Below the pieces are notes generated by a model, which was not told the origin of the DNA, did not search any database, and was given only the letters and a program-made list of their open reading frames with translations. Positions 1 to 64,000 of a DNA stretch of 64,000 nucleotides are shown here, piece by piece. The position numbers and the translations under genes were made by a program. The stretch covers positions 81,408 to 145,407 of the forward strand of contig NZ_JAODIW010000006.1 in assembly GCF_026586625.1 (NCBI RefSeq), written 5' to 3'. Position 1 is the stretch's first letter, and the number at the start of each line of letters is the position of its first letter. Origin of the DNA: Halobium salinum. Its GTDB lineage: Archaea > Halobacteriota > Halobacteria > Halobacteriales > Haloferacaceae.

Positions 1-282
1 GCCGCGCTCGCCGACGCCTTCGACGTTCCGGTGACGCCGCACAACGTCGCCAGCCCGATCGGGACGGTGGCGAGCGTCCACGCGTGCGCGACGGTACCGA
101 ACGCGTTCGTCCTGGAGTGGCACGCTCGCGACGTCGACTGGTGGGACGACCTCTACGTCGGCGACCCGCTCATCGAGGACGGCCGCATCGCCGTCCCCGA
201 GGGGCCGGGACTGGGCCTCGAACTCGACCTCGACGAACTCAACGAGCGTCTCGCCCCCGGCCAGGAACCGCTCGACTTCTGA
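1..282 (+). CDS. Enolase-superfamily (mandelate racemase/muconate lactonizing) enzyme, C-terminal part
   Basis: The reading frame is open from the first base, so the gene begins upstream of the window and only the last 93 residues are visible. The segment PVTPHNVASPIG, then a Cys/Ala-rich stretch (HACATVPN) and the LEWHARDVDWWDDL region, matches the end of the TIM barrel and the C-terminal tail of sugar-acid dehydratases in the mandelate racemase subgroup. In that family the PHN histidine is the general acid/base. GRIAVPEGPGLGLELD is the usual end of the family. The N-terminal capping domain and the metal-binding carboxylates lie outside the window, so the substrate (galactonate, gluconate or another acid) cannot be told. 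Confidence 0.85.
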   Translation, partial: AALADAFDVPVTPHNVASPIGTVASVHACATVPNAFVLEWHARDVDWWDDLYVGDPLIEDGRIAVPEGPGLGLELDLDELNERLAPGQEPLDF

Positions 283-495
283 CCCGCGGGGCGTCGGCGC
301 GTCACCCCCGCGGTGCGCCGACCGGGCCGACGCGTCGCGAACCCGTCGCTCAGCGAATCTGCCGCTCCCGTTCCGTGAACCGCGATGTCGCCGGTCGGGC
401 CGCCGATTTCGTATCGTCGTATTCGGTGTACGAGTACCTTTGTCTGTCCCCGTCGCCCACAACCCACATCACGCGTCCGGTCGTCTACGGAGCCG

Positions 496-1173
496 ATGCA
501 GGCCGGAACGACGACGTTGCGCGGGATGTGTCTCCTCCACTGGCGGGTCGACCCCGAGCGCCTCCGGTCCCGCCTCCCGGCATCGCTGTCGCTCGACGTT
601 CACGACGGGTCGGCGTGGCTGAGTCTCGTCGCCTGTCGGGTCGACTCACTGCGGCCCCGCGGCGCGCCGCGGTCGCTCGGCTGGACGTACCCGGAGGCCC
701 ACCTCCGGACGTACGTCACCACCGGGGACGGCGACCTCGCGTCGTACCTCTTCGCGGTCGAGTGCGGCGACCCGACCGTGGCCCGCGTCGCGACCGCGAC
801 CGGGTTCCCCTACCGGCGCGCGGACGCCGTAATCGACCGCGAACCCGACACTTTCCGGTTCCGGAGCGAGCGGACGGGTCCGGGCGCCCCGCCGGCGACG
901 GTCGAGGTCGCGTACCGGCCGGCCGACCGGCCGCCCATCGTCGAGCGGGACCGCTGGCTCGTCAAGCGGCCCGTCCAGTTCGCGTCGCCGAACGGTCGGC
1001 TCCGCCGGCTGACGCTTCGAGCGGGCGAGTACGACCTCCGGCCGGCGCGGGCGACGGTCGAGACGAACGACCTGTTCGCGGCGGAGGGGCTCCCGACGCC
1101 GCAGTCCCCGCCGGTCGCCAGGTTCTGCCCCTCGCTTACGATGGCGGCGGGGCTCCCACGGCCGGTTCGATAG
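496..1173 (+). CDS. DUF2071 (YqjF-like) family protein
   Basis: Encodes about 225 residues. The family has an acetoacetate-decarboxylase-like fold of unknown function. The opening GMCLLHWRVDPERLRSRLPASL matches the DUF2071 start, where a conserved Trp is followed by a V-P/D-x-x-x-L-R-x-x-L-P pattern. The body (AWLSLVAC, TYPEAHLRTYV, FPYRRA) fits as well. I chose the ATG at 496; the upstream in-frame extension is Arg/Pro/Ser-rich and unlike the family. It stands alone: the preceding gene ends 213 bases upstream and the next gene is convergent. No catalytic assignment is possible from sequence. Confidence 0.75.
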   Translation: MQAGTTTLRGMCLLHWRVDPERLRSRLPASLSLDVHDGSAWLSLVACRVDSLRPRGAPRSLGWTYPEAHLRTYVTTGDGDLASYLFAVECGDPTVARVATATGFPYRRADAVIDREPDTFRFRSERTGPGAPPATVEVAYRPADRPPIVERDRWLVKRPVQFASPNGRLRRLTLRAGEYDLRPARATVETNDLFAAEGLPTPQSPPVARFCPSLTMAAGLPRPVR

Positions 1174-1254
1174 ATTCGACACCGAGAACGGATTCGCCGA
1201 CACGGGAGCCCTGCCGACACGGGAGTCCTACCGACCCAGGCGGCCCTCCCCGAC

Positions 1255-2430
1255 TCAGAGGTCTCGCCGTACCGACACCAACAGGACGGCGGCAAGCGCT
1301 GCGCTCGCGGCGAGGAGTGCCCACCCGCCTTCGTACCCGCCTCGTTCGACGAGCAAGCCGAACAGCGGCGGGACGACCAGTCCGCCGGCGTTGATGGCGG
1401 TCTGGCCGCCGGCGGTCGCGGCGCCGAGTTCGTCGTCGTCCACGAGGCTCCCCAGACAGGAGTAGAACACGCCGGTCGAGCCGTACACCGAGAGGCCGAT
1501 GGCGCCGAAGACGACGAGCGCGACCGGGAGCGAGTCGACGCCGGTCGCGAGCAGTGCGAACAGTCCGGCACCGACGGCCGTCTGCCCCAGGGCGACCGCC
1601 GCCGCGCCCCCTGCACCGCCGAGACGGTCCGCGAGGCTCCCGGCACCGACCCGTCCGAGGCTCCCCGTCACCTGCGTGAACGCGAGCACGCCGCCGGCGA
1701 CGACCGGGCTCGCGCCGATCACGTCCTGCACGTAGAGGACGACGTACCCCAACGCGGTGAACAGCGTCGCGCCGAGGAACAGTCCCGAGCCGACCAGCCG
1801 GAGATACGCCCCGTTGGCCGAGAGCCCGGAGAGGTCGGGCACCGAGAGGGTTCCATCGCCGTCGGTGCCGTCGTAAACGAGCGCGAAGACGGCGGCGTAG
1901 GCGAGCGCGACGGCGGCGACGACGCCGAAGCCGAACTGCCACGCGGCGACGGCGGCGACGCCGGTGACGACGAGCGACGCGCCCGCGCTCCCGGCGGTGA
2001 CGCCGACCTGTTTGAGGCCCATCGCGAGGTTCGCCCGGCCGGGGGGCGCGCCCGCGACGATGCCCCGATTCGAGGCGGGCATCGCCGTCGAGTAGGCGGC
2101 GCCGAGCGCGGCGGCGGCGACGAGCAGGAGCGCGTAGCTGGGCGCCAGGGAGACGGTGACCGCCGCGGCCGCGAGGGCGACGAGACCGCCGACCATCGCC
2201 GGCTTCTCCCCGAACCCGTCGACCAGCGCACCGCTCGGAAACAACATCGCGGTGTACCCCAGGATGGCGGCGGTGACGACGACGCCGACGAGCGCCTCCG
2301 ACAGCCCGAACGCATCGCGGAGGACACCCGTCGCGGCGAACACCGTGTAGTAACAGAGGCTCGCGGCGGTCTGCCAGCCGGCGACGGCGGCGACCGTCCG
2401 CCACCTCCCCGCTCCGGAATCCGTGTTCAC
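1255..2430 (-). CDS. Major facilitator superfamily transporter
   Basis: About 391 residues with roughly 12 hydrophobic helices in two halves, as in MFS secondary transporters. The loop after helix 2 reads ALVDGFGEKPAMVGG, a version of the MFS motif A; a weaker copy (GSLADRLGGAGG) marks the second half. Helices are Ala/Gly/Val-rich. The substrate is not evident. I prefer the GTG at 2430 (VNTDSGAG...); an ATG ten codons upstream gives an Arg/His-rich start. The gene converges on the DUF2071 gene and is followed upstream by the 3' end of hemD in the same orientation, about 100 bases away, so it is probably separately transcribed. Confidence 0.88.
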   Translation of the reverse strand: MNTDSGAGRWRTVAAVAGWQTAASLCYYTVFAATGVLRDAFGLSEALVGVVVTAAILGYTAMLFPSGALVDGFGEKPAMVGGLVALAAAAVTVSLAPSYALLLVAAAALGAAYSTAMPASNRGIVAGAPPGRANLAMGLKQVGVTAGSAGASLVVTGVAAVAAWQFGFGVVAAVALAYAAVFALVYDGTDGDGTLSVPDLSGLSANGAYLRLVGSGLFLGATLFTALGYVVLYVQDVIGASPVVAGGVLAFTQVTGSLGRVGAGSLADRLGGAGGAAAVALGQTAVGAGLFALLATGVDSLPVALVVFGAIGLSVYGSTGVFYSCLGSLVDDDELGAATAGGQTAINAGGLVVPPLFGLLVERGGYEGGWALLAASAALAAVLLVSVRRDL

Positions 2431-2529
2431 GTGATGTCGGACTCCGCGAGGCGGGCGCAAAAGGGTGGGCGAAGCGGCGCCGCCGGCCGGATTCGCGCAG
2501 TCGGGCGCCGACTCCGAGCGCGGACGCCC

Positions 2530-3297
2530 TCAGTCACGGTAACTCGGTGCGGCGCGTTCGACGACGGCACAGGCGAGTTCCTCGAAGTCGGCCCGCTCGG
2601 GGACAACGTTCACCGCTATCCCTCGACTCTCGGCGGTTTCGCGGGTCGGCTCGCCGATGACGCCGACGACCGCGTCGTTCAGGCCGGCGACGGCGGCGTC
2701 GCGAACGCCGCGCTCCGCGGCGGCGTCGAGAAAGTGGTCGACCGTCAGCGACGAGGTGAACAGCGCACCCTCCAGGTCGCCGGCGGCGGCCGCCTCGGCC
2801 GACTCGCCGCTCCCCTCCGGACGGACGAGTTGGTACAGCACCGTCTCGTGCACGTCGGCGCCGGCCTCGCGGAGCCCGTCGAGCAGTACGTCGCTACCGT
2901 GGTCGCTGCGGGCGACCTCCACCCGGGCGCCGGCGACGTCGTCGGCCAACTCGCGGACGAGCCCCGCCGAGGAGAACTCGGTCGGGACGCGGTCGACGCG
3001 GTAGCCCGCCTCGCGGAGGGCGGCCGCGGTCGAGTCGCCGATGGCGCAGACGACGACTCCGTCGGCGGGCGCCCACCCCGCCTCGGCGACGAGTTCGGCG
3101 CCGGTTTTACTGGTGAAAATCACGAAGTCCGGGTCACCGTCGCCGTCGAGCCCGTCACCCGGGACGGCGCCGGTCGGGCGGACTTCGAGCATCGGGTCGG
3201 GGACGGCCGTCGCGCCCAGCGACTCCAGCAGGGAGACCGCGTCGCGGAGGCGGTCGTCGTCGGGCCGGAAGACGGCGACGCGGACCGCTCGGCTCAC
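2530..3297 (-). CDS. hemD: Uroporphyrinogen-III synthase
   Basis: 255 residues. HemD cyclises hydroxymethylbilane with inversion of ring D to give uroporphyrinogen III. The two-lobed HemD pattern is present: VRVAVFRPDDDRLRDAV at the start, FVIFTSKTGAELVAE in lobe 1, VCAIGDSTAAALREAGY at the hinge, and GALFTSSLTVDHFLDAA with VVGVIGEPTRETAESRG in lobe 2. The family is poorly conserved in sequence but the S/T-rich pocket loops are visible. The GTG start at 3297 overlaps the cobA stop in the tetranucleotide GTGA, indicating translational coupling. It is the last gene of the hemC-cobA-hemD operon. Confidence 0.92.
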   Translation of the reverse strand: MSRAVRVAVFRPDDDRLRDAVSLLESLGATAVPDPMLEVRPTGAVPGDGLDGDGDPDFVIFTSKTGAELVAEAGWAPADGVVVCAIGDSTAAALREAGYRVDRVPTEFSSAGLVRELADDVAGARVEVARSDHGSDVLLDGLREAGADVHETVLYQLVRPEGSGESAEAAAAGDLEGALFTSSLTVDHFLDAAAERGVRDAAVAGLNDAVVGVIGEPTRETAESRGIAVNVVPERADFEELACAVVERAAPSYRD

Positions 3298-4181
3298 CGC
3301 TCGGACCCCTCCGTTTCCGGTGCAGAATTGTCGTGGTCGCCGCCGGCGTCGTCGGCGCCGGCGCTCGGGTCGTCGGCGTCGCCGGCCCCCGCATCCGCGC
3401 CGCCGTTTCGCAGGAACTCCTGCAGGCGGCTGCGACTGGCGGCGACCTCGCCGATGACGGTGATTGCGGGCGGCTCGATACCGGCCGCGTCGCGGGCGTC
3501 GACGATTGTGTCGAGCGTACCGGTGGCGACGCGCATCTCCGGCCACGTGGCGCGTTCGACCAGCGCGACGGGCGTGTCGGGGGCCATGCCGGCTTCCCTC
3601 AGGGCACGAGTGTAGTCGGGGAGCTTCCCGACGCCCATCAGGACGACGATGGTCCCTCCGGTCGCCGCCAGCGCCTCCCAGTTCACCGCCGTCTCCGCCT
3701 TCGTCGGGTCCTCGTGGCCCGTGACGAACGAGACCGAGGAGGCGTGGTCGCGGTGGGTCACCGGGATGCCGGCGACGCCGGGGCCGCCGATGGCGGAGGT
3801 GACGCCGGGGACGACCTCGAAGGGAACCCCTTCGCCGGCCAGGTGTTCCGCCTCCTCGCCGCCGCGCCCGAAGACGAACGGGTCGCCGCCCTTGAGACGG
3901 ACGACGGTCTTTCCCTCCCGAGCCAGTTCGACGAGCCGAGCGTTCGTGTACTCCTGGGAGGTGCGCTCGCCGCCGGCGCGCTTCCCCACGTCCTCGCGGC
4001 GCTCCTCGGGGACGAGGCCGATGATTTCGGGGCCGGGGAGCTTGTCGTGGAGCACTACGTCGGCCTCCTCGAGCAGGCGTCGGGCTTTCACGGTGAGCAG
4101 TTCGGGGTCGCCGGGGCCGCTGCCGACGAGGTAGACCGTGCCGGAGTCGGTCGCCGGGTCGTCGCTCATCGGGTCGCTCAC
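3294..4181 (-). CDS. cobA: Uroporphyrinogen-III C-methyltransferase (SUMT)
   Basis: 295 residues. SUMT methylates uroporphyrinogen III at C2 and C7 with SAM, giving precorrin-2, the branch to cobalamin, sirohaem and, in archaea with the Ahb route, haem. Hallmarks: VYLVGSGPGDPELLT near the N terminus, VVRLKGGDPFVFGRGGEEAE, PGVTSAIGGPGVAGIPVTHR, and the later VVLMGVGKL and PAITVIGEV segments. After about residue 250 there is a low-complexity Asp/Gly/Ala tail of some 40 residues that is outside the normal family length. The GTG start at 4181 overlaps the hemC stop as GTGA; a Met four codons in is an alternative start. Confidence 0.95.
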   Translation of the reverse strand: MSDPMSDDPATDSGTVYLVGSGPGDPELLTVKARRLLEEADVVLHDKLPGPEIIGLVPEERREDVGKRAGGERTSQEYTNARLVELAREGKTVVRLKGGDPFVFGRGGEEAEHLAGEGVPFEVVPGVTSAIGGPGVAGIPVTHRDHASSVSFVTGHEDPTKAETAVNWEALAATGGTIVVLMGVGKLPDYTRALREAGMAPDTPVALVERATWPEMRVATGTLDTIVDARDAAGIEPPAITVIGEVAASRSRLQEFLRNGGADAGAGDADDPSAGADDAGGDHDNSAPETEGSER

Positions 4182-5386
4182 TCGTCCACGTCCGTCTCCG
4201 GGCTGGCGGTGCTCGCGGCGTCGTCGTCGGCGTCGGCGCCGCCGGCGTCGCGTTTCGCGGCCTGGATGAGCTCCGCGGCGCCGCGCTCGCGCAGGTCACT
4301 GGCGAAATCCCGGGCGCCCGTCGCGTGCTCCGTCACGGGCAGGTCCCGGGTCGCCTCGACCGTCTCCTCGCCGTCCTGGCTCAGTACGCGGACGACGGTG
4401 TGGACGTACGACCCCTGGAGGACGGCGTGGACGCCGATGGGGGCGACACAGCCGCCGCCGAGTTCGCCGAGGACGGTCCGCTCGACGGTCGTCTCGACGC
4501 GCGAGCGGGGGTGGTCGAGCACGTCGTTGACCGCGTCGGCGGTCTCGCCGCGGGCGGCCGTCACCGCGAGCGCCCCCTGCCCGGGAGCGGGGACGAACTC
4601 CGACCACGGGAGCCGCTCGGTCGAGATCTCCTCACGGTCGAGGAGGCCGCTGCGTTCGAGGCCGGCCTCCGCGAGGACGATTGCGTCGAACTCCGTCTCG
4701 ACCTCGCGGCCGAGCGCCCCTTTCTCCAGTTCGGAGCGGTTCTGGAACCACTCCTCGGAGTCCTCCTCGAACTCGGGTTCGAAGTCGTCGTCTCGCGGCT
4801 CGTCGCCGCTCGACTGTTCCGAGGCGCCCCGCGCCTCCCGGCCCACGTTCCCCTTCTCGTCGGCCGTATCTTCGAGCCGGGCCTCGTGTTCGCGCTGGAG
4901 ACCGGGCGCCAGCAGTTTCTCGACGCGGGTGTCGACGTTCCCTCGCAGGGGCTGGACGTCGAGGTCCGAGCGGTGGGCGAGGAGTTGGGCCTTCCGGCGG
5001 AGCGAGGAGGTGCCGACCGTCGCACCGCGCGGGAGGTCGTGCAGGGTGGTGCCGTCCGGGGTCACGAGGAGGTCGCCGGCGGCCCCACGCTCGGGGACGC
5101 CCGCCACCTCGAGCTCCGGCGGCGACTCGGTCGGCATGTCCTTCATCGAGTGGACCGCGGCGTCCACGTCGCCGTCGAGCACCCGTTCGTCGAGCGCTCG
5201 GACGAACGCGCCCGTCCGCCCGAGGCGGTGGATGAGTTCGTCCCGAATCCGGTCGCCCTCGGTCTCCACCTCCACGAGTTCGACCTCGTAGCGTCGGCCC
5301 TCCAGTGCGTCCTTGACGACCGCCGCCTGCCGCAGCGCGAGGTCCGAACCTCGCGTTGCGAGCCGTAGCGTCCCGCGTTTGCTCAT
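4178..5386 (-). CDS. hemC: Hydroxymethylbilane synthase (porphobilinogen deaminase)
   Basis: 402 residues, longer than the usual 300-320. HemC polymerises four porphobilinogens into hydroxymethylbilane on a dipyrromethane cofactor. Visible motifs are LATRGSDLALRQA, AVHSMKDMPT, GTSSLRRKAQL, RGNVDTRVEKL, FVPAPGQGALAV, and the cofactor-binding Cys313 in LGGGCVAPIGVH. Between the RGNVDTR segment and FDAIVLAEAGL there is an insertion of about 70 mostly acidic residues (roughly 161-230), which accounts for the extra length, plus an acidic C-terminal tail. First gene of the operon; cobA follows with a 4-base overlap. Start ATG at 5386 gives MSKRGTLRLATRGS, the canonical beginning. Confidence 0.96.
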   Translation of the reverse strand: MSKRGTLRLATRGSDLALRQAAVVKDALEGRRYEVELVEVETEGDRIRDELIHRLGRTGAFVRALDERVLDGDVDAAVHSMKDMPTESPPELEVAGVPERGAAGDLLVTPDGTTLHDLPRGATVGTSSLRRKAQLLAHRSDLDVQPLRGNVDTRVEKLLAPGLQREHEARLEDTADEKGNVGREARGASEQSSGDEPRDDDFEPEFEEDSEEWFQNRSELEKGALGREVETEFDAIVLAEAGLERSGLLDREEISTERLPWSEFVPAPGQGALAVTAARGETADAVNDVLDHPRSRVETTVERTVLGELGGGCVAPIGVHAVLQGSYVHTVVRVLSQDGEETVEATRDLPVTEHATGARDFASDLRERGAAELIQAAKRDAGGADADDDAASTASPETDVDE

Positions 5387-5451
5387 ACGTGGTGGTGTGC
5401 GACCGGGCCTGAAAAGGGCTTCAGTTCGTGGGCCTCCCGCCGGGGGTCCGT

Positions 5452-6525
5452 TCAGTCGGAGGTGTCGACGCCGAGCTCGTCGAGGTCGACCCCGTCGGCG
5501 ACCGCGTCTATGCGGAGATACGGGAGCAGTGAGCGGGCTGCGGGCGTCGCCGTGAGGTAACCGCCCTCCCGACGTTCGATGAACCCCTCGCCTTCCAGCT
5601 TCGGCAGGTCGACGTGTGCGAGGCCGACCCGGACCTCGTCGGTCGTCTCCGACTCCTCGCCGTCGGCGTCGGTAGCGGCCGCCAAGTCGTCCGCGAGCGC
5701 CCGGACCTCTATCCCCTCGGGGTGGGCGAGGAGCCTGTAGAGCATACGTCGGCGGCGCTCGGACCGGAGCACGTCGTGGACGCGCTCCGGCTCCACGGTC
5801 GGCGCGTCGGCCGTCTCCGGCTCCGGGTCGGACTCCCGGGTCGGCTCGTCCCGCGGCGGGACCAACTCGACGGCGTCGAACGCCGTCAGGAGCGTCGCCA
5901 CCGTCGCCGGCTCGTGGTCGCCCGGGTCGAACGCGTAGTAGGCCTCGGCCCCCGTTCGGTCGACGACCTCGACGAGGTCGGCGAGGAACCGACCGGCCTG
6001 GTCGAGGGGGACCCGTTCGAGGAGGTCGTTCACCGAGTCGAACACGAGGGCGGTCCGGTCGGCGACGGGGTCACCGGAGGGTGAGTCGTGGACGGACGAC
6101 CTGTCGGCAGGCGAACCGTCGGCGGACGGGCCGGCGGCCGTCGAGCGGTCGAGACAGCGTTCGAGGGCCGCCAGCAGGTCGTCCAGTGCGGTCGGGTCCG
6201 GGACGGTCGAGACGGTGATGCGCGACCCGTCGCCCGACGGGCCCGCGGTCTCGGTCAGCGTCTCCGCCCCGGCGTGGGCGGCACTGCGAGCGAAGTCACC
6301 GACGCGGACGAGCGTTCGGTGCGTCCGCTCGGCGTCGCCGGCGACGGCCCGAACCCACTCGTCCGGACACCCAGTGTACGTCACCGACACCACAGCGGTC
6401 GGGAGGGCGTCCCGTTCGGTCACCCAGCGGTCTAGGTGCCGTTCGGGACTGTCAGCGTCGACAGCGGGCGTCAGGGCGAGGACGTTCCGCCCGCTGCCGG
6501 CCGACACAGTCGGCTCGTCGGTCAT
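5452..6525 (-). CDS. DUF7504-like RecA/KaiC-fold domain fused to a DUF7344-type winged helix
   Basis: 357 residues. The N-terminal two thirds (about 1-240) looks like the haloarchaeal DUF7504-type fold: NVLALTPAVDADSPERHLD, VSVTYTGCPDEWVRAV, VRVGDFARSAA, TALVFDSVNDLLE and AYYAFDPGDHEPATVATL. I see no intact Walker A motif, so it is probably not an active ATPase. The C-terminal part (about 260-340) has RVHDVLRSERRRRMLYRLL, EVRVGLAHVDLPKLEGEGFI, which is the R-R-R / HxxLPKL pattern of the DUF7344 winged helix seen repeatedly in this window. A sensor-plus-DNA-binding role is inference. Start ATG at 6525; the frame is open further upstream but without typical codon use. Confidence 0.75.
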   Translation of the reverse strand: MTDEPTVSAGSGRNVLALTPAVDADSPERHLDRWVTERDALPTAVVSVTYTGCPDEWVRAVAGDAERTHRTLVRVGDFARSAAHAGAETLTETAGPSGDGSRITVSTVPDPTALDDLLAALERCLDRSTAAGPSADGSPADRSSVHDSPSGDPVADRTALVFDSVNDLLERVPLDQAGRFLADLVEVVDRTGAEAYYAFDPGDHEPATVATLLTAFDAVELVPPRDEPTRESDPEPETADAPTVEPERVHDVLRSERRRRMLYRLLAHPEGIEVRALADDLAAATDADGEESETTDEVRVGLAHVDLPKLEGEGFIERREGGYLTATPAARSLLPYLRIDAVADGVDLDELGVDTSD

Positions 6526-6628
6526 GGCTACTCCAATCGTTCGCCACCCTGACTCATAAGTGCTCCCACGGTACGGACGGGCGGCGGGACGGCTCTCGCC
6601 GAATCGCCGACGTGGGCCCGTCTGACAA

Positions 6629-6639
6629 ACGATTAAGTG
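6629..6639 (+). promoter_or_regulatory. TATA-like box of the ribbon-helix-helix gene
   Basis: The AT-rich stretch ACGATTAAGTG lies about 32 bases before the ATG at 6667 in otherwise GC-rich DNA. This is the normal archaeal TATA-to-start distance for a leaderless or very short-leader transcript. Confidence 0.55.
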
Positions 6640-6666
6640 GCAGTGGCGTCCTACACGAACGTACGA

Positions 6667-7092
6667 ATGGGCAACAAGAACAAGACGATCTCCTTCCGCG
6701 TCAACGAGGACGCCTTCGAGACGCTCCGCGAGATCGCCGAGGAGCGCGACATCTCGCTCTCGGCCGTCTTCCGCGACTACGTCGACCTGCTCGTTGCCCA
6801 CGACGGTCAGGTCCAGGTCGTCCCCGAGCACGAACTGGACCGGATGCGCACCGGCGACGGCGAGGAGGACGACGAGGAGAGCTTCCCGCCGAAGGTGTCG
6901 GTACCCAAGAGCTTCATCCGCGAACACGAGCGCCTCGAACTGGAGGCCGACCACCTCCGCGAACAGCTCGACGAGCACAAACGCTACGTGTCGTACCTCC
7001 GCGAGCGCATCGAGGAGGAGGAGGACGAGGTCATCCTCCTCGACGAGTTGGACGACGAGGAGGAAGGGGAGCAGCCCTACCGACTGGGCTGA
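6667..7092 (+). CDS. Ribbon-helix-helix protein with coiled coil
   Basis: 141 residues. The N-terminal 45 residues (NKTISFRVNEDAFETLREIAEERDISLSAVFRDYVDLLV) are a ribbon-helix-helix DNA-binding fold of the MetJ/Arc/CopG class: a short strand for the major groove, then two helices. A linker leads to a long charged helix (about 78-125, FIREHERLELEADHLREQLDEHKRYVSYLRERIEEEE), predicted to form a coiled coil, and an acidic tail. Likely a dimeric or higher-order DNA-binding protein; target unknown. Start chosen at 6667, 32 bases after a TATA box. Confidence 0.85.
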   Translation: MGNKNKTISFRVNEDAFETLREIAEERDISLSAVFRDYVDLLVAHDGQVQVVPEHELDRMRTGDGEEDDEESFPPKVSVPKSFIREHERLELEADHLREQLDEHKRYVSYLRERIEEEEDEVILLDELDDEEEGEQPYRLG

Positions 7093-7145
7093 GCGCGCCA
7101 CGCGGTTGAGTCGCCGACTACCGAGGGGACGTTTCTTCGGGCACG

Positions 7146-7601
7146 CTACCCGCTCAGGTCGCGCTTCGCCGACGCCGCCTTCTCGGTCATCTCGCGGTTC
7201 CCCTCCACTTCGGCGAGGGACTCCACCGCTTCGAGGGTCCGCACCGACTGGTCGAGGAAGGAGAGCACGTCGCCGGGGTACGCATACAGCATGTAGTCGT
7301 CGGTCATCACGTCGACGATGGCGTCGGGGCCGAGGCCCTGTGCACGCAGGTCGAGCAGGTAGCTGATGAACTTCCGCTCCGGGTGGCCGCAGTAGGGGTT
7401 GTCCTGACAGTCGCAGTCGAGGAAGTCCTCGGCGAAGTCGAGCACGCGGTCGCGGGTGGCCTCGTCCAACTGCGAGAGCCCCTCGCCCGTGTAGAGGATG
7501 TCGAGCGTCGCCCCCTTGAACGCACCCTTCGGGATGCTCGCCTCCAGTTGCGAGGAGATCTGCCGGTGGTTCTTGAGGTATATCTTGTCGGTGATGGCCA
7601 C
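7146..7601 (-). CDS. DUF5814-like protein
   Basis: 151 residues starting at GTG 7601 (VAITDKIYLKNHRQISSQLE). A compact mostly helical protein with a cysteine cluster (LDCDCQDNPYCGHPERKF, about residues 67-85) that could bind a metal ion, followed by helices containing LLDLRAQGLGPDAIVDVM and the YMLYAYPGDVLSFLDQS motif. I associate this sequence with the archaeal DUF5814 family, which elsewhere is found joined to DEAD/DEAH helicases; that link is from memory and should be treated as tentative. A GGCTTTTTCGG box about 33 bases upstream of the GTG supports the start. Confidence 0.8.
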   Translation of the reverse strand: MAITDKIYLKNHRQISSQLEASIPKGAFKGATLDILYTGEGLSQLDEATRDRVLDFAEDFLDCDCQDNPYCGHPERKFISYLLDLRAQGLGPDAIVDVMTDDYMLYAYPGDVLSFLDQSVRTLEAVESLAEVEGNREMTEKAASAKRDLSG

Positions 7602-7703
7602 TGTTGAGAGGACGTAGCGCGTTGGCGCCGAAAAAGCCCTCGCTCCGAACGGGTGGTGGAGGCGAGTGTGAGAACCGAAAACACGGCGCCGAAACCGAGT
7701 CGT

Positions 7704-7712
7704 AACGTATTT
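7704..7712 (+). promoter_or_regulatory. TATA-like box of tRNA-His
   Basis: AACGTATTT lies about 30 bases before the 5' end of the tRNA gene at 7740, the correct archaeal spacing. Confidence 0.5.
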
Positions 7713-7739
7713 CTGTAGAACGCGGGTACTCGATACTGT

Positions 7740-7812
7740 GTCCGGGTTGGGGTAATGGTCATCCTTCAGCCTTGTGGAGGCTGAGACGCGGGTTCGATTC
7801 TCGCACCCGGAC
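7740..7812 (+). tRNA. tRNA-His (GTG)
   Basis: A full cloverleaf can be drawn. The acceptor stem is TCCGGGT (7741-7747) with ACCCGGA (7805-7811). The anticodon arm is CAGCC-TTGTGGA-GGCTG, giving anticodon GTG (His). The T arm contains GGTTCGATTC. A genomic G at 7740 can pair with C at 7812, the G-1:C73 identity pair of histidine tRNAs, so I include both. No intron and no encoded CCA. It is preceded by a TATA-like box and followed by the VOC gene on the same strand. Confidence 0.93.
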
Positions 7813-7932
7813 TGATTCTTCGCGACCCTTCTCCAGTGAGCGTGTGCTCGCGCCAGCGAGCACCCGAGCGGAGTGAGCCTCACGCTTGCCACTGCCGTAG
7901 CGCCTTTCGCCTCGCCCCACGCGTCCTCCACT

Positions 7933-8352
7933 GTGCCCGACCTCACCGCCCACCACTACGGCATCACCGTCGCCGACCTCGACCGCGCGGTCGACTTCTA
8001 CACCGAGACCTTCGACCTCGACGTCCTCGACCGCTTCGAGGTCGCCGGGGAGGCGTTCTCGGAGGCCGTCGCTGTCGACGACGCGACGGGGAGCTTCGCC
8101 CACCTCGACGCCGGCGACGCCCGAGTAGAACTCGTCGAGTACGACCCCGAGGGCGACGTGCGGACGCCCGGAACGGTCAATCAGCCGGGTGCGAAACACC
8201 TCGGCCTCGCCGTTTCCGACCTCGACGGGTTCCACGGGTCGCTCCCCGAGGACGTCGAGACGCTGAGCGAGCCGCGGACGACCGAGAGCGGGACGCGAAT
8301 CCTGTTCCTGCGGGACCCCGAGGGGAACCTCGTGGAGGTCGTCGAAGCGTAA
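7933..8352 (+). CDS. VOC family (glyoxalase/bleomycin-resistance fold) protein
   Basis: 139 residues from the GTG at 7933 (VPDLTAHHYGITVADLDRAV). One complete vicinal-oxygen-chelate domain built from two beta-alpha-beta-beta-beta modules: HHYGITVADLDRAVDFYTE opens the first and HLGLAVSDLDGFHGSLP the second, ending with the typical FLRDPEGNLVEVVEA. Candidate metal ligands are the His in HHYGI, the His in KHLGL, and the final Glu. Substrate unknown; the family includes lactoylglutathione lyases, dioxygenases and epimerases. The frame extends 20 codons upstream but that part lacks family features. Confidence 0.88.
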   Translation: MPDLTAHHYGITVADLDRAVDFYTETFDLDVLDRFEVAGEAFSEAVAVDDATGSFAHLDAGDARVELVEYDPEGDVRTPGTVNQPGAKHLGLAVSDLDGFHGSLPEDVETLSEPRTTESGTRILFLRDPEGNLVEVVEA

Positions 8353-8444
8353 CGCCTCCACCGGCCCACCGACCGCCGACCACCGGCAACACGGGCCGGG
8401 TCGGCCACAAGTCCTACTCACGACTGGTCCTTCCCACGACACGC

Positions 8445-8783
8445 ATGAAGACCGTCTTCCACCTCGTGCAGGCCGACGAGCAGGGCCGAGAGACCACGCT
8501 CACCATCGCGAACAACCTCACCGAGGACGACCAGGCGGATATCGAGGAGATCGCGGTCGTCGCGCAGGCCGACGGCGCCGAACCGGTGACGACCGGTGGC
8601 ACCGGTTCCGAGACGGTCGAGACACTGCTCTCGAAGGGCGTCTCCGTCAAAATCTGTAGCAACACGATGGACCTCAAGGAGTTAGAGGAGTCGGACCTCG
8701 TCGACGGCGTCGAGACGGTCTCCTCCGGCGGCGCCGAGTTGACGCGGCTCCAGGCGGACGACTACGCGTACATCCGGCCGTAG
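8445..8783 (+). CDS. DsrE-like sulfur-relay family protein
   Basis: 112 residues. The Rossmann-like fold of DsrE/YchN proteins is suggested by MKTVFHLVQADEQGRETTLTIANNL at the start, IEEIAVVAQADG as the second strand, VETLLSKGVSVKICSNTM, and the end region VSSGGAELTRLQADDYAYIRP. Cys in KICSNTM sits where DsrE-like proteins often have the sulfur-carrying cysteine. Probably a cytoplasmic sulfur-transfer or small-oligomer protein; no sulfur gene lies next to it. Confidence 0.85.
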   Translation: MKTVFHLVQADEQGRETTLTIANNLTEDDQADIEEIAVVAQADGAEPVTTGGTGSETVETLLSKGVSVKICSNTMDLKELEESDLVDGVETVSSGGAELTRLQADDYAYIRP

Positions 8784-9031
8784 ACGGCGAGAGCCGTCGA
8801 TTCAGTGCGGCGTCTGTTTTCACCGACTCGCGTCGACGACCCGCACCGACGAGCAGCGCGCACGTCACTCGCTGGTGGCGGTCCAGAACCCCCGGTTCGG
8901 ACCCCTGGTCCAGTTCACGGCTCGCTAGTCGGTGGTCGAACGAGTCGAGACCACTGGTCGGCGGCGTCGACCCGATGGAGAATGTCTGGGAGGGGCGGCG
9001 AGAGGCGAGCGAGAGGAGAGTCGGACCGACG

Positions 9032-9682
9032 CTATGCCCGGAGCTCCGGCGGCTTCTCGCCGACCCCGAGACGCGTTCGCGAGCTGTACCACGTGTGGAC
9101 GAGCGCCGAGAGGAGGACGGCGCCGAGCGCGAGCCCGGCCCACACCGCGACCTGGAGGAGTCCGAAGGGGGAGACCCCGAACTGCGCCCCGAGCACGGTG
9201 GTGATTCCCAGCGCGGTCAACCCGACGTAGTACGGTCCCCACGGAACCGCTCGCTCCGAGACGACATCGAGGTACACGTCCAGCCCCGCCGCCGTCTCGC
9301 CGAGGGCGGCCCGACCTCGTCGACTGTCGTAGTCGACGAACCCGTGGTCGTCCAACTTGGGGAGATGAAACTGGTGGAGCGCGGTGTGGACACGCTTGCG
9401 CTCCGCGCGGTCGACCCGTTCGACCGGCTTCTCGTTCTCCCACGCGGCGACCTGCTCGGCCACGTCGCGGACCTCGACCACCTCGCCCGACCGACGGCCG
9501 AGATAGTGAAGCGTGTAGCGCCGTCGCCGGTTGCTGAGCACGTCGAACACCTCGTCCGGTGTCGCCCCCGAATCCGGCTCACCGTCGTCGGCCGCGGGCG
9601 GTGCCGCCCCCTCCGAGCGACCCTCGACGTGGTCGTCGGTCCGCTCCCCGCTCGATGTCGACTGCTGCTGCGTCGCGCTCAT
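9032..9682 (-). CDS. DUF7344 winged-helix protein with two C-terminal membrane helices
   Basis: 216 residues. A disordered, polar N-terminal tail (about 1-45) is followed by the DUF7344 winged helix: DEVFDVLSNRRRRYTLHYL, then EVRDVAEQVAAWENEKP, RKRVHTALHQFHLPKLDDHGFVDYDSRRG and ETAAGLDVYLDVV. Two hydrophobic helices near the C terminus (about 155-200) suggest membrane anchoring, so this is probably a membrane-tethered transcription factor. The ATG at 9682 overlaps the stop of a 24-codon upstream frame as ATGA. First of four anchored DUF7344 genes in the window. Confidence 0.85.
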   Translation of the reverse strand: MSATQQQSTSSGERTDDHVEGRSEGAAPPAADDGEPDSGATPDEVFDVLSNRRRRYTLHYLGRRSGEVVEVRDVAEQVAAWENEKPVERVDRAERKRVHTALHQFHLPKLDDHGFVDYDSRRGRAALGETAAGLDVYLDVVSERAVPWGPYYVGLTALGITTVLGAQFGVSPFGLLQVAVWAGLALGAVLLSALVHTWYSSRTRLGVGEKPPELRA

Positions 9683-9753
9683 AGTTCCTCGTCCGACCCC
9701 CTGTACCGCGGTGGCCGCCCCCGCTTTCCCGTACCGTTCGACTCGTCCGTCAT
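9679..9753 (-). CDS. Putative 24-residue coupled upstream small ORF
   Basis: Reads MTDESNGTGKRGRPPRYRG followed by SDEEL and a TGA that overlaps the ATG of the downstream DUF7344 gene (ATGA). A TATA-like AAATGATAC box on the minus strand near 9783-9792 would place transcription start about 10 bases before this ATG, so it would be the first start codon met by the ribosome. The peptide has a basic Gly/Arg/Pro core and acidic ends and resembles nothing I recognise. It may be a real microprotein, a leader that couples translation, or chance. Confidence 0.4.
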   Translation of the reverse strand: MTDESNGTGKRGRPPRYRGSDEEL

Positions 9754-9975
9754 ACGACGGCTGACACACTCCGGAGGAGGAGTATCATTTCACCGTCTGG
9801 GCTGTGACCGGCGGGTGAACGATGGTACATAACTGTTTCTCAGTCGGCATCGACCGTTCACTGATGACAGATATGCGGCGGGAGAACCAGTATCGGAAAA
9901 ATAACTACCACGCGGAATGATACCATCCATTACAGTTATACGGTGGTGTCGGTAGCTCTCCGGTGGGGTCGATAG

Positions 9976-10749
9976 ATGCCGTTACAGGAGCGCGAACGAG
10001 AGATAGTGGCGACCGTCTTCGACCGGTCGGAATTGATCGACCGGCTGCTCGACGGCCCGAAGGAGAAGCGCGAACTGGTCGAGGAGCTTCCGGTGTCACG
10101 CTCGACGGTGAACCGAGCGATACGGGAGTTGGAGACGCTCGAGTTGGTCGAGCGGGTCGACGAGGGGTATCGAGTCACGGACCTCTGTCGGTCGACGACG
10201 ACCCGACTCTCCGCCCTCGTCGACTCCGTGGGGTACGAGATGCGCCTTCAGAAGTTCCGCAAGTGGGTGCCGGACGGGACGCTGGAGTTCGACCTCGCAG
10301 ACGCCGACGACGCCACGGTCCTGCTCCCGGAGCCGGGGAACCCGTACGGGATGGTGAACAGGCACGTCGAACGGCTCCGTGAGGCACCGTCGCACCGGTC
10401 CGTGCTTCCACTCACCGGACTGCACGGCTACGAAGCCGTCCACGACCGCGTCGTCGAGGCCGGCGTCGAGACGACCGTCGTCGCCGCCCCATCCGTCGTC
10501 GACGTGCTCGTGACGGACCCCGAGTTCGAGCCGCTCACCGACGCGCTGACCGAGACGGACCGCTTCAGGCTGTTCGAGACCGAGGAGCCGGTGCCCTACT
10601 TCGTCGGCGTCTACGGCGATGTCGTCCAGTTCGGGGTCGACGACGACGGCGACCCGCGAGCGCTGTACGAGACCACCGACACGACCGTTCGAGAGTGGGC
10701 GAACCGGCGCATCGACGACTACGTCGAGCGTGCAGAACGGGTTCTTTGA
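9976..10749 (+). CDS. FilR1-like winged-helix transcriptional regulator
   Basis: 257 residues. The N terminus (about 10-75) is a winged helix: LIDRLLDGPKEKRELVEELPVSRSTVNRAIRELETLELVERVDEG, with the recognition helix at SRSTVNRAIRELE. The remainder matches the middle/effector domain of the FilR1 (methanogenesis regulator) type family, seen as VLPLTGLHGYEAVHDRV, TTVVAAPSVVDVLV and PYFVGVYGDVVQFGVDD, ending in a helix EWANRRIDDYVERAERVL. Ligand and targets unknown. AGTTATACGG near 9932-9941 may be its TATA box. A paralogue with the same architecture is at 14362-15159. Confidence 0.87.
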   Translation: MPLQEREREIVATVFDRSELIDRLLDGPKEKRELVEELPVSRSTVNRAIRELETLELVERVDEGYRVTDLCRSTTTRLSALVDSVGYEMRLQKFRKWVPDGTLEFDLADADDATVLLPEPGNPYGMVNRHVERLREAPSHRSVLPLTGLHGYEAVHDRVVEAGVETTVVAAPSVVDVLVTDPEFEPLTDALTETDRFRLFETEEPVPYFVGVYGDVVQFGVDDDGDPRALYETTDTTVREWANRRIDDYVERAERVL

Positions 10750-10800
10750 GACGCGCTGGCTCTTCGAAACCCGAGACGACGTCCGGGGAAGCGCCCCTTC

Positions 10801-11448
10801 CTACATCGGTCGTCGACGGAGCCCCACCGCGAGCGTCACGGCGGCGAAGAGGCTCGTGACGACGGCGCCGACGTAGCTGGTGAGCAGACTCGGGACGAGA
10901 CCGACCCACGTGGCGGCCGCCAGGAGCACGCTGAAGACGGTCGCGCAGCCGTAGTAACGCGTCGCGCTGTCGGTACTCCCGGTCGGCGCGTCGGTCGGTC
11001 CCTCCGGAGTCCCGTCCACGTCGAGGTACCGGCCGATCTCTCCGGCGAGCCCGGTGGGTCGGACCGTCCCGCGGGACTGTTCGTACTCTATCACGCCGTG
11101 CTCGTCGAGCTTCGGCAGGTGGCTCTGGTACAGCGCGATGTACACGCGCTGGCGCTCGGTCGACGTGATAGCCGCTACGGGCTTGTCCTGCTCCCACGCG
11201 GCGACCTGTTCTGCGATGTCGCGCATCTCGAACGACTCCGTCTCCGGGCGCTCTCGAACGTATCGCAGGACGCCGCGGCGACGTGCGTTCTGCAACAGGT
11301 GGAACACGTCGTCGGCGCACAACGTCGGGTCGCGGCCGCTCGACGCGGAGTCGACAGCCGCGTCTCCCTCCGCGTCCGAACCGGCGTCGAGGCCGGTCGT
11401 CCGCTCGTCGTCCGCGCCGACGGCCGCCGCGTCCTGGTGTGCGCTCAT
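10801..11448 (-). CDS. DUF7344 winged-helix protein with two C-terminal membrane helices
   Basis: 215 residues. Polar N-terminal tail, then the DUF7344 fold: DDVFHLLQNARRRGVLRYV, EMRDIAEQVAAWEQDKP, RQRVYIALYQSHLPKLDEHGVIEYEQSRGTV, and ETIGRY-like end of the wing. Two hydrophobic helices (about 150-210: YYGCATVFSVLLAAATWVG and SYVGAVVTSLFAAVTLAVG) would anchor it in the membrane. It differs from the other copies in N-A-R-R-R instead of S-N-R-R-R-R. It converges on the FilR1-like gene. A TTTATC box about 35 bases upstream supports the start. Confidence 0.85.
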   Translation of the reverse strand: MSAHQDAAAVGADDERTTGLDAGSDAEGDAAVDSASSGRDPTLCADDVFHLLQNARRRGVLRYVRERPETESFEMRDIAEQVAAWEQDKPVAAITSTERQRVYIALYQSHLPKLDEHGVIEYEQSRGTVRPTGLAGEIGRYLDVDGTPEGPTDAPTGSTDSATRYYGCATVFSVLLAAATWVGLVPSLLTSYVGAVVTSLFAAVTLAVGLRRRPM

Positions 11449-11809
11449 TGTCGTACTCGGGCCGACGGAGAGACCGGTGATAAACCCGAGACGCCGTTCA
11501 GCCGTTTCCGACCGTTCACGAGCGTTCGAACGGCCCCGAAACGCCCGTCTCGGATACTCTCGCGGCCGTCGTTGTCGACGGTGCCCCGACTAGTCGTGAA
11601 CGGAACGCTCCCGGAAGGAAGTCGGCTGAAACGGCCCGAAACGGTCCCAAACGCGCGATTGATGATGGGAGCCGGACACACGGCGCTCCGGAGTGAGAGA
11701 CGTCGCGGCGGACTGACCGCGACGGACGGGCGGACGGCCTCGCGAGCGGAGCATCGGCCGGCGAGAAGGGTATCGAGCGACGAGCCGGGCCGGGCGACCC
11801 GGCCGGAGA
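11449..11809. other. Intergenic region with promoter and repeated CGTTCA motifs, no gene seen
   Basis: No convincing coding frame. Near the right edge of the DUF7344 gene there is a minus-strand TATA-like GTTTATC (about 11479-11487). Around it several copies of CGTTCA or TGAACG occur (11494-11499, 11513-11518, 11598-11603) and a GCGTTCGAACG palindrome (11522-11532). The same hexamer occurs upstream of the other DUF7344 genes. Confidence 0.5.
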
Positions 11810-13006
11810 CTACCTCGCGTCGAACGGCGAGACGCCGGTCGTCGGCTCGGTGCGGCGGAACCCGTCGATGGAGCCGCCGGTCTGGATGATGTTGAACGCG
11901 GTCATCAGGTCCGACCGGGAGACCAACCCGACGAGTTCGCCCTCGCGGTCGATGACGGGGAGACGGCCGACGCCGCGCTGCTGCATCTCGGTGAGCGCCT
12001 CGATGGCGTCGGCCTCGGGGGTCACCGAGGTGATGTCGTGGCTCATCACGTCCTCGACGCGGTAGGCGTCGCGCTCGACCTCCCGCACCTCGCGGGCGTC
12101 GTTGAGCGTCACCATCCCGACCAACTCGCCGGCGTCGACGACGGGGTAGCCGGTGTGGCGCTCGCGGAACATCCGGCCCATCAGGTCCGCGATGGAGGTG
12201 TCCGGCGAGACGACGTGGAGTTCCTCGCGCGGGGTCATGATATCGCGGACGGTCACGTCCTGGAACGCCGCCTTCATCACGGTCTGCTGGGCCTCGCTGG
12301 AGGCGCCCATGTAGATGAAGAAGGCGAGCGCGATGACGAACAGCTGGAAGTTGAGCAGGCCGAACAGGCCGAGCAGGAGCGCGAACACCTTCCCGACCTC
12401 CGCGGCGAGTTGGGTCGCGCGGGCGTGGGTCCGGGTCCGTGCGAGCAGCGCGCGGAGGACGCGGCCGCCGTCCATCGGGAACCCCGGGAGCATGTTGAAC
12501 ACCGCGAGCACGACGTTCATCAGCGCGAGGTAGGCGAGGACGAACTTCCCGGCGACGACGACCCCGTTGGTGTCGGGGACGACGACGAAGGCGGCGTAGG
12601 AGAGTACGCCGAGCAGGATGCTGACCACGGGGCCGGCGATCGCGATGAGTAGCTCCTGTTTCCAGTCCTCCGGAACCTCGGTGAAGCGGGCGACGCCGCC
12701 GAACAGCCAGAGGGTGATCGACTCGATCTTGTACCCGTAGCGCATCGCCACCAGCGAGTGGCCGAACTCGTGGAGCAGGACGCCGAGAAAGAGCCCGATG
12801 GCGGCGACGCTCCCGAGCACCCACTCGGTCGAGCCGGCGGTCAGCGCCTCTACCGAGAACGACGCGCCGAACAGAAGGTTGAGTAGGTCTACCTGCTGTT
12901 CGACGGCGTCGCCGATGAGGTACGCGAACAGCGGCAACACCAGGAGGAACGTCAGGTCGAGTCTGATCGGGATTCCGAAGGCGCTGCCGATTCGGATGCC
13001 TCGCAT
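11810..13006 (-). CDS. Site-2-protease-like M50 metalloprotease with two CBS domains
   Basis: 398 residues. The membrane part (about 1-235) carries the zinc site HEFGH (His79, Glu80, His83) and the second-site motif NMLPGFPMDGGRVLRALLA supplying the aspartate ligand. These define S2P/M50B intramembrane proteases, which release membrane-held regulators. Two CBS domains follow (about 250-310, VRDIMTPREELHVVSPDTS; and 320-380, VEDVMSHDITSVTPEADAIEAL), likely binding adenine nucleotides and regulating the protease. Several membrane-tethered DUF7344 factors lie nearby and are conceivable substrates, but that is speculation. Start ATG gives MRGIRIGSAFGIPIRLD, the usual family beginning. Confidence 0.95.
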   Translation of the reverse strand: MRGIRIGSAFGIPIRLDLTFLLVLPLFAYLIGDAVEQQVDLLNLLFGASFSVEALTAGSTEWVLGSVAAIGLFLGVLLHEFGHSLVAMRYGYKIESITLWLFGGVARFTEVPEDWKQELLIAIAGPVVSILLGVLSYAAFVVVPDTNGVVVAGKFVLAYLALMNVVLAVFNMLPGFPMDGGRVLRALLARTRTHARATQLAAEVGKVFALLLGLFGLLNFQLFVIALAFFIYMGASSEAQQTVMKAAFQDVTVRDIMTPREELHVVSPDTSIADLMGRMFRERHTGYPVVDAGELVGMVTLNDAREVREVERDAYRVEDVMSHDITSVTPEADAIEALTEMQQRGVGRLPVIDREGELVGLVSRSDLMTAFNIIQTGGSIDGFRRTEPTTGVSPFDAR

Positions 13007-13091
13007 ACGTTCGCTAGTCGGTGCCGAAGCTTAAAATGGGGGTTGGCCGTGAGCGGTGCCGGGTCGGTGTTCGCCGGGGTCGACGCGGTCT

Positions 13092-13700
13092 TCAGTGCTG
13101 GTGGTGAGCGGTGCCGGTGTCGCTGCCGGTGTTGCCGTCCTCGCCGGGACCACCGCCGTCGGTGTCGGCTCCGTCGGCTCCGTCGCCGTCACCGACGACG
13201 AACACCGCGCCCTTCATGCCCATCGTCGCGTGGGGCCGGCAGACGTACGTGTAGAGGCCGGGCGTCTCGAAGGTGTGTGAGAACACCTTGTCACTGCCGG
13301 AGAGGTACTCGCTCGCGAACGAGCCGTCGGTGGCGACGACGTCGTGGCCGCCGCCCCTGCCGGTCCACTCCCACCGGACGGTCGTCCCGGGAGCGACGGC
13401 TATCGCGGCGGGACCGAACCCGTAACTGCCGCCGTTGCCGTCGGCGCCGACCTGTACGACCACCGTGGTCTCCCCGGTGAAGTCCCAGGTCGTGTCGCGG
13501 TAGTTACTCACGTCGGTGAACCAGGTGCCGTAGTCGGGCGCCCCGGGGAAGGCGACGATGTGGGGCGGGACGATGGGGTCCCGGGCGATGCCGCCGTCGA
13601 TACAGCCGGCCAGGGGGGTCACGGCCGCGAGGCCGAGGAGGCCGGCGGCCTGCAGGTAGGTCCGCCGGGAGAGGGTCTGAGTGTCGAATCGGGGAGACAT
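13092..13700 (-). CDS. Halocyanin-like blue copper lipoprotein
   Basis: 202 residues. The N terminus has a Tat-type signal (SRRTYLQAAGLLGLAAVTP) with lipobox LAGC, so Cys33 would be the lipidated residue anchoring it outside the cytoplasmic membrane. The cupredoxin domain (about 75-168) has the type-1 copper ligands His119 (GGGHDVV), Cys154 and His157 (YVCRPHATMG) and Met160 or Met162. The C-terminal tail is Gly/Asp-rich and ends in a His cluster. Halocyanins are small electron carriers feeding terminal oxidases. A DUF7475-like membrane protein lies just upstream on the same strand. Confidence 0.95.
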   Translation of the reverse strand: MSPRFDTQTLSRRTYLQAAGLLGLAAVTPLAGCIDGGIARDPIVPPHIVAFPGAPDYGTWFTDVSNYRDTTWDFTGETTVVVQVGADGNGGSYGFGPAAIAVAPGTTVRWEWTGRGGGHDVVATDGSFASEYLSGSDKVFSHTFETPGLYTYVCRPHATMGMKGAVFVVGDGDGADGADTDGGGPGEDGNTGSDTGTAHHQH

Positions 13701-13809
13701 GGTGGGATGGGGTTGGGAGTTTGGGGTCCGGTGGGTCGTGTGCGTCAGCGGGGGCGGTCAGGGTGGTCGGGGTGTCGCGTGTGCGATGCGGTGGGGTCGC
13801 CCTCGGGAG

Positions 13810-14241
13810 TTACGCGGTCAGGGCGCGCTCGGCGCGGCGGACCGAGTACCAGCGGGCGAACAGGTACGCGAGGCAGGCGATGAGGGCGATTTCGACGGCC
13901 TTGGTCGTCAGGCCGAGCGTCCCCTCGGGAGCGGGGCCGAAGCCGAGCGCCTGCCACTCCATCACGTAGCCGCCGATCTGGGCCAGCGTGTACGGGATGC
14001 CGGCGAGGTACAGGGCCGGGCGGTACACGTTCAGCAGCAGGAGGCCGATGGCGCCGAAGTAGCCGAGGCCGGCCAGCAGGAACAGGTCCATCCCGCCGTT
14101 GTACCAGAGGTACAGGTGGACGATGCCGGTGATGCTGGCGAGACCGACGGCCGTCCAGTGGACGGGGGTGAGGGTCGCGGTCTCGAAGCCGAACCCGCGT
14201 GCGGTTCGGGTGGTTTGGGTGGTCTGAGTTGTCGCAGCCAT
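13810..14241 (-). CDS. Four-helix haloarchaeal membrane protein (DUF7475-like)
   Basis: 143 residues. After a Thr-rich start there are four predicted membrane helices: about 25-48 (VHWTAVGLASITGIVHLYLWY), 50-70 (LFLLAGLGYFGAIGLLLLN), 75-95 and 115-135. Short loops contain conserved-looking YNGGMD and NVYRPALYLAGIPYT. Function unknown; the name DUF7475 is from memory. It is followed 109 bases downstream by the halocyanin gene in the same direction, so a link with respiration is possible but unproven. Confidence 0.75.
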   Translation of the reverse strand: MAATTQTTQTTRTARGFGFETATLTPVHWTAVGLASITGIVHLYLWYNGGMDLFLLAGLGYFGAIGLLLLNVYRPALYLAGIPYTLAQIGGYVMEWQALGFGPAPEGTLGLTTKAVEIALIACLAYLFARWYSVRRAERALTA

Positions 14242-14361
14242 GGGAAGAGAATCACCCGCTCAGAGTATCATGATTTCTCGTGGAACAGTTTCGTCACGTG
14301 AGCACGTTGCAGACAGTGAGTGTCACGGGCTGTGGCGGCAGGCGTCTCCAAACGCTGCCGG

Positions 14362-15159
14362 TCACCCACCGACGACGAGTTCCGGGGTCAGTCGCCTCGC
14401 GTGGTCGCGGTAGTCGTCGATAGTCCGGTCGACCCACGCCACGACGGTGGGGTTCTCACTCTCGATTACCGCCCGGGGGACGCCCTGGTCGTCGATGGGG
14501 ACGATGACGGCGACCCCGTCGGCGACGCCGAGCATGACCGGCACCTCACCGTCGTAGCAGTAGACTGCGGCGCCGTCCGACGCCACCATCCGCCGCGTCC
14601 ACTCGCGCATCTCGGGGTCCGCGAGGGCCGTCCCGACCGCCGCTGCCGAGAGAATCACCTCCTGGGTCTGCTCTCCGCCGACCACCCGGCGGTGTTGGAG
14701 TCGCATCGTGTCGCGGAAGACGGAGCCGGACAACACCTGCACGTGCGCGGCCTCCTGCACGAGCGACTCGGCCCGGCGGATGTGGGCGAGGACGTCGCTC
14801 CGAGTGGGGAGCGTGACCGTCGCGTCGCGGAACTCGTGGAGGTCGAGGTCCATCCCGTCGAGGGGGAACCACGCCGACACCGCACCGAGACGCTGCATCG
14901 TCTCGACGGTCCCCAGCAGGTCGCCGAACTCCTCCGCCAGGAGTGCGCCAAAGGGGGTGACGCGGTAGACGCGGTCCTCCTTCCTCGCCCACCCGCGCTC
15001 ACAGAAGTCGTCGAGAATCCGACCGAGTGTCGCCTGCGAGGCGCCGATGCGGTCGCGGAGTTCACTACGTGTGTGGGGCCCCCGGGACAGTTCGTCGAGC
15101 ACCTCGACCCGGCGTCCGGAGCGGGCGAGGAACTCGACGTCGTCCAGGGGCGTTCGCAT
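14362..15159 (-). CDS. FilR1-like winged-helix transcriptional regulator
   Basis: 265 residues. N-terminal winged helix (about 5-75): DVEFLARSGRRVEVLDELSRGPHTRSELRDRIGASQATLGRILDD, with recognition helix SQATLGRILDDFCERGWA. The effector domain (about 110-250) resembles the FilR1-type middle domain: HVQVLSGSVFRDTMRLQHR, VVGGEQTQEVILSAAAV, VYCYDGEVPVMLGVADGVAVIVPIDDQG, ending VAWVDRTIDDYRDHARRL. This is the same architecture as the gene at 9976. ATG at 15159; the longer open frame upstream is antisense to the cupin and hisA genes and not credible. Confidence 0.87.
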   Translation of the reverse strand: MRTPLDDVEFLARSGRRVEVLDELSRGPHTRSELRDRIGASQATLGRILDDFCERGWARKEDRVYRVTPFGALLAEEFGDLLGTVETMQRLGAVSAWFPLDGMDLDLHEFRDATVTLPTRSDVLAHIRRAESLVQEAAHVQVLSGSVFRDTMRLQHRRVVGGEQTQEVILSAAAVGTALADPEMREWTRRMVASDGAAVYCYDGEVPVMLGVADGVAVIVPIDDQGVPRAVIESENPTVVAWVDRTIDDYRDHARRLTPELVVGG

Positions 15160-15295
15160 ATCGGATACTCGTGAGGGCGCGAACGTTGATAAACGTGTGT
15201 ATGGGACGACCCCCGCCCGCGACTGTGGATTCCACTGTTCCGTCGACCGCCGCCACCGGTCAACGCTTACGGTGGCGGGTCGCGTACGGCTCGCC

Positions 15296-15745
15296 ATGAG
15301 CGACACCAGCGACCCCGGTGACACCACCGGCGCAGGGGACGGGCCCGCGGCAGTCGTCCGCAGGGCCGACGACGTCGAGTACGAACCCGTCGGCGCCGCC
15401 GAGGGGATGCGAAAGGGCGTCCTCGTGGACGAGAGCCACGGTGCGCCCCACTTCGCCATCCGACGGTTCACCCTCGACCCCGGCGCCGAGGTGCCTCGGC
15501 ACACGAACGACGTCGAACACGAACAGTACGTCCTGGACGGCGAGTACGTCGTCGGCATCGGCGACGAAGAACACGTCGTGCGCGCCGGCGACTCGTTGCT
15601 CATCCCGGCCGGGACGGTCCACTGGTATCGTAACGAGGGCGACGAGCCGGGGGCGTTCCTGTGTGCCGTACCGAACGGCGACGATAGCATCGACCTGGTC
15701 GGGGATGGAAACGAGGACGAGGACGCCGGAGCGGCCGGGGAATGA
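15296..15745 (+). CDS. Cupin-domain protein
   Basis: 149 residues. A single RmlC-type cupin barrel: motif 1 is PGAEVPRHTNDVEHEQYVLDGEY (G-x5-H-x-H-x3-4-E-x6-G pattern, with HTNDVEHEQ as metal ligands) and motif 2 is GDSLLIPAGTVHWYRNEGDEPGAFL. Likely binds one divalent metal; enzyme or sensor role unknown. The stop overlaps the hisA start as ATGA, so the two genes are co-translated. Start ATG at 15296. Confidence 0.9.
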   Translation: MSDTSDPGDTTGAGDGPAAVVRRADDVEYEPVGAAEGMRKGVLVDESHGAPHFAIRRFTLDPGAEVPRHTNDVEHEQYVLDGEYVVGIGDEEHVVRAGDSLLIPAGTVHWYRNEGDEPGAFLCAVPNGDDSIDLVGDGNEDEDAGAAGE

Positions 15746-16482
15746 CGGACGCGCCCGACACTCGACACTTCCCCGCGTTCGAGGTCATTCCCGCCGTCGA
15801 CATGCAGGACGGCGAGGTCGTCCAGCTCGTCCAGGGCGAGCGCGGCACCGAGAAACGATACGGTGACCCGGTCGACGCCGCTGAGCGGTGGGTCGACGAA
15901 GGGGCGGAGACGCTCCACCTCGTCGACCTCGACGGCGCCTTCGAGGGCGAGCGAGCGAACGCCCCCGCGGTCGAGGCTATCCTCGACGCCGTCGACGTGG
16001 ACGTCCAACTCGGCGGCGGCATCCGCACCGTCGACGACGCGGTCTCGTTGCTCGACGCCGGCGTCGACCGGGTCATCCTCGGGACGGCGGCGGTCGAGCG
16101 GCCCGAAATAGTCGCGGAGATCAGCGAGACGTATCCGGGGAGCGTGACGGTGAGCCTGGACGCGCGCGAGGGGGAGGTCGTCGTCGGCGGCTGGACCGAA
16201 GGCACCGGTCTCGACCCGGTCGAGGCGGCGTCGCGCTACGAGGAGCTCGGTGCCGGCGCGATTCTGTTCACCGACGTCGACGTGGAGGGGAAGCTGGAGG
16301 GCGTCCAGACGGAGAACGTGCGGGCGCTCGCGGAGGCGGTGTCGATTCCGGTCGTCGCAAGCGGGGGGGTCGCGACGCTCGACGACGTGCGGGCGCTCAG
16401 AGAGGCGGGGGCGTCGGCGGTCGTAGTCGGCACGGCGCTGTACGAGGGGCGATTCACCCTCCGTGAAGCGATGGACGCCTGA
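15742..16482 (+). CDS. hisA: Phosphoribosylformimino-5-aminoimidazole carboxamide ribotide isomerase
   Basis: 246 residues, normal length. HisA opens the ribose of ProFAR to PRFAR in histidine synthesis on a TIM barrel. Motifs: FEVIPAVDMQDGEVVQLVQGE with catalytic Asp in AVDMQDG, HLVDLDGAF, VQLGGGIRTVDDAVSLLDAGVDRVILGTAAV, the second catalytic Asp in VSLDAREGEVVVGGWTEGTG, and phosphate-binding VVASGGVATLDDVRAL and VVVGTALYEGRFTL. ATGA overlap with the cupin gene. hisB is about 6.7 kb downstream on the same strand with unrelated genes between. Confidence 0.97.
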   Translation: MTDAPDTRHFPAFEVIPAVDMQDGEVVQLVQGERGTEKRYGDPVDAAERWVDEGAETLHLVDLDGAFEGERANAPAVEAILDAVDVDVQLGGGIRTVDDAVSLLDAGVDRVILGTAAVERPEIVAEISETYPGSVTVSLDAREGEVVVGGWTEGTGLDPVEAASRYEELGAGAILFTDVDVEGKLEGVQTENVRALAEAVSIPVVASGGVATLDDVRALREAGASAVVVGTALYEGRFTLREAMDA

Positions 16483-16519
16483 GCCGAGCCGGCGCCGACC
16501 GGGTTCGCGCCGGGGCCGG

Positions 16520-16693
16520 TCAGGGCGCCAACCGCTCTCGCACGAAGGAGGCCGTCCCGGAGAGCACGGCCAGTACGGCGAGACAGATGAGCAGGTAGCC
16601 GAGCGTCAGTCCGAGGCTGGACCCCGAGCGAAGCAGGGCGGCGCCGACGGCGAGGACGTACCCCACGAACAGGGCCGCTTTCAGTAGTGGCAT
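16520..16693 (-). CDS. 57-residue membrane protein
   Basis: MPLLKAALFVGYVLAVGAALL then a short polar turn (RSGSS) and LGLTLGYLLICLAVLAVLSG form two hydrophobic helices, ending FVRERLAP. Small two-helix membrane protein with no recognisable family. It lies 16 bases downstream of another tiny membrane protein on the same strand, suggesting a two-gene operon. Confidence 0.6.
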   Translation of the reverse strand: MPLLKAALFVGYVLAVGAALLRSGSSLGLTLGYLLICLAVLAVLSGTASFVRERLAP

Positions 16694-16709
16694 CTCTGTG
16701 CCTCCGCGG

Positions 16710-16934
16710 TCAGTGACGTGGAGCGGTCGGACCGGCCCGTCGGACCCGGTGGCTCCGCACCCGGTCGGCGGTCGACGCGGCCACGGCCGAGAGGCCGAGC
16801 GCCAGTACCGGTACCCCCATCACGACGCCCGCGGCGGTCAGCGACGACGCGAGCAGACCCCCGATTCCGAGCGCCAGTAGCGCGATGGTGTCACGCTTGA
16901 CGTGCATACCGCCCCGTTTGTTGGTAGTTGACAT
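16710..16934 (-). CDS. Small two-helix membrane protein
   Basis: 74 residues. Polar basic N terminus (MSTTNKRGGMHVKRD), hydrophobic hairpin IALLALGIGGLLASSLTAAG and VVMGVPVLALGLSAVAAST, basic tail. A second Met at residue 10 (16907) is an alternative start. Pairs with the 57-residue membrane protein downstream. Function unknown. Confidence 0.6.
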   Translation of the reverse strand: MSTTNKRGGMHVKRDTIALLALGIGGLLASSLTAAGVVMGVPVLALGLSAVAASTADRVRSHRVRRAGPTAPRH

Positions 16935-17087
16935 GAATACCCATCAGACGGGCGTCAGACGAGCCGATGACGAGCTCTGCAGGGTTCTCGCTCCGTAGAG
17001 CGGTGTCGGTCGCCGATGGCGGGTCACGGACACCACTCGACGGGTCAGTCTGTCTCGGTACGGGCTCAATCGAGTGACTCGGCGCGA

Positions 17088-17096
17088 AACGTTCAA
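17088..17096 (+). promoter_or_regulatory. Candidate operator AAACGTTCA upstream of DUF7344 gene
   Basis: The 9-mer AAACGTTCA lies 90 bases before the TATA box of the gene at 17221. The same 9-mer stands 91 bases before the TATA box of the paralogous gene at 20395. The shared position suggests a conserved binding site. Confidence 0.45.
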
Positions 17097-17177
17097 TTTC
17101 ACGGACACCTAGGACGGCGAATTCGGCCGGGAAACGGCTCCTGTCGGTTGCACCGTCCCGAAACGGACTATGTCACC

Positions 17178-17188
17178 GATTAATTAAG
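17178..17188 (+). promoter_or_regulatory. TATA box of DUF7344 gene
   Basis: GATTAATTAAG, 43 bases before the ATG at 17221, nearly the same as GATTAAATAAG before the gene at 20395. It argues against the ATG at 17203, which would lie before or at the transcription start. Confidence 0.65.
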
Positions 17189-17220
17189 CCACATATCTCG
17201 CAATGAGTGAGCGCGATATC

Positions 17221-18006
17221 ATGTCATCTGAGGGAGTGGCCGAGTACTCGGTCTCGGAGGAGGAATCGGACGGCGTCACCACCACGCAGTCGGACGCTGA
17301 TGCGGTGACGGCGACCCGGTCGGAGGGGGAGCGCGGTGAGTACGAGCGCGTGAACGGCGAGGCGGTCAGACCGGTGACCACGTCGCCGACCGCCGACGGC
17401 GAGCAGTCTACGGCGGGGACAGACACGTCGGGGGGTTCCGACACGCTCGAGTCGGTCGAGCGGGAGATGTCGACGCCGACGCCTCTCTCCGACGATTCGG
17501 TGTTCGAAGTCCTCAGTAACCGGCGTCGCCGACTGCTGTTGCACTACCTGCGCCGCCACGACGGCACGGCCGTCGAGCTCTCCGAACTCTCCAGTCAGTT
17601 GGCCGCCTGGGAGCAGGAGACGACGCCGGAGATGATCAGTTACGCCGACCGGAAGAACGTCCACACCGCGCTGTATCAGTTCCACCTCCCGAAGATGGAG
17701 GACGCGGGGTTCGTCGACTACGACCAGCGTTCGGGGAGCGTCGAACTGACTGAGGCCGCACGGGACCTCGAGGTCTCCATCGGTTCGACGACCGACCGGA
17801 AGCGGGTCCCGGAACGCTACCTCCTTCCCGTCTCGGCCGTCGGTCTCCTGCTCGCGACAGCCTCCTGGCTCGGGGTCGGCGCAGTCACGACCCTCTCCGG
17901 GTCGGCGTGGGCCGTCCTCATCGCCGCCACGTTCCTCGCCGCGTCGGTCACCGTCGCGTATCGGACCCGGTCGACCGACCACTCCGACTCGGTCGACCCG
18001 CTCTGA
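17221..18006 (+). CDS. DUF7344 winged-helix protein with two C-terminal membrane helices
   Basis: 261 residues. A long acidic, Thr/Ser-rich N-terminal tail (about 1-88), then the DUF7344 winged helix DSVFEVLSNRRRRLLLHYL, ELSSQLAAWEQETTPEMI, DRKNVHTALYQFHLPKMED, AGFVDYDQRSGSVELTE; two hydrophobic helices follow (about 195-250). Probably a membrane-tethered regulator. I start it at 17221: the ATG is preceded by TATC and followed by TCATC exactly as in the paralogue at 20395, and TATA spacing agrees; the in-frame ATG at 17203 is the alternative. The core is close to identical to the 20395 gene. It converges on the signal peptidase/DUF1102 operon. Confidence 0.87.
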   Translation: MSSEGVAEYSVSEEESDGVTTTQSDADAVTATRSEGERGEYERVNGEAVRPVTTSPTADGEQSTAGTDTSGGSDTLESVEREMSTPTPLSDDSVFEVLSNRRRRLLLHYLRRHDGTAVELSELSSQLAAWEQETTPEMISYADRKNVHTALYQFHLPKMEDAGFVDYDQRSGSVELTEAARDLEVSIGSTTDRKRVPERYLLPVSAVGLLLATASWLGVGAVTTLSGSAWAVLIAATFLAASVTVAYRTRSTDHSDSVDPL

Positions 18007-18162
18007 GTCGTTCCCCCACCCGTCGAACGGGACACCGCCCGATTCCCTCCCTTCCCTGTTTCTCGCCCCCGACCCGTCCGCCGAGTTGTCGACTCTCCTC
18101 TCGGACGTCGTCACGCTGCCGGTCGTTACGGTCGCTCGTACTGCCTCGGCCGGTCCCCTCCT

Positions 18163-19308
18163 TCACCTGAACCGGCGACCCAACCGCCCGAGGAGGGATG
18201 GCCCGTCGCGGGACCGGTCGCGGATGCGACCCGTCCCGAGCAGCGCGACCCCCAGGAGGTAGAACGGCACCCCGAGCAGGACGTCGATGGCGACGATGGG
18301 CGCCCACGGATGCATCTCGTACAGCGCGTCGATGACGCCGACGGGAAGCAGGGCGAGGTAGCGGTGTTCGACCACGTAGCGGCGGTAGTAGCCGGTCTGC
18401 TCGGCCGCGTGGAGCGTGACGGTCGCCGCCGCCTGCCCGCCAGCGGGGAGCACCCGTCTCGACTCCGCGACCTCGACGCCGTCGCTCGCGGGTTCGACGT
18501 AGCTGACGACCGGGAGCACCCCGGAGTTCACCAGCGGGTACTCGACGTCGTTGGACTGCCCTACCGGAATGACGGTCGGCTGTTCGGACTCGAACTCCGC
18601 GCTGACGACGCCGTACTCGTGGGTCCCGGCGGGGACGACCATGGCCGCCGTCGCGCCGGCGACGAGCAGGAGGGCGAAGCCGGCGGCGACGTACCGGGCG
18701 TCGAGGTTCGTCTCGCGTTTTCTGGAGCGGGTCGTCCTCCGCTTGTCGCCGGTCCACCAGCCGTGGGCGTAGAACAGTGCGGTGGCACTGAAGAAAAGAT
18801 ACGCGAGGCCGTTGGTGCCGAGCAGTGAGCGGGTGCCGAGGGTTGTTGCTATCGTCTGTTGGACCGTAGTGACGGTGTCCGAGAGAGCCATTATCGCGGT
18901 CCCGAGATACGGGATGACGACAACGTTACCGTTTATTTGGAGGGCTTCGGCGACGATTTGAGCGTCTTTGACCGGGGGTTCTTTGCCGTCCTGGTCGGTG
19001 AAGGGGTTCGCGTCACCTTTCGTGATGTACCCTCTATCGGTCTCACGGACCACTCGATGGGTCGTGAGGCCGCCTCCATGCAGTTCTTTTGCTTCGAAAA
19101 TGATGACATCGCCTACGTCCGGGGGGCCAGTAACTCCGTGCGGAACTGCGACAAACCCGTCACCAGCATCTATCGTATCAGCCATACTCCCGCTTTTGAC
19201 ATATCCCAACAAAATCGGCTGTCCGACTATTTGTCCAACAACTGGAAGTAGCACTACGACCACCACTGCGATTACTACAATACGGAGTATTTGGTCTCTG
19301 CCCGTCAA
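18163..19308 (-). CDS. Archaeal-type signal peptidase I (S26B) with extended C-terminal region
   Basis: 381 residues. N-terminal membrane helix (about 8-27), then the S26 catalytic region: KSGSMADTIDAGDGFVAV with nucleophile Ser41, GDVIIFEA, LTTHRVVRE with His84 (archaeal and SipW-like enzymes use His instead of Lys), and YITKGDANPFTDQDG with the conserved Asp. After residue 160 come two more helices (about 160-180, 205-225), an extracytoplasmic beta-rich domain (about 228-330) and a final helix pair. The gene is 55 bases downstream of the DUF1102 gene in the same operon, so it is probably its dedicated peptidase. The catalytic part is AT-richer than the C-terminal part. Confidence 0.92.
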   Translation of the reverse strand: MTGRDQILRIVVIAVVVVVLLPVVGQIVGQPILLGYVKSGSMADTIDAGDGFVAVPHGVTGPPDVGDVIIFEAKELHGGGLTTHRVVRETDRGYITKGDANPFTDQDGKEPPVKDAQIVAEALQINGNVVVIPYLGTAIMALSDTVTTVQQTIATTLGTRSLLGTNGLAYLFFSATALFYAHGWWTGDKRRTTRSRKRETNLDARYVAAGFALLLVAGATAAMVVPAGTHEYGVVSAEFESEQPTVIPVGQSNDVEYPLVNSGVLPVVSYVEPASDGVEVAESRRVLPAGGQAAATVTLHAAEQTGYYRRYVVEHRYLALLPVGVIDALYEMHPWAPIVAIDVLLGVPFYLLGVALLGTGRIRDRSRDGPSLLGRLGRRFR

Positions 19309-19363
19309 TTATGGTGGTGAAATATTGGTGGTATACTAGTGCTACTTGCGTAGATGGTCTATG

Positions 19364-20026
19364 TCAGTTAATGAAATCCACGCTCGAAGTACCTTCACTC
19401 GGGAAAGTGTAGTTCGGCACGACATTTTTGAAGTATTCCGAGTCGACAGCTGCGGCGTTCACACCAATATCCGCTTCGTACATGCTCCCGATATCGTCTT
19501 CTGGAACATCATAGAACCCAAGCGCGATTTCTGCCCGCTTACCCGGTGCAAGGAAGACGCCCCAGGCGCCAGGAGCACCACTTGTCCCCTGCCCTGACGA
19601 GGTGCCATCCCCGCCGTCCATCCCAGCACCGTAGCTGTCCATCGAGAGGTACGAGGTTACGTACTGTCCGTCGTTCGTGCTGGGGTCTGGCCCAATCTGA
19701 GCATTCAGGTCGTTGAGGTTCAACCAGACCAGCACGTTCTCAGTTCCTTGGTTCCTGACGAGTAGGAGGTCTGTGAACTCGGTGGTGGCGTTCCCGTTCA
19801 GACCACTACCTCGACCATTATTCTGAATATCGACCTGCAGAGTCCCGTTAGTCTGAGACGTGTAATCCGGGTCCCCTTTGATTTGCAGGTAAGCGTTTTC
19901 GTCGCTACTCACGTTCACGTTCATTCCTCTACTCGCACTAACAGACGAGAACGCACCAGTACCCATTGCAGCCGCCCCGCCGGCAGCGAGCGATCCCATA
20001 CCGAGCATGAACTTGCGTCGTTCCAT
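19364..20026 (-). CDS. DUF1102-family secreted protein
   Basis: 220 residues from ATG 20026. Signal-like N terminus MERRKFMLGMGSLAAGGAAA with hydrophobic stretch, then MGTGAFSSVSASRG, which is the start shared by DUF1102 proteins; the mature domain begins MNVNVSSDENAYLQIKGD and is rich in Asn, Gly and Thr (VRNQGTENVLVWLNLNDLNA, EIALGFYDVPED). No C-terminal anchor is visible. DUF1102 proteins are exported beta-rich proteins of unknown function; by neighbourhood with a SipW-like peptidase they recall TasA/camelysin fibre subunits (inference). The DNA is clearly less GC-rich than its surroundings. Transcribed with the signal peptidase. Confidence 0.85.
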   Translation of the reverse strand: MERRKFMLGMGSLAAGGAAAMGTGAFSSVSASRGMNVNVSSDENAYLQIKGDPDYTSQTNGTLQVDIQNNGRGSGLNGNATTEFTDLLLVRNQGTENVLVWLNLNDLNAQIGPDPSTNDGQYVTSYLSMDSYGAGMDGGDGTSSGQGTSGAPGAWGVFLAPGKRAEIALGFYDVPEDDIGSMYEADIGVNAAAVDSEYFKNVVPNYTFPSEGTSSVDFIN

Positions 20027-20262
20027 TGTCGTAGTTCTCCTTCGTCGCGCCCCCAACCCACCCCCGGGCCGGCGGCGCTTCGCTTAGTCGCAAGTTGCGA
20101 GAGGGATGTTGTTATTGAGAACAGTGAGTCGGGGTAACGACGTTCCGGAGCCGTGACAATAGCGTTCCACGGTTCGTCTAGGGAGAGCGGTCGAACCCGT
20201 CAAAGATGCCCGGACAGGGCGTTAACCACAGATTATTGTCGAGTCGTGTCAGACGAATTGCA

Positions 20263-20288
20263 AAACGTTCACTTTAGCCTGAACGTTT
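20263..20288. promoter_or_regulatory. Perfect inverted repeat, candidate operator
   Basis: AAACGTTCA, an 8-base spacer (CTTTAGCC), then TGAACGTTT. Each arm is 9 bases and the match is perfect. It lies 91 bases before the TATA box of the DUF7344 gene and between two divergent operons, so it could serve both. Half-site shared with 17088-17096. Confidence 0.6.
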
Positions 20289-20353
20289 CGAGATGAAGAT
20301 TGTGGTCCGAGGAATCGTTTCAGGACGTGACCGTTGGAAAGTCCGATGGGTCC

Positions 20354-20364
20354 GATTAAATAAG
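20354..20364 (+). promoter_or_regulatory. TATA box of DUF7344/mucin-like operon
   Basis: GATTAAATAAG, 41 bases before the ATG at 20395, in GC-rich surroundings; matches the box at 17178. Confidence 0.65.
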
Positions 20365-20394
20365 ACGTTCCTTCAGTAAGAGCCGCCGCCTATC

Positions 20395-21195
20395 ATGTCA
20401 TCCATGGGAGATTCCGACCCCTCCGCCGTTCGCGGAGTGGAGAGGGGACGGGACGAGGGGCAGGGGGCGGACGAGGCGAAAGCGGGGGGAACGGTCGACG
20501 CTGCGTCGTCGCCGGAGAGGCCCGACGCGACCGACGTCGCCAGTTCGACCGCCGCGGCCGAGTCGGCCGAGGGGGGTCGCTCGACCGGCTCGGTCTCCGA
20601 CGCGGTGGGGAGTGCCGAGTCGCCGACCCGCTCGGACGACGGCGACCGCTCGCTCGATACGATCTCACAGGACGAGGTCTTCGACGTTCTGAGCAACGAG
20701 CGGCGGCGATATCTGCTCTACTACCTGAAGCAGTCCGACGACGAGGTGGTGGAGCTCTCGGACATCTCGAGTCAGTTGGCGGCGTGGGAGCAGGAGACGA
20801 CACCGGAGTACATCGACTACGCCGACCGGAAGAACGTCCACACCGCGCTGTATCAGTTTCACCTCCCGAAGATGGCGGAGGCGGGGTTCCTCGACTACGA
20901 CAAGCGGTCGGGTCGCATCGAACTCACGGACCACGCGCGCAATCTCGACGTCTACTTGGAGACCGTCTCCGGGCGCGACGTCCCGTGGGGGGTGTACTTC
21001 CTCGGGTTGTCGCTCGTGACGACCGCTGTCGGCGTCGCCTCGTGGTTGGGGCTGGGTCCGCTGGCTGCCGTCCCGACCGGCGTTCCGGCGCTGTTCGTCG
21101 CCGTCGCCTTCCTCGTCTCTTCGGCCGTGTTCGCCTATCGGACGCACTTCGAGATGCGAGTGGAACCGGTCGGCGCGTCCGCCGAGCGGGAGTGA
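20395..21195 (+). CDS. DUF7344 winged-helix protein with two C-terminal membrane helices
   Basis: 266 residues. Disordered acidic/Ser-rich N-terminal tail (about 1-85), then DEVFDVLSNERRRYLLYYL, ELSDISSQLAAWEQETTPEYI, DRKNVHTALYQFHLPKMAEAG, FLDYDKRSGRIELTDHARNLDVYLE, and two hydrophobic helices (about 195-245). Very close paralogue of the gene at 17221 in the winged-helix core, at DNA level too. The mucin-like gene starts 4 bases after its stop, so the two form an operon. Probable membrane-bound regulator of surface genes (inference from neighbours). Confidence 0.88.
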   Translation: MSSMGDSDPSAVRGVERGRDEGQGADEAKAGGTVDAASSPERPDATDVASSTAAAESAEGGRSTGSVSDAVGSAESPTRSDDGDRSLDTISQDEVFDVLSNERRRYLLYYLKQSDDEVVELSDISSQLAAWEQETTPEYIDYADRKNVHTALYQFHLPKMAEAGFLDYDKRSGRIELTDHARNLDVYLETVSGRDVPWGVYFLGLSLVTTAVGVASWLGLGPLAAVPTGVPALFVAVAFLVSSAVFAYRTHFEMRVEPVGASAERE

Positions 21196-21199
21196 GTCG

Positions 21200-22846
21200 A
21201 TGGCCCGACGACGCACCGCCACGTTGGTGTTGGTAGCCGCGGCGGGACTGCTCCTCGTCACGGGGACCGGGAGCTTCAGCTCGGCCGACTTGGGACGCGG
21301 GCTGCAGATCGGCGTCGCCGACGACGATTCGGCGTACCTCGGCTACGAACCGCTCGGTCTCGTCGACGGGGAGCCGAAAATCCGACTCACCAACCGCGTA
21401 CCCGGGGGTCAGACACTAACAGTCGGCGTCAGCCTGGCGAGCGATGGGACACAACTCGGGTCGGTCACCCTCGGCAGCGGCGAATCGGCAGAGCTGACTC
21501 TGACTGGTGCGGAGTGCGCCGACCGTGTCGAAATCGTCGCGGACGGCACCGGCACCAGCGTCGAGATGACCCGTCGTGTCTGTGGGGCCGGTGGTGCTTC
21601 GGTCGGCGGCTCCGGCGGCGAAGCGGGTGTGTTCCCGGCCGCGAACCCGGCGAACGACTCCGGCGGGCTGTTCGGGTCGAACTCCACGTCCGACTCGACG
21701 CCGCTCGACACGTCGACGGCCACACCGACGGCGACGCCCGACGTGTCGGCGCCGACCGGTGGCTCTTCATCCGACCCGACTACGACGGCAGAGACCGGCG
21801 CCTCGACGGTCGCGTTCGCTTCGGTTCCCGCGCCGTCGACCACGCCTACTGATGAGGGGGCGACGACAGCCGCCAACGCGAGCGAGCGAGCGACGGTCAC
21901 AACGACGGCGAATGTGACGACCACGACGGCGAATGTGACGACCACGACGGCGAACCGTACCACGATGAATGGAACCACGACGGCGGCCAACGCGACGACT
22001 ACGACGACGGCCAACGCGACGACTACGACGACGGCCAACGCTACCGTGGCGGCGAACGAAACCACGACAGCGAACACGACTACGACGACACCGAACGCGA
22101 CCGCGTCGGCCGCTACGACCACGACGGTAGTGAACGAGACGGCTACGTCGACCCCGGCGCCGAACACGACGGCACAGCAGGTACCGAACAGTACTCAGAC
22201 CGAGTCGGAGAACACGACAGTGACGCCAATACCGACCGGTACTGCGACCACCACGAACGAGTCGACGCCCGGTACCGAAACGACGACTCCCAGTGAGTCG
22301 CCGACGACGACCGGGTCGTCGACGACCCAGACGGCTCCGACTCCGACGACGCAGACGGTTACAACCACGACTACCGAGGACGATACGACGACTACGGCCC
22401 CGAGACCGACGACCGACACGACGACTCCGACACCAGTTGCCACTACGTCGGCCACGACCACGCCCCCGACGACGGCGAACACGACGACACGAACGACTAC
22501 GACAACCGCGTCGGTCGCGCCGACCACGCCAACTACGACCACCACAGCCGAGACGACTACGCCAACTACGACCACCACAGCCGAGACGACCACGTCAACT
22601 ACGACCACCACAGCCGAGACGACCACACCGACCACGACCACTTTACCCGCGACCACCGAACCGACGGCTACGTCCACGGTTACGACGACGCCGACCGAAA
22701 CAGCCGAGACGCTGAACTCGACCGAGACGACGGTAGGGTCGACCGAGACGCCGACCGTGGAACCCACCGCCTCGACGACCGACCGACCCGATTCGCGAAC
22801 GACCGCGTCCACGAACGCTACCGGTTCGACAGTAACGTCGGACTGA
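21200..22846 (+). CDS. Mucin-like secreted protein: DUF1102-type head plus Thr-rich, sequon-rich tail
   Basis: 548 residues. A hydrophobic N-terminal segment (ATLVLVAAAGLLLVTGTGSF) runs into a DUF1102-like domain (about 20-135): GTGSFSSADLGRGLQIGVA and DDDSAYLGYEPLGL parallel the GTGAFSS...DENAYL start of the protein at 19364. It contains two cysteines (Cys102- and Cys121-region) that could pair. From about 145 to the end the chain is low-complexity Thr with Ala, Pro and Asn, holding about twenty N-x-S/T sequons and an 11-residue tandem repeat. No C-terminal membrane helix or PGF-type sorting motif is seen. Likely exported and heavily glycosylated. Four bases after the DUF7344 stop. Confidence 0.8.
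   Translation: MARRRTATLVLVAAAGLLLVTGTGSFSSADLGRGLQIGVADDDSAYLGYEPLGLVDGEPKIRLTNRVPGGQTLTVGVSLASDGTQLGSVTLGSGESAELTLTGAECADRVEIVADGTGTSVEMTRRVCGAGGASVGGSGGEAGVFPAANPANDSGGLFGSNSTSDSTPLDTSTATPTATPDVSAPTGGSSSDPTTTAETGASTVAFASVPAPSTTPTDEGATTAANASERATVTTTANVTTTTANVTTTTANRTTMNGTTTAANATTTTTANATTTTTANATVAANETTTANTTTTTPNATASAATTTTVVNETATSTPAPNTTAQQVPNSTQTESENTTVTPIPTGTATTTNESTPGTETTTPSESPTTTGSSTTQTAPTPTTQTVTTTTTEDDTTTTAPRPTTDTTTPTPVATTSATTTPPTTANTTTRTTTTTASVAPTTPTTTTTAETTTPTTTTTAETTTSTTTTTAETTTPTTTTLPATTEPTATSTVTTTPTETAETLNSTETTVGSTETPTVEPTASTTDRPDSRTTASTNATGSTVTSD
22526..22624 (+). repeat. Three 33-base tandem repeats in the Thr-rich tail
   Basis: Three contiguous 33-base units (22526-22558, 22559-22591, 22592-22624) differing at only a few bases, followed by a decayed fourth. 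Each encodes 11 residues of the form T-P/S-T-T-T-T-T-A-E-T-T. Shorter near-repeats occur at 21910-21955 and 21990-22040. Length polymorphism between strains would be expected. Confidence 0.85.
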
Positions 22847-23140
22847 CCGGTCAGCCGGTTTCTGGCTATCTCCGGCGACCGGGAACTCGATTACTGACAC
22901 TCCCTGTACCGGGCTCCCTTCGGCCGCGGTCGGACCGCTCGCAACGCTCCCGAACCCCCCTACCCTCGGCTCGTTGGCTCACGGCTTCACCGTTCGCCTC
23001 TCAGAGCTGCTCGCTACACTCGCATCTCACACCCACTCGCCGAGGACGCCGAGAACACGGTCGCTGACGCTCTCTGCACCAGGCTCGCTGCGCTCGCCGA
23101 GAACGCAACCACCTTATCGCTCCCACCGCTCGGTACGCCC
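22847..23140. other. Intergenic region upstream of hisB, no gene seen
   Basis: 294 bases between the mucin-like gene and hisB. It is GC-rich with many short CGCTCG/GCTCGC-type repeats, no clear TATA box and no coding-like frame. Confidence 0.4.
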
Positions 23141-23734
23141 ATGAGTGACCGAAGCGCCGAGATAACCCGGGAGACCGCCGAGACGACTATCGAGGTCGAA
23201 CTGGCGGTCGACGGGAGCGGCGAGGCGGACGTCGACACCGGCGTCGGCTTCTTCGACCACATGCTGACGGCGTTCGCCACCCACGGGCTGTTCGACCTCC
23301 GGGTCGACTGCGACGGCGACCTCCACGTCGACGACCACCACACCGTCGAGGACGTGGCGATCGTCCTCGGCGACGCGCTCGACGAGGCACTCGGGGACCG
23401 CGCCGGCATCGCCCGCTACGCCGACCGCCGCGTCCCCCTGGACGAGGCCGTCGTCGGCGTCGTCGTCGACGTCTCCGGCCGACCCCACTTCGAGTTCCGC
23501 GGCCAGTTCTCCCAGGACCATATCGGCGACTTCACGAGCGACATGGCCCGACACTTCGCGTACTCGCTCGCGATGCACGCCGGGTTGACCCTCCACGTCG
23601 AGGTCGAACGCGGCGTCAACGCCCACCACGAGGTGGAGGCGCTGTTCAAGTCACTGACCCGCGCGCTCGACGACGCGACCCGGCTTGACGAGCGCCGGGC
23701 CGACGAGACGCCGAGCACGAAGGGGACGCTGTAA
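23141..23734 (+). CDS. hisB: Imidazoleglycerol-phosphate dehydratase
   Basis: 197 residues, normal for the monofunctional enzyme. HisB removes water from imidazole glycerol phosphate in histidine synthesis using two Mn ions. The motifs are intact: [51 protein letters not shown], the [25 protein letters not shown] segment and [21 protein letters not shown]. All expected His/Glu metal ligands are present ([22 protein letters not shown]). Start ATG at 23141. Same strand as hisA but separated by the surface-protein cassette. Confidence 0.97.
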
Positions 23735-23846
23735 CCGACAAAGACACCGTTCGCCGAGCGCTCGAACCGCGGTTCGTCGGCAGTACGCACCCCTTTCCTC
23801 GCACAAACTACTGCCCACCGGTGGAACCGCGTTGACTAACGACCCA

Positions 23847-23856
23847 TTAGTTATTT
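23847..23856 (+). promoter_or_regulatory. TATA-like box of DUF5305 gene
   Basis: TTAGTTATTT, centred about 30 bases before the ATG at 23882, in an otherwise GC-rich spacer of 147 bases after hisB. Confidence 0.55.
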
Positions 23857-23881
23857 CCGGGAACTAGATACTTCGGACCGG

Positions 23882-25066
23882 ATGAGTTCTGACGACCTTC
23901 TCCTTCGCGTGCGTGCGGCCGTCGCAGACCAGTTCGTCCCGGTCGTGGCGGCTCTGGTGGTGCTCGTGGCGGTCGGCGGGTGGATGGTTTACGGTGCCTA
24001 CGTGGCACCGGGAACGACGACGGAACGCGAACTCGCCTCGTCGTGGACCGCCGAGGCGGGCTTCGAGCACGCCGCGACCGTCACGGAGCCGAACCCCCTC
24101 TACGACACCGGGACGACGCTGGCGAACCGGTCGACGTACTACCCAGCGGTCTCGCCCGTACTGAACGGGAGTTTCGACTACGGCTACCGGAGTACGGGCG
24201 AGGGGTCACTGGACGGCACGCTCCAGGTATCGCTCGTGACGCGCTCGGTCAGCACCGTCGAGCGGAACGGCGAACGCGTCACGGTCGAGAACTGGCGCCG
24301 GGAGCGTCCGCTCGGGGAGCAGTCCTTCGAGGGTCTGAGCCCCGACGAGTCGGCCTCGGTCGACTTCACGACGAACCTCAGACGAGCGGCGAACTCCTCC
24401 GAGCGCATCACCGACGCACTCGGGTCCCGAACCGGGGACGTCCAGACCACCGTCGTCGTCCGGACACAGGTCGAGGGGACGGTGAACGGGAACGAGGTCG
24501 GGAACGCGACCGCCTTCCGACTGCCGATGACGTTCGAGGGCGGGACGGTCCGGCTGCAGGGCCCGGGCGCAATCGAGCAGCCACACGAGACCTACCGCCA
24601 GCGTACCGTCCCGGTCGAGGTCGGACCGCTGCGGAAGTACGGGAGTCTCGCGCTGTTCTTCCTCGCCACGGCGGCGCTCGCCGGACTGGTCGTCGGGAAG
24701 CGGACCGGCCGGCTCACCCCCGACGAGACCGACCGCACGGTCCTGTCCTATCGCCGCGCACGCTCGGAGTTCGACGAGTGGATAACGCGGGGACGCGTAC
24801 CCGACGACGCGCTGCCGACGCCCCGCGTCGAAGTCGACTCGCTGCGCGGGCTGGTCGACGTTGCTATCGACACCGACGGGCGCGTCATCGAGGACCGCGA
24901 GCGTGGCGAGTACGTCGTCGTCCGCGAGAACGTCCACTACGCATACGAGGCGCCGGGAGACGAGGTGTCGGTCACGACGGTCGGCCCGATGGCGAACGGT
25001 GAGGCGGAAACGGACGGGAGGGACGGGAGCAACGGCGAGCGGTCGAACCCGGAATCGTCGGGGTGA
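23882..25066 (+). CDS. DUF5305 membrane protein
   Basis: 394 residues. Short cytoplasmic start, one membrane helix (about 17-38, VPVVAALVVLVAVGGWMVYGAY), an extracytoplasmic beta-rich domain (about 40-250) with ASSWTAEAGFEHAATVTEPNPLY, LNGSFDYGYRSTGEGSLDG and QTTVVVRTQVEGTVNGNEVGN, a second helix (about 258-278, SLALFFLATAALAGLVVG), and a cytoplasmic C-terminal domain ending in an acidic tail. This is the DUF5305 layout. In haloarchaea these proteins are often encoded near signal peptidase I and DUF1102 genes (from memory), and here they are about 4-6 kb apart. Function unknown; a role in secreting or assembling the surface proteins is inference. Confidence 0.85.
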   Translation: MSSDDLLLRVRAAVADQFVPVVAALVVLVAVGGWMVYGAYVAPGTTTERELASSWTAEAGFEHAATVTEPNPLYDTGTTLANRSTYYPAVSPVLNGSFDYGYRSTGEGSLDGTLQVSLVTRSVSTVERNGERVTVENWRRERPLGEQSFEGLSPDESASVDFTTNLRRAANSSERITDALGSRTGDVQTTVVVRTQVEGTVNGNEVGNATAFRLPMTFEGGTVRLQGPGAIEQPHETYRQRTVPVEVGPLRKYGSLALFFLATAALAGLVVGKRTGRLTPDETDRTVLSYRRARSEFDEWITRGRVPDDALPTPRVEVDSLRGLVDVAIDTDGRVIEDRERGEYVVVRENVHYAYEAPGDEVSVTTVGPMANGEAETDGRDGSNGERSNPESSG

Positions 25067-25126
25067 CTGGGGTTCGACCGACCGCCGACCACGCGACGGG
25101 GACGGGTCGGACCTGGTGGCGGACGG

Positions 25127-25566
25127 TCAGACCACGTCGGCCGAGACGCGATACACGTCCCCGTCGAACGCGACGTAGACGGGGCGTGCGACGCCGAACG
25201 GCGGATGGCTCCCGTCGTACTCCTCCACGATCACCGTCTCGACGCCGTGCTCCAGCAGGAGGCCGAGGGCGTCCCGAAGCGGTTGTCTGTGGAGCACCTG
25301 CTCGGCGACGTACCGGGTCGCGGACTCCCCCTCTTCGGACGCTTCGACTCGCGTGAGCCTGTACCGGGCGAGGCGGTAGTCCGCGTCGTCAGCGTCGCCC
25401 CGAGTCGGGCGGGCGCCTCCGCCGTCGCGGTCGAGACCCACTCCAACTCCACGGTCGCGCCGGTTTCGGTGCCGTACCGGTTCGGGACGAGAGAGACGGT
25501 GCGAGGCTCCGTCTCCAGGTCGAATCGCTGGCGGGTCACGACCGACCGGACGGTCGCGGCCGACAT
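25127..25566 (-). pseudogene. Frameshifted uncharacterised gene
   Basis: Two minus-strand frames join to make one protein. The first begins at ATG 25566 (MSAATVRSVVTRQRFDLETE) and is protein-like to about VSTATAEAPARLG; after that it turns into Arg/Ser/Pro-rich nonsense. The other frame takes over as DADDADYRLARYRLTRVEAS and runs protein-like to its stop at 25127 (VETVIVEEYDGSHPPFGVAR). The switch falls at a run of four C (25398-25401); one additional base there would restore a 146-residue protein. Length 440 is not a multiple of three. A TATA box 28 bases upstream is intact. Family not recognised. Either a real frameshift or a homopolymer error. Confidence 0.7.
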
Positions 25567-25591
25567 CAGCGTTCGCCGCCCGACCCACGAC

Positions 25592-25598
25592 CATTAAG
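25592..25598. promoter_or_regulatory. Shared bidirectional TATA-like box
   Basis: CATTAAG sits about 28 bases from the ATG at 25566 on the minus strand and about 33 bases from the ATG at 25628 on the plus strand, a workable distance in both directions. It is the only AT-rich stretch between the divergent genes. Confidence 0.45.
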
Positions 25599-25627
25599 CG
25601 ACGGCCCGCGTACCCCTCGACAACGCG

Positions 25628-26128
25628 ATGTTCGACGAGATAATGGAGAAGTTCGAGGGGAGCCCGAGCCAGCAGGCGGTCATCCGGCTCCTGCTCGAAC
25701 GCGGCTTCTCCGTCAACGACGACGGGCGGGTCGTCTCCGGCGGCATCGAGATACCCAACACCGGCATCGCCCGCGAAATCGGCGTCGACCGGCGCGTCGT
25801 CGACTCCACGACCGACGCCATCCTCGCAGACGAGGAACTCCGGCGCATCTTCCAGAACATCTCCGCCATCCCGAGCCTGATGGACCTCGCGCCGGTGCTC
25901 GACCTCACGGTGTTGACCATCGAGGTCGTCGCCGCCGACGAACACGGCATCGTCGCCGAGGTGACCGGTCTGCTCGCCGACCGCGACATCGGCATCCGGC
26001 AGGTCATCAGCGACGACCCCGAGTTCAGCGACGACCCCAAACTGTACATCATCACCGACGACCCCGTCCCCGGCGACCTGCTCGTCGCCATCCGCGACCT
26101 TCCCTTCGTCCGCAAGGTCGAGTTCTGA
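25628..26128 (+). CDS. ACT-domain predicted regulator of amino-acid metabolism
   Basis: 166 residues. The N-terminal half is helical and DNA-binding-like (SPSQQAVIRLLLERGFSV, then IPNTGIAREIGVDRRVVDSTTDAIL, a helix-turn-helix). The C-terminal half is an ACT domain (about 93-166): LTVLTIEVVAADEHGIVAEVTGLLADRDIGIRQVISDD with the G-I-V at the ligand interface, ending VAIRDLPFVRKVEF. This is the archaeal COG2150 type, thought to sense an amino acid. Start ATG at 25628. Confidence 0.9.
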   Translation: MFDEIMEKFEGSPSQQAVIRLLLERGFSVNDDGRVVSGGIEIPNTGIAREIGVDRRVVDSTTDAILADEELRRIFQNISAIPSLMDLAPVLDLTVLTIEVVAADEHGIVAEVTGLLADRDIGIRQVISDDPEFSDDPKLYIITDDPVPGDLLVAIRDLPFVRKVEF

Positions 26129-26256
26129 GCCCGGGCGCCTCCCAGTTGCGGCCGACGACCCGGGTCAACGGCTCGTTTCACCGTCGAACCTCTCGCTCCG
26201 TTGCCACGAGTATTGTTACCATTTAACACTCGGGGACGACAACTGATACCGGTACC

Positions 26257-26781
26257 ATGAGTGGAGAGCGCGGAGAGCCGACCCCGACGCGACAGCTGAC
26301 GGCGGAAGAACAGCTCGACGAGTACGGAATCCCGATCACGCTCCGCGTCGTCGCGGTGACGATGGGCGGCGGGTTACTGGGAATGGTGCTGATGCTCCCG
26401 TTGCTGGTCGGCGTGCCGCTGGCGCTCGACCTGTTCCGAACCGAACCCATCGTGGAGTTCTCGAACTTCGGGCTCTTCATCGGCATCGAGCCGTCGATAG
26501 CGCTGGGTATCGCGCTGTTCATCGTCGGCGGGACCACGGTTCTGCCGCTCGTCTTCCTCGTCCTCGGTGCGTTCCTGCCCCCCGAGGAGCCCCGATACGT
26601 CCGCGGGGCGACGTACGCCACCATCTTCTGGGGTGGCTTCCTCTTCGCGTTCTGGCCCGGCGGGAGCCTCCTCACGCTCGCGCTGTTCGTGGTCGTCTCG
26701 CTCGTCTCCCACTGGGTGTACGGCGTGACGCTCGGCTACGTCCTCCACCGGACCATCGGCATCCCCCAGCACGACGTGTGA
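26257..26781 (+). CDS. Four-helix membrane protein (DUF6789-like)
   Basis: 174 residues. A polar N terminus (about 1-30) with EEQLDEYGIPITLR, then four hydrophobic helices (about 32-58, 78-100, 112-135, 142-165). Loops include GIEPSIALG, PPEEPRYVRGATYA and SHWVYGVTLGYVLHRT. Homologues are sometimes labelled cytochrome oxidase subunits without good reason; no haem or copper ligands are arranged to support that. ACCATTTAACA at 26218-26228 is a plausible TATA box. Confidence 0.8.
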   Translation: MSGERGEPTPTRQLTAEEQLDEYGIPITLRVVAVTMGGGLLGMVLMLPLLVGVPLALDLFRTEPIVEFSNFGLFIGIEPSIALGIALFIVGGTTVLPLVFLVLGAFLPPEEPRYVRGATYATIFWGGFLFAFWPGGSLLTLALFVVVSLVSHWVYGVTLGYVLHRTIGIPQHDV

Positions 26782-26860
26782 CCGACGACACCGCGGCGCG
26801 CCGCGGGCCGACTGCGCCGGAGTCCGAACCCCTATTGCCCGTCGCGCCGACCTCCGAGCG

Positions 26861-27490
26861 ATGACCGAGACGTACCGCACCGTCGCCGGTCCGGGACAGG
26901 TCCGCTTCGAGGTCCGGGGCTCCGAGTTCCTCGGCTACGTCTCGCCCGCAGACTCGGTCGAGGCCGCGGAGGCGTTCGTCGAGCGCGTCCGCGCCGAACA
27001 CGACGACGCCACCCACAACGTTCCCGCCTACCGCGTCCCGGCGGGCGACCCGTCCGGTCGAACGCCGAACTCGGAGATGCTCCTGCGAGAGTATCAGAGC
27101 GACGACGGCGAGCCCACCGGTTCCTCGGGTAAGCCCGCGCTCAACGTGCTCGTTCAGCGCGACCTGCGCAACGTCGCCGCCGTCGTCACCCGGTACTACG
27201 GGGGGACGAACCTCGGCGTCGGCGGGCTCGCCCGCTCGTACTCCCGCGCCGTCAAGGAGGCCGTCGACGACGCCGGCGTCGTCGAGGAACGCCCCCACGA
27301 GCGGTTCGTGGCGACCTGCGAGTACGACGACTCCGGCTCCGTCCGGGGCATCCTCGAGTCGTCGGGCGTCGAGTTCGACGCCGACTACGACGCCGAGGTG
27401 CGCTTCGAGGTTCGGGTGCCGGTCGACGACGCCGAGGACCTCCGGGACCGACTTCGGAGCGCGACGAGCGGCCGGGTAGCGATATCCTGA
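26861..27490 (+). CDS. IMPACT/YigZ (UPF0029) family protein
   Basis: 209 residues. The N-terminal UPF0029 domain has GSEFLGYVSPADSVEAAEAFVERVR, THNVPAYRVPA and the family signature DDGEPTGSSGKPALNVLVQRDLRNVAAVVTRYYGGTNLGVGGLARSYSRAV. The C-terminal domain (about 140-209) is the small DUF1949-type alpha/beta fold. YigZ/IMPACT proteins are linked with translation control and proline-peptide handling but the biochemical role in archaea is unknown. Single gene, ATG at 26861. Confidence 0.95.
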   Translation: MTETYRTVAGPGQVRFEVRGSEFLGYVSPADSVEAAEAFVERVRAEHDDATHNVPAYRVPAGDPSGRTPNSEMLLREYQSDDGEPTGSSGKPALNVLVQRDLRNVAAVVTRYYGGTNLGVGGLARSYSRAVKEAVDDAGVVEERPHERFVATCEYDDSGSVRGILESSGVEFDADYDAEVRFEVRVPVDDAEDLRDRLRSATSGRVAIS

Positions 27491-27726
27491 CACCCGACCC
27501 CGGACGACTCGGTCCCGCGTCTCCCTCCCGGTTGCACGACGAAAAACACCGGAACACTGCAGTGTGAGGGTCCCCCGGGGGAGCCCCATGCGGCATTCCG
27601 GTGCGCCTATGCGGGTTGCGCAGGCGACCGCGGCTTCGTGACGGTGCGGTATGAATATTCACTTTTACTACGGGCTGGTAACGCGGACGCGATAGAACCA
27701 CGTACCCAACCCGCGTACCCGAGCGC

Positions 27727-28881
27727 ATGACCGACCGCTACGACGTCATCGTCGTCGGGGTCGGCGGCGTCGGGAGCGCCGCCGTCTCTCACCTCGCGGG
27801 TCGCGGCGCCGACGTACTCGGCCTCGAGCGCTTCGACGTGCCCCACGCGCGGGGGTCCTCACACGGCTCGACGCGCATCATCCGGAAGGCGTACTTCGAG
27901 GACCCGGCGTACGTCTCGCTGGTCGAGCGCGCCTACGAGAACTGGCGCGCGCTCGAACGGGCGACGGGCCGCGACCTGCTCACCGTCACCGGCTCCGTCG
28001 ACGCCGGCCCCGAGGGGAGCGAGGTCGTCGAGGGGTCGCTTCGCTCCTGCCGGGAACACGACCTCGAGCACGACTTCCTCACCGGCGCCGAACTGCACGA
28101 GCGGGTCCCCGGACTCGACCTCCCGAACGCCTTCCGCGCCGTCCACCAGCCCGAGGGCGGGTTCCTCCACGCGGAGGGCTGTATCGAGGCGCACGTCCAG
28201 CACGCCCACGCCCACGGAGCCGAGGTCCGCGCCCGAGAGGCGGTGACCGACTGGCGCGAGACAGGTGAGGGTGTCCGCGTCGACACCGACAGGGGTAGAT
28301 ACGAGGCCGACACCCTCGTCGTCGCCGCGGGACCGTGGACCGGCGAACTCCTGCCCGACCTCGCCGACTCGCTCCGCCCGGAGCGACAGGTAATCGCCTG
28401 GTTCCAGCCCGACCGCTCCGAGCGCTACCGACCGGAGTCGTTCCCGGTGTTCGTCTGTACCGTCCCGGACGACGAAGGGCGAGGTATCGAGGGCGGCGAG
28501 TACTACGGCATCCCGACGTACCGCCGGCCGGGCGTGAAACTCGGGAAACACCACCACCTCGGCGGGGAGGTCGACCCCGAGTCGGTCGAGGAGCCGACCC
28601 GCGCCGACGAAGCCGTGGTCAGACGCTTCGCGGAGACGTACGCCCCGGACGCGGCGGGGCCGACGATGGGACTCGACACCTGCCTCTACACCAACACCCC
28701 GGACGACGACTTCGTGGTCGACCGTCACCCCGCCCACGACTCGGTGGTCGTCGCCGGCGGCTTCTCCGGCCACGGGTTCAAATTCACGAGTGCGACCGGC
28801 GAACTGCTCGCCGACCTCGCGCTCGACGGCGAGACGACGTTCGACGTCGATCTCGACCCCTTCCGGGTCGACCGGCTGTAA
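27727..28881 (+). CDS. solA: SolA-like FAD-dependent N-methyl amino acid oxidase (MSOX/MTOX family)
   Basis: 384 residues, normal for monomeric sarcosine oxidase/N-methyltryptophan oxidase. The N-terminal dinucleotide fold is YDVIVVGVGGVGSAAVSHLAGRGADVLGLERFDVPHARGSSHGSTRIIR, the last part being the family flavin-contact motif. DTLVVAAGPWTGELL and LDTCLYTNTPDDDFVVDRHP follow; the Cys in DTCLYT is where these enzymes bind FAD covalently. The end VAGGFSGHGFKFTSATGELLADL is also typical. The exact substrate (sarcosine, N-methyltryptophan or another secondary amine) cannot be told; the symbol marks the closest family. CTTTTACTA at 27662-27670 is a likely TATA box. Confidence 0.92.
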   Translation: MTDRYDVIVVGVGGVGSAAVSHLAGRGADVLGLERFDVPHARGSSHGSTRIIRKAYFEDPAYVSLVERAYENWRALERATGRDLLTVTGSVDAGPEGSEVVEGSLRSCREHDLEHDFLTGAELHERVPGLDLPNAFRAVHQPEGGFLHAEGCIEAHVQHAHAHGAEVRAREAVTDWRETGEGVRVDTDRGRYEADTLVVAAGPWTGELLPDLADSLRPERQVIAWFQPDRSERYRPESFPVFVCTVPDDEGRGIEGGEYYGIPTYRRPGVKLGKHHHLGGEVDPESVEEPTRADEAVVRRFAETYAPDAAGPTMGLDTCLYTNTPDDDFVVDRHPAHDSVVVAGGFSGHGFKFTSATGELLADLALDGETTFDVDLDPFRVDRL

Positions 28882-29430
28882 CCGCTCGTCGAGTGCAGGA
28901 ACTCCCGCCACCGGGGGTTAAAAAGGACGTTCCGCTCGGAGAGGCACCGCAGCGTGGCACCGCGCGAGGCCCGTGTCTTCGGTCGTCGGTCGCCAGTCGC
29001 GACCGTCGAGGTCCTGCGAGCGCATGGCCTGTCGCGCCTCCGGTCCGCGGGGACCGTCGAGGCCCCGGTCGGCGCTGCCGACGCGGAGCTAGCCGTCGTT
29101 GTGGATGACGAGTCGGGTGCCCGGACCGACGAGGACGAACTCGTCGACACGGCCCCGACGCTAGTCGAAGTCGCTCGCCGTCCAGTCGCGTGCCATGCGA
29201 TTCGAACGTGTCGAGACGAATTGATAAACCTGGCCGTTGGCTCCCGGTGGCTTCCGGAGCATCGTCCACCTCGCGGGGTCGGTGTCCGCTGGCGTCGAGT
29301 CGTCGCCGGTGCGTCCGCTTCTTCCCGACTCCCGACTCCCCGGACGGGACGGCCGCGCCAACCTCGGTTCGAGACGGCCTCCCGACGGCTGAGGACGTAG
29401 GTAGGCGACGCCCCGAGTCGCCTCGGTCGT
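28882..29430. other. Gene-poor spacer of about 550 bases
   Basis: No intact gene. The minus strand carries an amber-interrupted frame (28918-29196) behind a TATA box (GTTTATCAA, near 29221-29229). The plus strand has only Arg-rich frames typical of antisense noise. The remaining 29231-29430 is Arg/Pro/Ser-coding in all frames; I see nothing in it. Confidence 0.5.
28918..29196 (-). pseudogene. Possible decayed small gene with two in-frame amber codons
   Basis: From ATG 29196 the frame reads MARDWTASDFD, TAG (29161-29163), RRGRVDEFVLVGPGTRLVIH then NDG, TAG (29089-29091), then 56 further codons to a TAA at 28918. It is 93 codons long with GC-rich third positions and acidic halophile-like composition. 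A TATA-like GTTTATCAA stands about 30 bases before the ATG. It may be a dead gene that kept its promoter, or a non-coding transcript with an 11-codon ORF. No homologue recognised. Confidence 0.3.
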
Positions 29431-32112
29431 TCAGTCGCTGGGCTCGGCCCGGGGGGCCGAGGTGGAGCGGTCGGCGTCGCTGCGGTTCTTCGCGACCAGC
29501 GCCGCGAAGATAACCAACCCGACCGCCCGAAGGGTGAGGTCGAGCATCAGGGTCGCCTCCATGGCGACCCCGACGAGTTCGAGCACGGTCAGTACGGGGT
29601 TGAACACGAGCCCCGGCGCCATGAGGAACACCGACGAGACCGCGAACAGCGTCCGTTCGAGCCGCGACACCGACGCGAACAGGTAGCCGATGATGGTCGG
29701 TCCCAGCGCCGTCACGCCGAGGAACAGACAGATGACGGGGACGACGACCTCCGGGACGAACCAGCCGAGGTCCATCACGTCGGCGAACGTGATGACGTGC
29801 GCTTCCTCGCCGGTGCCGACCCCGCGGATGAGCAGGATGCCCGGCGAGAGCACGAACGCGAACGGCACGATGGCCTTGTTGAGCGAGAGCGAGAACGCCT
29901 TGATGCCCGTCTCGAAGGGGTCGGACTTCGCGACCCCACTGGCCGCGTAGGCCGCCACGGCCACCGGCGGCGTGATGTCGGCGATGACGCCGAAGTAGAG
30001 GATGAACAGGTGGGCCGCGAGGATGGGGATGGTCCCCCCGCTCACCTCGACGAACGACGGCCCGAGCATCGAGACGAGGATGATGTACGTCACCGTCGTC
30101 GGCATCCCCATCCCGAGGATGATGCAGGAGACCGCCGTGATGAGCAACAGCAGGACGAGCGACTCGCCCGCGATGGCGGCGATGAGCGACGTGAGGTTCG
30201 GTCCGAGGCCGGTGACGCTGATGACGCCGGGGATGATGCCGGCGGCGGCGACGGCGACGACGACCACCGTCGCGGTGCGGGCACCCGCGTCCATCGACTT
30301 GAGGACGAACGAGCCGAACGTCCACGCCTTGTTGTTCCGGAGGTCGGGCCGACCGACCGCCTCCGCGGTCGTCTCGGCGGTGTCGTCGACCTGTCCGTCG
30401 TAGTCGAGCAGGGGCGAGTCCGCGTCGGGTCGCCAGAGCATCACCGCGAGACTCACGAGGACGATAATCGTTCCCAGACTCCCGGCCGCGGCTTCGACTG
30501 CGCCGACGACCCCCAGCGCCTCGCCGCCGGCACCGGTGAGGGCGCCGACGAGGTCGGCGCCGGTGAGGGCGAACGCGGCCACCTCCGCGAGGAAGATGGC
30601 GGCGATGCCGCCGAGCAGCGGGCCGCGAGTGGAGCGGTCGTACGCCGCCACGAGCGCGATGAGCGCGGCGATGGCGACGATGGTGTACCACGCGGAGCGC
30701 GCCACCGAGAGGCGCTCGACGATGAGGTAGAACAGCAGCAGCGCGAGCGGGGCGAGGTAGAACCAGCCCCGTTTCATGTGCGGCCGGAGCGGGATGAGCT
30801 CGCTCGGGTCGACCCCGCCGATGCCCGCCCGCGAGGCTTCGAGGTGGACCATCACCCAGACGCCGAAGAAGAACACGACCGCGGGGATGGCCGCGGCCAT
30901 GATGACGTCGCTGTACGGCGTCAGCGTGAACTCGACGATGAGGAACGCCGCCGCGCCCATCACCGGCGGGAGAATCTGCCCGCCGGAGGATGCGGAGGCC
31001 TCGACGCCGCCCGCGAACTCGGCGTCGTACCCCGACTTCTTCATCAGCGGGATGGTGAACGCCCCGGTCGTCACGGTGTTGGCGATGGACGAGCCGGAGA
31101 TGGTGCCCATGAACCCCGAAGAGAGGATGGACGCCTTCGCGGGGCCGCCCTTCCGAGAGCCGGTGAGGGCGTACGCGAGGTCGATGAACCACTGGCCCGC
31201 GCCGGACATCTCGAGGAACGCCCCGAACAGGATGAAGATGTAGATGAACTGCACGGAGACGGTGACGGGGATGCCGAACACCCCGTTCTCCGTGTTGTAC
31301 CAGAGGTTCTGGATGATGGCGCCCCAGCGGAGCTGATTGGTCGCGAGGATGCTGAGGTAGGGGACGTCGTCGGGGATGAGGTACGCGTAGCGGGCGTACA
31401 CGATGAAGGAGGCGACGATGCCCATGAGGTACACCCCGAGGGCCCGGCGGGTCGCCTCCAGGACGAGCAGGACGCCGACGACGCCGAGGACGTACGCGTA
31501 TGAGGTGTCACCGATGACGGGGAGGACGCCCAGCGGCGGAATCACCTCGCCTACGGTGCGGGTTGCCCCGAAGCCCAGCACCCGAATCCGGTTCTGAATC
31601 TCGCCGAAGTCGGTGATGAAGTAGACGGTCGCGAGCGTCGTGAGCAGGATGAGCGCCCAGTCGACGGCGCTGACGCGCTCGCGCGACGTGAGTCCTCGGG
31701 TGATGGACTCGCCGACGCCGCTGGCGCTGGCCAGGCGCCGCGTGACGAACCCCTCCCCGTCCGAGACGGGAAAGAGCAGGAACGTCAGCACGAGCGCGAA
31801 GCCGACGTGGATGGCGTTGACCTGGAGCAACTGGAGCGCGCCGAGGTTGATGGTGGTCCCGAACAGCTCGAACCGGAAGATGAACCCGCGGGCCGCCAGC
31901 CACATCTGATACGCCGAGAACGCGACGGCGATCAGCGAGACGACGACCGCGAGCGGGCCGCGCAGGCTCCGCTTGCGTTCGAGTTCTTGGATCAGCTCCT
32001 GTTTCTCCTCTTCGGAGAGCTGTCCCTCGTCGGGGGCGGCGGTACCCCCGTCGGGGGTGCCGTCCTCGACTTCGGTCTCGTCCTCGCCCGGTGATGTGTC
32101 GTCGGTGGTCAT
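29431..32112 (-). CDS. TAXI-TRAP transporter fused permease (DctQ-DctM type)
   Basis: 893 residues with about 18-20 hydrophobic helices. The first part (about 40-230) holds the small DctQ-like helices; the rest is the large DctM-like permease. DctM hallmarks: FGAFLEMSGAGQWFIDLAYALTGSRKGGPAKASILSSGFMGTISGSSIANTVTTGAFTIPLMKKSGYD and EASASSGGQILPPVMGAAAFLI, then CIILGMGMPTTVTYIILVSML and IADITPPVAVAAYAASGVAKSDP. The protein imports a solute with Na+ or H+ and the TAXI binding protein. It is last in the operon after the binding protein and a DUF1850 protein. The acidic N-terminal 35 residues are cytoplasmic. Confidence 0.96.
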   Translation of the reverse strand: MTTDDTSPGEDETEVEDGTPDGGTAAPDEGQLSEEEKQELIQELERKRSLRGPLAVVVSLIAVAFSAYQMWLAARGFIFRFELFGTTINLGALQLLQVNAIHVGFALVLTFLLFPVSDGEGFVTRRLASASGVGESITRGLTSRERVSAVDWALILLTTLATVYFITDFGEIQNRIRVLGFGATRTVGEVIPPLGVLPVIGDTSYAYVLGVVGVLLVLEATRRALGVYLMGIVASFIVYARYAYLIPDDVPYLSILATNQLRWGAIIQNLWYNTENGVFGIPVTVSVQFIYIFILFGAFLEMSGAGQWFIDLAYALTGSRKGGPAKASILSSGFMGTISGSSIANTVTTGAFTIPLMKKSGYDAEFAGGVEASASSGGQILPPVMGAAAFLIVEFTLTPYSDVIMAAAIPAVVFFFGVWVMVHLEASRAGIGGVDPSELIPLRPHMKRGWFYLAPLALLLFYLIVERLSVARSAWYTIVAIAALIALVAAYDRSTRGPLLGGIAAIFLAEVAAFALTGADLVGALTGAGGEALGVVGAVEAAAGSLGTIIVLVSLAVMLWRPDADSPLLDYDGQVDDTAETTAEAVGRPDLRNNKAWTFGSFVLKSMDAGARTATVVVVAVAAAGIIPGVISVTGLGPNLTSLIAAIAGESLVLLLLITAVSCIILGMGMPTTVTYIILVSMLGPSFVEVSGGTIPILAAHLFILYFGVIADITPPVAVAAYAASGVAKSDPFETGIKAFSLSLNKAIVPFAFVLSPGILLIRGVGTGEEAHVITFADVMDLGWFVPEVVVPVICLFLGVTALGPTIIGYLFASVSRLERTLFAVSSVFLMAPGLVFNPVLTVLELVGVAMEATLMLDLTLRAVGLVIFAALVAKNRSDADRSTSAPRAEPSD

Positions 32113-32137
32113 GGTCAGTTTCGCTCCATCGTTGCCG

Positions 32138-32650
32138 TCACAGCCGCGGAATCAGGCCGTCGAGTCCCGCCGACAGCGCCGAACGGCGCACGACGGTGAG
32201 TCGGACCGATTCCTCGCCGGCCCGCTCGACGAGGTCGTAGGTCCGGTCGCCGACGTGGAGTCGGTGGCCCGCTACGTCGCCCGGTGTGACGTATATCTCG
32301 TCGTAGACTCCCTCGGGGTCGAATACGAAAGTACCGTTCTCCTTCCGCACGTCGGCCCTCGCGGGGAGCCCCCAGCCGTAGGACTCGAACTCCATCCGCG
32401 TCATCTCCAGACTGCCGTTCGCCCGCACCTCGTACACGTCGAGAACGCGGGTCTTCTCGACGCTGTGGTTGTACTCGAGGGCGACGGTCGCCCCTTCGTC
32501 GACCGGCACCGTGAGCAGTCGCTCGCCGGTGTCTGCGTCCTCGACGACGAGCGCCTGCCCGCCGGGGACCGCGGCGGCGACGCCCGCGAGCAGAACCGAG
32601 AGAAGTGTGAACGCGACGACGGCGCGGCGGAGGCCGATGCGGGCGCTCAT
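32138..32650 (-). CDS. DUF1850 protein of the TAXI-TRAP operon
   Basis: 170 residues. N-terminal signal/anchor helix (about 8-27, RRAVVAFTLLSVLLAGVAAAV), then a small beta domain: ALVVEDADTGERLLTVPVDEG, VALEYNHSVEKTRVLDVYEV (the conserved H-S-V-E), MTRMEFESYGWGLP. DUF1850 proteins are regularly found between TAXI-TRAP subunits and are presumed accessory. Here it lies between binding protein (44 bases upstream) and permease (25 bases downstream). Confidence 0.9.
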   Translation of the reverse strand: MSARIGLRRAVVAFTLLSVLLAGVAAAVPGGQALVVEDADTGERLLTVPVDEGATVALEYNHSVEKTRVLDVYEVRANGSLEMTRMEFESYGWGLPARADVRKENGTFVFDPEGVYDEIYVTPGDVAGHRLHVGDRTYDLVERAGEESVRLTVVRRSALSAGLDGLIPRL

Positions 32651-32694
32651 CGCCCGCGACCCCCGGTGGCGGTCGCCGGTCGCGTCATCCGTCT

Positions 32695-33831
32695 TCAGGC
32701 GCTACTGTTGCCCGACTCGTTGCCGGCGGACGCGTTGCCGCCCGACTCGTTCCCACTCGAACCGCCGCCCACGCCGGCCTCGTCGAAGTACCGCTGGGCG
32801 CCGGGGTGGAGGTCGATGGACATGCCGTCGAGCGCGGAGTCCGCGCTGATGAAGTCCGTCTTGATGGTGAGTTGGTCGACGTTGTCGAAGATGGCTTTCG
32901 TAATCTGGTACACCGTCTCCTCGGCCTGGGACTCCTGGGTCGCGATCATCGCCTGGACGGCGACGGTCGGGACGGCCTCGTCGATGCCGCTGTAGGTGCC
33001 GGCCGGAATCTCGTCGTCCGCGAAGTACGACCCCGAGTCCTTCACCTGCTGGCGGGCGTCGCCGTCGACGGCGACGAGCGTGACGTCGTGGGTCGTCGCG
33101 AGGTCGGAGATGGCGCCGACCGGCCAGCCGCCGACGACGAACGCCGCGTCGATGTCGCCGTTTTTCAGCTGGTCCGCCGCCTGCGAGAACCCGGTGTTCT
33201 GCTCGGTGTAGTCCGAGACGCCGACCGCCTCGAGAATCTGCGTCGCGTTCACCTGCGTGCCGGAGCCGAGGTCGCCGGTGTTGACGACCTTCCCCTGCAG
33301 GTCCGTCACCGAGGAGATGTCGGCCTCCGCGTTCGCGACGATGTGGATGGTCTCCGGGTACAGCGTGGCGACGCCGCGGAGCGCCGGGATGGCGTTCCCC
33401 TGGAACGCCTCGATACCCTCGCCGTTCTTCGCGAAGTACGCCACGTCGTTCTGAATCATGGCGAAGTCGGCGTTGCCCGAGCCGAGGTTGCCGGCGTTCT
33501 CGACGGAGGCGCCGGTCGACTGCACCTGCAGTTTGAAGTCGGTCTGGGACTCGACGACCGTCTTGAACTCGTTCGAGAGCGGGAAGTACGTCCCGCCGGT
33601 GCCGCCCGCGTGCCACGAGAGGCGCGAGCCGCCGGAGCCGCCACCGCCGCCGGAGCCACCGTCGGTAGTGGTCTCGCCGTCGCCGGAGCCGCCTTCGGTG
33701 GTCGTCTCCTCTCCTCCGGACCCGTTGCCCTCGCCTTCGCCACCGCCGCCACCGGTACATCCGGCGAGCCCGACGATTCCTGCTGTGCCTGTGGCCGCGA
33801 TGAACGAACGTCTGTTCAGCTTTCGAGCCAT
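32695..33831 (-). CDS. TAXI-family TRAP solute-binding lipoprotein
   Basis: 378 residues. The signal peptide RRSFIAATGTAGIVGLAGC is Tat-like (RR) with a lipobox Cys; a Gly/Glu/Thr-rich linker of about 45 residues follows, as is usual for haloarchaeal lipoproteins. The mature domain is the TAXI fold: SWHAGGTGGTYFPLSNEFKTVVE, LQVQSTGASVENAGNLGSGNADFAMIQNDVAYFA, LYPETIHIVANAEADISSVTDLQGKVVNTGDLGSGTQVNA. It captures the solute (often glutamate-like or other carboxylates; not known here) and hands it to the fused permease. First gene of the operon, with a clear TATA box. Confidence 0.96.
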   Translation of the reverse strand: MARKLNRRSFIAATGTAGIVGLAGCTGGGGGEGEGNGSGGEETTTEGGSGDGETTTDGGSGGGGGSGGSRLSWHAGGTGGTYFPLSNEFKTVVESQTDFKLQVQSTGASVENAGNLGSGNADFAMIQNDVAYFAKNGEGIEAFQGNAIPALRGVATLYPETIHIVANAEADISSVTDLQGKVVNTGDLGSGTQVNATQILEAVGVSDYTEQNTGFSQAADQLKNGDIDAAFVVGGWPVGAISDLATTHDVTLVAVDGDARQQVKDSGSYFADDEIPAGTYSGIDEAVPTVAVQAMIATQESQAEETVYQITKAIFDNVDQLTIKTDFISADSALDGMSIDLHPGAQRYFDEAGVGGGSSGNESGGNASAGNESGNSSA

Positions 33832-33852
33832 AGCCCCAATTGCTCTCCGTAG

Positions 33853-33862
33853 TTACTTATAG
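33853..33862 (-). promoter_or_regulatory. TATA box of the TAXI-TRAP operon
   Basis: Minus-strand CTATAAGTAA is centred about 26 bases before the ATG at 33831, implying a leaderless or near-leaderless mRNA. Confidence 0.65.
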
Positions 33863-33987
33863 TCACCTGTAATATCCGTAGCTATTCTTCGAATGTTGAT
33901 TGTTCTTTCATAACGAAAGTCCCGGACGAACCGGTTTCCGGCGCCCCTTCCCGAACGCTATTCCCCGGCGGCGACGACGGGCGGCGC

Positions 33988-36207
33988 ATGGAACCAGTTC
34001 GCGCCGCCGACTTCCACGAGCTCGCGGCCCCGAGCGACCCCCAGCTGTCGCCCGACGGCGACCGGGTCGCGTTCGTCCGCAGCGTCCCGAAAGACGACGA
34101 GTCGTACGAGTCGACCGTCTACGTGGTGCCGACCGGCGGTGACGGAGATGGAGAAAACGAAGACGGGGACCGAGACGCGAAGCCCCGTCAGTTCACCGCC
34201 TCCGAGGGCGTCGACTCCCAGCCCCGGTTCAGCCCGAGCGGCGACCGCCTCGCCTTCGTCTCGACGCGCGGGGCCGACGACGACCGGCCCCAACTCTGGG
34301 TGCTCCCGACCGACGGCGGGGAGGCCCGACGGGTGACGAACGTCCCCGGCGGCATCGTCGGCCCCGTCTGGAGTCCCGACGGGAGCCGAATCGCCTTCTG
34401 TCAGGCGACGACCGCCGACGAGCGCGAGTCGGGGGTCGACTGCGACGTGACGGTCGGCGTCGAAGCGGGCGAGGAGTCGGAACCCTACGAGCGCGAGACG
34501 CCCGACCCACGGGTGATAGACCGGCTGATGTACCGCGGGCTGGCCCGCTACAAGGACGGCACCCGGAGCCACGTGTACGTCGTCGACCTCGACGGCGACG
34601 ACGGTACGGGCGATGGCGAAGCGGGGGACCGCTCCGGCGACGACGCGGCCGCGGTCACCCGCGTCACCGACGGCGACCACGACTTCACGAGCGTCGACTG
34701 GGGGGACGCGTCGACGCTCTTCTGGGGCGTCCGTTATCCCGTCGACACCGACGACGGCACCGTCGACGCCGACGACCACGTCACCAACCGCGTCGAACGT
34801 CACGATTTCGACGCCGGTGCGACCGAGACCGTCACCGGGTTCACGGCGTGGGGGCCGGTGCTCGCGGCCGCGAGCGACGGGCGGGTCGCCGTCCTGCGCA
34901 CGCCCGCGGAGGGGCTGTCGATGCGCCAGACCGAGGTGGACGTGTACGACCCCGAGACCGGCGAGACGACCACCGTGACCGAGGACCTCGACCGGACCGT
35001 CGACGCGACCTGTTCGTTCCGCTGGGGGCCCGACGAGGAGTGCCTCTACTTCGTCACCCCCGACGAAGGCGAGCACGTGATTCGCCGCGCCTGGGCCGAC
35101 GGGAGCGGCGTCGAGACGACGGGCGCGCGGTGTGAGCACGAACAGGGGTTCGACGTGGTCGCCGTCGGTGGGGGCGCCGGCGACGACGGCGAGCACGAGG
35201 CCACCGGCGGAGACGGCGACGACCACCTCGTCGCCACCGTCCACACCGGCTGGAACCACCCGGGCGACGTGTTCTGTGCGTCGGTTCCGACCGGCGGCGA
35301 CGGCGAGGAGACCCGTCTCACCGAACTCGACGCCGACTACTTCGAGACGCGCGCGGTCGCCGAACCCGAGTCCGTCGCGTTCGAATCGGACGGTCACGAG
35401 ATTCAGGGGTGGCTGTTGACACCTCACGACGAATCCGACCACGAGGCGCCGTACCCCCTCGCGGTCGAGATTCACGGCGGGCCCCACTACATGTGGTCGG
35501 CGGCGGGGTCGATGTGGCACGAGTTCCAGACGCTCGCCGCCCGCGGGTACGCCGTCTTCTGGTCGAACCCCCGAGGCTCGACCGGCTACGGCGAGGCGTT
35601 CGCGACCGCCATCGAACGCGACTGGGGGGAGGTGACGACCCAGGACGTGTTGGCCGGCGTCGACACCGTGTGCGAGCGCGACGACGTCGACGAGACGAAC
35701 CAGTTCGTCACCGGCGGGAGCTTCGGCGGGTTCATGACCGGCTGGCTGGTCGGTCACACCGACCAGTTCGACGGCGCGGTCGCCCAGCGCGGCGTGTACG
35801 ACCTCGCCTCCTTCTACGGCTCGACGGACGCGTTCAAGCTCGTCGAGTGGGACTTCGGAACGACGCCGTGGGAGGAGCCCGAGTTCCTCTGGAGTCAGTC
35901 GCCCGTCGCGTACGCGGACGAGGTGACGACGCCGACGCTCGTGCTCCACGCGGACGACGACTTCCGGGTGCCCGTCAACAACGGGGAGATGTTCTACGTC
36001 TTCCTGAAGAAGAACGGCGTCGACACCCGGCTCGTGCGCTACCCGCGCGAGGGCCACGAGCTCTCCCGGTCGGGCGAGCCGGCCCACCGCGTCGACCGAA
36101 TCGAGCGCATCGTCCGCTGGTTCGACGGCTACTCCGACCATCACGACGACCCCCACGCGCTCGACCGCGGCGGCGAGGGGTTGTCGGCGGGCGACGACGC
36201 GCGCTGA
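33988..36207 (+). CDS. S9-family prolyl oligopeptidase-like serine peptidase
   Basis: 739 residues. The N-terminal part (about 1-455) is a beta-propeller with repeats such as SPDGDRVAFVRSVP, SPSGDRLAFVSTRGADD and VWSPDGSRIAFCQ. The C-terminal alpha/beta-hydrolase domain (about 470-720) has IHGGPHYMWSA, the nucleophile Ser578 in GGSFGGFMTG, the acid Asp657 or Asp658 in HADDDFRVPV and His690 in REGHELSRSG. It cleaves short peptides, probably in the cytoplasm since no signal peptide is seen. Acidic loops (for example DGDGENEDGDRDA) are inserted in propeller blades. Starts at ATG 33988, about 10 bases after a Gly/Asp-poor spacer. Confidence 0.95.
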   Translation: MEPVRAADFHELAAPSDPQLSPDGDRVAFVRSVPKDDESYESTVYVVPTGGDGDGENEDGDRDAKPRQFTASEGVDSQPRFSPSGDRLAFVSTRGADDDRPQLWVLPTDGGEARRVTNVPGGIVGPVWSPDGSRIAFCQATTADERESGVDCDVTVGVEAGEESEPYERETPDPRVIDRLMYRGLARYKDGTRSHVYVVDLDGDDGTGDGEAGDRSGDDAAAVTRVTDGDHDFTSVDWGDASTLFWGVRYPVDTDDGTVDADDHVTNRVERHDFDAGATETVTGFTAWGPVLAAASDGRVAVLRTPAEGLSMRQTEVDVYDPETGETTTVTEDLDRTVDATCSFRWGPDEECLYFVTPDEGEHVIRRAWADGSGVETTGARCEHEQGFDVVAVGGGAGDDGEHEATGGDGDDHLVATVHTGWNHPGDVFCASVPTGGDGEETRLTELDADYFETRAVAEPESVAFESDGHEIQGWLLTPHDESDHEAPYPLAVEIHGGPHYMWSAAGSMWHEFQTLAARGYAVFWSNPRGSTGYGEAFATAIERDWGEVTTQDVLAGVDTVCERDDVDETNQFVTGGSFGGFMTGWLVGHTDQFDGAVAQRGVYDLASFYGSTDAFKLVEWDFGTTPWEEPEFLWSQSPVAYADEVTTPTLVLHADDDFRVPVNNGEMFYVFLKKNGVDTRLVRYPREGHELSRSGEPAHRVDRIERIVRWFDGYSDHHDDPHALDRGGEGLSAGDDAR

Positions 36208-36407
36208 GCCCGAGACGCCTCGCTCGACACGACTCGAACACGGCTCGCTCGGGTGGGCTACTGTGGCACACGGGGGTTCGTTTCCGGTGAACCGAGCGCG
36301 GCGCCCGGGTCGGCGCCGTAGTACGGTTTCGACGCGAAGAGAAGGGGTTCGGACCGTGGAGGCACGGGGGCGCCGAGGCTTTCTGCACACGGCCGGTGGC
36401 GAGTGTC

Positions 36408-36614
36408 GTGACCGACGCTACAGACGCGGTCGGCGCGGCCGACGCCGACTGCGAGTTCTGTGGCTGCGCCGTCGCCGACCACGACCCCGTGTTCGTCGCG
36501 GAGGGGACCGACCGGCGGCCTACGGGCTGATTCTGTAACTACGGCTGTCTCGTCGCCTACGTCGAGCGCGAGGAATTGACGACCGGGACGACCTGTCCAG
36601 TCGACATCGACTGA
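36408..36614 (+). pseudogene. Small Cys-rich zinc-finger gene interrupted by an in-frame TGA
   Basis: From GTG 36408 the frame encodes an acidic start, then CEFCGCAVADHDPVFVAEG and TDRRPTG, a TGA codon at 36528-36530, and continues in the same frame FCNYGCLVAYVEREELTTGT then TCPVDID to a TGA at 36612-36614. The CxxC before and CxxxC after the stop make one four-cysteine zinc site, so both halves belong to one 68-residue protein. A single CGA to TGA change (Arg to stop) would explain it; the preceding codons are already Arg-Arg-Pro-Thr-Gly. Recoding is unlikely because haloarchaea lack selenocysteine machinery. The downstream neighbour is upp, convergent. Confidence 0.7.
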
Positions 36615-36620
36615 GGCGGG

Positions 36621-37298
36621 TTACGTCGTGCGGAACGCGCGGTCGCCGGCGTCGCCGAGGCCGGGGACGATGAACCCGTCGTCGTCGAGGTAGTCGTCGA
36701 TGGAGACGGTGAGCAGGTCGGCCTCGGGGTAGGCCTCGTCGACGCGGAGCAGGCCGTCCGGCGCCGACACCGCGGAGAGGACGAACAGGTTCTCGTACCC
36801 CGGCGCCTCCTCGAGCACGTGGTCGAGGACGGTGCACATCGTGCTCCCCGTGGCGAGCATCGGGTCGGCTACGATGACGGTGTCCTGCTCGCGAATCTCG
36901 GGGAGTTTCACGTAGTCGATGGTGATGGGGAACTCCCCGTCCTCGTCCATCCCTGCCTCCTCGTCGCGGCCGGCGGAGATGACCCCCTGCTTCGCGCGGG
37001 GGAACGCCTTCAGCAGTCCCTCGACGAACGGCGTCGCGGCGCGGAGGACGTTGATGATGACCACGTTGTCGAGTCCCTTCACGCGCTCGCCGGTCGTCTC
37101 GGCGAGGGGGGTCTGGATGGTGACGTACTCGGTGTCCATCGCGCCGTCGATGATTTCGTAGCCACAGATTCGGCCGAGTTTCACGAGCCCCTTGCGGAAG
37201 GCGACCTGTTCGGTCTCCACGTCGCGCAGCCGCGAGAGGGTGTCCTTGGCGAGCGCGTGGGTGATGAGGTACGCGTCGTCGCGGTCTTCGATGGGCAT
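36621..37298 (-). CDS. upp: Uracil phosphoribosyltransferase
   Basis: 225 residues. Upp salvages uracil with PRPP to UMP. Motifs: [36 protein letters not shown] near the uracil/PRPP site, the PRPP loop [22 protein letters not shown], and the uracil-binding end [18 protein letters not shown]. Start [26 protein letters not shown] at 37298 is the standard N terminus; longer versions upstream are Arg-rich. The gene converges with the zinc-finger pseudogene. Confidence 0.97.
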
Positions 37299-37422
37299 AC
37301 CCCAGAGGCGAACGCGAATCGGCATAAACCCGGGGCATCGCCCCCGGCTCCGCACCGTGTGAACGGACGGCTCACGACGGCTCCGGCGTGCTGTCGGCAG
37401 TCTGTGGATTTTCGGCGCCGAA

Positions 37423-37623
37423 TCAGCGTGTGACGAGGTACGTGATGGCTACCAGCACCGCCGCGAACGAGAGGACCGTCGGCCACGTAAACGGCAGGAT
37501 GCCGAGGAAGTCGAGCCCCCAGACGACGGTCCCCGCGAACACGGTCGAGAGGACCGCGTTGATGACGAACAGGACACGTGGGTCACCCGCCGACCGCGAC
37601 GCCCCATCCTCGAACGAACTCAT
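37423..37623 (-). CDS. Two-helix small membrane protein
   Basis: 66 residues. [20 protein letters not shown] leads into two membrane helices (about 17-38 and 44-63), ending ITYLVTR. Small haloarchaeal integral membrane protein of unknown function. ATG at 37623; divergent from the membrane protein at 37716. Confidence 0.7.
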
Positions 37624-37715
37624 GGCTCGGACCTGCACGCCCGGGGGCTTAAGCGGTCGGTCGTCGTGGTCGGCGGCAACTACTTCGCCCGCCTCCACCA
37701 ACATCCCGGTCGCCG

Positions 37716-38036
37716 ATGGCGCTCCGCAACCGTGAGGGGACGCCCGTCGACCCGGTCCCGTTCCTCGTCGCCACGACGCTCGCCTTCCTCGTGAGTTTCT
37801 CCTACGGGCCCGTCTACTTCCTGACGTTCGGGCTGGGGCTCGCCGAGTCCATCGTCCTCACCGGGTTCGCCTTCGCCGGCTGTGTCTACGGCGCCTACCG
37901 CCGGTTCGTCTGGAACGCCCTCCCCGAGTTACGCGCCGAACTCGACCCCGGGCTGCGGATACGCCGGATGGTGTACGCCGCCGTCGCGCTCTGTCTGCTC
38001 CTGCTCCTGCTGTCGATACCCCTTTTGGCTCGGTGA
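37716..38036 (+). CDS. Three-helix small membrane protein
   Basis: 106 residues. Helices at about 12-35, 40-60 and 82-103, with a charged loop (RRFVWNALPELRAELDPGLRIRR) between the second and third. No known function. Its stop lies 14 bases before the ATG of the SRPBCC gene, and a GTG overlapping the stop is also available, so the two form an operon. Confidence 0.75.
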   Translation: MALRNREGTPVDPVPFLVATTLAFLVSFSYGPVYFLTFGLGLAESIVLTGFAFAGCVYGAYRRFVWNALPELRAELDPGLRIRRMVYAAVALCLLLLLLSIPLLAR

Positions 38037-38050
38037 GCGTCGGGGGAGAC

Positions 38051-38461
38051 ATGCGCGAGGTCTCCGTCTCCCGGTTCGTCCGCGCCACCCCGACCGAAGT
38101 CGAGCGGGCGCTGACGCCCGCGAACGTCGTCGAGTACGAGGGGAGTTTCCGGGTCCGGGACGTGACCGAGGTCGACGACGCCACGCTCGTCACCGCCGGG
38201 GCCAGCGGGCTGGAACTCACCCTCCGCTTCGAACGCCGAGAGGACGGGCTTCGCTACGAACAGGAGGGGACCGAGGGACCGTTCGACCACATGGAGACCG
38301 AGGTTTCGGTCGCCGCCGAGGACGAGGGGTCGCGGGTGACCGCCCGCTCGACGGTGTCGCTCGGCGTCCCGCCGGCGGCCCTCGCCGACCGGGTCGCCGC
38401 CTGGAAACGGAAGGGGGAGCTGAAACGGGCGCTCGACGCGCTGGCGGCCGCCCTGGAGTAG
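38051..38461 (+). CDS. SRPBCC-fold (START/Bet v 1-like) protein
   Basis: 136 residues. The SRPBCC pattern of a small lipid/ligand-binding cup is seen: VSRFVRATPTEVERALTPANVVEYEGSFRVRDVTEVDD, LRFERREDGLRYEQEGTEGPFDHMETEVSVAAEDEGS and a long C-terminal helix DRVAAWKRKGELKRALDALAAAL. I prefer the ATG at 38051 because GGGGGAGA lies 2-9 bases upstream as a ribosome-binding site; a GTG at 38033 overlaps the previous stop. Ligand unknown. Confidence 0.82.
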   Translation: MREVSVSRFVRATPTEVERALTPANVVEYEGSFRVRDVTEVDDATLVTAGASGLELTLRFERREDGLRYEQEGTEGPFDHMETEVSVAAEDEGSRVTARSTVSLGVPPAALADRVAAWKRKGELKRALDALAAALE

Positions 38462-38552
38462 CCGACGACGGCGGGACTGCTGCCGATGCGGTCGACCGCC
38501 GGGGCTGCACGACCGCGTCGAGATTTATGCGCCGGGCGCGGTACGCCGAGCC

Positions 38553-38774
38553 ATGGGTCTGCTGAGCACCATCACGGAGGCGTTCGGGGCGTCGACGCAG
38601 TCGACGAACCGCGGGAGCGGGACGTCGGAGTCGAAGGGCGCGTACTGGTGTCACGACTGCGCCGAGCGGGTTCCCGACTTCGAGGTCGACGGCGACGACG
38701 CGCCCGACTGTCCCGACTGTGGCGACGAGATGGTGTTCGAGCGCTCGACCGGGTCGACCGGCTGTGCCTGTTGA
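38553..38774 (+). CDS. Small zinc-ribbon protein
   Basis: 73 residues. Ser/Thr-rich N terminus, then a zinc ribbon WCHDCAERVPDFEVDGDDAPDCPDCGDEM with two CxxC knuckles, and a Cys-containing end TGCAC. Short zinc-binding proteins like this are common in haloarchaea and mostly uncharacterised. It converges on the CobW-type GTPase gene, 14 bases between stops. Confidence 0.82.
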   Translation: MGLLSTITEAFGASTQSTNRGSGTSESKGAYWCHDCAERVPDFEVDGDDAPDCPDCGDEMVFERSTGSTGCAC

Positions 38775-38788
38775 GCGGGTCGGCTTCA

Positions 38789-40036
38789 CTACTCCTCTCC
38801 CGCTCCCGGTTCCCTGACCACGTACTCGGCTTCGGGCTCCGACGGAAACGGGTCGTCGCCGACGGCCTCCGGGTCCGCTGCTGCCGCCAGCAGACAGTCG
38901 TCCAATGCCTCCACCAGCGCCGACTCGTCCATCCCGCGGCCGATGAACACCAGTTCGGCGAGACGGTCGCCGACCTCCTCGTCCCACTGGACGTTCCGGC
39001 GGTTCGAGCGGTACAGCTCCTGGTCGACCTCGGGAAGCGACGCGATCCACGGCCCGGCCCCTTCCACTCGAACCGACGGGCCGGCCTGGCTGTACGAGAG
39101 CCGTTGTTCGTTGCCGGCGACCCAGAGCGTTCCCTTCGAACGCACGACCGAGTCCGGGAGCGAGGCGAGGAACTCGTGGAGTCGCCCGGGGTGGAACGGT
39201 TCGCGCCGGCGGTAGGTGAAGGAGGTGACGCCGTAGGCCTCCTGCGGGTGGCTGTGGCCGTCGTGGTCGTCTGCGTGGTCGTCCCCGTGTGCGCGGTCGT
39301 GTGCTTCGTCCTCCTCCGCTCCGTCCGCGTCGAGCGCCCGCCGCCACCCCGCCCGCTCGGCGGCGCCGGTCGGGTCGAACAGCCCTCGACCGAGCAGGTC
39401 GTCGGGGTCGACCTCGCTGAACTCGGTGACGACGACCTCGGCGTCGGGGCGGAGTGCGGCGACGAGTTCGTTCACGGTCGCCAGTTCCTCGTCGCTCACG
39501 AGGTCGGCCTTGTTGAGCAGGACGAGGTCCGCGAACTCGACGCCCTCGACGAGCAGGTCCGAGAGGGGTTTCGTCCCATCTTCTCCTTCCCCTCGTCGGA
39601 CGACTTCGCCGTCGCCGGCGAAGGCGTCGTGGAACGCCCGGGTGTCGACGACGGCGACGACGCTATCCACGTCGTAGACGGCGGCGGCGCTCGACCCCCG
39701 GGTGAAGAGGCGAGCGACGGGTTCGGGCTCGCTGATGCCCGATGCCTCGACGACGAGGTGGTCGAAGTCGCGTTCCCGGGCCAGGCGGACCACGGCGGTC
39801 TCCAAGTCGCCGCGCAGTTCACAGCAGATACAGCCGTTCGAGAGTTCGGCCACGCCACCGGCGGCGAACTCCGAGTTCTCGCTCACGAGGTCGGCGTCGA
39901 CGTTCACGTCCCCCATGTCGTTGACGAGGACGGCGAGGTCGCGGTCGGCGTGCCGCAGGAGGTGATTCAACAGCGTGGTCTTCCCGGCGCCGAGCATCCC
40001 GCTGAGTATCGTCACCGGGACGGCGTCGTCGTGCAT
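38789..40036 (-). CDS. CobW/COG0523 family GTP-binding metal chaperone
   Basis: 415 residues. The GTPase domain has Walker A LSGMLGAGKTTLLNHLL, LAVLVNDMGDVNVDADLV, the metal-binding CxCC in LSNGCICCELRGDLE, VEASGISEPEPVA, and NKADLV as the guanine motif. The linker (about 275-305) is Asp/Glu/His-rich (HGDDHADDHDGHSHPQ), likely binding metal. The C-terminal CobW_C domain starts around GVTSFTYRRREPFHPGRLHEFL. Such proteins deliver Zn, Co or Ni; I cannot tell which. Starts at ATG 40036, giving MHDDAVPVTILSG. Confidence 0.93.
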   Translation of the reverse strand: MHDDAVPVTILSGMLGAGKTTLLNHLLRHADRDLAVLVNDMGDVNVDADLVSENSEFAAGGVAELSNGCICCELRGDLETAVVRLARERDFDHLVVEASGISEPEPVARLFTRGSSAAAVYDVDSVVAVVDTRAFHDAFAGDGEVVRRGEGEDGTKPLSDLLVEGVEFADLVLLNKADLVSDEELATVNELVAALRPDAEVVVTEFSEVDPDDLLGRGLFDPTGAAERAGWRRALDADGAEEDEAHDRAHGDDHADDHDGHSHPQEAYGVTSFTYRRREPFHPGRLHEFLASLPDSVVRSKGTLWVAGNEQRLSYSQAGPSVRVEGAGPWIASLPEVDQELYRSNRRNVQWDEEVGDRLAELVFIGRGMDESALVEALDDCLLAAAADPEAVGDDPFPSEPEAEYVVREPGAGEE

Positions 40037-40252
40037 ACCGGCCACAGGGTCCGGCGCGATAATGAATCCGGCGCGGTCGGTCGCGGGAGTCGCGGTGGCC
40101 CCTGCCAGTAGTACGGTCGTCGGTCGCTCCCGCCTGACGCCTCGCCGACTCCGCCCACTCCCACCCACATCCGTACGCCGAAGACCGAATCCGGCGCGGG
40201 ACGTACGGAGGCTCCTGAAAACAGGTAAGTCCCTCCGCGAGCGACCCCCGCC

Positions 40253-41632
40253 ATGCGCTCCTACAAGGCCAAGACGGTCGAACCCATCTCCCTACCTTCC
40301 CGAGAGAAACGGAACCGAATCCTCGAGGAGGCGGGGTACAACGCCTTCAACGTCGACGCCGCGGACGTGTACGTCGACCTGCTCACCGACTCCGGCACGG
40401 GCGCGATGAGCGGCGAGCAGTGGGCCGCGATGATGCGCGGCGACGAGGCGTACGCGGGGAGTCGGAGCTTCCACGAGCTCCGGGAGGCCGTCGCCGACGT
40501 GATGGGATTTTCGAGAGTGGTCCCCGCCCACCAGGGTCGCGGCGCCGAGAACGCCCTCTACGGCGTGCTCGTCGAGGAGGGCGACACGGTGCTCAACAAC
40601 GCCCACTTCGACACGACGCGGGCGCACATCGCGAACCAGGGCGCCGACCCGGTCGACTGCCCCGTAGAGGGTGCCCGCGACCCGACCCACGACGCGCCGT
40701 TCAAGGGGAACTTCGACCTGGCGCGGGGGAGGACGGTCGTCGACGACGTGGGCGCCGAGAACGTTCCCGCCATCGTCGTCACGATAACGAACAACTCGAC
40801 GGCGGGCCAGCCCGTCAGCGTCGAGAACCTCCGCCAGGTGCGCGAGTTGGCCGACGAGATAGACGCCACTCTCGTGGTCGACGCCTGTCGGTTCGTCGAG
40901 AACGCCTACTTCGTCAAGGAGCGCGAGGACGAGTTCGCCGACTGGTCTATCGCCGACATCGCCCGCGAACAGTTGACCTACGCCGACGCCGCCGTCATGA
41001 GCGGCAAGAAGGAGGGGCTGACGAACATCGGCGGCTTCGTGGCTATGCGGTCCGGGGAGTATCGGGAAGACGACGGCGGCGTCGACCACGACGCCCTCTT
41101 CGAGCGCGTCAAGCAGCGCGCCATCCTCTACGAGGGGTTCCCCACCTACGGCGGGATGGCCGGCCGGGACGTGGCCGCCCTCGCCGTCGGCCTCCGTGAA
41201 GCGGTCGAACCGCCGTACGTCGAAGACCGCGTCGAGCAGGTCCGCGAGCTGGGTGACCGCCTGAAGGAGGCCGGCGCCCCCATCTACGAGCCGGTCGGCG
41301 GCCACGCCGTCTACGTCGACGCCGGCGCGTTCCTCCCCGAAATCCCGCGCGAGCAGCTCCCCGGGCAGGCGCTCGTCTGTGAACTCTACCGCGAAGGCGC
41401 GGTTCGCGGGGTCGAACTCGGGGAGTTCGCGTTCCCGGGCGCCGACCGGATGCAACTCGTCCGGCTGGCGCTTCCCCGGCGCACCTACGGCCGCGAACAG
41501 CTCGAACACGTCGCGGAGACCGCCGCCGCCGTGGCCGAGCGTCGGGAGGAGGTGTCCGGTCTCGAAGTCGTCGCCGAGCCGCCGATGAAGGAGCTTCGGC
41601 ACTTCTCCGCCGAACTGCGGCCGGTCGAGTAG
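40253..41632 (+). CDS. tnaA: Tryptophanase (tryptophan indole-lyase)
   Basis: 459 residues, normal for the PLP-dependent tryptophanase/tyrosine phenol-lyase family. Begins RSYKAKTVEPISLPSREKRNRILEEAGYNAFNV, has TDSGTGAMSGEQWAAMMRGDEAYAGS, PAHQGRGAENAL, ITNNSTAGQPVSVENL, and the PLP lysine in MSGKKEGLTNIGG (Lys252 or Lys253). The next landmark is YEGFPTYGGMAGRDVAAL. It would convert tryptophan into indole, pyruvate and ammonia. Distinguishing it from tyrosine phenol-lyase rests on overall similarity from memory. There is no tnaC-like leader or tnaB permease; no TATA box was identified in the 216-base spacer upstream. Confidence 0.92.
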   Translation: MRSYKAKTVEPISLPSREKRNRILEEAGYNAFNVDAADVYVDLLTDSGTGAMSGEQWAAMMRGDEAYAGSRSFHELREAVADVMGFSRVVPAHQGRGAENALYGVLVEEGDTVLNNAHFDTTRAHIANQGADPVDCPVEGARDPTHDAPFKGNFDLARGRTVVDDVGAENVPAIVVTITNNSTAGQPVSVENLRQVRELADEIDATLVVDACRFVENAYFVKEREDEFADWSIADIAREQLTYADAAVMSGKKEGLTNIGGFVAMRSGEYREDDGGVDHDALFERVKQRAILYEGFPTYGGMAGRDVAALAVGLREAVEPPYVEDRVEQVRELGDRLKEAGAPIYEPVGGHAVYVDAGAFLPEIPREQLPGQALVCELYREGAVRGVELGEFAFPGADRMQLVRLALPRRTYGREQLEHVAETAAAVAERREEVSGLEVVAEPPMKELRHFSAELRPVE

Positions 41633-41650
41633 TCGGTCCTCCGATTCGGG

Positions 41651-42331
41651 CTACTTCCCGTCGTACAGTCGCTCGCCGATTCTGTCGGGGAGGCCCGCCT
41701 CCCGGACGGCGTCCATCACCTCGCCGATGGCGTACTCGACGCGGCGCTCCTCCACGGTCGGCGTCCCGTCCGCGTCGGCGTCCTCGTCCACGCCCAGCAC
41801 CGCGTACGCCGCCCGGGAGTCGCCGTCGCGGGGCTGGCCGACGCTTCCCGGGTTGAGCACGACGCCCTCGGGGAAGACGCGGTGGTCCTGCACGTGGGTG
41901 TGGCCGAGCACGAGGGCGTCCTCCTCGCCGAGCATCGACGCCGAGAAATCGTCCGGGTAGGTGTAGCGGTCGGGGTCGTCCGGGTGGCCGTGGACGAGTT
42001 TGACGCGGCCGTCGGCGACGGTACGCTCCGTCGGGAGGTCAGAGAGCCACGCGATGTCGTCCTCGCTCAGTGCTTCGCGGGCGTACTTCACCCCCGCACG
42101 AGCCATCGAGTTGAAGCCGAACGCGGTGTCGTGTGCGGTCGCCCGGTCGTGGTTCCCCTGCACTGTGGGGACCTCGCGGCTCCGGACCGCCTCGATGCAG
42201 TCGCCGGGCCAGGGACCGTAGCCGACCACGTCGCCGGCGCAGACGATATCGTCGACGGGGGGCATGTCGCCGAGGACGGCGTCCAGTGCGACGCGGTTGC
42301 CGTGGAGGTCCGAGATGACGCCCAGTCGCAT
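41651..42331 (-). CDS. Metallophosphoesterase (YfcE/MJ0936-like)
   Basis: 226 residues. The calcineurin-like metal motifs are in order: ISDLHGNRVALDAV (D-x-H), CAGDVVGYGPWP (G-D), VQGNHDRATAH (G-N-H-D), VHGHPDD (G-H) and LGHTHVQDHR (G-H-T-H). Family members hydrolyse phosphodiesters with Mn or Ni. It has a strand-rich tail then a C-terminal helix. Converges with tnaA, 18 bases between stops. Confidence 0.93.
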   Translation of the reverse strand: MRLGVISDLHGNRVALDAVLGDMPPVDDIVCAGDVVGYGPWPGDCIEAVRSREVPTVQGNHDRATAHDTAFGFNSMARAGVKYAREALSEDDIAWLSDLPTERTVADGRVKLVHGHPDDPDRYTYPDDFSASMLGEEDALVLGHTHVQDHRVFPEGVVLNPGSVGQPRDGDSRAAYAVLGVDEDADADGTPTVEERRVEYAIGEVMDAVREAGLPDRIGERLYDGK

Positions 42332-42412
42332 CGTTCCGGATTCGCGTTCGGGTTCCGTGTGTTTAGTTCTGGAGGCAGTGGCGGCGGGTCGATGGTCGGC
42401 GTAGTCGGGTGG

Positions 42413-42453
42413 GGACGGTCGGCGCGGCCGAGCGAGGACGGTCGGCGCGGCCG
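42413..42453. repeat. Short direct repeat
   Basis: GGACGGTCGGCGCGGCCG occurs at 42413-42430 and again at 42436-42453, an 18-base perfect direct repeat with a 23-base period in the spacer between two genes. Probably slippage noise. Confidence 0.6.
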
Positions 42454-42473
42454 GGAACCTCCCGCCAGCGGCG

Positions 42474-43460
42474 TCAGTCGGCGCCCCGACTCGAACGGGT
42501 GAGAGGTCGGTGGCCGTCGGACCCGGCTCGAAACCCCCACCTGACCGCGAGCGCGACGCCGACGAGCAGTAGCAGGTCGTCCAGCGGCGTCAGCACCGGT
42601 CCGGAAGGGGCCCAGAGCTCGACGGGCCGAAACGGCGGGACGAGCGCCGGCAGGAGCCTCACCGCCGACTGTACGCCGACGACGACGGCGACTGCTTTCA
42701 GGACCGCCCGTCCCCCGAGTCGAGGGCCCGTGACGAACAGGACTCCCAGGAGGAACGACGCCTCGAACAGCCACCGAATCGGGAGCCGTGCCAGCGGAAT
42801 CCCGACGCTCCACGCCCCGCCCCGTGGGAGGACTGCGACCGTCCCCTGCTGCGTGGCTGCCCGGAGGACCTCGCCGACTCCGCCGGCCAGCGCCACGCCG
42901 CCGACTCCGACGGCCGCGGCGAGTCCGGCCGCGACGAGTCCGCGCCGAAGCGAGAGGCCGGGTCCGAGTCGCCTGTCGGCGACGATTGCGAACAGCGGAT
43001 GCTGGTCCGCGTTCCCGGCGGCCGAGGCGAGTCGTTCGTAGCCGCCGTGGTAGGCGACCCAGACCGCCGTCGCGACCGCGAGGACGCTCGCCACCCGTGG
43101 GAGCGGGACGGCCAGAACGACGACTCCGACCCCGGCCGGAACCCCGGAGAGGAGCGACTGACCGACCGCCAACGCGAGGTCGGTCGCGTACACGAGGCCG
43201 ACCCCGACGGCGACGGAGCGCCGGGACGGACGGGCGACGACGAGCAGGACCGCGAGCAGGAACGGGACGAACGACACGGCTCCGAGCGCCGTGCCGGTCA
43301 CTACGCCGACGAGGACGCCGTCGCCCCCGTCGGGAACGCGACCCGTCGCCAGCAGCCGACTCCAGGAGAGCGCGACGAAACCGGCGGCGGTCACCAGGGC
43401 GGAGAGGAGGACGGCACCGAACAGTCTGCGACCGTCCGCCTCGGGAGGGAGGGCTGGCAT
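42474..43460 (-). CDS. Polytopic membrane protein of unknown function
   Basis: 328 residues, about eight hydrophobic helices rich in Ala, Val, Leu and Gly. Landmarks: LFGAVLLSALVTAAGFVALSW, GVVTGTALGAVSFVPFLLAVLLVVA, HGGYERLASAAGNADQHPLFAIVADRR in a cytoplasmic loop, and LTPLDDLLLLVGVALAVRWGF at the end. No transporter or enzyme signature seen. ATG at 43460. The spacer to its right (43461-43696, 236 bases) holds no gene that I can support. Confidence 0.75.
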   Translation of the reverse strand: MPALPPEADGRRLFGAVLLSALVTAAGFVALSWSRLLATGRVPDGGDGVLVGVVTGTALGAVSFVPFLLAVLLVVARPSRRSVAVGVGLVYATDLALAVGQSLLSGVPAGVGVVVLAVPLPRVASVLAVATAVWVAYHGGYERLASAAGNADQHPLFAIVADRRLGPGLSLRRGLVAAGLAAAVGVGGVALAGGVGEVLRAATQQGTVAVLPRGGAWSVGIPLARLPIRWLFEASFLLGVLFVTGPRLGGRAVLKAVAVVVGVQSAVRLLPALVPPFRPVELWAPSGPVLTPLDDLLLLVGVALAVRWGFRAGSDGHRPLTRSSRGAD

Positions 43461-43696
43461 GCGTAGGCGACTCTCGGAGCCGCGAATAAGCCTTGTGCCG
43501 AACCGTCGACCGCCGGGTCCTCGCCGCCTGTCGAATCGGGACGCGTCGGGACGGCGCGCCGCCGTCTGCCGACCGGCCGAGTCGGGGCCGCCCCGGAACC
43601 GGAGTCCCCCACCCGCCGAACACCGAGGCGCACGAATCCGGTAGACTCACGAATCGGGCCCGGACCGGGGTCGTCGTTCCCCTCGACCTCCGGCGA

Positions 43697-44287
43697 CTAC
43701 TCCCCGTTCTCGGTCGCCGTCGCCACGTCGTCGCCGTCGACCGTCACGCCGGCCGCACAGACGGCGTGCTCGAAATCGGCGTCGTACACCGCGTTCGCGG
43801 CCTCTTCCGCCGACTCCGCGTCGAGCTCGTACGGCCGGGGCTCGTCTTCCTCGTAGGTCGCTACCAACGTCGGTGCCGACACCTCCTTCACGAGCAGGGC
43901 GTCGCGGCGGACGATGCCGACGGACGCGGAGTCGTCGCCGACGACACCCGCGATGCGCGGCGTGTCGTAGTCGTCCTTCTCGTAGTCGAGCCCGAGCAGG
44001 GGCTCCGCGAGGGCGTCGCGGGCGGGGTAGCCGAGTTCGAGTTTCTCGGCGACGGGGTCGACGTGCGAGCCGTTGCCGAGCGCGACGAGCGTCTCGCCGG
44101 TCGGGGTCTCGACCGGGCGCAGGCAGTTGTAGGAGACGTACGGGTTGTCCGTCTCGGGGGCGTCCGGCGTCGGCGCGACGGTCAGCGTGTCGCCGCGGGC
44201 GACGACGCGGCGGTTCGGGAACGAACGCGAGGAGACGCGGTAGGCGCCGACCCCGGGGCCGACGACGACGAAACGACCGATGTACAT
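43697..44287 (-). CDS. purO: Archaeal-type IMP cyclohydrolase
   Basis: 196 residues. PurO closes FAICAR to IMP, the last step of purine synthesis in many archaea. Begins [26 protein letters not shown], with [30 protein letters not shown]-type segment (here [20 protein letters not shown]), [15 protein letters not shown] and [15 protein letters not shown]. This matches the PurO NTN-hydrolase-like fold, not the PurH cyclohydrolase. A TATA-like box is 28 bases before the ATG; the open frame extends upstream but into the promoter. Confidence 0.93.
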
Positions 44288-44311
44288 GCACGCCTGTGCG
44301 TAAGTCGAGCG

Positions 44312-44319
44312 CAAATAGG
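44312..44319 (-). promoter_or_regulatory. TATA-like box of purO
   Basis: Minus-strand CCTATTTG is about 28 bases before the purO ATG at 44287, the spacing of a leaderless transcript. Confidence 0.5.
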
Positions 44320-44730
44320 TGGCGATGTGTGCAGGAACGTCGTGTTTCGGTCGCCGCGCGGACGGCCGTCGGAGGTCGGTAGAGGTCACGTCGGCGTCGG
44401 TGTCGGCGGCACCGGTGACGATAGTGACGCCTCGGCGGTGAAGCGCTCGTCGTCGACGACGAGGGCGCCGTCGGAGCCGAACGCGGGGGTTTCGGCCCGC
44501 CACCGGTCGACTCCGCGTCGGACGGTCCGGTGTTCGTCGGTCCGGCGTCCGTCGACTTCCCGTCGCTCGCGTTCGTCTCGTCCGTGCCGGGGTCGCTCAC
44601 GAGACACGGCACGGACTGCTTCCGAGAAATACGGAGTCACACGTGGACACGGTTCGTACGCCCCCGACTCTAGCCTCGAAGCCCGCCCTGCAGCCGTGTC
44701 ACGCCCTGTCGCAGTCGCACCAACGCGCAA

Positions 44731-44740
44731 CGTTTACGTA
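44731..44740 (+). promoter_or_regulatory. TATA-like box of tRNA-Gln
   Basis: CGTTTACGTA is centred about 32 bases before the tRNA 5' end. Confidence 0.5.
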
Positions 44741-44767
44741 CAGGTGGCCTGTACACCGGAGTGCAGC

Positions 44768-44840
44768 AGTCCCATGGGGTAGTGGCCAATCCTGTTGCCT
44801 TCTGGGGGCAACGACCCAGGTTCGAATCCTGGTGGGACTA
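44768..44840 (+). tRNA. tRNA-Gln (CTG)
   Basis: Acceptor stem AGTCCCA (44768-44774) pairs with TGGGACT (44833-44839); discriminator A at 44840. The anticodon arm TTGCC-TTCTGGG-GGCAA gives anticodon CTG (Gln). The T arm is CCAGG-TTCGAAT-CCTGG. No intron, no CCA encoded. A TATA-like box precedes it. The gene that converges on its 3' end is the SRA-like/HNH nuclease, 31 bases away. Confidence 0.94.
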
Positions 44841-44871
44841 CTTCCTCTGCGCTCCCTTCCCCGAGCCCACG

Positions 44872-45780
44872 CTACTCGAAGCCGTGTAGCTCCCTGTGGG
44901 CCGCGAGGTACACCGGTGCGGGCCGTAGCTTCGGGTGCTCCGGTTCTCGGATACGCTCGCTGCCGAACGTCGTCACCGCTTCCGGAGGGTCGACGGTGGT
45001 CCTCGACTCGATTCGAACCTTCAGGTCGTCGGTGAGCGTGAACCACCCCTCGTCGAACGCCCAGTGGTGGAGTCGACACAGGGCAATCCCATTTCTCGGG
45101 TCGTCGGCTCCGTTCTTCCACTTCGGATAGATGTGTGCCGCCTCCACCTCCGGACGGCCGTCCGGTGTCAGGCGCTTCTTTCCACAGACGGCACACCGAT
45201 GGTCGTAGGCTCGCTTCACTCGCTTCGGAAACAGCGAGTCCCGAACTCGGGACTTCACCTCCCGGAACGTCGGGCTGGCGTCTTCGGTGAGAGACGGCTG
45301 CTCGGTCGATTCGAGATAGTCGGACTCGATGCGGGTAATCTCCTCCCACTGACCGACTCCGAGCTTTCGCATCTCGAACCGGTAGACCATCCGCTCGCCG
45401 TCGCTGACGTACCGGTAGGAGTCGACGACGACGAGTCCCTCGTACCGGTACTCGTCGACGCCGTCTCGACTGGAGAAGAGATACGTCGGAATCGGGTCGG
45501 AGACGGCGTCCATCAGCGCCTGATTTGCGGTCGTGGGCTCCTGGTCGCCCTTCTCGGGCGTCCCTTCACCGATGTAGACGAACCGGTCCGCTTCGTCCAG
45601 TTCGTCCTCGTACAGCGCTCCCTCGTTCGCCAGGAGAATCACGTACTTGCCCGCGTCGGGCCGACGATAGGTGATTCCCTTGAACTGGTAGCCGAAGTCG
45701 GTCTCGAACACGGCCTCGACCGCCGACTGCGAGAAGGTTTCGCCGATTTCGATAGGTCGACGCGGTCCCGGGACGTTCAT
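44872..45780 (-). CDS. SRA-like/HNH endonuclease (ScoMcrA-type, modification-dependent)
   Basis: 302 residues. The N-terminal part (about 1-145) resembles the SRA-type modified-base-binding domain of ScoMcrA nucleases: FGYQFKGITYRRPDAGKYVILLANEG and DRFVYIGEGTPEKGDQEPTTANQAL (the Y-x-G-E-G...GDQ...N-x-A-L pattern). A helical linker follows. The HNH domain (about 190-250) has C196/C199 (CAVCGKK), catalytic His216 in EAAHIYPK, Asn230 in PRNGIALC, C235 and HH238-239 (LCRLHHWAFDEGWF). Such proteins cut DNA with modified bases. It sits right next to tRNA-Gln, a common site for accessory genes. Start ATG at 45780. Confidence 0.87.
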   Translation of the reverse strand: MNVPGPRRPIEIGETFSQSAVEAVFETDFGYQFKGITYRRPDAGKYVILLANEGALYEDELDEADRFVYIGEGTPEKGDQEPTTANQALMDAVSDPIPTYLFSSRDGVDEYRYEGLVVVDSYRYVSDGERMVYRFEMRKLGVGQWEEITRIESDYLESTEQPSLTEDASPTFREVKSRVRDSLFPKRVKRAYDHRCAVCGKKRLTPDGRPEVEAAHIYPKWKNGADDPRNGIALCRLHHWAFDEGWFTLTDDLKVRIESRTTVDPPEAVTTFGSERIREPEHPKLRPAPVYLAAHRELHGFE

Positions 45781-45869
45781 CCCTTCGCAAAACAGTCAGA
45801 GTGGCGTTATGTTCTTCGGTGACCCGTCACCGGTAACGGAGGCAGAAATCGCGACGAGAGCGACGGGAG

Positions 45870-46190
45870 CTACCGCCGCCGCAACTTCCCCACCGTCACC
45901 CACAGCACCCCGTCGGTGTACGAGGCGCTCGTCCGGCGCTCGTCGACGCGTCCGGGCAACCTGACGATTCGACTCAGCCGCTCCGTTCCCTCGCCGTCGG
46001 CGACGATCTGGAGCTTGTCCTTCCGGACGCGGACGGTGAAGTCCTGTCGGCGGCGACCCGGGAGGGTGGCGGCGACCCGGTACTCGGAGCCGTGTTCCTC
46101 GACGTCTATCGGGAACGCCGGCTCGGGGGCTCGGGAGGTCTCGGGTCCGCGTCGTCGGGTCGCACCGCTCGTGCGCTTCGTTCGGGCCAT
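45870..46190 (-). CDS. Hsp20/alpha-crystallin-like small heat-shock protein
   Basis: 106 residues. Basic N terminus, then the alpha-crystallin fold: FPIDVEEHGSEYRVAATLPGRRRQDFTVRVRKDKLQIVADGEGTERLSRIVRLPGRVD and the end strand SASYTDGVLWVTVGKLRRR. The A-x-Y-x-x-G-V-L signature is present (ASYTDGVLWV). It lacks the usual C-terminal I-x-I extension and is shorter than typical Hsp20, so oligomerisation may differ. Divergent from the CapA gene. Confidence 0.85.
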   Translation of the reverse strand: MARTKRTSGATRRRGPETSRAPEPAFPIDVEEHGSEYRVAATLPGRRRQDFTVRVRKDKLQIVADGEGTERLSRIVRLPGRVDERRTSASYTDGVLWVTVGKLRRR

Positions 46191-46328
46191 GGCTGTTCAT
46201 CGAGAGTAGGCGCCCGAGTCGAATAAGCACGAATCTCGGCGCCGAGACAGCTCAGCGGGTCCGACCGACCGGTCGGTGGAGGCCCGCGCGAGCCGTTTTG
46301 CACGCCGAGCGCCTCTCTTCGGGGGACG

Positions 46329-47372
46329 ATGACGACATCGGCGACCGACGACTTCCGACTGGGGTTCACGGGCGACGTGATGCTCGGACGGCTGGTGAAC
46401 GAGCGCCAGCGCGACCGGGCGCCGACCGCGGTGTGGGGGACGATGTACCGTCGCCTGCGCGACTTAGACGCCCTGTGTGTCAACCTCGAGTGCTGTCTCT
46501 CCACCCGTGGAACGCCGTGGACGCGAAGCTACCACCCGTTTCACTTCCGTGCGAACCCGGCGTGGGCGGTTCCAGCCCTCTCCGACGTGGGCGTCTCGTG
46601 GGTGTCGCTCGCGAACAACCACGTCCTCGACTTCGGCGTCGACGCGCTCGAAGACACGTTCGGGGCGCTCGACGACGCCGGTATCCCGTACTCGGGCGCG
46701 GGCCCGACCGAACGCGAGGCGTGGGCGCCGGCCGCGGTCGAAGTCGCCGTCGACGGTGCGGACGACCCCGCCCTCCGGGTCGCCCTCCTCGCGGTCACCG
46801 ACAACACGCCGGAGTTCGCCGCCGGCGACGACTCCCCTGGGACCGCGTACGTCGCCGTCGACCCCGACGACCCCGACTGCCGTAGTCGGGTGGGGTCGGC
46901 CCTCGGCCGGGCCCGCCGGCTCGACCCGGACCTCCTGGTCTGTTCGCTCCACTGGGGGCCGAACATGGTCGAGCGCCCGCCCGAGCGGTTCCGGCGGTTC
47001 GCCCGCTGGCTGGTCGACTCGGGGGTCGACCTCGTCTACGGCCACAGCGCGCACGTCTTCCAGGGAGTCGAACGCTACGGGGACGGACTGATTCTGTACG
47101 ACACGGGCGACTTCGTCGACGACTATGCCGTCCACCCGCGGCTTCGCAACGACCGCGGCTTCCTGTTCACACTCCGTGTCGGCGCCGGCGGCGACGCTCA
47201 TCGGCTCCGGAGCCTGCGGCTCACCCCGACCGTCGTCCGCGACTGCGCGGTCGGCCGCACCGGACGGCGGGCCGCGGCGTGGAGTCGTGCCCGAATGTGT
47301 GAGCTGTCGGCGTCGTTCGGGACCGAGTTCGCGGTCGACGGGCGAGAGCTGGTGCTCCGTCTCGACAGCTGA
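46329..47372 (+). CDS. CapA-family metallophosphatase-like protein
   Basis: 347 residues. The CapA (PGA_cap) fold, a calcineurin-like phosphatase: FTGDVMLGRLVNE (D), LDALCVNLECCLSTRG (N-L-E), SWVSLANNHVLDFGVDALEDTF (A-N-N-H), VCSLHWGPNMVERP (H-W-G) and VYGHSAHVFQGVERYGDGLILYDTGDFVDDY (G-H-S-A-H). In bacteria CapA is linked with poly-gamma-glutamate capsule, but no capB/capC lies here and there is no signal peptide, so the role is open. ATG at 46329. Confidence 0.92.
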   Translation: MTTSATDDFRLGFTGDVMLGRLVNERQRDRAPTAVWGTMYRRLRDLDALCVNLECCLSTRGTPWTRSYHPFHFRANPAWAVPALSDVGVSWVSLANNHVLDFGVDALEDTFGALDDAGIPYSGAGPTEREAWAPAAVEVAVDGADDPALRVALLAVTDNTPEFAAGDDSPGTAYVAVDPDDPDCRSRVGSALGRARRLDPDLLVCSLHWGPNMVERPPERFRRFARWLVDSGVDLVYGHSAHVFQGVERYGDGLILYDTGDFVDDYAVHPRLRNDRGFLFTLRVGAGGDAHRLRSLRLTPTVVRDCAVGRTGRRAAAWSRARMCELSASFGTEFAVDGRELVLRLDS

Positions 47373-47404
47373 CGACCGCGCCGACTCCGACCCGGCCGAG
47401 TCGA

Positions 47405-47662
47405 CTACCCCTCTCCCTCCGACTGGTACGGTTCGCCGACCGCGTGCTGGGGGAGGAACTGCATGATTTCGTCGCGTAGCTCGTCGCTCGACTCGAAACG
47501 CGCCTCGCTTGAGTGCTCCAGGACGTCCGCCACCGTCTCCTCCCCGTCGGCGAGGACGAGCGTGACCGCCCCACACCGGTCGAGGACCTGCTCGCGCTCC
47601 GCGGGGTAGTCGAACTCGGCGAGGAGCTCGTCGAGTTCGTTGAGCTTGGTTCGCTGTCTCAT
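47405..47662 (-). CDS. DUF5789 small protein
   Basis: 85 residues. KLNELDELLAEFDYPAEREQVLDRCGAVTLVLADGEETVADVLEH matches the haloarchaeal DUF5789 group (akin to DUF2795), a small alpha/beta protein with a Y/F-P start and a G-x-E-T/x-V-x-D-V-L segment. Function unknown. Starts at ATG 47662. Confidence 0.85.
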   Translation of the reverse strand: MRQRTKLNELDELLAEFDYPAEREQVLDRCGAVTLVLADGEETVADVLEHSSEARFESSDELRDEIMQFLPQHAVGEPYQSEGEG

Positions 47663-47757
47663 CGAGAGTAGTAGGCGCTCGGCTGACTTAGTGGTGCGGT
47701 AGCAATCGACGAGGTCGCCGTCAGGGCGGACGGACCGGGACGTCCATCGGTTCGCGA

Positions 47758-48984
47758 CTACGGCGTCCGACGACCGCGGTGGCCACCCGCCATGGTCCGA
47801 CGGTACCCGTCCACGTCGTGTTTCTTCGTCCAGCCGTACTCCTTCGCCTCGCGGACCTTCCGTTCGAGGACGCTGCAGGCCTTGGTGAGCGCGTGGCGTG
47901 CCCCGTACCCCTCGCCGGTCGCGACGAAGTGGCCCTTGTCGGTGAACAGCCGGACCCGCGCGAGGACGAGGGGCGTCCCGCGGAGCTTCTCGTCGTGCTC
48001 GTGGAGGGCGACGTTCGCCTCGAGCACCGTCATGTCGCCGTACTTTCGGGTCGCGCGCTCGACCATGTCGCTCACCGTCTCGCGGTCGAGGTCGTCGAGC
48101 AGGTCGACGCCCGTAATCTGGACGGGGAGCCGGCGCTCGTCGGTCCAGGTGAGCGACTCCAGCACGTCGGTGGTCGTGACGATTCCGACCGTCGCTCCGC
48201 TCTCGTCGTCGGTGACGACCAGCGAGGAGACGCCGTAGTCGAGCATCGTCCCCACCGCCCGGTCGAGACGTTCGTCCGGACCGACCGTCACGACCGGCTC
48301 GCTCATGACGTCCCGGACGGGGAGGTCGAGGAGACGGTCGAGTTCGCCCTCGCGGGCACCGAACCCGCCGTGTGAGCGGCCGCCGGGGGTCGAGAGCGGC
48401 GACCCGCCGCCCTGGCTCCGGTTCGCGTCGCGGGTGGTGAACTCCACGACGTCGACCAGGCTCACCACGCCCACGGCGCTCCCCGCGTCGAGCACCGGCA
48501 GGTGGGTGACTCGGTGGTCACGGAACAGGTGGAGCGCCTCTCCGAGAGTCGTCCCGCGCGTCACGGAGACGAGCCCCTCGGCGGCCTCGCCGTCCATCGT
48601 CGCCACGTCGTCCACGCGGAGCACGTCGAGGTACGGCTCGACCGCGCCGAGAACGGCGTCGGCGGTGAGCACGCCCACGAACGCCCCGTCGTCGAAGACG
48701 GGAAGCACCTTGGCGTCGCTGCCGAGCATCAGTCGCGCCGCCGTCCGCACGTCGTCGTCGGCGTCGAGTCGCGCGACGTGCCAGCGGAGGCTTCCGATCT
48801 TCGCGTTCGGGTCGCGCCGCGCGGCGTCCAGTTGTCGACGCGTCACGACCCCGGCGTACTCGCCGTCCTCGGTGACGACGACGGCCTTGCGGGTCGGGTC
48901 CTCGAACGCGCCGGTCAGCCGGGAGATGCGCGCCTCGGCATCGAACGACGGGAACTCGGTGGATACTAGCTCGCGGACGTCCAT
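47758..48984 (-). CDS. Four-CBS-domain protein fused to an HPF/RaiA-like ribosome-binding domain
   Basis: 408 residues from ATG 48984 (MDVRELVSTEFPSFDAEARI). Two Bateman modules: CBS1 about 1-62 (AVVVTEDGEYAGVVTRRQL), CBS2 about 70-125 (AKVLPVFDDGAFVGVLTADAV), CBS3 about 130-190 (VTHLPVLDAGSAVGVVSLVDVV), CBS4 about 225-285 (VSSLVVTDDESGATVGIVTTTDVL). After them, about 295-385 resembles the hibernation factor fold: LPVQITGVDLLDDLDRETVSDMVERATRKYGDMTVLEANVALHEHDEKLRGTPLVLARVRLFTDKGHFVATGEGYGARHALTKACSVLERKVRE. This suggests adenine-nucleotide control of ribosome dormancy (inference). The in-frame extension upstream of 48984 is Arg-rich. Confidence 0.9.
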   Translation of the reverse strand: MDVRELVSTEFPSFDAEARISRLTGAFEDPTRKAVVVTEDGEYAGVVTRRQLDAARRDPNAKIGSLRWHVARLDADDDVRTAARLMLGSDAKVLPVFDDGAFVGVLTADAVLGAVEPYLDVLRVDDVATMDGEAAEGLVSVTRGTTLGEALHLFRDHRVTHLPVLDAGSAVGVVSLVDVVEFTTRDANRSQGGGSPLSTPGGRSHGGFGAREGELDRLLDLPVRDVMSEPVVTVGPDERLDRAVGTMLDYGVSSLVVTDDESGATVGIVTTTDVLESLTWTDERRLPVQITGVDLLDDLDRETVSDMVERATRKYGDMTVLEANVALHEHDEKLRGTPLVLARVRLFTDKGHFVATGEGYGARHALTKACSVLERKVREAKEYGWTKKHDVDGYRRTMAGGHRGRRTP

Positions 48985-49156
48985 ACTCGTAGGAACGCGC
49001 CTGAACCGCATCAAGGAGCGTATCCGCCGGCCCCGTGACCTGTGTGCCGGCTGTGAAGACACCGTCGCTCACTCCTCCGGTAGCCGGCCGCACAGCACGA
49101 CGTCGCGTTCCCCACCCACCGATTTCTCTTTCCCCGACCACCGCCTCTCTACTGGT

Positions 49157-49318
49157 ATGCGAGTCATCCGCGCTGCGGCGTCGCAGCGCTGTTTCCGGTG
49201 CGGGGAACGGGCGGAGGTGGTCGTCGCCCGCGGGTACCGAACCACCTACGTCTGCTGGGAGCACGCCCCCGAGTACCTCGAGGCCGGCGGCGTCATCGTG
49301 GGCTCCGACCTCGGCTGA
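49157..49318 (+). CDS. 53-residue zinc-finger-like protein
   Basis: MRVIRAAASQRCFRCGERAEVVVARGY then VCWEHAPEYLEAGGVIVGSDLG. CxxC and a later C-x-x-H make a plausible zinc site, as in small haloarchaeal zinc fingers. Divergent from the CBS-HPF gene. ATG at 49157; GC-rich codon use is consistent throughout. Confidence 0.7.
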   Translation: MRVIRAAASQRCFRCGERAEVVVARGYRTTYVCWEHAPEYLEAGGVIVGSDLG

Positions 49319-49668
49319 CCGCGGTCGCGTCCGGAGACGGCCGTCCGCCGGCGCGGGCGCCGCGGTCTCGAGAGCGGTCGGCGGTCGCGAGCGCCCCGAA
49401 CGCGAAGACCCCTCCCCGTGGCCATCCCTCCCGAACCCGGTTGAGGGCCCGGCATCTTCCCCGTCCGACCGCCCCGGTCGTCCAGTTTCCGACCCGACTA
49501 TTCTCCTGCTGTAACAGGTCTCCGGGCGTTTCAGAACGTTTTTGCAGGGGTACGATGATTGCAGAACGCACCGTTCCCACCACCGGGGACGCGGTGACAC
49601 ACCACTTCGACACACCACCTTTTCGCCGTCTCGCGTTCTCCAGTCGAAACGGAGGGGTCGGGGCGGCG
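49319..49668. other. Spacer of 350 bases, no gene seen
   Basis: GC-rich, with one AT-richer patch near 49495-49560 (ATTCTCCTGCTGT, AACGTTTTTGC). Open frames exist but read as Arg/Pro/Ser antisense noise. It may hold the end of the 49157 transcript and the terminator of cgi121, but no stem-loop is clear. Confidence 0.4.
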
Positions 49669-50193
49669 TCACTTCTCGACGTCGAGCAGCGCGACCCGTT
49701 CGAGTATCACGTCCGACAGGCTCCCGTTCGTCGCCGCGAGTTCCCGGTCGGAGACGTCGAAAAGCTCTCGAACCCGTTCGGCGTCGACCGATTCGAGAGT
49801 CGACGCCGGCTCGAGAGCCGCCGCGACGGCGTCGGCGGCGCCGTCCTCGTCGGCCTCACCGTCCTCGTCGCCCGCGCCGGACGCCGGCTCGCCGTCCACC
49901 AGAACCACGACCGGCGTCTCCCCCTCGCGCACGCCCATCGCGAGCGCGTCGTCGATCTGTCGGCGACCCGCGGCGTACAGCAACACTTCGACCGCACGGT
50001 CGCGAGCGACGTTCTCTCCCCGGTCGATGGCGCGGTCGGCCAGTTCGAGCGCCCGGGCGAGATGGGCCCGCGAGACGACGTAGCGGGCGTCGAACGCCTG
50101 GACCGTGCAGTCGTGTTCCTCGCCGACCGTCCCTATCTCGGCGACGAACGCGTTGAGGTCGTCGACGGTCGCGACCCCCTCGACGAGCCTCAT
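49669..50193 (-). CDS. cgi121: KEOPS complex subunit Cgi121
   Basis: 174 residues. Cgi121 binds Bud32/PRPK in KEOPS, which makes the t6A modification at tRNA position 37. Sequence: MRLVEGVATVDDLNAFVAEIG, VQAFDARYVVSRAHLARALELADRAIDRGENVARDRAVEVLLYAAGRRQIDDALAMGVREGETPVVVLVDG, the R-Q-I-x-x-A-L motif being typical. An acidic loop (GAGDEDGEADEDGAADAV) is inserted near residue 115. It is 37 bases downstream of hel308 on the same strand, probably co-transcribed. A Met 17 codons upstream is inside the hel308 end and less likely. Confidence 0.92.
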   Translation of the reverse strand: MRLVEGVATVDDLNAFVAEIGTVGEEHDCTVQAFDARYVVSRAHLARALELADRAIDRGENVARDRAVEVLLYAAGRRQIDDALAMGVREGETPVVVLVDGEPASGAGDEDGEADEDGAADAVAAALEPASTLESVDAERVRELFDVSDRELAATNGSLSDVILERVALLDVEK

Positions 50194-50230
50194 CGGAGTG
50201 TCTCCCCCCCGCACTCCCGGTGCGAGGGCG

Positions 50231-52468
50231 TCACCCGAAATCACCCAGGCTCGACTGGCCGTCCTCGTCGTTCGCCGTCGAGAACGTCGCCGCCTCCAGC
50301 TCTGCCTCGCGCACCTCCTCCATGTCGGGGTCGCGCCGGCCGACGTTCTCGAGGATGGACTCGGCGGTCCGTCGGCGACCCCGGAGCGCCGTCAGGACGA
50401 CCGACTTGTCGGCCTCCCGGAGGTCGGCGCGGGACTCCACCCCGGCCTCGAACAGCCGCCGGGCGCGCTTTCGCCCGACGTTGCGGACGCCGGCGAGGTC
50501 GAGCAGCTCCTCGCGGACGCCGTACTGCACCCGTTTCTTGGCCTCGCGGACGGCGACGTTGACGCCGAGGTCCAGCGTGCCGGCCAACTGCTCGGCGGCG
50601 CCGAGCAGCCACTCGGCGGTGTCGACCTTCCCGCGGATGTCGCCGGGGCCGACGCCGAAGCGTTCGGCGATGCGGTCCTCGTCGACCTCGGTCGCCCAGT
50701 CCTCCAACATCGTGGCGGTCTTGAGCGCCGCGAGCCAGTCTTCGAACGCCACGTCGTCGAACTCGGAGGGGGCGACGCCGAGCAGTTCGGTCTCGCGCTC
50801 GTAGAACAGCTCGGTGAACTCCTCGCGGTCCCCGGACTTCAGATACAGTTGGTACATGTCCGGCGTCCGGCAGACGAGGTGGTAGCAGCCCAGCGGAGTC
50901 ACTTCCTCCGCGTCGCGCAGGCCGTCGATGATTTCGGCGGCGCTCATCGGGTCGAGGTAGAGTCGGGAGACGGTGTGGCCGATGTCCGTCGCCGTAATCG
51001 AGCCGTCTTCACGGTCGACGAACCCGTTCACCTCGAGGTAGTCGAGCACGGAGTCGGTGACGTGCTCCAGTCGCCCCGACTCCTGGGTCTGAGATGCGTA
51101 GAGCGTGTTCTCGAGGAACTCGAGGAGGCCCTCGCGGGAGTTGGCGAAGCCGGAGGCGACGGTCGCCAAGAGATGCGTCCGGAGGGCGGGCTCTGCGGCG
51201 AGTTTCGAGAGCACCGGCTCGGGGTCGGCGTCCACGTACCGCTCGAACAGCTCGTCCATCGTCTCGGAGTCCTTCGCGAGCAGGACGGCCTCGCCGTAGG
51301 GGTCGAGGCCCGGTCGACCGGCGCGGCCGCACATCTGGTGGACCTCCAGCGCGTCGAGCGGTTTCATCCCGCCGAACTCCCCGTCGTAGCGGCGCCAGTC
51401 GCGGACGATGACGCGGCGGCTCGGGGTGTTGACCCCGGCCGCCAGGGTGGGGGTCGCGGAGACGCACTTGATGAGCCGGTCGCGGAAGGCGTCCTCGACG
51501 AGCGAGCGGTGTTCGGCGGCGAGGCCGGCGTGGTGGAACGCGGCCCCCTTCGCGACCACCGTCGCGAGGTCCTCGCTCGTCTCCGTGTCCGACACGTCCC
51601 GGATGTCGGCGGCGAGTTGGCGGAGGTCGTTTCGTTCGCCGTCGGTGAGTGCCTTGGACGTGACGCCCGCCAGCCGCTTCGCCGCCCCTTCGGCGTTGCG
51701 CCGGGAGTTGACGAACACCAGCGTCGATCCGCCCTCGTCGAGCGTGTCGGCGACGAGCGCTTCGGACTGTTTCTGGCCGGTGCCGACCGGCACCTCCCGC
51801 TGGTCGCCGTCGTCGAAGTTGATGGCGTTGCCGTAGTGGACGCCCATCTTGAGGTCGATGGGGCGCCACTCCGACTGCACCAGCGAGGCGTCGAGCCACT
51901 CGGCCACCTCGTCGGCGTTGCCGACCGTCGCGGAAAGGGCGACGACCTGCAGGCCGGGGTTGATGCGCCGGAGTTTCGCGAGCGTCACTTCGAGCGTGGG
52001 CCCGCGGTGGCTGTCGTTCACCAGGTGGACTTCGTCGCTGACGACGCAGGTCAGGTCGTCCACCCACGGCGCCCCGTTCCGGATGAGGGAGTCCACCTTC
52101 TCGCTCGTCGCGACGATGACGTCGCGGCTGGCGAGCCACTCGCCGTCGGAGTCGTAGTTGCCCGTCGAGACGCCCACGTCGACGCCGTACTCCTCCCAAC
52201 GCTCGAACTCCGTCTTCTTCTCGCTGGCGAGCGCCCGGAGCGGGACGATGTAGAGCGCCTTCCCGCCGCGCTGGACGCTCGACAGCATCGCCAGCTCGGC
52301 GATCATCGTCTTGCCGGACGCGGTCGGGATGGAGGCGACGACGCTCTCCCCCTCGGTGACGCCGGCCTCGACGGCCTCGGCCTGTGGCGGGTACAGTTCC
52401 TCGATGCCCTCCGCGTGGAGCGCCTCGGGAACGCCCTCCGGCAGGCCGGCGAGGTCCGCGGTCTTCAT
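50231..52468 (-). CDS. hel308: ATP-dependent DNA helicase Hel308 (Hjm)
   Basis: 745 residues, a superfamily 2 Ski2-like helicase for stalled forks. Motifs: Q-motif region [11 protein letters not shown], Walker [14 protein letters not shown], Ib [16 protein letters not shown] in [14 protein letters not shown] in [38 protein letters not shown] (motif VI). The winged-helix, ratchet and the C-terminal HhH domain ([22 protein letters not shown]) follow. The last residues read GQSSLGDFG, a PIP-box-like sequence for PCNA binding. Start ATG at 52468 ([15 protein letters not shown]). Confidence 0.97.
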
Positions 52469-52629
52469 TGTCCGGGGTTGGCGCGTCCTCCGGTTTAAAC
52501 TGTCGGGACGGGGCGATAGCCGGGGGAGGACCCCCGCCGACACAACTAATTATCTAAAAGTGACTGGTCCGATAACCTAAACAAATTGCCGTACCCCCTA
52601 TACGGGTTCGTCCCGAGTCGGAGGACGGA

Positions 52630-52767
52630 ATGCCGAATTCAGTGCCAAAACAGAGTGTGTGTCCGCGGTGCCAGCGGGCGTACGAACGACAGGAGCGCCG
52701 GCCCGGATTGGTGGTGTACCTCCACGGAGCGTCGGAGTCGGAGCGCTGTTTCGTCAACTCGCGGTGA
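52630..52767 (+). CDS. 45-residue CxxC microprotein
   Basis: MPNSVPKQSVCPRCQRAYERQ then basic residues and LVVYLHGASESERCFVNSR. A CxxC knuckle plus a later Cys could bind zinc with a fourth ligand (perhaps His33). An AT-rich promoter region lies at 52543-52590 (ACTAATTATCTAAAAG, CCTAAACAAATT). Family unknown, though similar tiny proteins occur across haloarchaea. Confidence 0.6.
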   Translation: MPNSVPKQSVCPRCQRAYERQERRPGLVVYLHGASESERCFVNSR

Positions 52768-52794
52768 CCCGTTCGGGGTGACCTCGGCGGTCAC

Positions 52795-53376
52795 TCAGCC
52801 GGGGAGCCGGAACCGGGCGACCGCCTCGCGGTAGTCGCCGCTCCAGAGGCGAAGCTCCGAGACCGTCCACTCGACCGGGTCGACCGCCGTCGATTCGAGG
52901 CGCTCGGCGTCCGCGAGCGACCCGCCTCGGGCCAGCGTCACGTGCGGAACGTAGCTCTCGCCCTCGATGCCGTCGACCGGGGGGAACGTCTCGCAGAGCC
53001 GCCGGTGGAGCGAAACGAGCCCCGGGCTCTCGACGGCGAGGTAGACGACCGGCCCCGACCCGCGCGTCGGCGTCTCGAAAAAGTCGATACGGTCGACTCG
53101 CGCCTCGAACGCCGGCGTCTCGGTCAACACCCGGCGGAGGCGCTCGCGGAGGCGAGCGGAGGTGGCGCCGGCGCGCCCGCCGCCTGCTCCCTGCCCGCTA
53201 CGGCCGATTCGCCCGCCACGCCCTCCTCGGCCGTCTGCTCCGTCCCCGTCGGTCAATCGCTTGCAGACCAGCGTGTGTCGGTCGCGGACCCGGTCGAAGG
53301 CGACGAGCTGTGGGTGGAGCTCACCGGCGAGGCGCTTCAGTTCGCCGGGGACCGGGACGTTCAGACTGTAGCTCAC
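52795..53376 (-). CDS. thpR: 2H-phosphoesterase, 2'-5' RNA ligase/ThpR-like
   Basis: 193 residues. Both catalytic H-x-T motifs are present: HTLVCK near residue 34 and HVTLAR near residue 147. The rest fits the fold: MSYSLNVPVPGELKRLAGELHPQLVAF, VVYLAVESPGLVSLHRRLCETFP, TVSELRLWSGDYREAVARF. Between the halves is a Gly/Arg-rich insertion (about 42-75, for example GADGRGGRGGRIGRSGQGAG) not normal for the family. ThpR-type enzymes hydrolyse cyclic nucleotides or RNA 2',3'-cyclic phosphates; the true substrate is unknown. HxT spacing is kept, so likely active. Confidence 0.85.
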   Translation of the reverse strand: MSYSLNVPVPGELKRLAGELHPQLVAFDRVRDRHTLVCKRLTDGDGADGRGGRGGRIGRSGQGAGGGRAGATSARLRERLRRVLTETPAFEARVDRIDFFETPTRGSGPVVYLAVESPGLVSLHRRLCETFPPVDGIEGESYVPHVTLARGGSLADAERLESTAVDPVEWTVSELRLWSGDYREAVARFRLPG

Positions 53377-53436
53377 GTGAGTGGCTCGTCGACGGGACGG
53401 ATTGAGCGTGTCGGTGCGTCGTCGGTGTCGTCCGGT

Positions 53437-54324
53437 TCAGTACGGGGTCCTGATTCCGACGCCGGCCTCGGTCGACCAGTCGAGCGGAAGCTCCCGACGC
53501 CTCGAACGCTTCGGGTCGGGGTACCACACGTCGCAGGTGCCGACGAGGGCGACGACGCCGTCGTGGAAGCTGTCCCACCGCAGTTCGTACTCCCCGTCCT
53601 CGGCTCGCGCGGTGAAGCTCCCGGCGTCACCGCCGCGCCGGTCGCCGCCGTCCGGCCGCCGAGGCCCGCCCCACCCACTCCCGACGGCCACCAGGGCCGC
53701 GCCGGACGGTACGGCCACTCGGTGTCCGAACCACGTGAACGCCGTTCTGGTCCGGTACAGGCCCCACGGGTCGACCGCATAGGCCCGCTCGGTGAGACGA
53801 CCGGCGCGCCAGAGCCGAATCCGGTAACGAACGCCCTCGCCACTCCTGGCGTCCTCGGCGGTTCCGGTCTCGACCCGGTGGGCCACGGCCAACGAGTCGG
53901 CGACGGCGTACGGCGTCTCCGTGTGGTACACGCGCTGCTGCGCCCACGCCCCGGCGTACTCGGTGTCGACTCCGGCGTCGGTCGAACTCACGAACTCGTC
54001 GAGCGTCGCCCACGGCAGCACGCCTTCACCGTACTCGACCTGCATCCGGGCGGCGTACTCGCCGTACTCGTCGGCGTCGAGACGGTTTCGATGGTCGCTT
54101 CCGGCGAGGTCGAGCGCCGTTTCCGACCCGCCGCCGGTTTTGGTCCGGACGACCCCCGCACCGAGACAGCCCGCCGTCGACCCGAGGAGGCCCGCGCCGC
54201 CCGCCCCGGCGAGACGGCGGAGAAACGAGCGGCGCCCGCCTCGCGCTCGCGGTCTGCGGTCTCCGCTTCCGGGGTCGGACGCACGTCGGCTCTCGGGGCC
54301 GCCGCCCGGCTCGTCTCGACTCAT
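53437..54324 (-). CDS. Secreted Tat lipoprotein of unknown function
   Basis: 295 residues. The N terminus is Arg-rich and carries a Tat-like signal RRSFLRRLAGAGGAGLLGST followed by lipobox AGC, so the Cys is probably lipidated. The mature region (YGEYAARMQVEYGEGVLPWATLDE, AYAVDPWGLYRTRTAFTWFGHRVAVPSGAALVAVG, YELRWDSFHDGVVALVGTCDVWYPD) is unknown to me. Start ATG at 54324. No operon partner; the upstream gene is divergent. Confidence 0.75.
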   Translation of the reverse strand: MSRDEPGGGPESRRASDPGSGDRRPRARGGRRSFLRRLAGAGGAGLLGSTAGCLGAGVVRTKTGGGSETALDLAGSDHRNRLDADEYGEYAARMQVEYGEGVLPWATLDEFVSSTDAGVDTEYAGAWAQQRVYHTETPYAVADSLAVAHRVETGTAEDARSGEGVRYRIRLWRAGRLTERAYAVDPWGLYRTRTAFTWFGHRVAVPSGAALVAVGSGWGGPRRPDGGDRRGGDAGSFTARAEDGEYELRWDSFHDGVVALVGTCDVWYPDPKRSRRRELPLDWSTEAGVGIRTPY

Positions 54325-54496
54325 CGGGCCGCTGCCGAGACGCGAGCGTTCCAGTGGGACGAAAGGGGTTCGGCTGTGGACCGGAGAAGGGACCGTCTGG
54401 TGGAGGACATGGGAACGGAATCGTGACCCCCGACGCATAACTCTCCCGACGTGTCGCGGAGAAAACGATATCCGCGTCGGCCCCCGAAGCACTAGC

Positions 54497-55669
54497 ATGC
54501 CCAGCATCTTCCGGCTCCTCGGGCGGGCGAGCGCCCAGGGGGTCCCGGAGGCGAAGGTCCCCCGCGCGGCGCGTGACGCCGCGCTCGCCGTCGTCCTCCT
54601 CGGTATCGGGCTGGTGGTGTTGCCGACGAACCCGATCACCGTCGTCGGGCTCCTCTTGCTGACGCTCGCGGCCGTCGCCGTGTTCAGCGCCGTCGAAATC
54701 GTACAGGCCTACGAGAAGCGCGCGCTCACGGTTTTCGGCGACTACCGCGGCCTGCTCGGCCCCGGCCTCAACTTCGTGCCGCCGTTCGTCTCGAAGACGT
54801 ACCGCTTCGACCTCCGCACCCAGACGCTGGACGTGCCGCGTCAGGAGGCCATCACGGAGGACAACTCCCCCGTGACGGCCGACGCCGTCGTCTACGTCCG
54901 CGTGATGGACCCGAAGAAGGCGTTCCTCGAGGTCGACGACTACGAGAAGGCGGTCTCCTACCTCGCTCAGACCACCCTCCGCGCGGTGCTCGGCGACATG
55001 GAACTCGACGAGACGCTGTCGCGTCGGGACCAGATAAACAGCCGCATCCGCCGGGAGCTGGACGAGCCGACGGACGACTGGGGCGTCCGGGTCGAGTCCG
55101 TCGAGGTGCGCGAGGTGAAACCCAGCCCCGCCGTCGAGAACGCGATGGAGGAACAGACCTCCGCTGAACGCCGCCGCCGCGCCATGATTCTCGAGGCGCA
55201 GGGCGAACGACGGAGCGCCGTCGAGTCCGCCCAGGGGGAGAGACAGTCGAACATCATCCGGGCACAGGGTGAGAAGCAGGCCCAGATTCTGGAGGCACAG
55301 GGTGACGCCATCTCCACGGTGCTCCGGGCGAAGGCCGCCGAGTCGATGGGCGAGCGCGCCATCGTCGACCGCGGGATGGAGACGCTCGCCCGCATGGGCG
55401 AGGGGCCGTCGACGACGTTCGTGATTCCACAGGAGCTCACCTCGCTGCTGGGTCGCTACGGCCGGAGCCTCTCGGGGAGCGACGTCCAGCGGGCCGCGAG
55501 CCTGGACTCCCGCGACTTCGACGCCGAGACCCGCGAACTCCTCGGGCTCGACGACGTGGACGAACTGCTCGGCGAAATCGAGGTCGACACCGGCGACGGG
55601 AGCGCCCTCGCGGGGAACGGCGAGACGCCGGGGCGCCACGCCGGAGAGGCCGAACCCGAGCACAACTGA
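54497..55669 (+). CDS. SPFH/band 7 (stomatin-prohibitin) membrane protein
   Basis: 390 residues. N-terminal hydrophobic hairpin (about 27-68), then the SPFH domain: VQAYEKRALTVFGDYRGLLGPGLNFVPPFVSKTYRFDLRTQTLDVPRQEAITEDNSPVTADAVVYVRVMDPKKAFLEV, and the stomatin signature near WGVRVESVEVREVKPSPAVENAM. The coiled-coil part EEQTSAERRRRAMILEAQGERRSAVESAQGERQSNIIRAQGEKQAQILEAQGDA is characteristic. C-terminal tail is acidic. Such proteins form membrane microdomains and are often partnered with NfeD, but no NfeD gene is adjacent. Confidence 0.95.
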   Translation: MPSIFRLLGRASAQGVPEAKVPRAARDAALAVVLLGIGLVVLPTNPITVVGLLLLTLAAVAVFSAVEIVQAYEKRALTVFGDYRGLLGPGLNFVPPFVSKTYRFDLRTQTLDVPRQEAITEDNSPVTADAVVYVRVMDPKKAFLEVDDYEKAVSYLAQTTLRAVLGDMELDETLSRRDQINSRIRRELDEPTDDWGVRVESVEVREVKPSPAVENAMEEQTSAERRRRAMILEAQGERRSAVESAQGERQSNIIRAQGEKQAQILEAQGDAISTVLRAKAAESMGERAIVDRGMETLARMGEGPSTTFVIPQELTSLLGRYGRSLSGSDVQRAASLDSRDFDAETRELLGLDDVDELLGEIEVDTGDGSALAGNGETPGRHAGEAEPEHN

Positions 55670-55735
55670 CCGGTGAGGGCGCGGCCCCCCGAGGGGCCGT
55701 CACCGTTCTAATCCCCGGGTCGAAACAGGGTCGCC

Positions 55736-56236
55736 ATGAGCGAGAGCGACGGAGCGGCGGAGACCGACGGCGAGAGCGACGACGACCACACCGACACCGG
55801 AGACGCCGACGAACCGTTCGGTGTCGACGACGGTGACCACATGCGCATCGCCGTCGACTTCGACGACACCCTCTCCGAGGGCGAGGAGGACGACTTCACC
55901 GCCGAACCCTCCGAGCCCGACGAGGAGGCGGTCCACTGGGTGAACGAGCAGTACCGCAAGGGACACACGGTCATCGTCTGGACCGCCCGTCCGTGGGACT
56001 CCGCGGCGGAGACGGTCGCCCGCCTCACCGAGTGGGGCGTCCACTGGCACGGCCTGCGCATGGAGAAGGGTCACGCGGACGTGTACGTCGACGACAAGGG
56101 CACCACCCCGTCGGACCAACTCCTGAAAGACGGCTACGACGGCGACGGCGAACTCGACGCGGAGGAGGTCGCCCGCGACCCCGCCGACCTGAAGATGAAC
56201 GGCGAGGCGGACGACCTGAACCTCGACGAGGAGTGA
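55736..56236 (+). CDS. HAD-superfamily hydrolase-like protein
   Basis: 166 residues. Acidic N-terminal tail (about 1-33), then motif I MRIAVDFDDTLSEGE with both Asp residues, motif II-like VIVWTARPWDSAAE, and motif IV YVDDKGTTPSDQLL. This resembles the small phosphatase-like proteins with a short cap, such as those with a DFDDTL start. The C-terminal 30 residues are acidic. Substrate unknown. Confidence 0.85.
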   Translation: MSESDGAAETDGESDDDHTDTGDADEPFGVDDGDHMRIAVDFDDTLSEGEEDDFTAEPSEPDEEAVHWVNEQYRKGHTVIVWTARPWDSAAETVARLTEWGVHWHGLRMEKGHADVYVDDKGTTPSDQLLKDGYDGDGELDAEEVARDPADLKMNGEADDLNLDEE

Positions 56237-56296
56237 GCGAGACGGCTCCCGTCGCCGCATCTAGCTATATTGTCCGCCCGGTCGTACGTTGGAGGG

Positions 56297-56500
56297 ATGA
56301 CCACCCAGCGACGGTGCCCCGACTGCGGCGTGGGGCTGGAGGCGATGGAGATGCAGACGGGTGACGGGTTCACGCTGTATCTGGTGACCAACGAGCGAAA
56401 GCGGGGGCTCCGGGGGACGTTCGGTATGAAAGAGAAACTCAGGCCGGTCCCGCACGTCTGTCCGGAGTGTGGGCTCGTCCGCCAGTACGCGGAGCGGTGA
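56297..56500 (+). CDS. Small zinc-ribbon protein
   Basis: 67 residues. MTTQRRCPDCGVGLEAMEMQTGD, a middle strand region, and VPHVCPECGLVRQYAER. Two CPxC knuckles form a zinc ribbon. A GGAGGG Shine-Dalgarno-like string directly precedes the ATG at 56297. A stretch of 60 bases separates it from the HAD gene. Confidence 0.82.
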   Translation: MTTQRRCPDCGVGLEAMEMQTGDGFTLYLVTNERKRGLRGTFGMKEKLRPVPHVCPECGLVRQYAER

Positions 56501-56567
56501 CGGACGCGCCGAGTACGGCCCCCGAGAGGCGAGCCGTTATTCGGCCAGCCCGCCTACTAGAGCCGTC

Positions 56568-57026
56568 ATGCGATTCCTCGTCGGTATCGACGGGTCGGAC
56601 GCGAGCAGAAAGGCCCTCGACCACGCCCTCGACGTGGCGGACGGCACCGAGGCGACGCTCACGCTCGCCTACGCCGTCGACCCCGGCGTCTACGCCGAGG
56701 GCGGCGAGGTGCCGCCGGCGGACCTCACCGACTTCGACGACCGTCTCGTCATCGAGAACGAGGACGACGCCTTCGAGCGCGGGCGACAGGTCGTCGAAGC
56801 GGCGGCCGACCACGCTCGGGGCCGCGCCGCCGACGGGGTCGACGTCGACACCGCGCTGCTGGACGGTGACCCGGTCGAGGCGCTCGCCGACTTCGCGGCC
56901 GAACAGGGGTACGACGGCGTGTTCGTCGGTCACCGCGGCCTGTCGGCGCACGAGGAACGGCTGCTCGGGAGCGTCGCCAAGTCGCTCGTCGAGGGGTCGT
57001 CGGTGCCCGTGACGGTCGTCCACTGA
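56568..57026 (+). CDS. Universal stress protein UspA-family
   Basis: 152 residues. One Usp domain: MRFLVGIDGSDASRKALDHALDVA, and the ATP-binding GHRGLSAHEERLLGSVAKSLVEGSSVPVTVVH (G-x2-G-x9-G-S type). A 51-base spacer leads to a two-domain Usp gene on the same strand. Probably an ATP-binding stress protein. Confidence 0.9.
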   Translation: MRFLVGIDGSDASRKALDHALDVADGTEATLTLAYAVDPGVYAEGGEVPPADLTDFDDRLVIENEDDAFERGRQVVEAAADHARGRAADGVDVDTALLDGDPVEALADFAAEQGYDGVFVGHRGLSAHEERLLGSVAKSLVEGSSVPVTVVH

Positions 57027-57077
57027 GCGTGTCACGGGGGCCCACGATTCAACACGCACCGGCTCGTACGGTCACGT

Positions 57078-58034
57078 ATGTATCGGACCATCGTCCTCGC
57101 GACCGACGGGAGCGACTGTGCGGACCGAGCGGCGGACTGGGCGTTCGCGGTCGCGTCGACGACCGGCGCGACGGTCCACGTCCTCTCCGTGGTCGACACG
57201 CGAAGCTACACCGCCGGACTCGACGACGACACCCCGACACCGGAGAGTGAGGGGGGACGCTTGGAGGCGCGTGCGAACGGGGTCGTCGAGGGGACCATCC
57301 GCGACCACGCCGACGCGGACGTGGAGACCGTCGCCGCCGTGGAACACGGCGTCCCGGACCGGACGGTGAACGAGTACGCCGGCGCTCACGACGCGGACCT
57401 CGTCGTCGCCGGCACCCACGGTTGGACCGGGCTGAACCGGTTCCTCATCGGGAGTACGGCCGAACGAATCGTCCGAACCGCCGAGCTTCCGGTGTTGACG
57501 GTGAAAGAGCGGGAGACGCCCGTGCCCGGCGCAGTCGACCGCGTCCTCCTCCCGGTGGACCGGGAGCGGGGCGCCGAACCCGCCGTCGCCCACGCGCTTG
57601 ACTTCGCGACGACGTTCGACGCGACGCTCCACGTGCTCTCCGTCGTCGAGGCCGGGGTGCTGTCGAGCGGGATGGCGGAACCCTCGCTGTACGACGTGCT
57701 CGACGCGGTCGAAGCCGACGCGCGTGCCGTCGTCGACGATGTCGCAGAGCGGGCGACCGCCGCGGGCGTCGACAGCGAGACGACCGTGACCGTCGGCGAC
57801 CCCCGGGTGGCGATCAACGACTACGTCGCCGAACACGGCGTCGACCTCGTCGTCATGGGCACTCACGGGCGTACCGGACTGAGCCGCTACCTCCTCGGGA
57901 GCGTCGCCGAACGGGTCGTCCGCACGGCGGACGTGCCGGTCGTGACCGTCCGGTCGTTCCGCGACGAGAGCGACGCCGCGACCGCCGAGGCCGGCGAAGC
58001 CGACATCGACACCGACGTCGACACGAACTCCTGA
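57078..58034 (+). CDS. Two-domain universal stress protein
   Basis: 318 residues. Two tandem Usp domains: the first begins MYRTIVLATDGSDCADRAADWAFAVAS and ends GTHGWTGLNRFLIGSTAERIVRTAELPVLTV; the second begins VDRVLLPVDRERGAEPAVAHALDFA and ends GTHGRTGLSRYLLGSVAERVVRTADVPVVTV. Both have the G-x2-G-x9-G-S/T ATP motif. Acidic C-terminal tail. Follows a single-domain Usp gene. Confidence 0.93.
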   Translation: MYRTIVLATDGSDCADRAADWAFAVASTTGATVHVLSVVDTRSYTAGLDDDTPTPESEGGRLEARANGVVEGTIRDHADADVETVAAVEHGVPDRTVNEYAGAHDADLVVAGTHGWTGLNRFLIGSTAERIVRTAELPVLTVKERETPVPGAVDRVLLPVDRERGAEPAVAHALDFATTFDATLHVLSVVEAGVLSSGMAEPSLYDVLDAVEADARAVVDDVAERATAAGVDSETTVTVGDPRVAINDYVAEHGVDLVVMGTHGRTGLSRYLLGSVAERVVRTADVPVVTVRSFRDESDAATAEAGEADIDTDVDTNS

Positions 58035-58148
58035 CCCGCCGACCCGCGGGTCGTCGACGCCGACGGAACGGGCGCTCTGCAACCGCGCTTGTCGTTCCCC
58101 AACTCGACCCCCCGGAACGCCTAATCGTGTCGAGTGCTACCACCAATC

Positions 58149-58655
58149 ATGAGCGTACAGACCACCATCCGACCCGCGCGACCCGCGGACATCGGCGCCA
58201 TCCGAGCCCTCGCACGGCGCGCGTGGGACGCCACTTACGAGGACCTCCTCGACGAGACCACCGTCGCCGAGACGGTCGCCGAGTGGTACGCCGACGACGC
58301 GCTCCGGGAGGCGCTCGACACGCCAGGCACCGCCTTCCTCGTGGCCGAGGCCGGCGAGGACCTGCTCGGGTTCTGCCACGGGGTCGTTCTCGAGGACGAG
58401 GGGGACGTACTCCGCATGTACGTCGACCCCGACCACTGGGGCGAGGGGGTCGGCACCGCCCTCCACGAGCGCCTGCGCGACGACCTGCTCGACTTCAACA
58501 TGCGCCGGATGCGCGCCATCGTGCTCGCCGACAACGACATCGGCAACGAGTTCTACCGCGGGCTCGGCTTCGAGAAGACCGGCGAGGGTGACGTCGAACT
58601 CGGCGGGGAGACGTACACGGAGAACGTCTACACGAAGGAGTTCGACCGGGAGTAA
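58149..58655 (+). CDS. GNAT-family N-acetyltransferase
   Basis: 168 residues. TIRPARPADIGAIRALARRAWDATYEDLL is the standard GNAT start; the acetyl-CoA loop is LRMYVDPDHWGEGVGTALHERLRDDL (V-x-P-x-x-x-G-x-G-x-x-L), ending NEFYRGLGFEKTGEGDVELGG. Substrate unknown. Start ATG at 58149; a Leu/Pro leader upstream is not included. Confidence 0.93.
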   Translation: MSVQTTIRPARPADIGAIRALARRAWDATYEDLLDETTVAETVAEWYADDALREALDTPGTAFLVAEAGEDLLGFCHGVVLEDEGDVLRMYVDPDHWGEGVGTALHERLRDDLLDFNMRRMRAIVLADNDIGNEFYRGLGFEKTGEGDVELGGETYTENVYTKEFDRE

Positions 58656-58695
58656 GCCGGGCAGAGAACCGCCATCGGTTCGGGTCCGGGGCTCG

Positions 58696-59811
58696 TCAGG
58701 CGACCGCCCGACGCCGCCGCGCGTCGCCGACGAGGTCCTCGAACCCCTCACGAAAGGCGGCGACGCGGGGCCCCTCCGTGTAGTCGGCCGCCGCCTCCCG
58801 GCCGCGCTCGGCGAGCGCCCGGCGCTCCGCCACGTCGAGCGCGAAGTAGCGGTTCACCGCGGCGGCGAGCGCGTCGGCGGCGGGTTCGACGACGAGGCTC
58901 GGGTCGACCTGCCGGACCGCGACCTTCGCGCCGGTGGTCTCGGTGACGACCGCCGGGAGTCCGGCACACAGCGCCTCGACGACGCTCACCCCGAACGCCT
59001 CGGTCCGGGCGGGGTGGACGTACAGCGACGCCGACTCGAACGGCTCCTCGAGGTCCTCGACGAACCCGTGGAGCGTGACGCCCAACGTATCTGCGTACGC
59101 CGCCGGGTAGCCCGGGCCGACGACGTGGAGTTCGGCGTCGGGGTGGCGCTCGCGCACCCGCGGCCACGCCCGGACGAGCAGGTCGACGCCCTTGTGCTCG
59201 CGCCACTCGCCGACGACGACGGCGTCGGTCCCCGACAGCGACGGGTCCAACCGCGAGAGCGCCTCGTACTGTTCGGGCTGGATGTAGGGTTCGGCGACCC
59301 GGACCGGGAACCCGGGGTCGGCGAACCGTCGAATTTCTCCAGCGACGTACTCCGACACTGCAATCGCGCCGTCACAGTAGCGGGTGAGACAGGCGCGGAG
59401 CACGGGGAGTTCGGCCCGGTGGTTCATCCGACGTTTGAGCCGCCGTCCGAAGTCGTCGTCGGGGCGGACCACCGTCGGACCGCCGAGCAGTCTGCTCGCG
59501 GCGGCGAGGTGGAGAATCGTCGCGTCGGGGTAGTGTCGGCGGATGCGCGGGGCGGCGAAGAGGACGGCGTCGTTCTCCAGCACGTACACGTCGCGTTCCG
59601 GTATCGATGCGACGTGTGTCGCCGCCACGTCGTCGAGGAAGGTGTCCTTCAGCAGTGGGTAGCGGGTGAGGGGGACGACGACCGCGTCGGCGCCGACCGA
59701 CCGGGCGAACCCGCGGTGGGCCGGGTGGCCGTACTCGACGGCCGCGCGTTTCGTCGGCCCGTGGCCGATGGAGGGGTACACCACGCCGACGGAGAGGTCG
59801 TCTGTCTGCAT
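58696..59811 (-). CDS. Family 4 glycosyltransferase
   Basis: 371 residues. GT-B fold: N-terminal domain with VGVVYPSIGHGPTKRAA, YCDGAIAVSEYVAGEIRRFA and the interdomain VAEPYIQPEQYEAL; C-terminal domain with AVVVGEWREHKGVDLLVRAWPRVRERHPDAELHVVGPGY and the donor-binding ARTEAFGVSVVEALCAGLPAVVT (E-x7-E). It may add sugars to a lipid or surface glycan. ATG at 59811. Confidence 0.93.
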   Translation of the reverse strand: MQTDDLSVGVVYPSIGHGPTKRAAVEYGHPAHRGFARSVGADAVVVPLTRYPLLKDTFLDDVAATHVASIPERDVYVLENDAVLFAAPRIRRHYPDATILHLAAASRLLGGPTVVRPDDDFGRRLKRRMNHRAELPVLRACLTRYCDGAIAVSEYVAGEIRRFADPGFPVRVAEPYIQPEQYEALSRLDPSLSGTDAVVVGEWREHKGVDLLVRAWPRVRERHPDAELHVVGPGYPAAYADTLGVTLHGFVEDLEEPFESASLYVHPARTEAFGVSVVEALCAGLPAVVTETTGAKVAVRQVDPSLVVEPAADALAAAVNRYFALDVAERRALAERGREAAADYTEGPRVAAFREGFEDLVGDARRRRAVA

Positions 59812-60041
59812 CGCTCTCCGTGTCGATACTACGTAGGTCGGCATCAGTACGCCGGCCGGAAAAAGTACCAATCGAGCCGTCTGCGCCGGGTGCCCGGCCC
59901 CGGTGTGGTCGTCCCGTTCGGTCCTCGGACCACCGTGTCAGCGAGTCGGCTGGAGACGAACGCCGGCCGTCGTTGCGCTCAGTCTTCAGACCTCCGCGTC
60001 AGCGCGTCGCGGACCGACGGGACGGTCCGCTCGCGTGGCGC

Positions 60042-60233
60042 TCAGTCTTCGTCCTCGTCGTCCCGCGCGTCCCGCATCGCCCCCAGCCGCGAGACGAGCT
60101 CCTCGTTGGACTCGTCGGTGTCGAACGAGACCTTCCCGTCGTGGTCTTTGTCGTGGACGTTGTCCCCGACGTCCTCGTCGATGTCGGCGCTGTCGTCTCG
60201 CTGCTCACTTTCGTCGTAGCTTCCGAAGCCCAT
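60042..60233 (-). CDS. DUF5786 acidic small protein
   Basis: 63 residues, highly acidic: MGFGSYDESEQRDDSADIDE then DHDGKVSFDTDESNEELVSRLGAMRDARDDEDED. The M-G-F-G-S-Y-D-E-S-E-Q start is diagnostic for the haloarchaeal DUF5786 family of unknown function. A short duplicate of its 3' end lies 63 bases downstream. Confidence 0.92.
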   Translation of the reverse strand: MGFGSYDESEQRDDSADIDEDVGDNVHDKDHDGKVSFDTDESNEELVSRLGAMRDARDDEDED

Positions 60234-60305
60234 ACGCGACCCTTGCGGACTCGGTTATATATGTCCGGCGCTTCCGGCGGTCGGAGGCGTGTGGTACCGG
60301 ACCAC

Positions 60306-60854
60306 TCACCGCGTCGTCGGAGCCGGCTCGATCGCGGCCGCGAGGTCGGCGGCGAACGCCTCGACGGCGCCCCAGTCGGTGTACTCGTAGTTCCGCGAGG
60401 TGTCAGTGTCGCCGCTTCGCTTCCCGACGACGTGCTTGACGAGCGTTCGCTTGAGGAACCCGTACTCCGTGTACCGGAGCGCACCCGCGACCGGAAGCGT
60501 GACCCTCGGCTTCCACCCCGTCTCCTCGAGGAAGGCGTCGACGTACCCCTCCGCCTCGGCCTGCGTCGCCTCCTCGGCCGCCGAGAGGCTCACGGAGAGG
60601 AACCCGGTCGGACGGGCGTTCAGCGCGTCGACGTGGTCCCGGACGAACGTCTCGACCACGGGTTGGTGCCTCCCGGCGTGGATGGACCCGGCGACGACGA
60701 CGCCGTCGAAATCGGCCGGGTCGGGCGGAGTACCGCCGCCGAGCGTGACGAGCGTCACGTCGTGACCGCGCTCGCGGAGCGTCGTCTCTACCCGTCTCGC
60801 TACCTTCTCGGTCTGTCCCTCGGTGGTCGCGTACGCGACGAGAATCGATGGCAT
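60306..60854 (-). CDS. Flavodoxin-domain protein (HemG-like)
   Basis: 182 residues. MPSILVAYATTEGQTEKVARRVETTL binds FMN phosphate (T-x-E-G-Q-T). DFDGVVVAGSIHAGRHQPVVETFVRDHVDAL and FLSVSLSAAEEATQAEAEGYVDAFLEETG follow, resembling the flavodoxin/protoporphyrinogen oxidase HemG type. Haem-pathway use cannot be concluded from sequence alone. ATG at 60854. Confidence 0.88.
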   Translation of the reverse strand: MPSILVAYATTEGQTEKVARRVETTLRERGHDVTLVTLGGGTPPDPADFDGVVVAGSIHAGRHQPVVETFVRDHVDALNARPTGFLSVSLSAAEEATQAEAEGYVDAFLEETGWKPRVTLPVAGALRYTEYGFLKRTLVKHVVGKRSGDTDTSRNYEYTDWGAVEAFAADLAAAIEPAPTTR

Positions 60855-60989
60855 CGTCCCTTCACCGGATGAGAGTACGCATCCGGTGCGGATAGCGGAC
60901 GCCGACGGCTCTCGAGGAGTGAGAACCGCGCAGGGTCGGGGAGAAGACGACGGGTGGCGCTTCCGCCACCTCGGAAGCCGCTCGTCGCC

Positions 60990-62141
60990 TCAGAAGCCGC
61001 CCGTCGCCATCAGGAACAGCGCGACCGAGATGACGGCGAACAGGGCGCCGACGAACTTCTTGATGGTCGAGGTCTCCATCGCCGCGGAGACGTACGGGGC
61101 GATCTGCCCACCCGTCACGGTCGCGGGGACGGTGAAGACGACCATGTTCCACGGCGTCGTCGCGAGGTTCATACTGTGGCCGCCGACGAGCCCACCGCCG
61201 AACACGTGGACGAGCGAGGCGATGACGGCGGTGACGGCGACGACGATGTGGTTCGTCCCGATGGCGATTCGCACGGGCACCTTCGTCTTCAGCATCGCGA
61301 CGATACCGAGTTCGCCGATGCCGAAGCCGGCCAGCCCCTGAAACACGCCGCCGACGCTGTAATTCGCGAACCGGCGCAGGTAGCCGCCGCGAGTGTACCG
61401 GTAGTCGTCACCCTCGCGGTCGACGCGGGTGACGTTTCCGTCCGAGTCGGTGTCGACGCCGGCCGGGCCGAGCTTCCCGTGGTCGTTCGGTAGCTCCGGC
61501 TCGACACCGCCGTCGGTGGCCGCCGTGCCGGCGTTCGATTCCGCGGACGACTCCGAGCCGCCGTGGTCGAGGTCGGCCTTGAACAGCATGTACGCCGCCG
61601 CCATCAGCGCGACCCCGAGCAGCAGGTGGAACAGCCACTCCGGGACGACGAACGACAGCAGCGCGCCGGCGACGACGAACGGGAGACCGCCGAGCACGAG
61701 CGTCAGCGCCAGTCTGCGGTCGACCAGCCCGTACCGGACGAACGCCACGGAGGAACTCGAGAGGCCGAACGCCTCGCTGATGAGGCCGACCTTCACGAGC
61801 GTCTGTGGCTCGAGCGGCTGGGCGAACAGCGGGAAGACGAAGATGAGAAACGGCACGAAGATGGCCGACCCGCTGATGCCGACCGTGTTGACGATGGTGG
61901 CACCGACGAGGAACGCCGGGAACAGCCACCAGAACTCCAGCCAGTAGTCGGCGCCGGCGCCCGCGGGTGTCGGCGCGATGAAGAAGACGGCCAGCACGAA
62001 CAGCACCGGGGCGGCGAAGACGAAGAAGTGCTGGTTGCGGAGGAACCCCTCCAGCGCACGCTCGCTCGTCGAGGGAGAGCCTTCGGGCCCGCCGTCGTCG
62101 GACCCGTGGGATTCCGGGGCCTCGTGGGACTCGCTGGCCAT
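60990..62141 (-). CDS. TauE/SafE-family sulfite exporter-like membrane protein
   Basis: 383 residues. About eight helices in two halves with the TauE/SafE core: LVGATIVNTVGISGSAIFVPFLIFVFPLF, SEAFGLSSSSVAFVRYGLVDRRLAL, and the C-terminal GGVFQGLAGFGIGELGIVAMLKTKVPVRIAIGTNHIVVAVTAVIASLVH. A cytoplasmic loop of about 70 residues (LDHGGSESSAESNAGTAATD and VDTDSDGNVTRVDREGDD) separates the halves. Exports an anion such as sulfite or sulfonate in known members; not proven here. Confidence 0.93.
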   Translation of the reverse strand: MASESHEAPESHGSDDGGPEGSPSTSERALEGFLRNQHFFVFAAPVLFVLAVFFIAPTPAGAGADYWLEFWWLFPAFLVGATIVNTVGISGSAIFVPFLIFVFPLFAQPLEPQTLVKVGLISEAFGLSSSSVAFVRYGLVDRRLALTLVLGGLPFVVAGALLSFVVPEWLFHLLLGVALMAAAYMLFKADLDHGGSESSAESNAGTAATDGGVEPELPNDHGKLGPAGVDTDSDGNVTRVDREGDDYRYTRGGYLRRFANYSVGGVFQGLAGFGIGELGIVAMLKTKVPVRIAIGTNHIVVAVTAVIASLVHVFGGGLVGGHSMNLATTPWNMVVFTVPATVTGGQIAPYVSAAMETSTIKKFVGALFAVISVALFLMATGGF

Positions 62142-62337
62142 CTAGCTGAACCCCTCTTGACTCGAGTGTCGGTCGTCTCCGACCGTAGTCGTCGAGTCGA
62201 ATCGGTCAGCGTCGGCTACCTGTAGCTGATGCCGGCCGAGAATCATGGTGCTCCCTCGGTAGGGAGAGACCGGTGAAAAGGTTTGTGAACCGAACAATCC
62301 GGATGATAGAACGTGACCGTCCCCGGCGGTCGCGTTG

Positions 62338-62667
62338 ATGAGCCTCCGGGCCGAGAGGGGAACCGTGAACTACGCCGTCCTCGACCTGACGCTCGACGCC
62401 GAAGCCGCCCGCGACCGCGTCGTCGACCGCGTCTCCGGCGTGTCGGTCCGGAGCGCGGACGACCGCTACGAGTTCCTCACTCCCAGCGGCTTCCACCTCG
62501 CCGAACTCTCGAACGCGACGCTTCCCGACGGCGAACACGGCTCCCGGCTCACCTACCGGACGGCGATGGTGTCGCCGGTCGCCGCCTCGGCCCGCCGGAA
62601 GGCCGAGGCCGTCTGCGCCGCGCTGGCGCCGTACCGGTATCGGCCGGGCAAGCGACCGCGCAGGTGA
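62338..62667 (+). CDS. Hypothetical protein
   Basis: 109 residues. MSLRAERGTVNYAVLDLTLD, AARDRVVDRVSGVSVRSADDRYEFLTPSGFHLAEL, RLTYRTAMVSPVAASARRKAEAVCAALAPY and a basic tail. Looks like a small alpha/beta domain but I do not recognise a family. The ATG at 62338 is one codon inside a TTG alternative at 62335. Convergent with uvrB. Confidence 0.6.
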   Translation: MSLRAERGTVNYAVLDLTLDAEAARDRVVDRVSGVSVRSADDRYEFLTPSGFHLAELSNATLPDGEHGSRLTYRTAMVSPVAASARRKAEAVCAALAPYRYRPGKRPRR

Positions 62668-62706
62668 GCCCCGGACTCGGCCCGTTCACGACACCAGTCA
62701 CCGGGT

Positions 62707-64000
62707 CTACCAGTCGTCGTCCGGTTCCGGCGCGACGACGCCCTCCTCCTCGTCGCCGCCGAGCAGGTCGAACTCGTGGCGCAGTTCGCGGATGCGGTCG
62801 CGGATGTCGGCGGCGAGTTCGAACTCGAGGTTGCTCGCGGCCTCCTCCATGCGCTCCTCGAGGTGCTCCACCTGGCGGGCCGCCTCGTCGGCGTCCTCGA
62901 CCTCGCCGCCGGTCGTTCCGGAGGTGTCGGTCTTGCTTCCGGGGAGGTTGGTCTCGCCGACCGCCTTCTCGATGGTCGTCGGCTCGTGGCCGTGCTCCTC
63001 GTTGAACGCTTGCTGAATCTCGCGGCGGCGCTGCGTCTCCTCGATAGCCTGCTCCATCGCGTCGGTCGTCTCGTCGGCGTAGAGAACGACCTCGCCGTTG
63101 ACGTTCCTGGCAGCGCGGCCCATCGTCTGGACGAGGGTGGTGGTCGAGCGCAGGAACCCCTCCTGGTCGGCGTCGAGGATGGCGACGAGGGAGACCTCGG
63201 GGATGTCGAGGCCCTCTCGGAGGAGGTTGATGCCGACGAGCACGTCTATCTCCCCGAGTCGGAGTGAGCGGATGATCTCGTGACGTTCGAGGGTGTCGGT
63301 CTCGTCGTGCATGTACGCGACGTTCACGCCGGCCTCCTCCAGGTACTCGGTAAGGTCCTCGGCCATGCGCTTGGTGAGCGTCGTCACGAGGGTGCGCTCG
63401 CCGCGCTCGATGCGGTCGTCGATTCGGCCCATGAGGTCGTCGACCTGGCCGTCCGCCGAGGTGACCTCGACCTTCGGGTCGACCAGGTGGGTCGGGCGAA
63501 CGATCTGCTCGACGACCTGGTCGGAGTGCTCGCGCTCGTAGTCGCCGGGGGTCGCGGAGACGAACAGGGTCCGGTCGGTCTTCTCCTCGAACTCCTCGAA
63601 GGTGAGGGGTCGGTTGTCGTAGGCCGTCGGGAGCCGGAACCCGTTGCCGACGAGGCTCTCCTTTCGGGACTTGTCGCCGGCGAACTGGCCCTTTATCTGG
63701 GGGAGGGTCTGGTGGGACTCGTCGACGACGGTGAGGAAGTCGTCGGGAAAGTAGTCGAGCAGGGTGTACGGCGCCTCGCCCGACTCCCGGTCGGAGAGGT
63801 GGACGGAGTAGTTCTCGATGCCGGAACAGTAGCCCGTCTCCTGGAGCATCTCGAGGTCGAACGTCGTACGCTCCTCGATGCGCTGGGCGGCGACGAGGTC
63901 GCCCTGTCGCTCGAAGTACCGCACGCGCTGGTCCATCAGCGTCTCTATCTCCTCGACCGCGTCCTCGAGGCGCTTCTCGGGGATGGAGTAGTGCTCCGCG
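62707..64000 (-). CDS. uvrB: Excinuclease ABC subunit B, C-terminal part
   Basis: The frame is open to the right edge, so the gene's N-terminal half (Walker A and beta-hairpin) is outside. The visible 430 residues begin [33 protein letters not shown]. Helicase motifs: [130 protein letters not shown] and [14 protein letters not shown]. The C-terminal UVR motif ([29 protein letters not shown]) binds UvrC. Bacterial-type nucleotide excision repair, common in haloarchaea. Confidence 0.96.

What the first reader, a model, noticed from the sequence alone, without database searches (positions are those of the whole stretch)
17088..20364. Duplicated promoter architecture with a perfect inverted-repeat operator
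AAACGTTCA stands 90 bases before the TATA box GATTAATTAAG at 17178 and again 91 bases before GATTAAATAAG at 20354. At the second site it is part of a perfect 9-base inverted repeat (20263-20288, spacer 8). The equal spacing in otherwise diverged intergenic DNA implies selection for a regulator-binding site. CGTTCA/TGAACG copies also lie upstream of the DUF7344 genes at 9032 and 10801, suggesting autoregulation or cross-regulation.
Basis: seen in the sequence. Interest (0 to 1): 0.6.

Follow-up and report, generated by a model that had tools for sequence, protein, structure and literature searches.

The report
Likely operator of archaeal fimbrial regulators
The repeated DNA motif is real: it is a probable binding site in the switch region between a gene for a membrane-anchored DNA-binding protein (DUF7344) and genes for TasA-like surface fibres, a pairing that recurs across salt-loving archaea, often with a related palindrome in helically spaced arrays.

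Summary
Observation confirmed, with a one-base correction. AAACGTTCA lies at 17087 and 20263, each exactly 91 bases before its TATA-like box; the second forms a perfect 9-8-9 inverted repeat (20263-20288). The 4.46-Mb genome has only 13 copies of the 9-mer, three of them here. It fails as a general rule: relatives' DUF7344 promoters are not enriched. The stronger signal is elsewhere. The repeat sits between DUF7344 and a divergent TafE/TasA-like plus SipW-like operon, an arrangement found in 18 other genera of 7 families. Those intergenic regions carry TTCARG-N5-CYTGAA, often three or four copies every 32-33 bp (fresh regions: 26 sites against 0.3 expected). The repeat's right arm, read towards TafE, is that half-site (CGTTCAGGC), but the spacer is one base short and there is no array. 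Best reading: a lineage-specific operator through which DUF7344, predicted here as a winged helix with two membrane helices, controls itself and the fimbrial operon. Binding is untested.

The parts
17087..17095 (+). AAACGTTCA, single arm (GAAACGTTCA from 17086), 91 bp before the TATA-like box
17178..17188 (+). TATA-like box GATTAATTAAG of DUF7344 gene 1
17221..18006 (+). DUF7344 gene 1 (probable start ATG 17221, MSSEG..., matching the MSS start of its paralogue; the mechanical ORF starts at 17203)
18163..19308 (-). SipW-like signal peptidase I (start uncertain)
   Evidence: TIGR02228 E 8.5e-14 just under cut-off, SipW model E 2e-8; 57-59% identical relatives next to DUF7344/TafE
19364..20026 (-). 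TafE/TasA-like exported protein, divergent from DUF7344 gene 2
   Evidence: NCBIfam TafE E 1.4e-18, below its cut-off
20263..20288 (.). perfect inverted repeat AAACGTTCA-CTTTAGCC-TGAACGTTT (proposed operator)
20277..20285 (-). CGTTCAGGC = half-site of the conserved TafE-promoter palindrome, overlapping the repeat's right arm
   Evidence: half-site matrix from relatives scores 9.4, P 2e-4 per position
20315..20326 (+). second half-site TCGTTTCAGGAC, the best matrix match in the intergenic region
   Evidence: score 13.9, P 1.5e-5 per position
20354..20364 (+). TATA-like box GATTAAATAAG of DUF7344 gene 2
20395..21195 (+). DUF7344 gene 2: predicted winged helix (residues 92-177) plus two probable membrane helices (198-217, 229-253)
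21200..22846 (+). Thr/Ser/Asn-rich exported protein with a GTGSFSS signal-peptide end like that of SipW substrates, directly after DUF7344 gene 2
   Evidence: no family match
9816..9860 (.). TGAACG (9816) and CGTTCA (9855) upstream of the DUF7344 gene 9032-9682 (-)
11495..11602 (.). CGTTCA (11495, 11513, minus-strand gene view TGAACG) and TGAACG (11597) upstream of the DUF7344 gene 10801-11448 (-)

Best explanation
The inverted repeat at 20263-20288 is an operator in the divergent promoter between DUF7344 gene 2 and a TafE/TasA-like plus SipW-like fimbrial operon; the single arm at 17087 is the matching upstream site of the paralogue DUF7344 gene 1. DUF7344 proteins (predicted winged helix in front of two membrane helices) bind CGTTCA-type half-sites as dimers, well upstream of the BRE/TATA region, and so control their own genes and the fimbrial operon. 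Shown: the sites, their rarity, their enrichment upstream of this genome's DUF7344 genes, the conserved gene pairing, and a conserved palindrome (often an array) in the same promoter in other genera with one half-site inside the window's repeat. Inferred: that DUF7344 is the protein that binds, that it acts as a dimer, the sign of regulation, and that the window's repeat descends from or replaces the TTCARG-N5-CYTGAA operator.
For: Site geometry and rarity. CGTTCA is rank 1 of 2080 hexamers upstream of 29 DUF7344 genes, 18 against 3.4; held-out 25 genes, 10 hits, permutation P about 4e-4, similar for upstream lengths 150-300 bp. DUF7344 sits near TafE-like genes in 11 of 18 DUF7344-centred and 16 of 20 TafE-centred neighbourhoods, often with a SipW-like gene. 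CCTGAA is the top hexamer in 21 divergent regions, 22 against 3.3, P 1e-11. The palindrome stands out only at spacer 5: 6 of 21 regions against 0.2, and 26 sites in 8 of 10 freshly fetched regions against 0.3. A half-site matrix built without the window picks the repeat's right arm and a site 39 bp away as the two best positions in the window's intergenic region. Winged-helix model with block-mean pLDDT about 87-97 over residues 91-180.
Against: No binding or expression data. CGTTCA is not enriched upstream of DUF7344 genes in relatives, and 19 of 29 DUF7344 promoters here lack it. The window's repeat has 8 bases between TTCA and TGAA, the relatives' palindrome 9. The window has no 32-bp array, and the genome has no exact TTCAGG-N5-CCTGAA. 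The closest TafE relative (68% identical, G060) has no such repeat in its TafE promoter. The single arm at 17087 has no second arm. The PDB fold search gave only weak matches (best E 0.08).
Confidence: 0.55

Rival explanations
1. The sites are operators, but of a different regulator (for example one of the FilR1/HVO_A0261-type proteins encoded nearby or a global haloarchaeal factor) that controls DUF7344 and fimbrial genes together; DUF7344 is a target, not the binder.
For: Enrichment shows only that DUF7344 genes carry the site. A helix-turn-helix regulator gene (9976-10749) shares the 9816/9855 site region with a DUF7344 gene, and a FilR1/HVO_A0261-type gene lies at 14362-15159. CGTTCA occurs in only 10 of 29 DUF7344 promoters.
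Against: The regulator-like gene found beside the conserved palindrome across 18 genera is DUF7344, itself a predicted winged-helix protein.
Confidence: 0.25
2. The shared AAACGTTCA and equal spacing are leftovers of the duplication that produced the two DUF7344 genes; the inverted repeat is a chance or structural feature without regulatory meaning.
For: The paralogues are 44% identical. The two promoters remain weakly similar in register outside the block (37/101). A 9-base perfect inverted repeat occurs in 6% of control upstream regions.
Against: The genes are old and the rest of the upstream DNA is close to saturated, yet the 9-mer is intact in both. The core motif is enriched in other DUF7344 promoters of the genome. 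The conserved half-site falls in the repeat's arm.
Confidence: 0.17
3. The repeat forms an RNA hairpin (terminator or attenuator).
For: The arms can pair as a 9-bp stem.
Against: It lies upstream of the TATA-like box of DUF7344-2 and about 240 bp upstream of TafE. The fold is no more stable than shuffles (z 0.10). No terminator-like site was found there. Relatives keep a palindrome at DNA level with a variable centre.
Confidence: 0.03

Closest known systems
Conserved palindrome TTCARG-N5-CYTGAA of DUF7344/TafE divergent promoters in other haloarchaeal genera (described here; no publication found)
   Same: Same place between the same two genes; half-site CGTTCAGG shared with the right arm of the window's repeat.
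   Different: Window: TTCA-N8-TGAA instead of N9, arms extended outward to AAACG/CGTTT, no 32-33-bp array.
ArnR/ArnR1 of Sulfolobus (paralogous transmembrane proteins with N-terminal helix-turn-helix in the archaellum regulatory network; mentioned in PMC13286277)
   Same: Membrane-anchored HTH regulators, paralogous, tied to a surface-filament operon.
   Different: Different lineage; no sequence relation was tested; their targets are archaellum genes, not TasA-like fimbriae.
Bacillus subtilis tapA-sipW-tasA matrix operon (PMC9674648, PMC10151520)
   Same: SipW-type signal peptidase encoded with TasA-like exported fibre proteins.
   Different: A bacterium; from general knowledge its operon is controlled by SinR/SlrR, not by a divergent membrane winged-helix protein.
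Divergent autoregulated regulator-target pairs with palindromic operators (general kind, bacterial and archaeal winged-helix regulators; own knowledge)
   Same: Regulator gene and target operon back to back with a dyad between them.
   Different: DUF7344 is an unstudied family (no paper), with a long disordered N-terminal tail, two membrane helices and many paralogues (30 domain matches in this genome).

Membership tests
DUF7344 (PF24035) | Pfam model above its gathering score | tested here: met
   All four window genes: 98.7-105.5 bits against a cut-off of 27.8
DUF7344 (PF24035) | sequence-specific DNA binding (inferred for the family, not established) | not testable with these tools
   The fold is a winged helix by prediction only; PDB fold matches weak
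TTCARG-N5-CYTGAA operator class of TafE promoters | half-site TTCAGG in the DUF7344/TafE intergenic region | tested here: met
   20277-20285 (-) and 20315-20326 (+)
TTCARG-N5-CYTGAA operator class of TafE promoters | two half-sites with spacer 5 (TTCA-N9-TGAA) | tested here: not met
   Window has TTCA-N8-TGAA; best full-palindrome match only 8 of 12
TTCARG-N5-CYTGAA operator class of TafE promoters | array with 32-33 bp period (seen in only part of the relatives) | tested here: not met
   No repeat of 12/17 or better at lags 15-119 in the window region
TafE fimbrial adapter proteins (NCBIfam) | equivalog model above cut-off | tested here: not met
   TafE model E 1.4e-18 but 67 bits against a cut-off of 155: related, not certified as TafE itself
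SipW signal peptidase (NCBIfam) | equivalog model above cut-off | tested here: not met
   SipW 33.9 bits against 190; archaeal signal peptidase I TIGR02228 51.7 against 51.85
ArnR-like membrane HTH regulators | homology to ArnR | not tested
   Only architecture compared, from a passage of PMC13286277

The most novel reading that the evidence does not exclude
Haloarchaea control TasA-like fimbriae through a family of membrane-anchored winged-helix regulators (DUF7344) that read helically phased arrays of 17-bp palindromes, so that the promoter is held at the membrane; in the window's lineage the operator has drifted to a long-armed AAACGTTCA dyad, and its core has spread to other DUF7344 promoters, giving a cross-regulated network among up to 30 paralogues.
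Probability: 0.3. Interest if true: 0.7.

Novelty: new member of a known kind. Interest (0 to 1): 0.5.

Why it matters
DUF7344 is a large family with no described function (30 domain matches in this genome; no paper found). The site, the conserved pairing with a TasA-like/SipW-like operon and the phased palindromes turn it into a testable regulator of archaeal surface fibres, possibly biofilm matrix, with a defined 26-bp probe and a defined target operon. Shared use of one box by many paralogues would also offer a tractable archaeal regulatory network.

Tried and rejected
A protein scan of genome contigs gave only three distant loci. CGTTCA as a general DUF7344 box in relatives: rejected. Conservation of the exact repeat in the closest TafE homologue G060: absent. 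An RNA hairpin or terminator: disfavoured. A second ACGTTCA dyad at C11:451715 has spacer 9, lacks the outer AA/TT and lies within open reading frames; not pursued. Other GACCGTTCA copies (46 in the genome) lie in coding and intergenic DNA with no clear second regulon in the 30 loci examined. Haloferax CsmR was considered as a possible DUF7344 protein, but the paper names no DUF domain. A first gene caller trained on longest ORFs mis-called strands and was replaced by one trained on acidic ORFs.

Full report
CHECK OF THE OBSERVATION. The sequence facts hold. AAACGTTCA begins at 17087, 20263 (+) and 20280 (-); the last two form a perfect inverted repeat with an 8-base spacer. The probable start codons also correspond: ATG 17221 (MSSEG) and ATG 20395 (MSSMG), 43 and 41 bases after the starts of the boxes. 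The 9-mer occurs only 13 times in the 4.46-Mb genome. Against random pairs of 110-bp upstream stretches, a shared in-register run of 9 or more has P 0.002 and the overall in-register identity of 46/110 has P 0.003. A perfect 9-base inverted repeat by itself is not remarkable (21 of 347 control upstream regions). Outside the block the two promoters still agree at 37/101, slightly more than chance, so shared ancestry of the two paralogues (44% identical) may explain part of the equal spacing.

The genome has 30 PF24035 matches. In 200 bp upstream of 29 of these genes, CGTTCA/TGAACG is the most enriched of all 2080 hexamers relative to 343 control upstream regions (18 against 3.42, Poisson P 2.6e-8; 10 genes). 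Because four of these genes prompted the idea, I removed them: the other 25 genes have 10 hits against about 2.6 expected (permutation P 3.6e-4; genes with two or more hits P 4.4e-4). The result holds for 150-300 bp upstream but not for the first 100 bp, which suits an upstream element rather than a core-promoter element. Several copies read GACCGTTCA; 6 of the genome's 46 copies of that 9-mer lie upstream of DUF7344 genes. The same test in DUF7344 promoters of relatives is negative (ranks 574, 683 and 67). The box is therefore a feature of this lineage.

WHAT LIES AROUND IT. The perfect repeat is in the 368-bp divergent region between DUF7344 gene 2 and a gene for a TafE/TasA-like exported protein (NCBIfam TafE E 1.4e-18, below its cut-off), followed on the same strand by a SipW-like signal peptidase gene. 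This pairing is widespread. Among 18 DUF7344-centred neighbourhoods of relatives, 11 have TafE-like and 9 SipW-like genes nearby. Among 20 TafE-centred ones, 16 have DUF7344. These sets were chosen as best hits, so the fractions are not unbiased. Divergent DUF7344/TafE regions were taken from 20 further genomes of 18 genera in 7 families.

THE CONSERVED PALINDROME. In the 21 divergent regions the top hexamer is CCTGAA (22 against 3.3, in 12 regions, P 1e-11). Its copies form a dyad, TTCARG-N5-CYTGAA. Spacer 5 stands out sharply: 6 of 21 regions reach 10/12 against 0.2 in shuffles, while no other spacer exceeds one region at that score. TafE upstream regions show it too (8 of 28 against 0.6; some are the same genomes), while 0 of 347 control promoters of this genome reach 10/12. 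In ten regions fetched afterwards there are 26 sites in 8 regions at spacer 5 against 0.33 in shuffles. In genus g13 the copies form arrays of three or four with a 32-33-bp period upstream of the TafE promoter, for example L289 at 502/534/566/599 and L299 at 1187/1220/1252/1284. A lag analysis over 39 regions shows peaks at 21-22 and 32-33 bp, two and three helical turns. A scan of 243 genomes for the exact palindrome gave 30 loci, of which 6 have DUF7344 or TafE within 1.5 kb; my rough expectation, from about 15 DUF7344 and 3 TafE genes per genome, is about 0.5. The palindrome is not clearly commoner genome-wide than its reversed control, so its position, not its number, carries the signal.

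LINK TO THE WINDOW. A half-site matrix built only from relatives gives its two best scores in the window's intergenic region at 20315-20326 (P 1.5e-5 per position) and at that arm (P 2e-4 per position). However, the window has TTCA-N8-TGAA where the relatives have N9, it has no array, and the genome has no exact copy of the relatives' palindrome. I therefore do not file the repeat as a member of that operator class. I claim only that it occupies the same promoter, shares a half-site and probably works alike.

THE LIKELY BINDER. DUF7344 gene 2 is predicted with high local confidence as a winged helix (helices 92-99, 102-113, 121-132, 142-163; strands 166-169, 174-177), followed by two probable membrane helices, 198-217 and 229-253, after a long disordered N-terminus (10-sequence alignment, pTM 0.46). 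Foldseek lists several winged-helix regulators (AntR, Csa3, MarR and HxlR types) first but with weak E-values (best 0.08). No PDB relative was found by sequence and no paper mentions DUF7344. A membrane-anchored HTH pair regulating a surface filament is known in Sulfolobus (ArnR/ArnR1, PMC13286277); this is an analogy only.

VERDICT. The box is a lineage-specific element of a subset of DUF7344 promoters, and the perfect repeat most likely serves a DUF7344/TasA-like fimbrial divergent promoter that carries a recognisable, often arrayed palindrome in other haloarchaea. Shown: sequence, enrichment, gene pairing, palindromes and phasing. Inferred: identity of the binder, dimer binding, sign of regulation, and descent of the window's repeat from the common palindrome.

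Noticed in passing
L289 502-615, L293 794-906, L295 825-938, L299 1187-1300, L257: Three or four 17-bp palindromes at 32-33-bp period upstream of TafE in genus g13; an iteron-like, helically phased array in an archaeal fimbrial promoter.
   Followed up: partly
TafE upstream regions L211-L238: GGTCAA/GTCAAC (26 and 29 against 5.6 and 7.2) and ATTGTA/TTACAA (17 and 13 against about 2) are also strongly enriched; perhaps lineage variants of the operator and the core promoter.
   Followed up: no
whole genome, L014-L043: 30 DUF7344 matches in one genome, five of them within window 5.5-21.2 kb; the reason for the expansion is unknown.
   Followed up: partly
window 21200-22846: 548-aa exported protein, largely Thr/Ser/Asn/Pro repeats after a GTGSFSS signal, directly after DUF7344 gene 2; may be a fibre or stalk component.
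   Followed up: no
window 9683-9975: DUF7344 gene 9032-9682 diverges from a helix-turn-helix regulator gene (9976-10749); the TGAACG/CGTTCA pair lies between them.
   Followed up: no
L046 900-5170, L047 1000-2640: Other haloarchaeal contigs with several DUF7344 genes side by side.
   Followed up: no
G000 C14:196806-196857: Three copies of GACCGTTCA upstream of one DUF7344 gene, start-to-start 32 and 11 bp.
   Followed up: no

What the first reader, a model, noticed from the sequence alone, without database searches (positions are those of the whole stretch)
21200..22846. Mucin-like haloarchaeal protein with about twenty N-glycosylation sequons
The tail of roughly 400 residues is almost all Thr/Ala/Pro/Asn/Ser, with dense N-x-S/T sites and 11-residue tandem repeats (33-base DNA repeats at 22526-22624). 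The head carries a DUF1102-like start. There is no C-terminal anchor or PGF-type sorting motif. A long glycosylated stalk or matrix polymer on a fibre-type head is an unusual fusion. The DNA repeats invite length variation.
Basis: partly seen in the sequence, partly recalled or inferred. Interest (0 to 1): 0.55.

Follow-up and report, generated by a model that had tools for sequence, protein, structure and literature searches.

The report
Mucin-tailed accessory subunit of archaeal fimbria
A salt-loving archaeon carries, on a small secreted domain that resembles the building blocks of its surface fibres, a 400-residue threonine-rich tail dotted with sugar-attachment sites, so the fibre accessory protein probably ends in a long sugar-coated brush.

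Summary
The ORF is real (548 aa, ATG 21200, stop 22846). It has 21 N-x-S/T sequons from 23 Asn; tail shuffles average 10.3 and none of 10,000 reached 21. The tail (aa 141-548) is 43% Thr and has no hydrophobic segment or PGF motif. The 33-base repeats are real. The head matches no Pfam or NCBIfam family. It is a conserved haloarchaeal domain whose N-terminal strand motif is shared with the DUF1102/Taf-like pilin next door (hhalign 96.8%) and with the solved pilin 9p0a (E 3.6e-9). It sits 4 bases behind a membrane HTH gene (DUF7344); that pairing recurs in 84 of 90 fetched head loci, often beside the pilin, a signal peptidase and DUF5305. Among 94 such heads the C-terminal extension is the changeable part; this one is the longest and has the most sequons. 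Best reading: an accessory (initiator, cap or anchor) subunit of a TasA-type donor-strand fimbria, built like Bacillus TapA/CapP, its disordered tail expanded into a glycosylated brush. The tail material is ordinary haloarchaeal spacer. Donor-strand exchange and glycosylation are inferred.

The parts
21200..22846 (+). whole gene, 548 aa, head plus mucin-like tail
21200..21280 (+). signal peptide region (aa 1-27), hydrophobic core LVLVAAAGLLLV; cleavage site not determined
   Evidence: sequence; KD19 maximum 1.88 near the N-terminus
21263..21349 (+). N-terminal strand motif GTGSFSSADLGRGLQIGVADDDSAYLGYE (aa 22-50), shared with pilin; R33 and A45 identical in 94 of 94 heads
   Evidence: pLDDT mostly below 50 in the model up to aa 44
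21332..21577 (+). beta-sandwich core (aa 45-126), seven predicted strands
   Evidence: model residues 24-105
21515..21583 (+). Cys106 to Cys128; pair kept (within 2 alignment columns) in 59 of 94 heads
21620..22843 (+). Thr/Ala/Pro/Ser/Asn tail, aa 141-548, 21 sequons, 209 Ser+Thr
21875..22264 (+). dense sequon zone, 16 sequons between aa 226 and 353
21902..21954 (+). 21-base tandem repeat x 2.5
21977..22041 (+). 24-base tandem repeat x 2.7
22521..22641 (+). 33-base tandem repeat x 3.7, Thr/Pro/Ala/Glu zone without sequons
20395..21195 (+). DUF7344 HTH protein with C-terminal hydrophobic segments, 4 bases upstream
   Evidence: PF24035 98.7 bits; paired with head in 84 of 90 loci
19364..20056 (-). 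DUF1102/Taf-like pilin, probable fibre subunit, divergently transcribed
   Evidence: 9p0a Pilin E 5.5e-13; TafE 67.2 bits, cut-off 155
18163..19308 (-). archaeal/SipW-type signal peptidase I with C-terminal extension
   Evidence: TIGR02228 51.7 bits (cut-off 51.85), NF046067 SipW 33.9 bits (cut-off 190)
17203..18006 (+). second DUF7344 HTH protein
   Evidence: PF24035 103.8 bits
23882..25066 (+). DUF5305 membrane protein, next to the signal peptidase in many relatives
   Evidence: PF17231 179.7 bits

Best explanation
The gene encodes a secreted accessory subunit of a TasA/Taf-type fimbria. Steps: (1) it is exported and its signal peptide removed by the dedicated signal peptidase of the locus (inferred from gene context and signal sequence); (2) its mature N-terminus carries the same strand motif as the neighbouring pilin and so can fill the same acceptor groove of a pilin by donor-strand complementation (motif shown; exchange inferred); (3) its own seven-strand core, predicted with confidence without that strand, makes it a terminal unit, an initiator, cap or anchor like TapA/CapP of Bacillus or Saci_0405 of the Sulfolobus thread (inferred); (4) the C-terminal tail, which such subunits have in varied forms, has here grown by repeat expansion into a ~400-residue brush that AglB can load with up to 21 N-glycans and that may be O-glycosylated on some of 209 Ser/Thr (sites shown, occupancy inferred). 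The brush would hold the fibre end in the S-layer/glycocalyx or bind other cells, in place of a lipid anchor. The membrane HTH protein encoded just upstream probably regulates the locus (inferred).
For: Head family is conserved: the A1 profile matches 137 of 170 family genomes (own included) at E <= 1e-4. Head follows a DUF7344 gene in 84 of 90 fetched loci (loci were the best-scoring ones). Of the 20 18-kb neighbourhoods read, 18 hold a DUF1102-type protein, 13 the signal peptidase, 11 DUF5305. Same layout in Halorussus aquaticus (L083), Natrinema salsiterrestre (L084) and a Halorientalis MAG (L086). Strand motif shared with pilins: hhalign 96.8% over 33 columns, 9p0a 'Pilin' E 3.6e-9, own-genome match of the head to the 19364 pilin at aa 12-49, E 6.9e-4. 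Model: core confident, first 23 residues mostly below pLDDT 50. Same anatomy in TapA: disordered N-terminus needed for activity, folded domain with a disulfide, unstructured C-terminus (passages of PMC10151520); CapP: repetitive disordered C-domain anchors it to the wall (passages of PMC13082335); Saci_0405, a putative cap with donor strand but no acceptor site (section 13 of PMC9715654). AglB present.
Against: No experiment shows fibres in this organism. The head's core does not match a pilin fold: Foldseek and VIA-align list Ig-like domains of GH2 enzymes, which is a generic sandwich. The alignment for the model had only 4 rows, so low confidence at the N-terminus may be shallow data rather than an exposed strand. 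No TafA/TafE match for the head. The neighbour pilin could not be modelled, so the acceptor groove is untested. In TapA and CapP the C-terminal part is dispensable for biofilm formation under the conditions tested, so the tail may be non-essential.
Confidence: 0.5

Rival explanations
1. Membrane stalk: the N-terminal hydrophobic segment is not cleaved, so the head sits at the membrane and the tail is a glycosylated stalk reaching through the S-layer, unrelated to a fibre.
For: No C-terminal anchor, so an N-terminal one would explain retention. Tail material resembles stalks of the genome's PGF-CTERM surface proteins.
Against: The hydrophobic core is short and is followed by the conserved GTGxFS motif shared with pilins, and a signal peptidase gene is nearby.
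Confidence: 0.17
2. Regulatory partner: the head is mainly the extracellular partner of the membrane HTH protein it is paired with, reporting surface or assembly state; the tail is an extended sensor.
For: Pair conserved in 84 of 90 loci with a 4-base gap here.
Against: No interaction data; pairing may only reflect co-expression. The motif shared with pilins is not needed for this role.
Confidence: 0.13
3. Ordinary spacer drift: a normal fimbrial accessory subunit whose dispensable C-terminus expanded neutrally by repeat slippage, with no function of its own.
For: Tails vary in length and composition from none to acidic to Thr-rich among 94 heads. Simple DNA repeats present. Thr-rich spacers are common in this genome.
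Against: 21 of 23 Asn in sequons against 10.3 expected, frame kept open over 408 codons, copy differences most often at third codon positions. G018 carries an independent sequon array in the syntenic protein at another position.
Confidence: 0.2

Closest known systems
TapA / CapP accessory subunits of Bacillus TasA/CalY fibres (PMC10151520, PMC13082335; passages read)
   Same: Small secreted protein encoded near a SipW-type signal peptidase and fibre subunits; TapA has an N-terminal segment resembling the fibre subunit's, a folded domain with a disulfide, and an unstructured C-terminus; CapP has a repetitive disordered C-domain.
   Different: No sequence comparison was made; tail here is about 400 residues, Thr-rich and sequon-dense; archaeal; paired with a membrane HTH gene.
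Saci_0405, putative cap of the Sulfolobus thread (PMC9715654; section 13 and passages read)
   Same: Proposed terminal subunit giving a donor strand without needing one.
   Different: No sequence comparison made; no mucin tail described in the parts read.
Solved pilin 9p0a (PDB; organism and title not seen)
   Same: Shares the GTGAFSSVEADRTVSVAV strand motif.
   Different: 215-residue pilin; the match beyond the first ~50 residues is weak.
NCBIfam Taf fimbrial proteins (TafA, TafC, TafE, TafF)
   Same: Neighbour pilin scores with TafE and TafA.
   Different: Below cut-off for the neighbour; no match for the head.
Halomucin of Haloquadratum walsbyi (PMC1544339; passages read)
   Same: Haloarchaeal mucin-like secreted protein with predicted glycosylation.
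   Different: 9,159 aa; described there with domains enriched in D, S, V, G and L; no fimbrial head reported in the passages read.
Thr-rich spacers of PGF-CTERM surface proteins in the same genome
   Same: Thr-rich spacers, several with sequons (L162-L168).
   Different: Followed by the PGF anchor; here the tail is long and unanchored.

Membership tests
TasA/Taf-type donor-strand fimbrial subunit (accessory) | N-terminal strand motif shared with fibre subunits | tested here: met
   hhalign 96.8% over 33 columns; 9p0a E 3.6e-9
TasA/Taf-type donor-strand fimbrial subunit (accessory) | encoded with pilin and signal peptidase I | tested here: met
   window layout; 18 and 13 of 20 neighbourhoods
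TasA/Taf-type donor-strand fimbrial subunit (accessory) | beta-sandwich fold of TasA/TapA type | tested here: inconclusive
   seven-strand sandwich predicted; library matches shown are generic Ig-like domains
TasA/Taf-type donor-strand fimbrial subunit (accessory) | polymerises or caps by donor-strand complementation | not testable with these tools
   needs complex modelling or biochemistry
Pfam DUF1102 (PF06510) | score above gathering cut-off | tested here: not met
   no hit for the head; neighbour 16.3 bits against 22.2
NCBIfam TafA/TafE | score above curated cut-off | tested here: not met
   head no match at E <= 1; neighbour 67.2 of 155 and 42.7 of 190 bits
PGF-CTERM / archaeosortase substrate | C-terminal PGF motif and transmembrane segment | tested here: not met
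   last 100 residues KD19 maximum -0.15; not among the 18 genome matches listed at E <= 10
TapA (Bacillus) | sequence homology to TapA | not tested
   TapA sequence not compared directly; no TapA chain among the PDB profile matches listed at E <= 10
mucin-like glycoprotein | occupied N- or O-glycosylation sites | not testable with these tools
   sites only: 21 sequons, 209 Ser+Thr in tail
halomucin | shared domains or sequence with Hmu1 | not tested
   no sequence comparison made

The most novel reading that the evidence does not exclude
Haloarchaea have a widespread fibre module (pilin, dedicated signal peptidase, and a membrane-HTH plus terminal-subunit pair). The terminal subunit's tail is an evolvable plug-in: acidic, globular, or, as here, a length-variable mucin brush that sets where the fibre end sticks, with the HTH partner sensing whether the subunit has left the membrane. 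The brush would be a sortase-free, lipid-free way to anchor a fibre in a glycoprotein coat.
Probability: 0.18. Interest if true: 0.68.

Novelty: new variant of a known kind. Interest (0 to 1): 0.43.

Why it matters
Donor-strand fibres of the TasA kind are solved in Bacillus and some archaea, but how archaeal ones start, end and stay attached is little known. This locus gives a conserved candidate terminal subunit in haloarchaea, with a natural series of tails (none, acidic, globular, short Thr-rich, 400-residue mucin-like) on one head. That makes the tail's job directly testable by trimming it in a laboratory haloarchaeon. The searches made found no paper in the held library on DUF1102, DUF5305 or DUF7344 and none relevant on TafA/TafE in haloarchaea (judged from the listings); most subscription papers and preprints are not held.

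Tried and rejected
Rejected: the Asp-rich alternative frame and the Arg/Pro-rich ORF 22293-22715 as the true product. Both frames carry internal stops and neither continues the signal peptide or the conserved head. Rejected: a frameshift hiding a C-terminal anchor, since no hydrophobic segment lies in any frame to 23140. Rejected: a Pfam or NCBIfam family for the head. Rejected as uninformative: the model of the DUF1102 neighbour (pLDDT 43.6), and the fold matches to GH2 enzyme Ig-like domains as evidence of enzyme kinship. TasA, TapA and archaeal pilin chains are not among the rows shown there, which excludes nothing.

Led nowhere: the first genome-contig scan with the single head found no relative; the viral-contig scan was not possible with A1; literature searches for DUF numbers and Taf names gave nothing relevant. 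Same-species length variation could not be checked because no second genome of the genus is held.

Limits of the counts: the 94 heads come from loci fetched because they matched the head (or, for L083, L084, L086, the signal peptidase), best first, so they over-represent good matches. One row (L002, a truncated copy of the window's own gene) was dropped from 95; rows with the same first 100 residues were counted once. Tail means everything after the profile match, so for L006/L035 it includes part of the domain, and the window's 414 includes a few head residues. The 84 of 90 uses loci L052-L081 and L100-L159 only, the window's own locus included; loci without a pair were L067, L077, L130, L134, L147 and L157. 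In one search the PGF-CTERM loci on the minus strand were read in the wrong orientation; one search repeats this correctly.

Full report
Observation. The ORF 21200-22846 encodes 548 residues and begins 4 bases after the stop of an upstream HTH gene. It has a signal peptide, a ~110-residue head and a tail from about residue 141. The tail is 43% Thr (175 of 408) with Ala, Pro, Ser and Asn. Of 23 Asn in the protein, 21 are in N-x-S/T sequons, all in the tail; shuffles of the tail average 10.3 and none of 10,000 reached 21. Sixteen lie between residues 226 and 353, mostly 5 to 10 residues apart, while the last third is nearly sequon-free Thr/Pro/Ala/Glu sequence. Tandem DNA repeats of 21, 24 and 33 bases are confirmed. 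Differences between repeat copies fall most often on third codon positions of this frame (12 of 21). No transmembrane segment or PGF motif follows the signal peptide, and no other frame hides one. The genome does have PGF-CTERM proteins (7 above cut-off) and an AglB oligosaccharyltransferase (915 bits).

The head. Pfam and NCBIfam give no match. By search of related genomes the head is a conserved haloarchaeal domain: 30 of 60 genomes (own included) match the single sequence at E <= 0.01, and 137 of 170 genomes of the family (own included) match a ten-sequence profile at E <= 1e-4. Its best conserved part is the mature N-terminus, GTGxFSSxxADRxVxVxVxDDxxAYLGxE; the Arg and an Ala are identical in 94 of 94 heads. 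This stretch is shared with the DUF1102-type neighbour at 19364 (hhalign 96.8% over 33 columns; match at aa 12-49, E 6.9e-4) and with a solved pilin, PDB 9p0a (profile E 3.6e-9). The neighbour itself matches 9p0a at 5.5e-13 and the NCBIfam fimbrial models TafE and TafA below their cut-offs. TafE-like proteins occur in 279 of 392 genomes sampled from the order (own included) at E <= 1e-6, 23 of them above cut-off, and in none of 14 control genomes. So the neighbourhood is very probably a fimbrial locus, and the head carries the fimbrial N-terminal strand motif.

Structure. AlphaFold2 on a four-row alignment gives a confident seven-strand sandwich for model residues 24-105 (aa 45-126) and low confidence (mostly below 50) for the 23 residues before it. 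That is what a subunit with a free donor strand and a self-sufficient core would look like, but shallow data could give the same picture. Fold searches list generic Ig-like domains and do not decide between fibre families. The neighbour's model failed (pLDDT 43.6).

Locus. In 84 of 90 fetched head loci the head directly follows a DUF7344 HTH gene. In 20 wider neighbourhoods, 18 hold DUF1102-type proteins, 13 a signal peptidase like the one at 18163, and 11 DUF5305. The same layout, pilin and peptidase divergent from HTH plus head, is present in Halorussus aquaticus, Natrinema salsiterrestre and a Halorientalis MAG. HisB follows the head in the window and lies in three of the 20 neighbourhoods (L032, L035, L041).

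The tail in context. Across 94 non-redundant HTH-linked heads (95 minus one self-copy) the extension after the head is the changing part: 14 have under 10 residues, 48 have 100 or more (many look like extra folded domains), 7 of at least 10 residues are over 45% Asp+Glu, and 7 of at least 10 residues, the window's included, are over 25% Thr. The window protein is the extreme: tail 414 by this measure (next 358 and 198), 21 sequons (next 12 and 8; median 3). The six other Thr-rich tails are 12 to 55 residues. The syntenic protein of genome G018 (L035) has no long tail but carries NGTPEATP-type repeats inside the domain, between two strands, so sequon arrays arose at two places on one domain (position judged by eye from alignment A1 and the strands). 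The tail material is ordinary for this genome: its PGF-CTERM proteins carry Thr-rich spacers before the anchor, some with repeats such as ADNGTTTT. What is unusual is its length, its lack of an anchor and its place on a fimbrial-type head.

Mechanism. The anatomy matches accessory subunits of donor-strand fibres. TapA of Bacillus subtilis has a disordered N-terminus needed for activity, a folded domain with a disulfide, and an unstructured C-terminus (PMC10151520, passages). TasA fibres assemble by an N-terminal donor strand, and TapA's N-terminus resembles it (PMC9674648, passages). CapP of Bacillus cereus has a disordered repetitive C-domain that anchors it to the wall, although trimming it did not abolish biofilms (PMC13082335, passages). 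Saci_0405 is a proposed cap that can give but not accept a strand (PMC9715654, section 13), and the thread it would cap carries five N-glycans per subunit (passages). In Haloferax volcanii archaeal O-glycosylation is known only from short glycans on few proteins and its pathway is unknown (PMC8241124, passages), so O-glycosylation of the tail is a guess. I therefore propose an archaeal terminal subunit whose tail has become a glycosylated brush. Shown here: the gene, the sequons, the shared strand motif, the conserved locus, the variable tails. Inferred: cleavage, donor-strand insertion, terminal position, glycan occupancy, and the brush's role in anchoring or adhesion.

Novelty. The fibre type, mucin-like tails and Thr-rich spacers are each known; the combination is a new variant of a known kind. 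Specialists in archaeal surface structures would want it tested, but the sequence alone does not establish more.

Noticed in passing
19001-20000: The pilin-like gene 19364-20056 lies in a clear G+C dip (53.7% against 62-74% for the other 1-kb windows), as for a fast-evolving or recently acquired surface gene.
   Followed up: no
17203-18006 and 23882-25066: In several relatives (L032, L035, L037, L041) DUF5305 directly follows the signal peptidase; here it lies beyond HisB, and a second DUF7344 gene stands beside the peptidase, suggesting local rearrangement.
   Followed up: partly
L035 9036-10163 (also L006, L063): Syntenic head of genome G018 has NGTPEATP-type repeats; the protein has 12 sequons, lying inside the domain instead of in a tail.
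   Followed up: partly
L162-L168: PGF-CTERM proteins of the same genome carry Thr-rich spacers before the anchor, e.g. repeated ADNGTTTT in L162.
   Followed up: partly
L051 8069-10618: 849-residue DUF1102/TafE-like protein with a NosD-type match after the fimbrial start, in a row of several such genes.
   Followed up: no
L087 8061-13502: Three consecutive ~540-570-residue DUF1102-type proteins with different C-terminal parts in a Halovenus MAG.
   Followed up: no
22001-23000: AT skew of 0.43, the strongest in the window, caused by Thr codons; mirror ORFs on the other strand and frames look like artefacts of this composition.
   Followed up: partly
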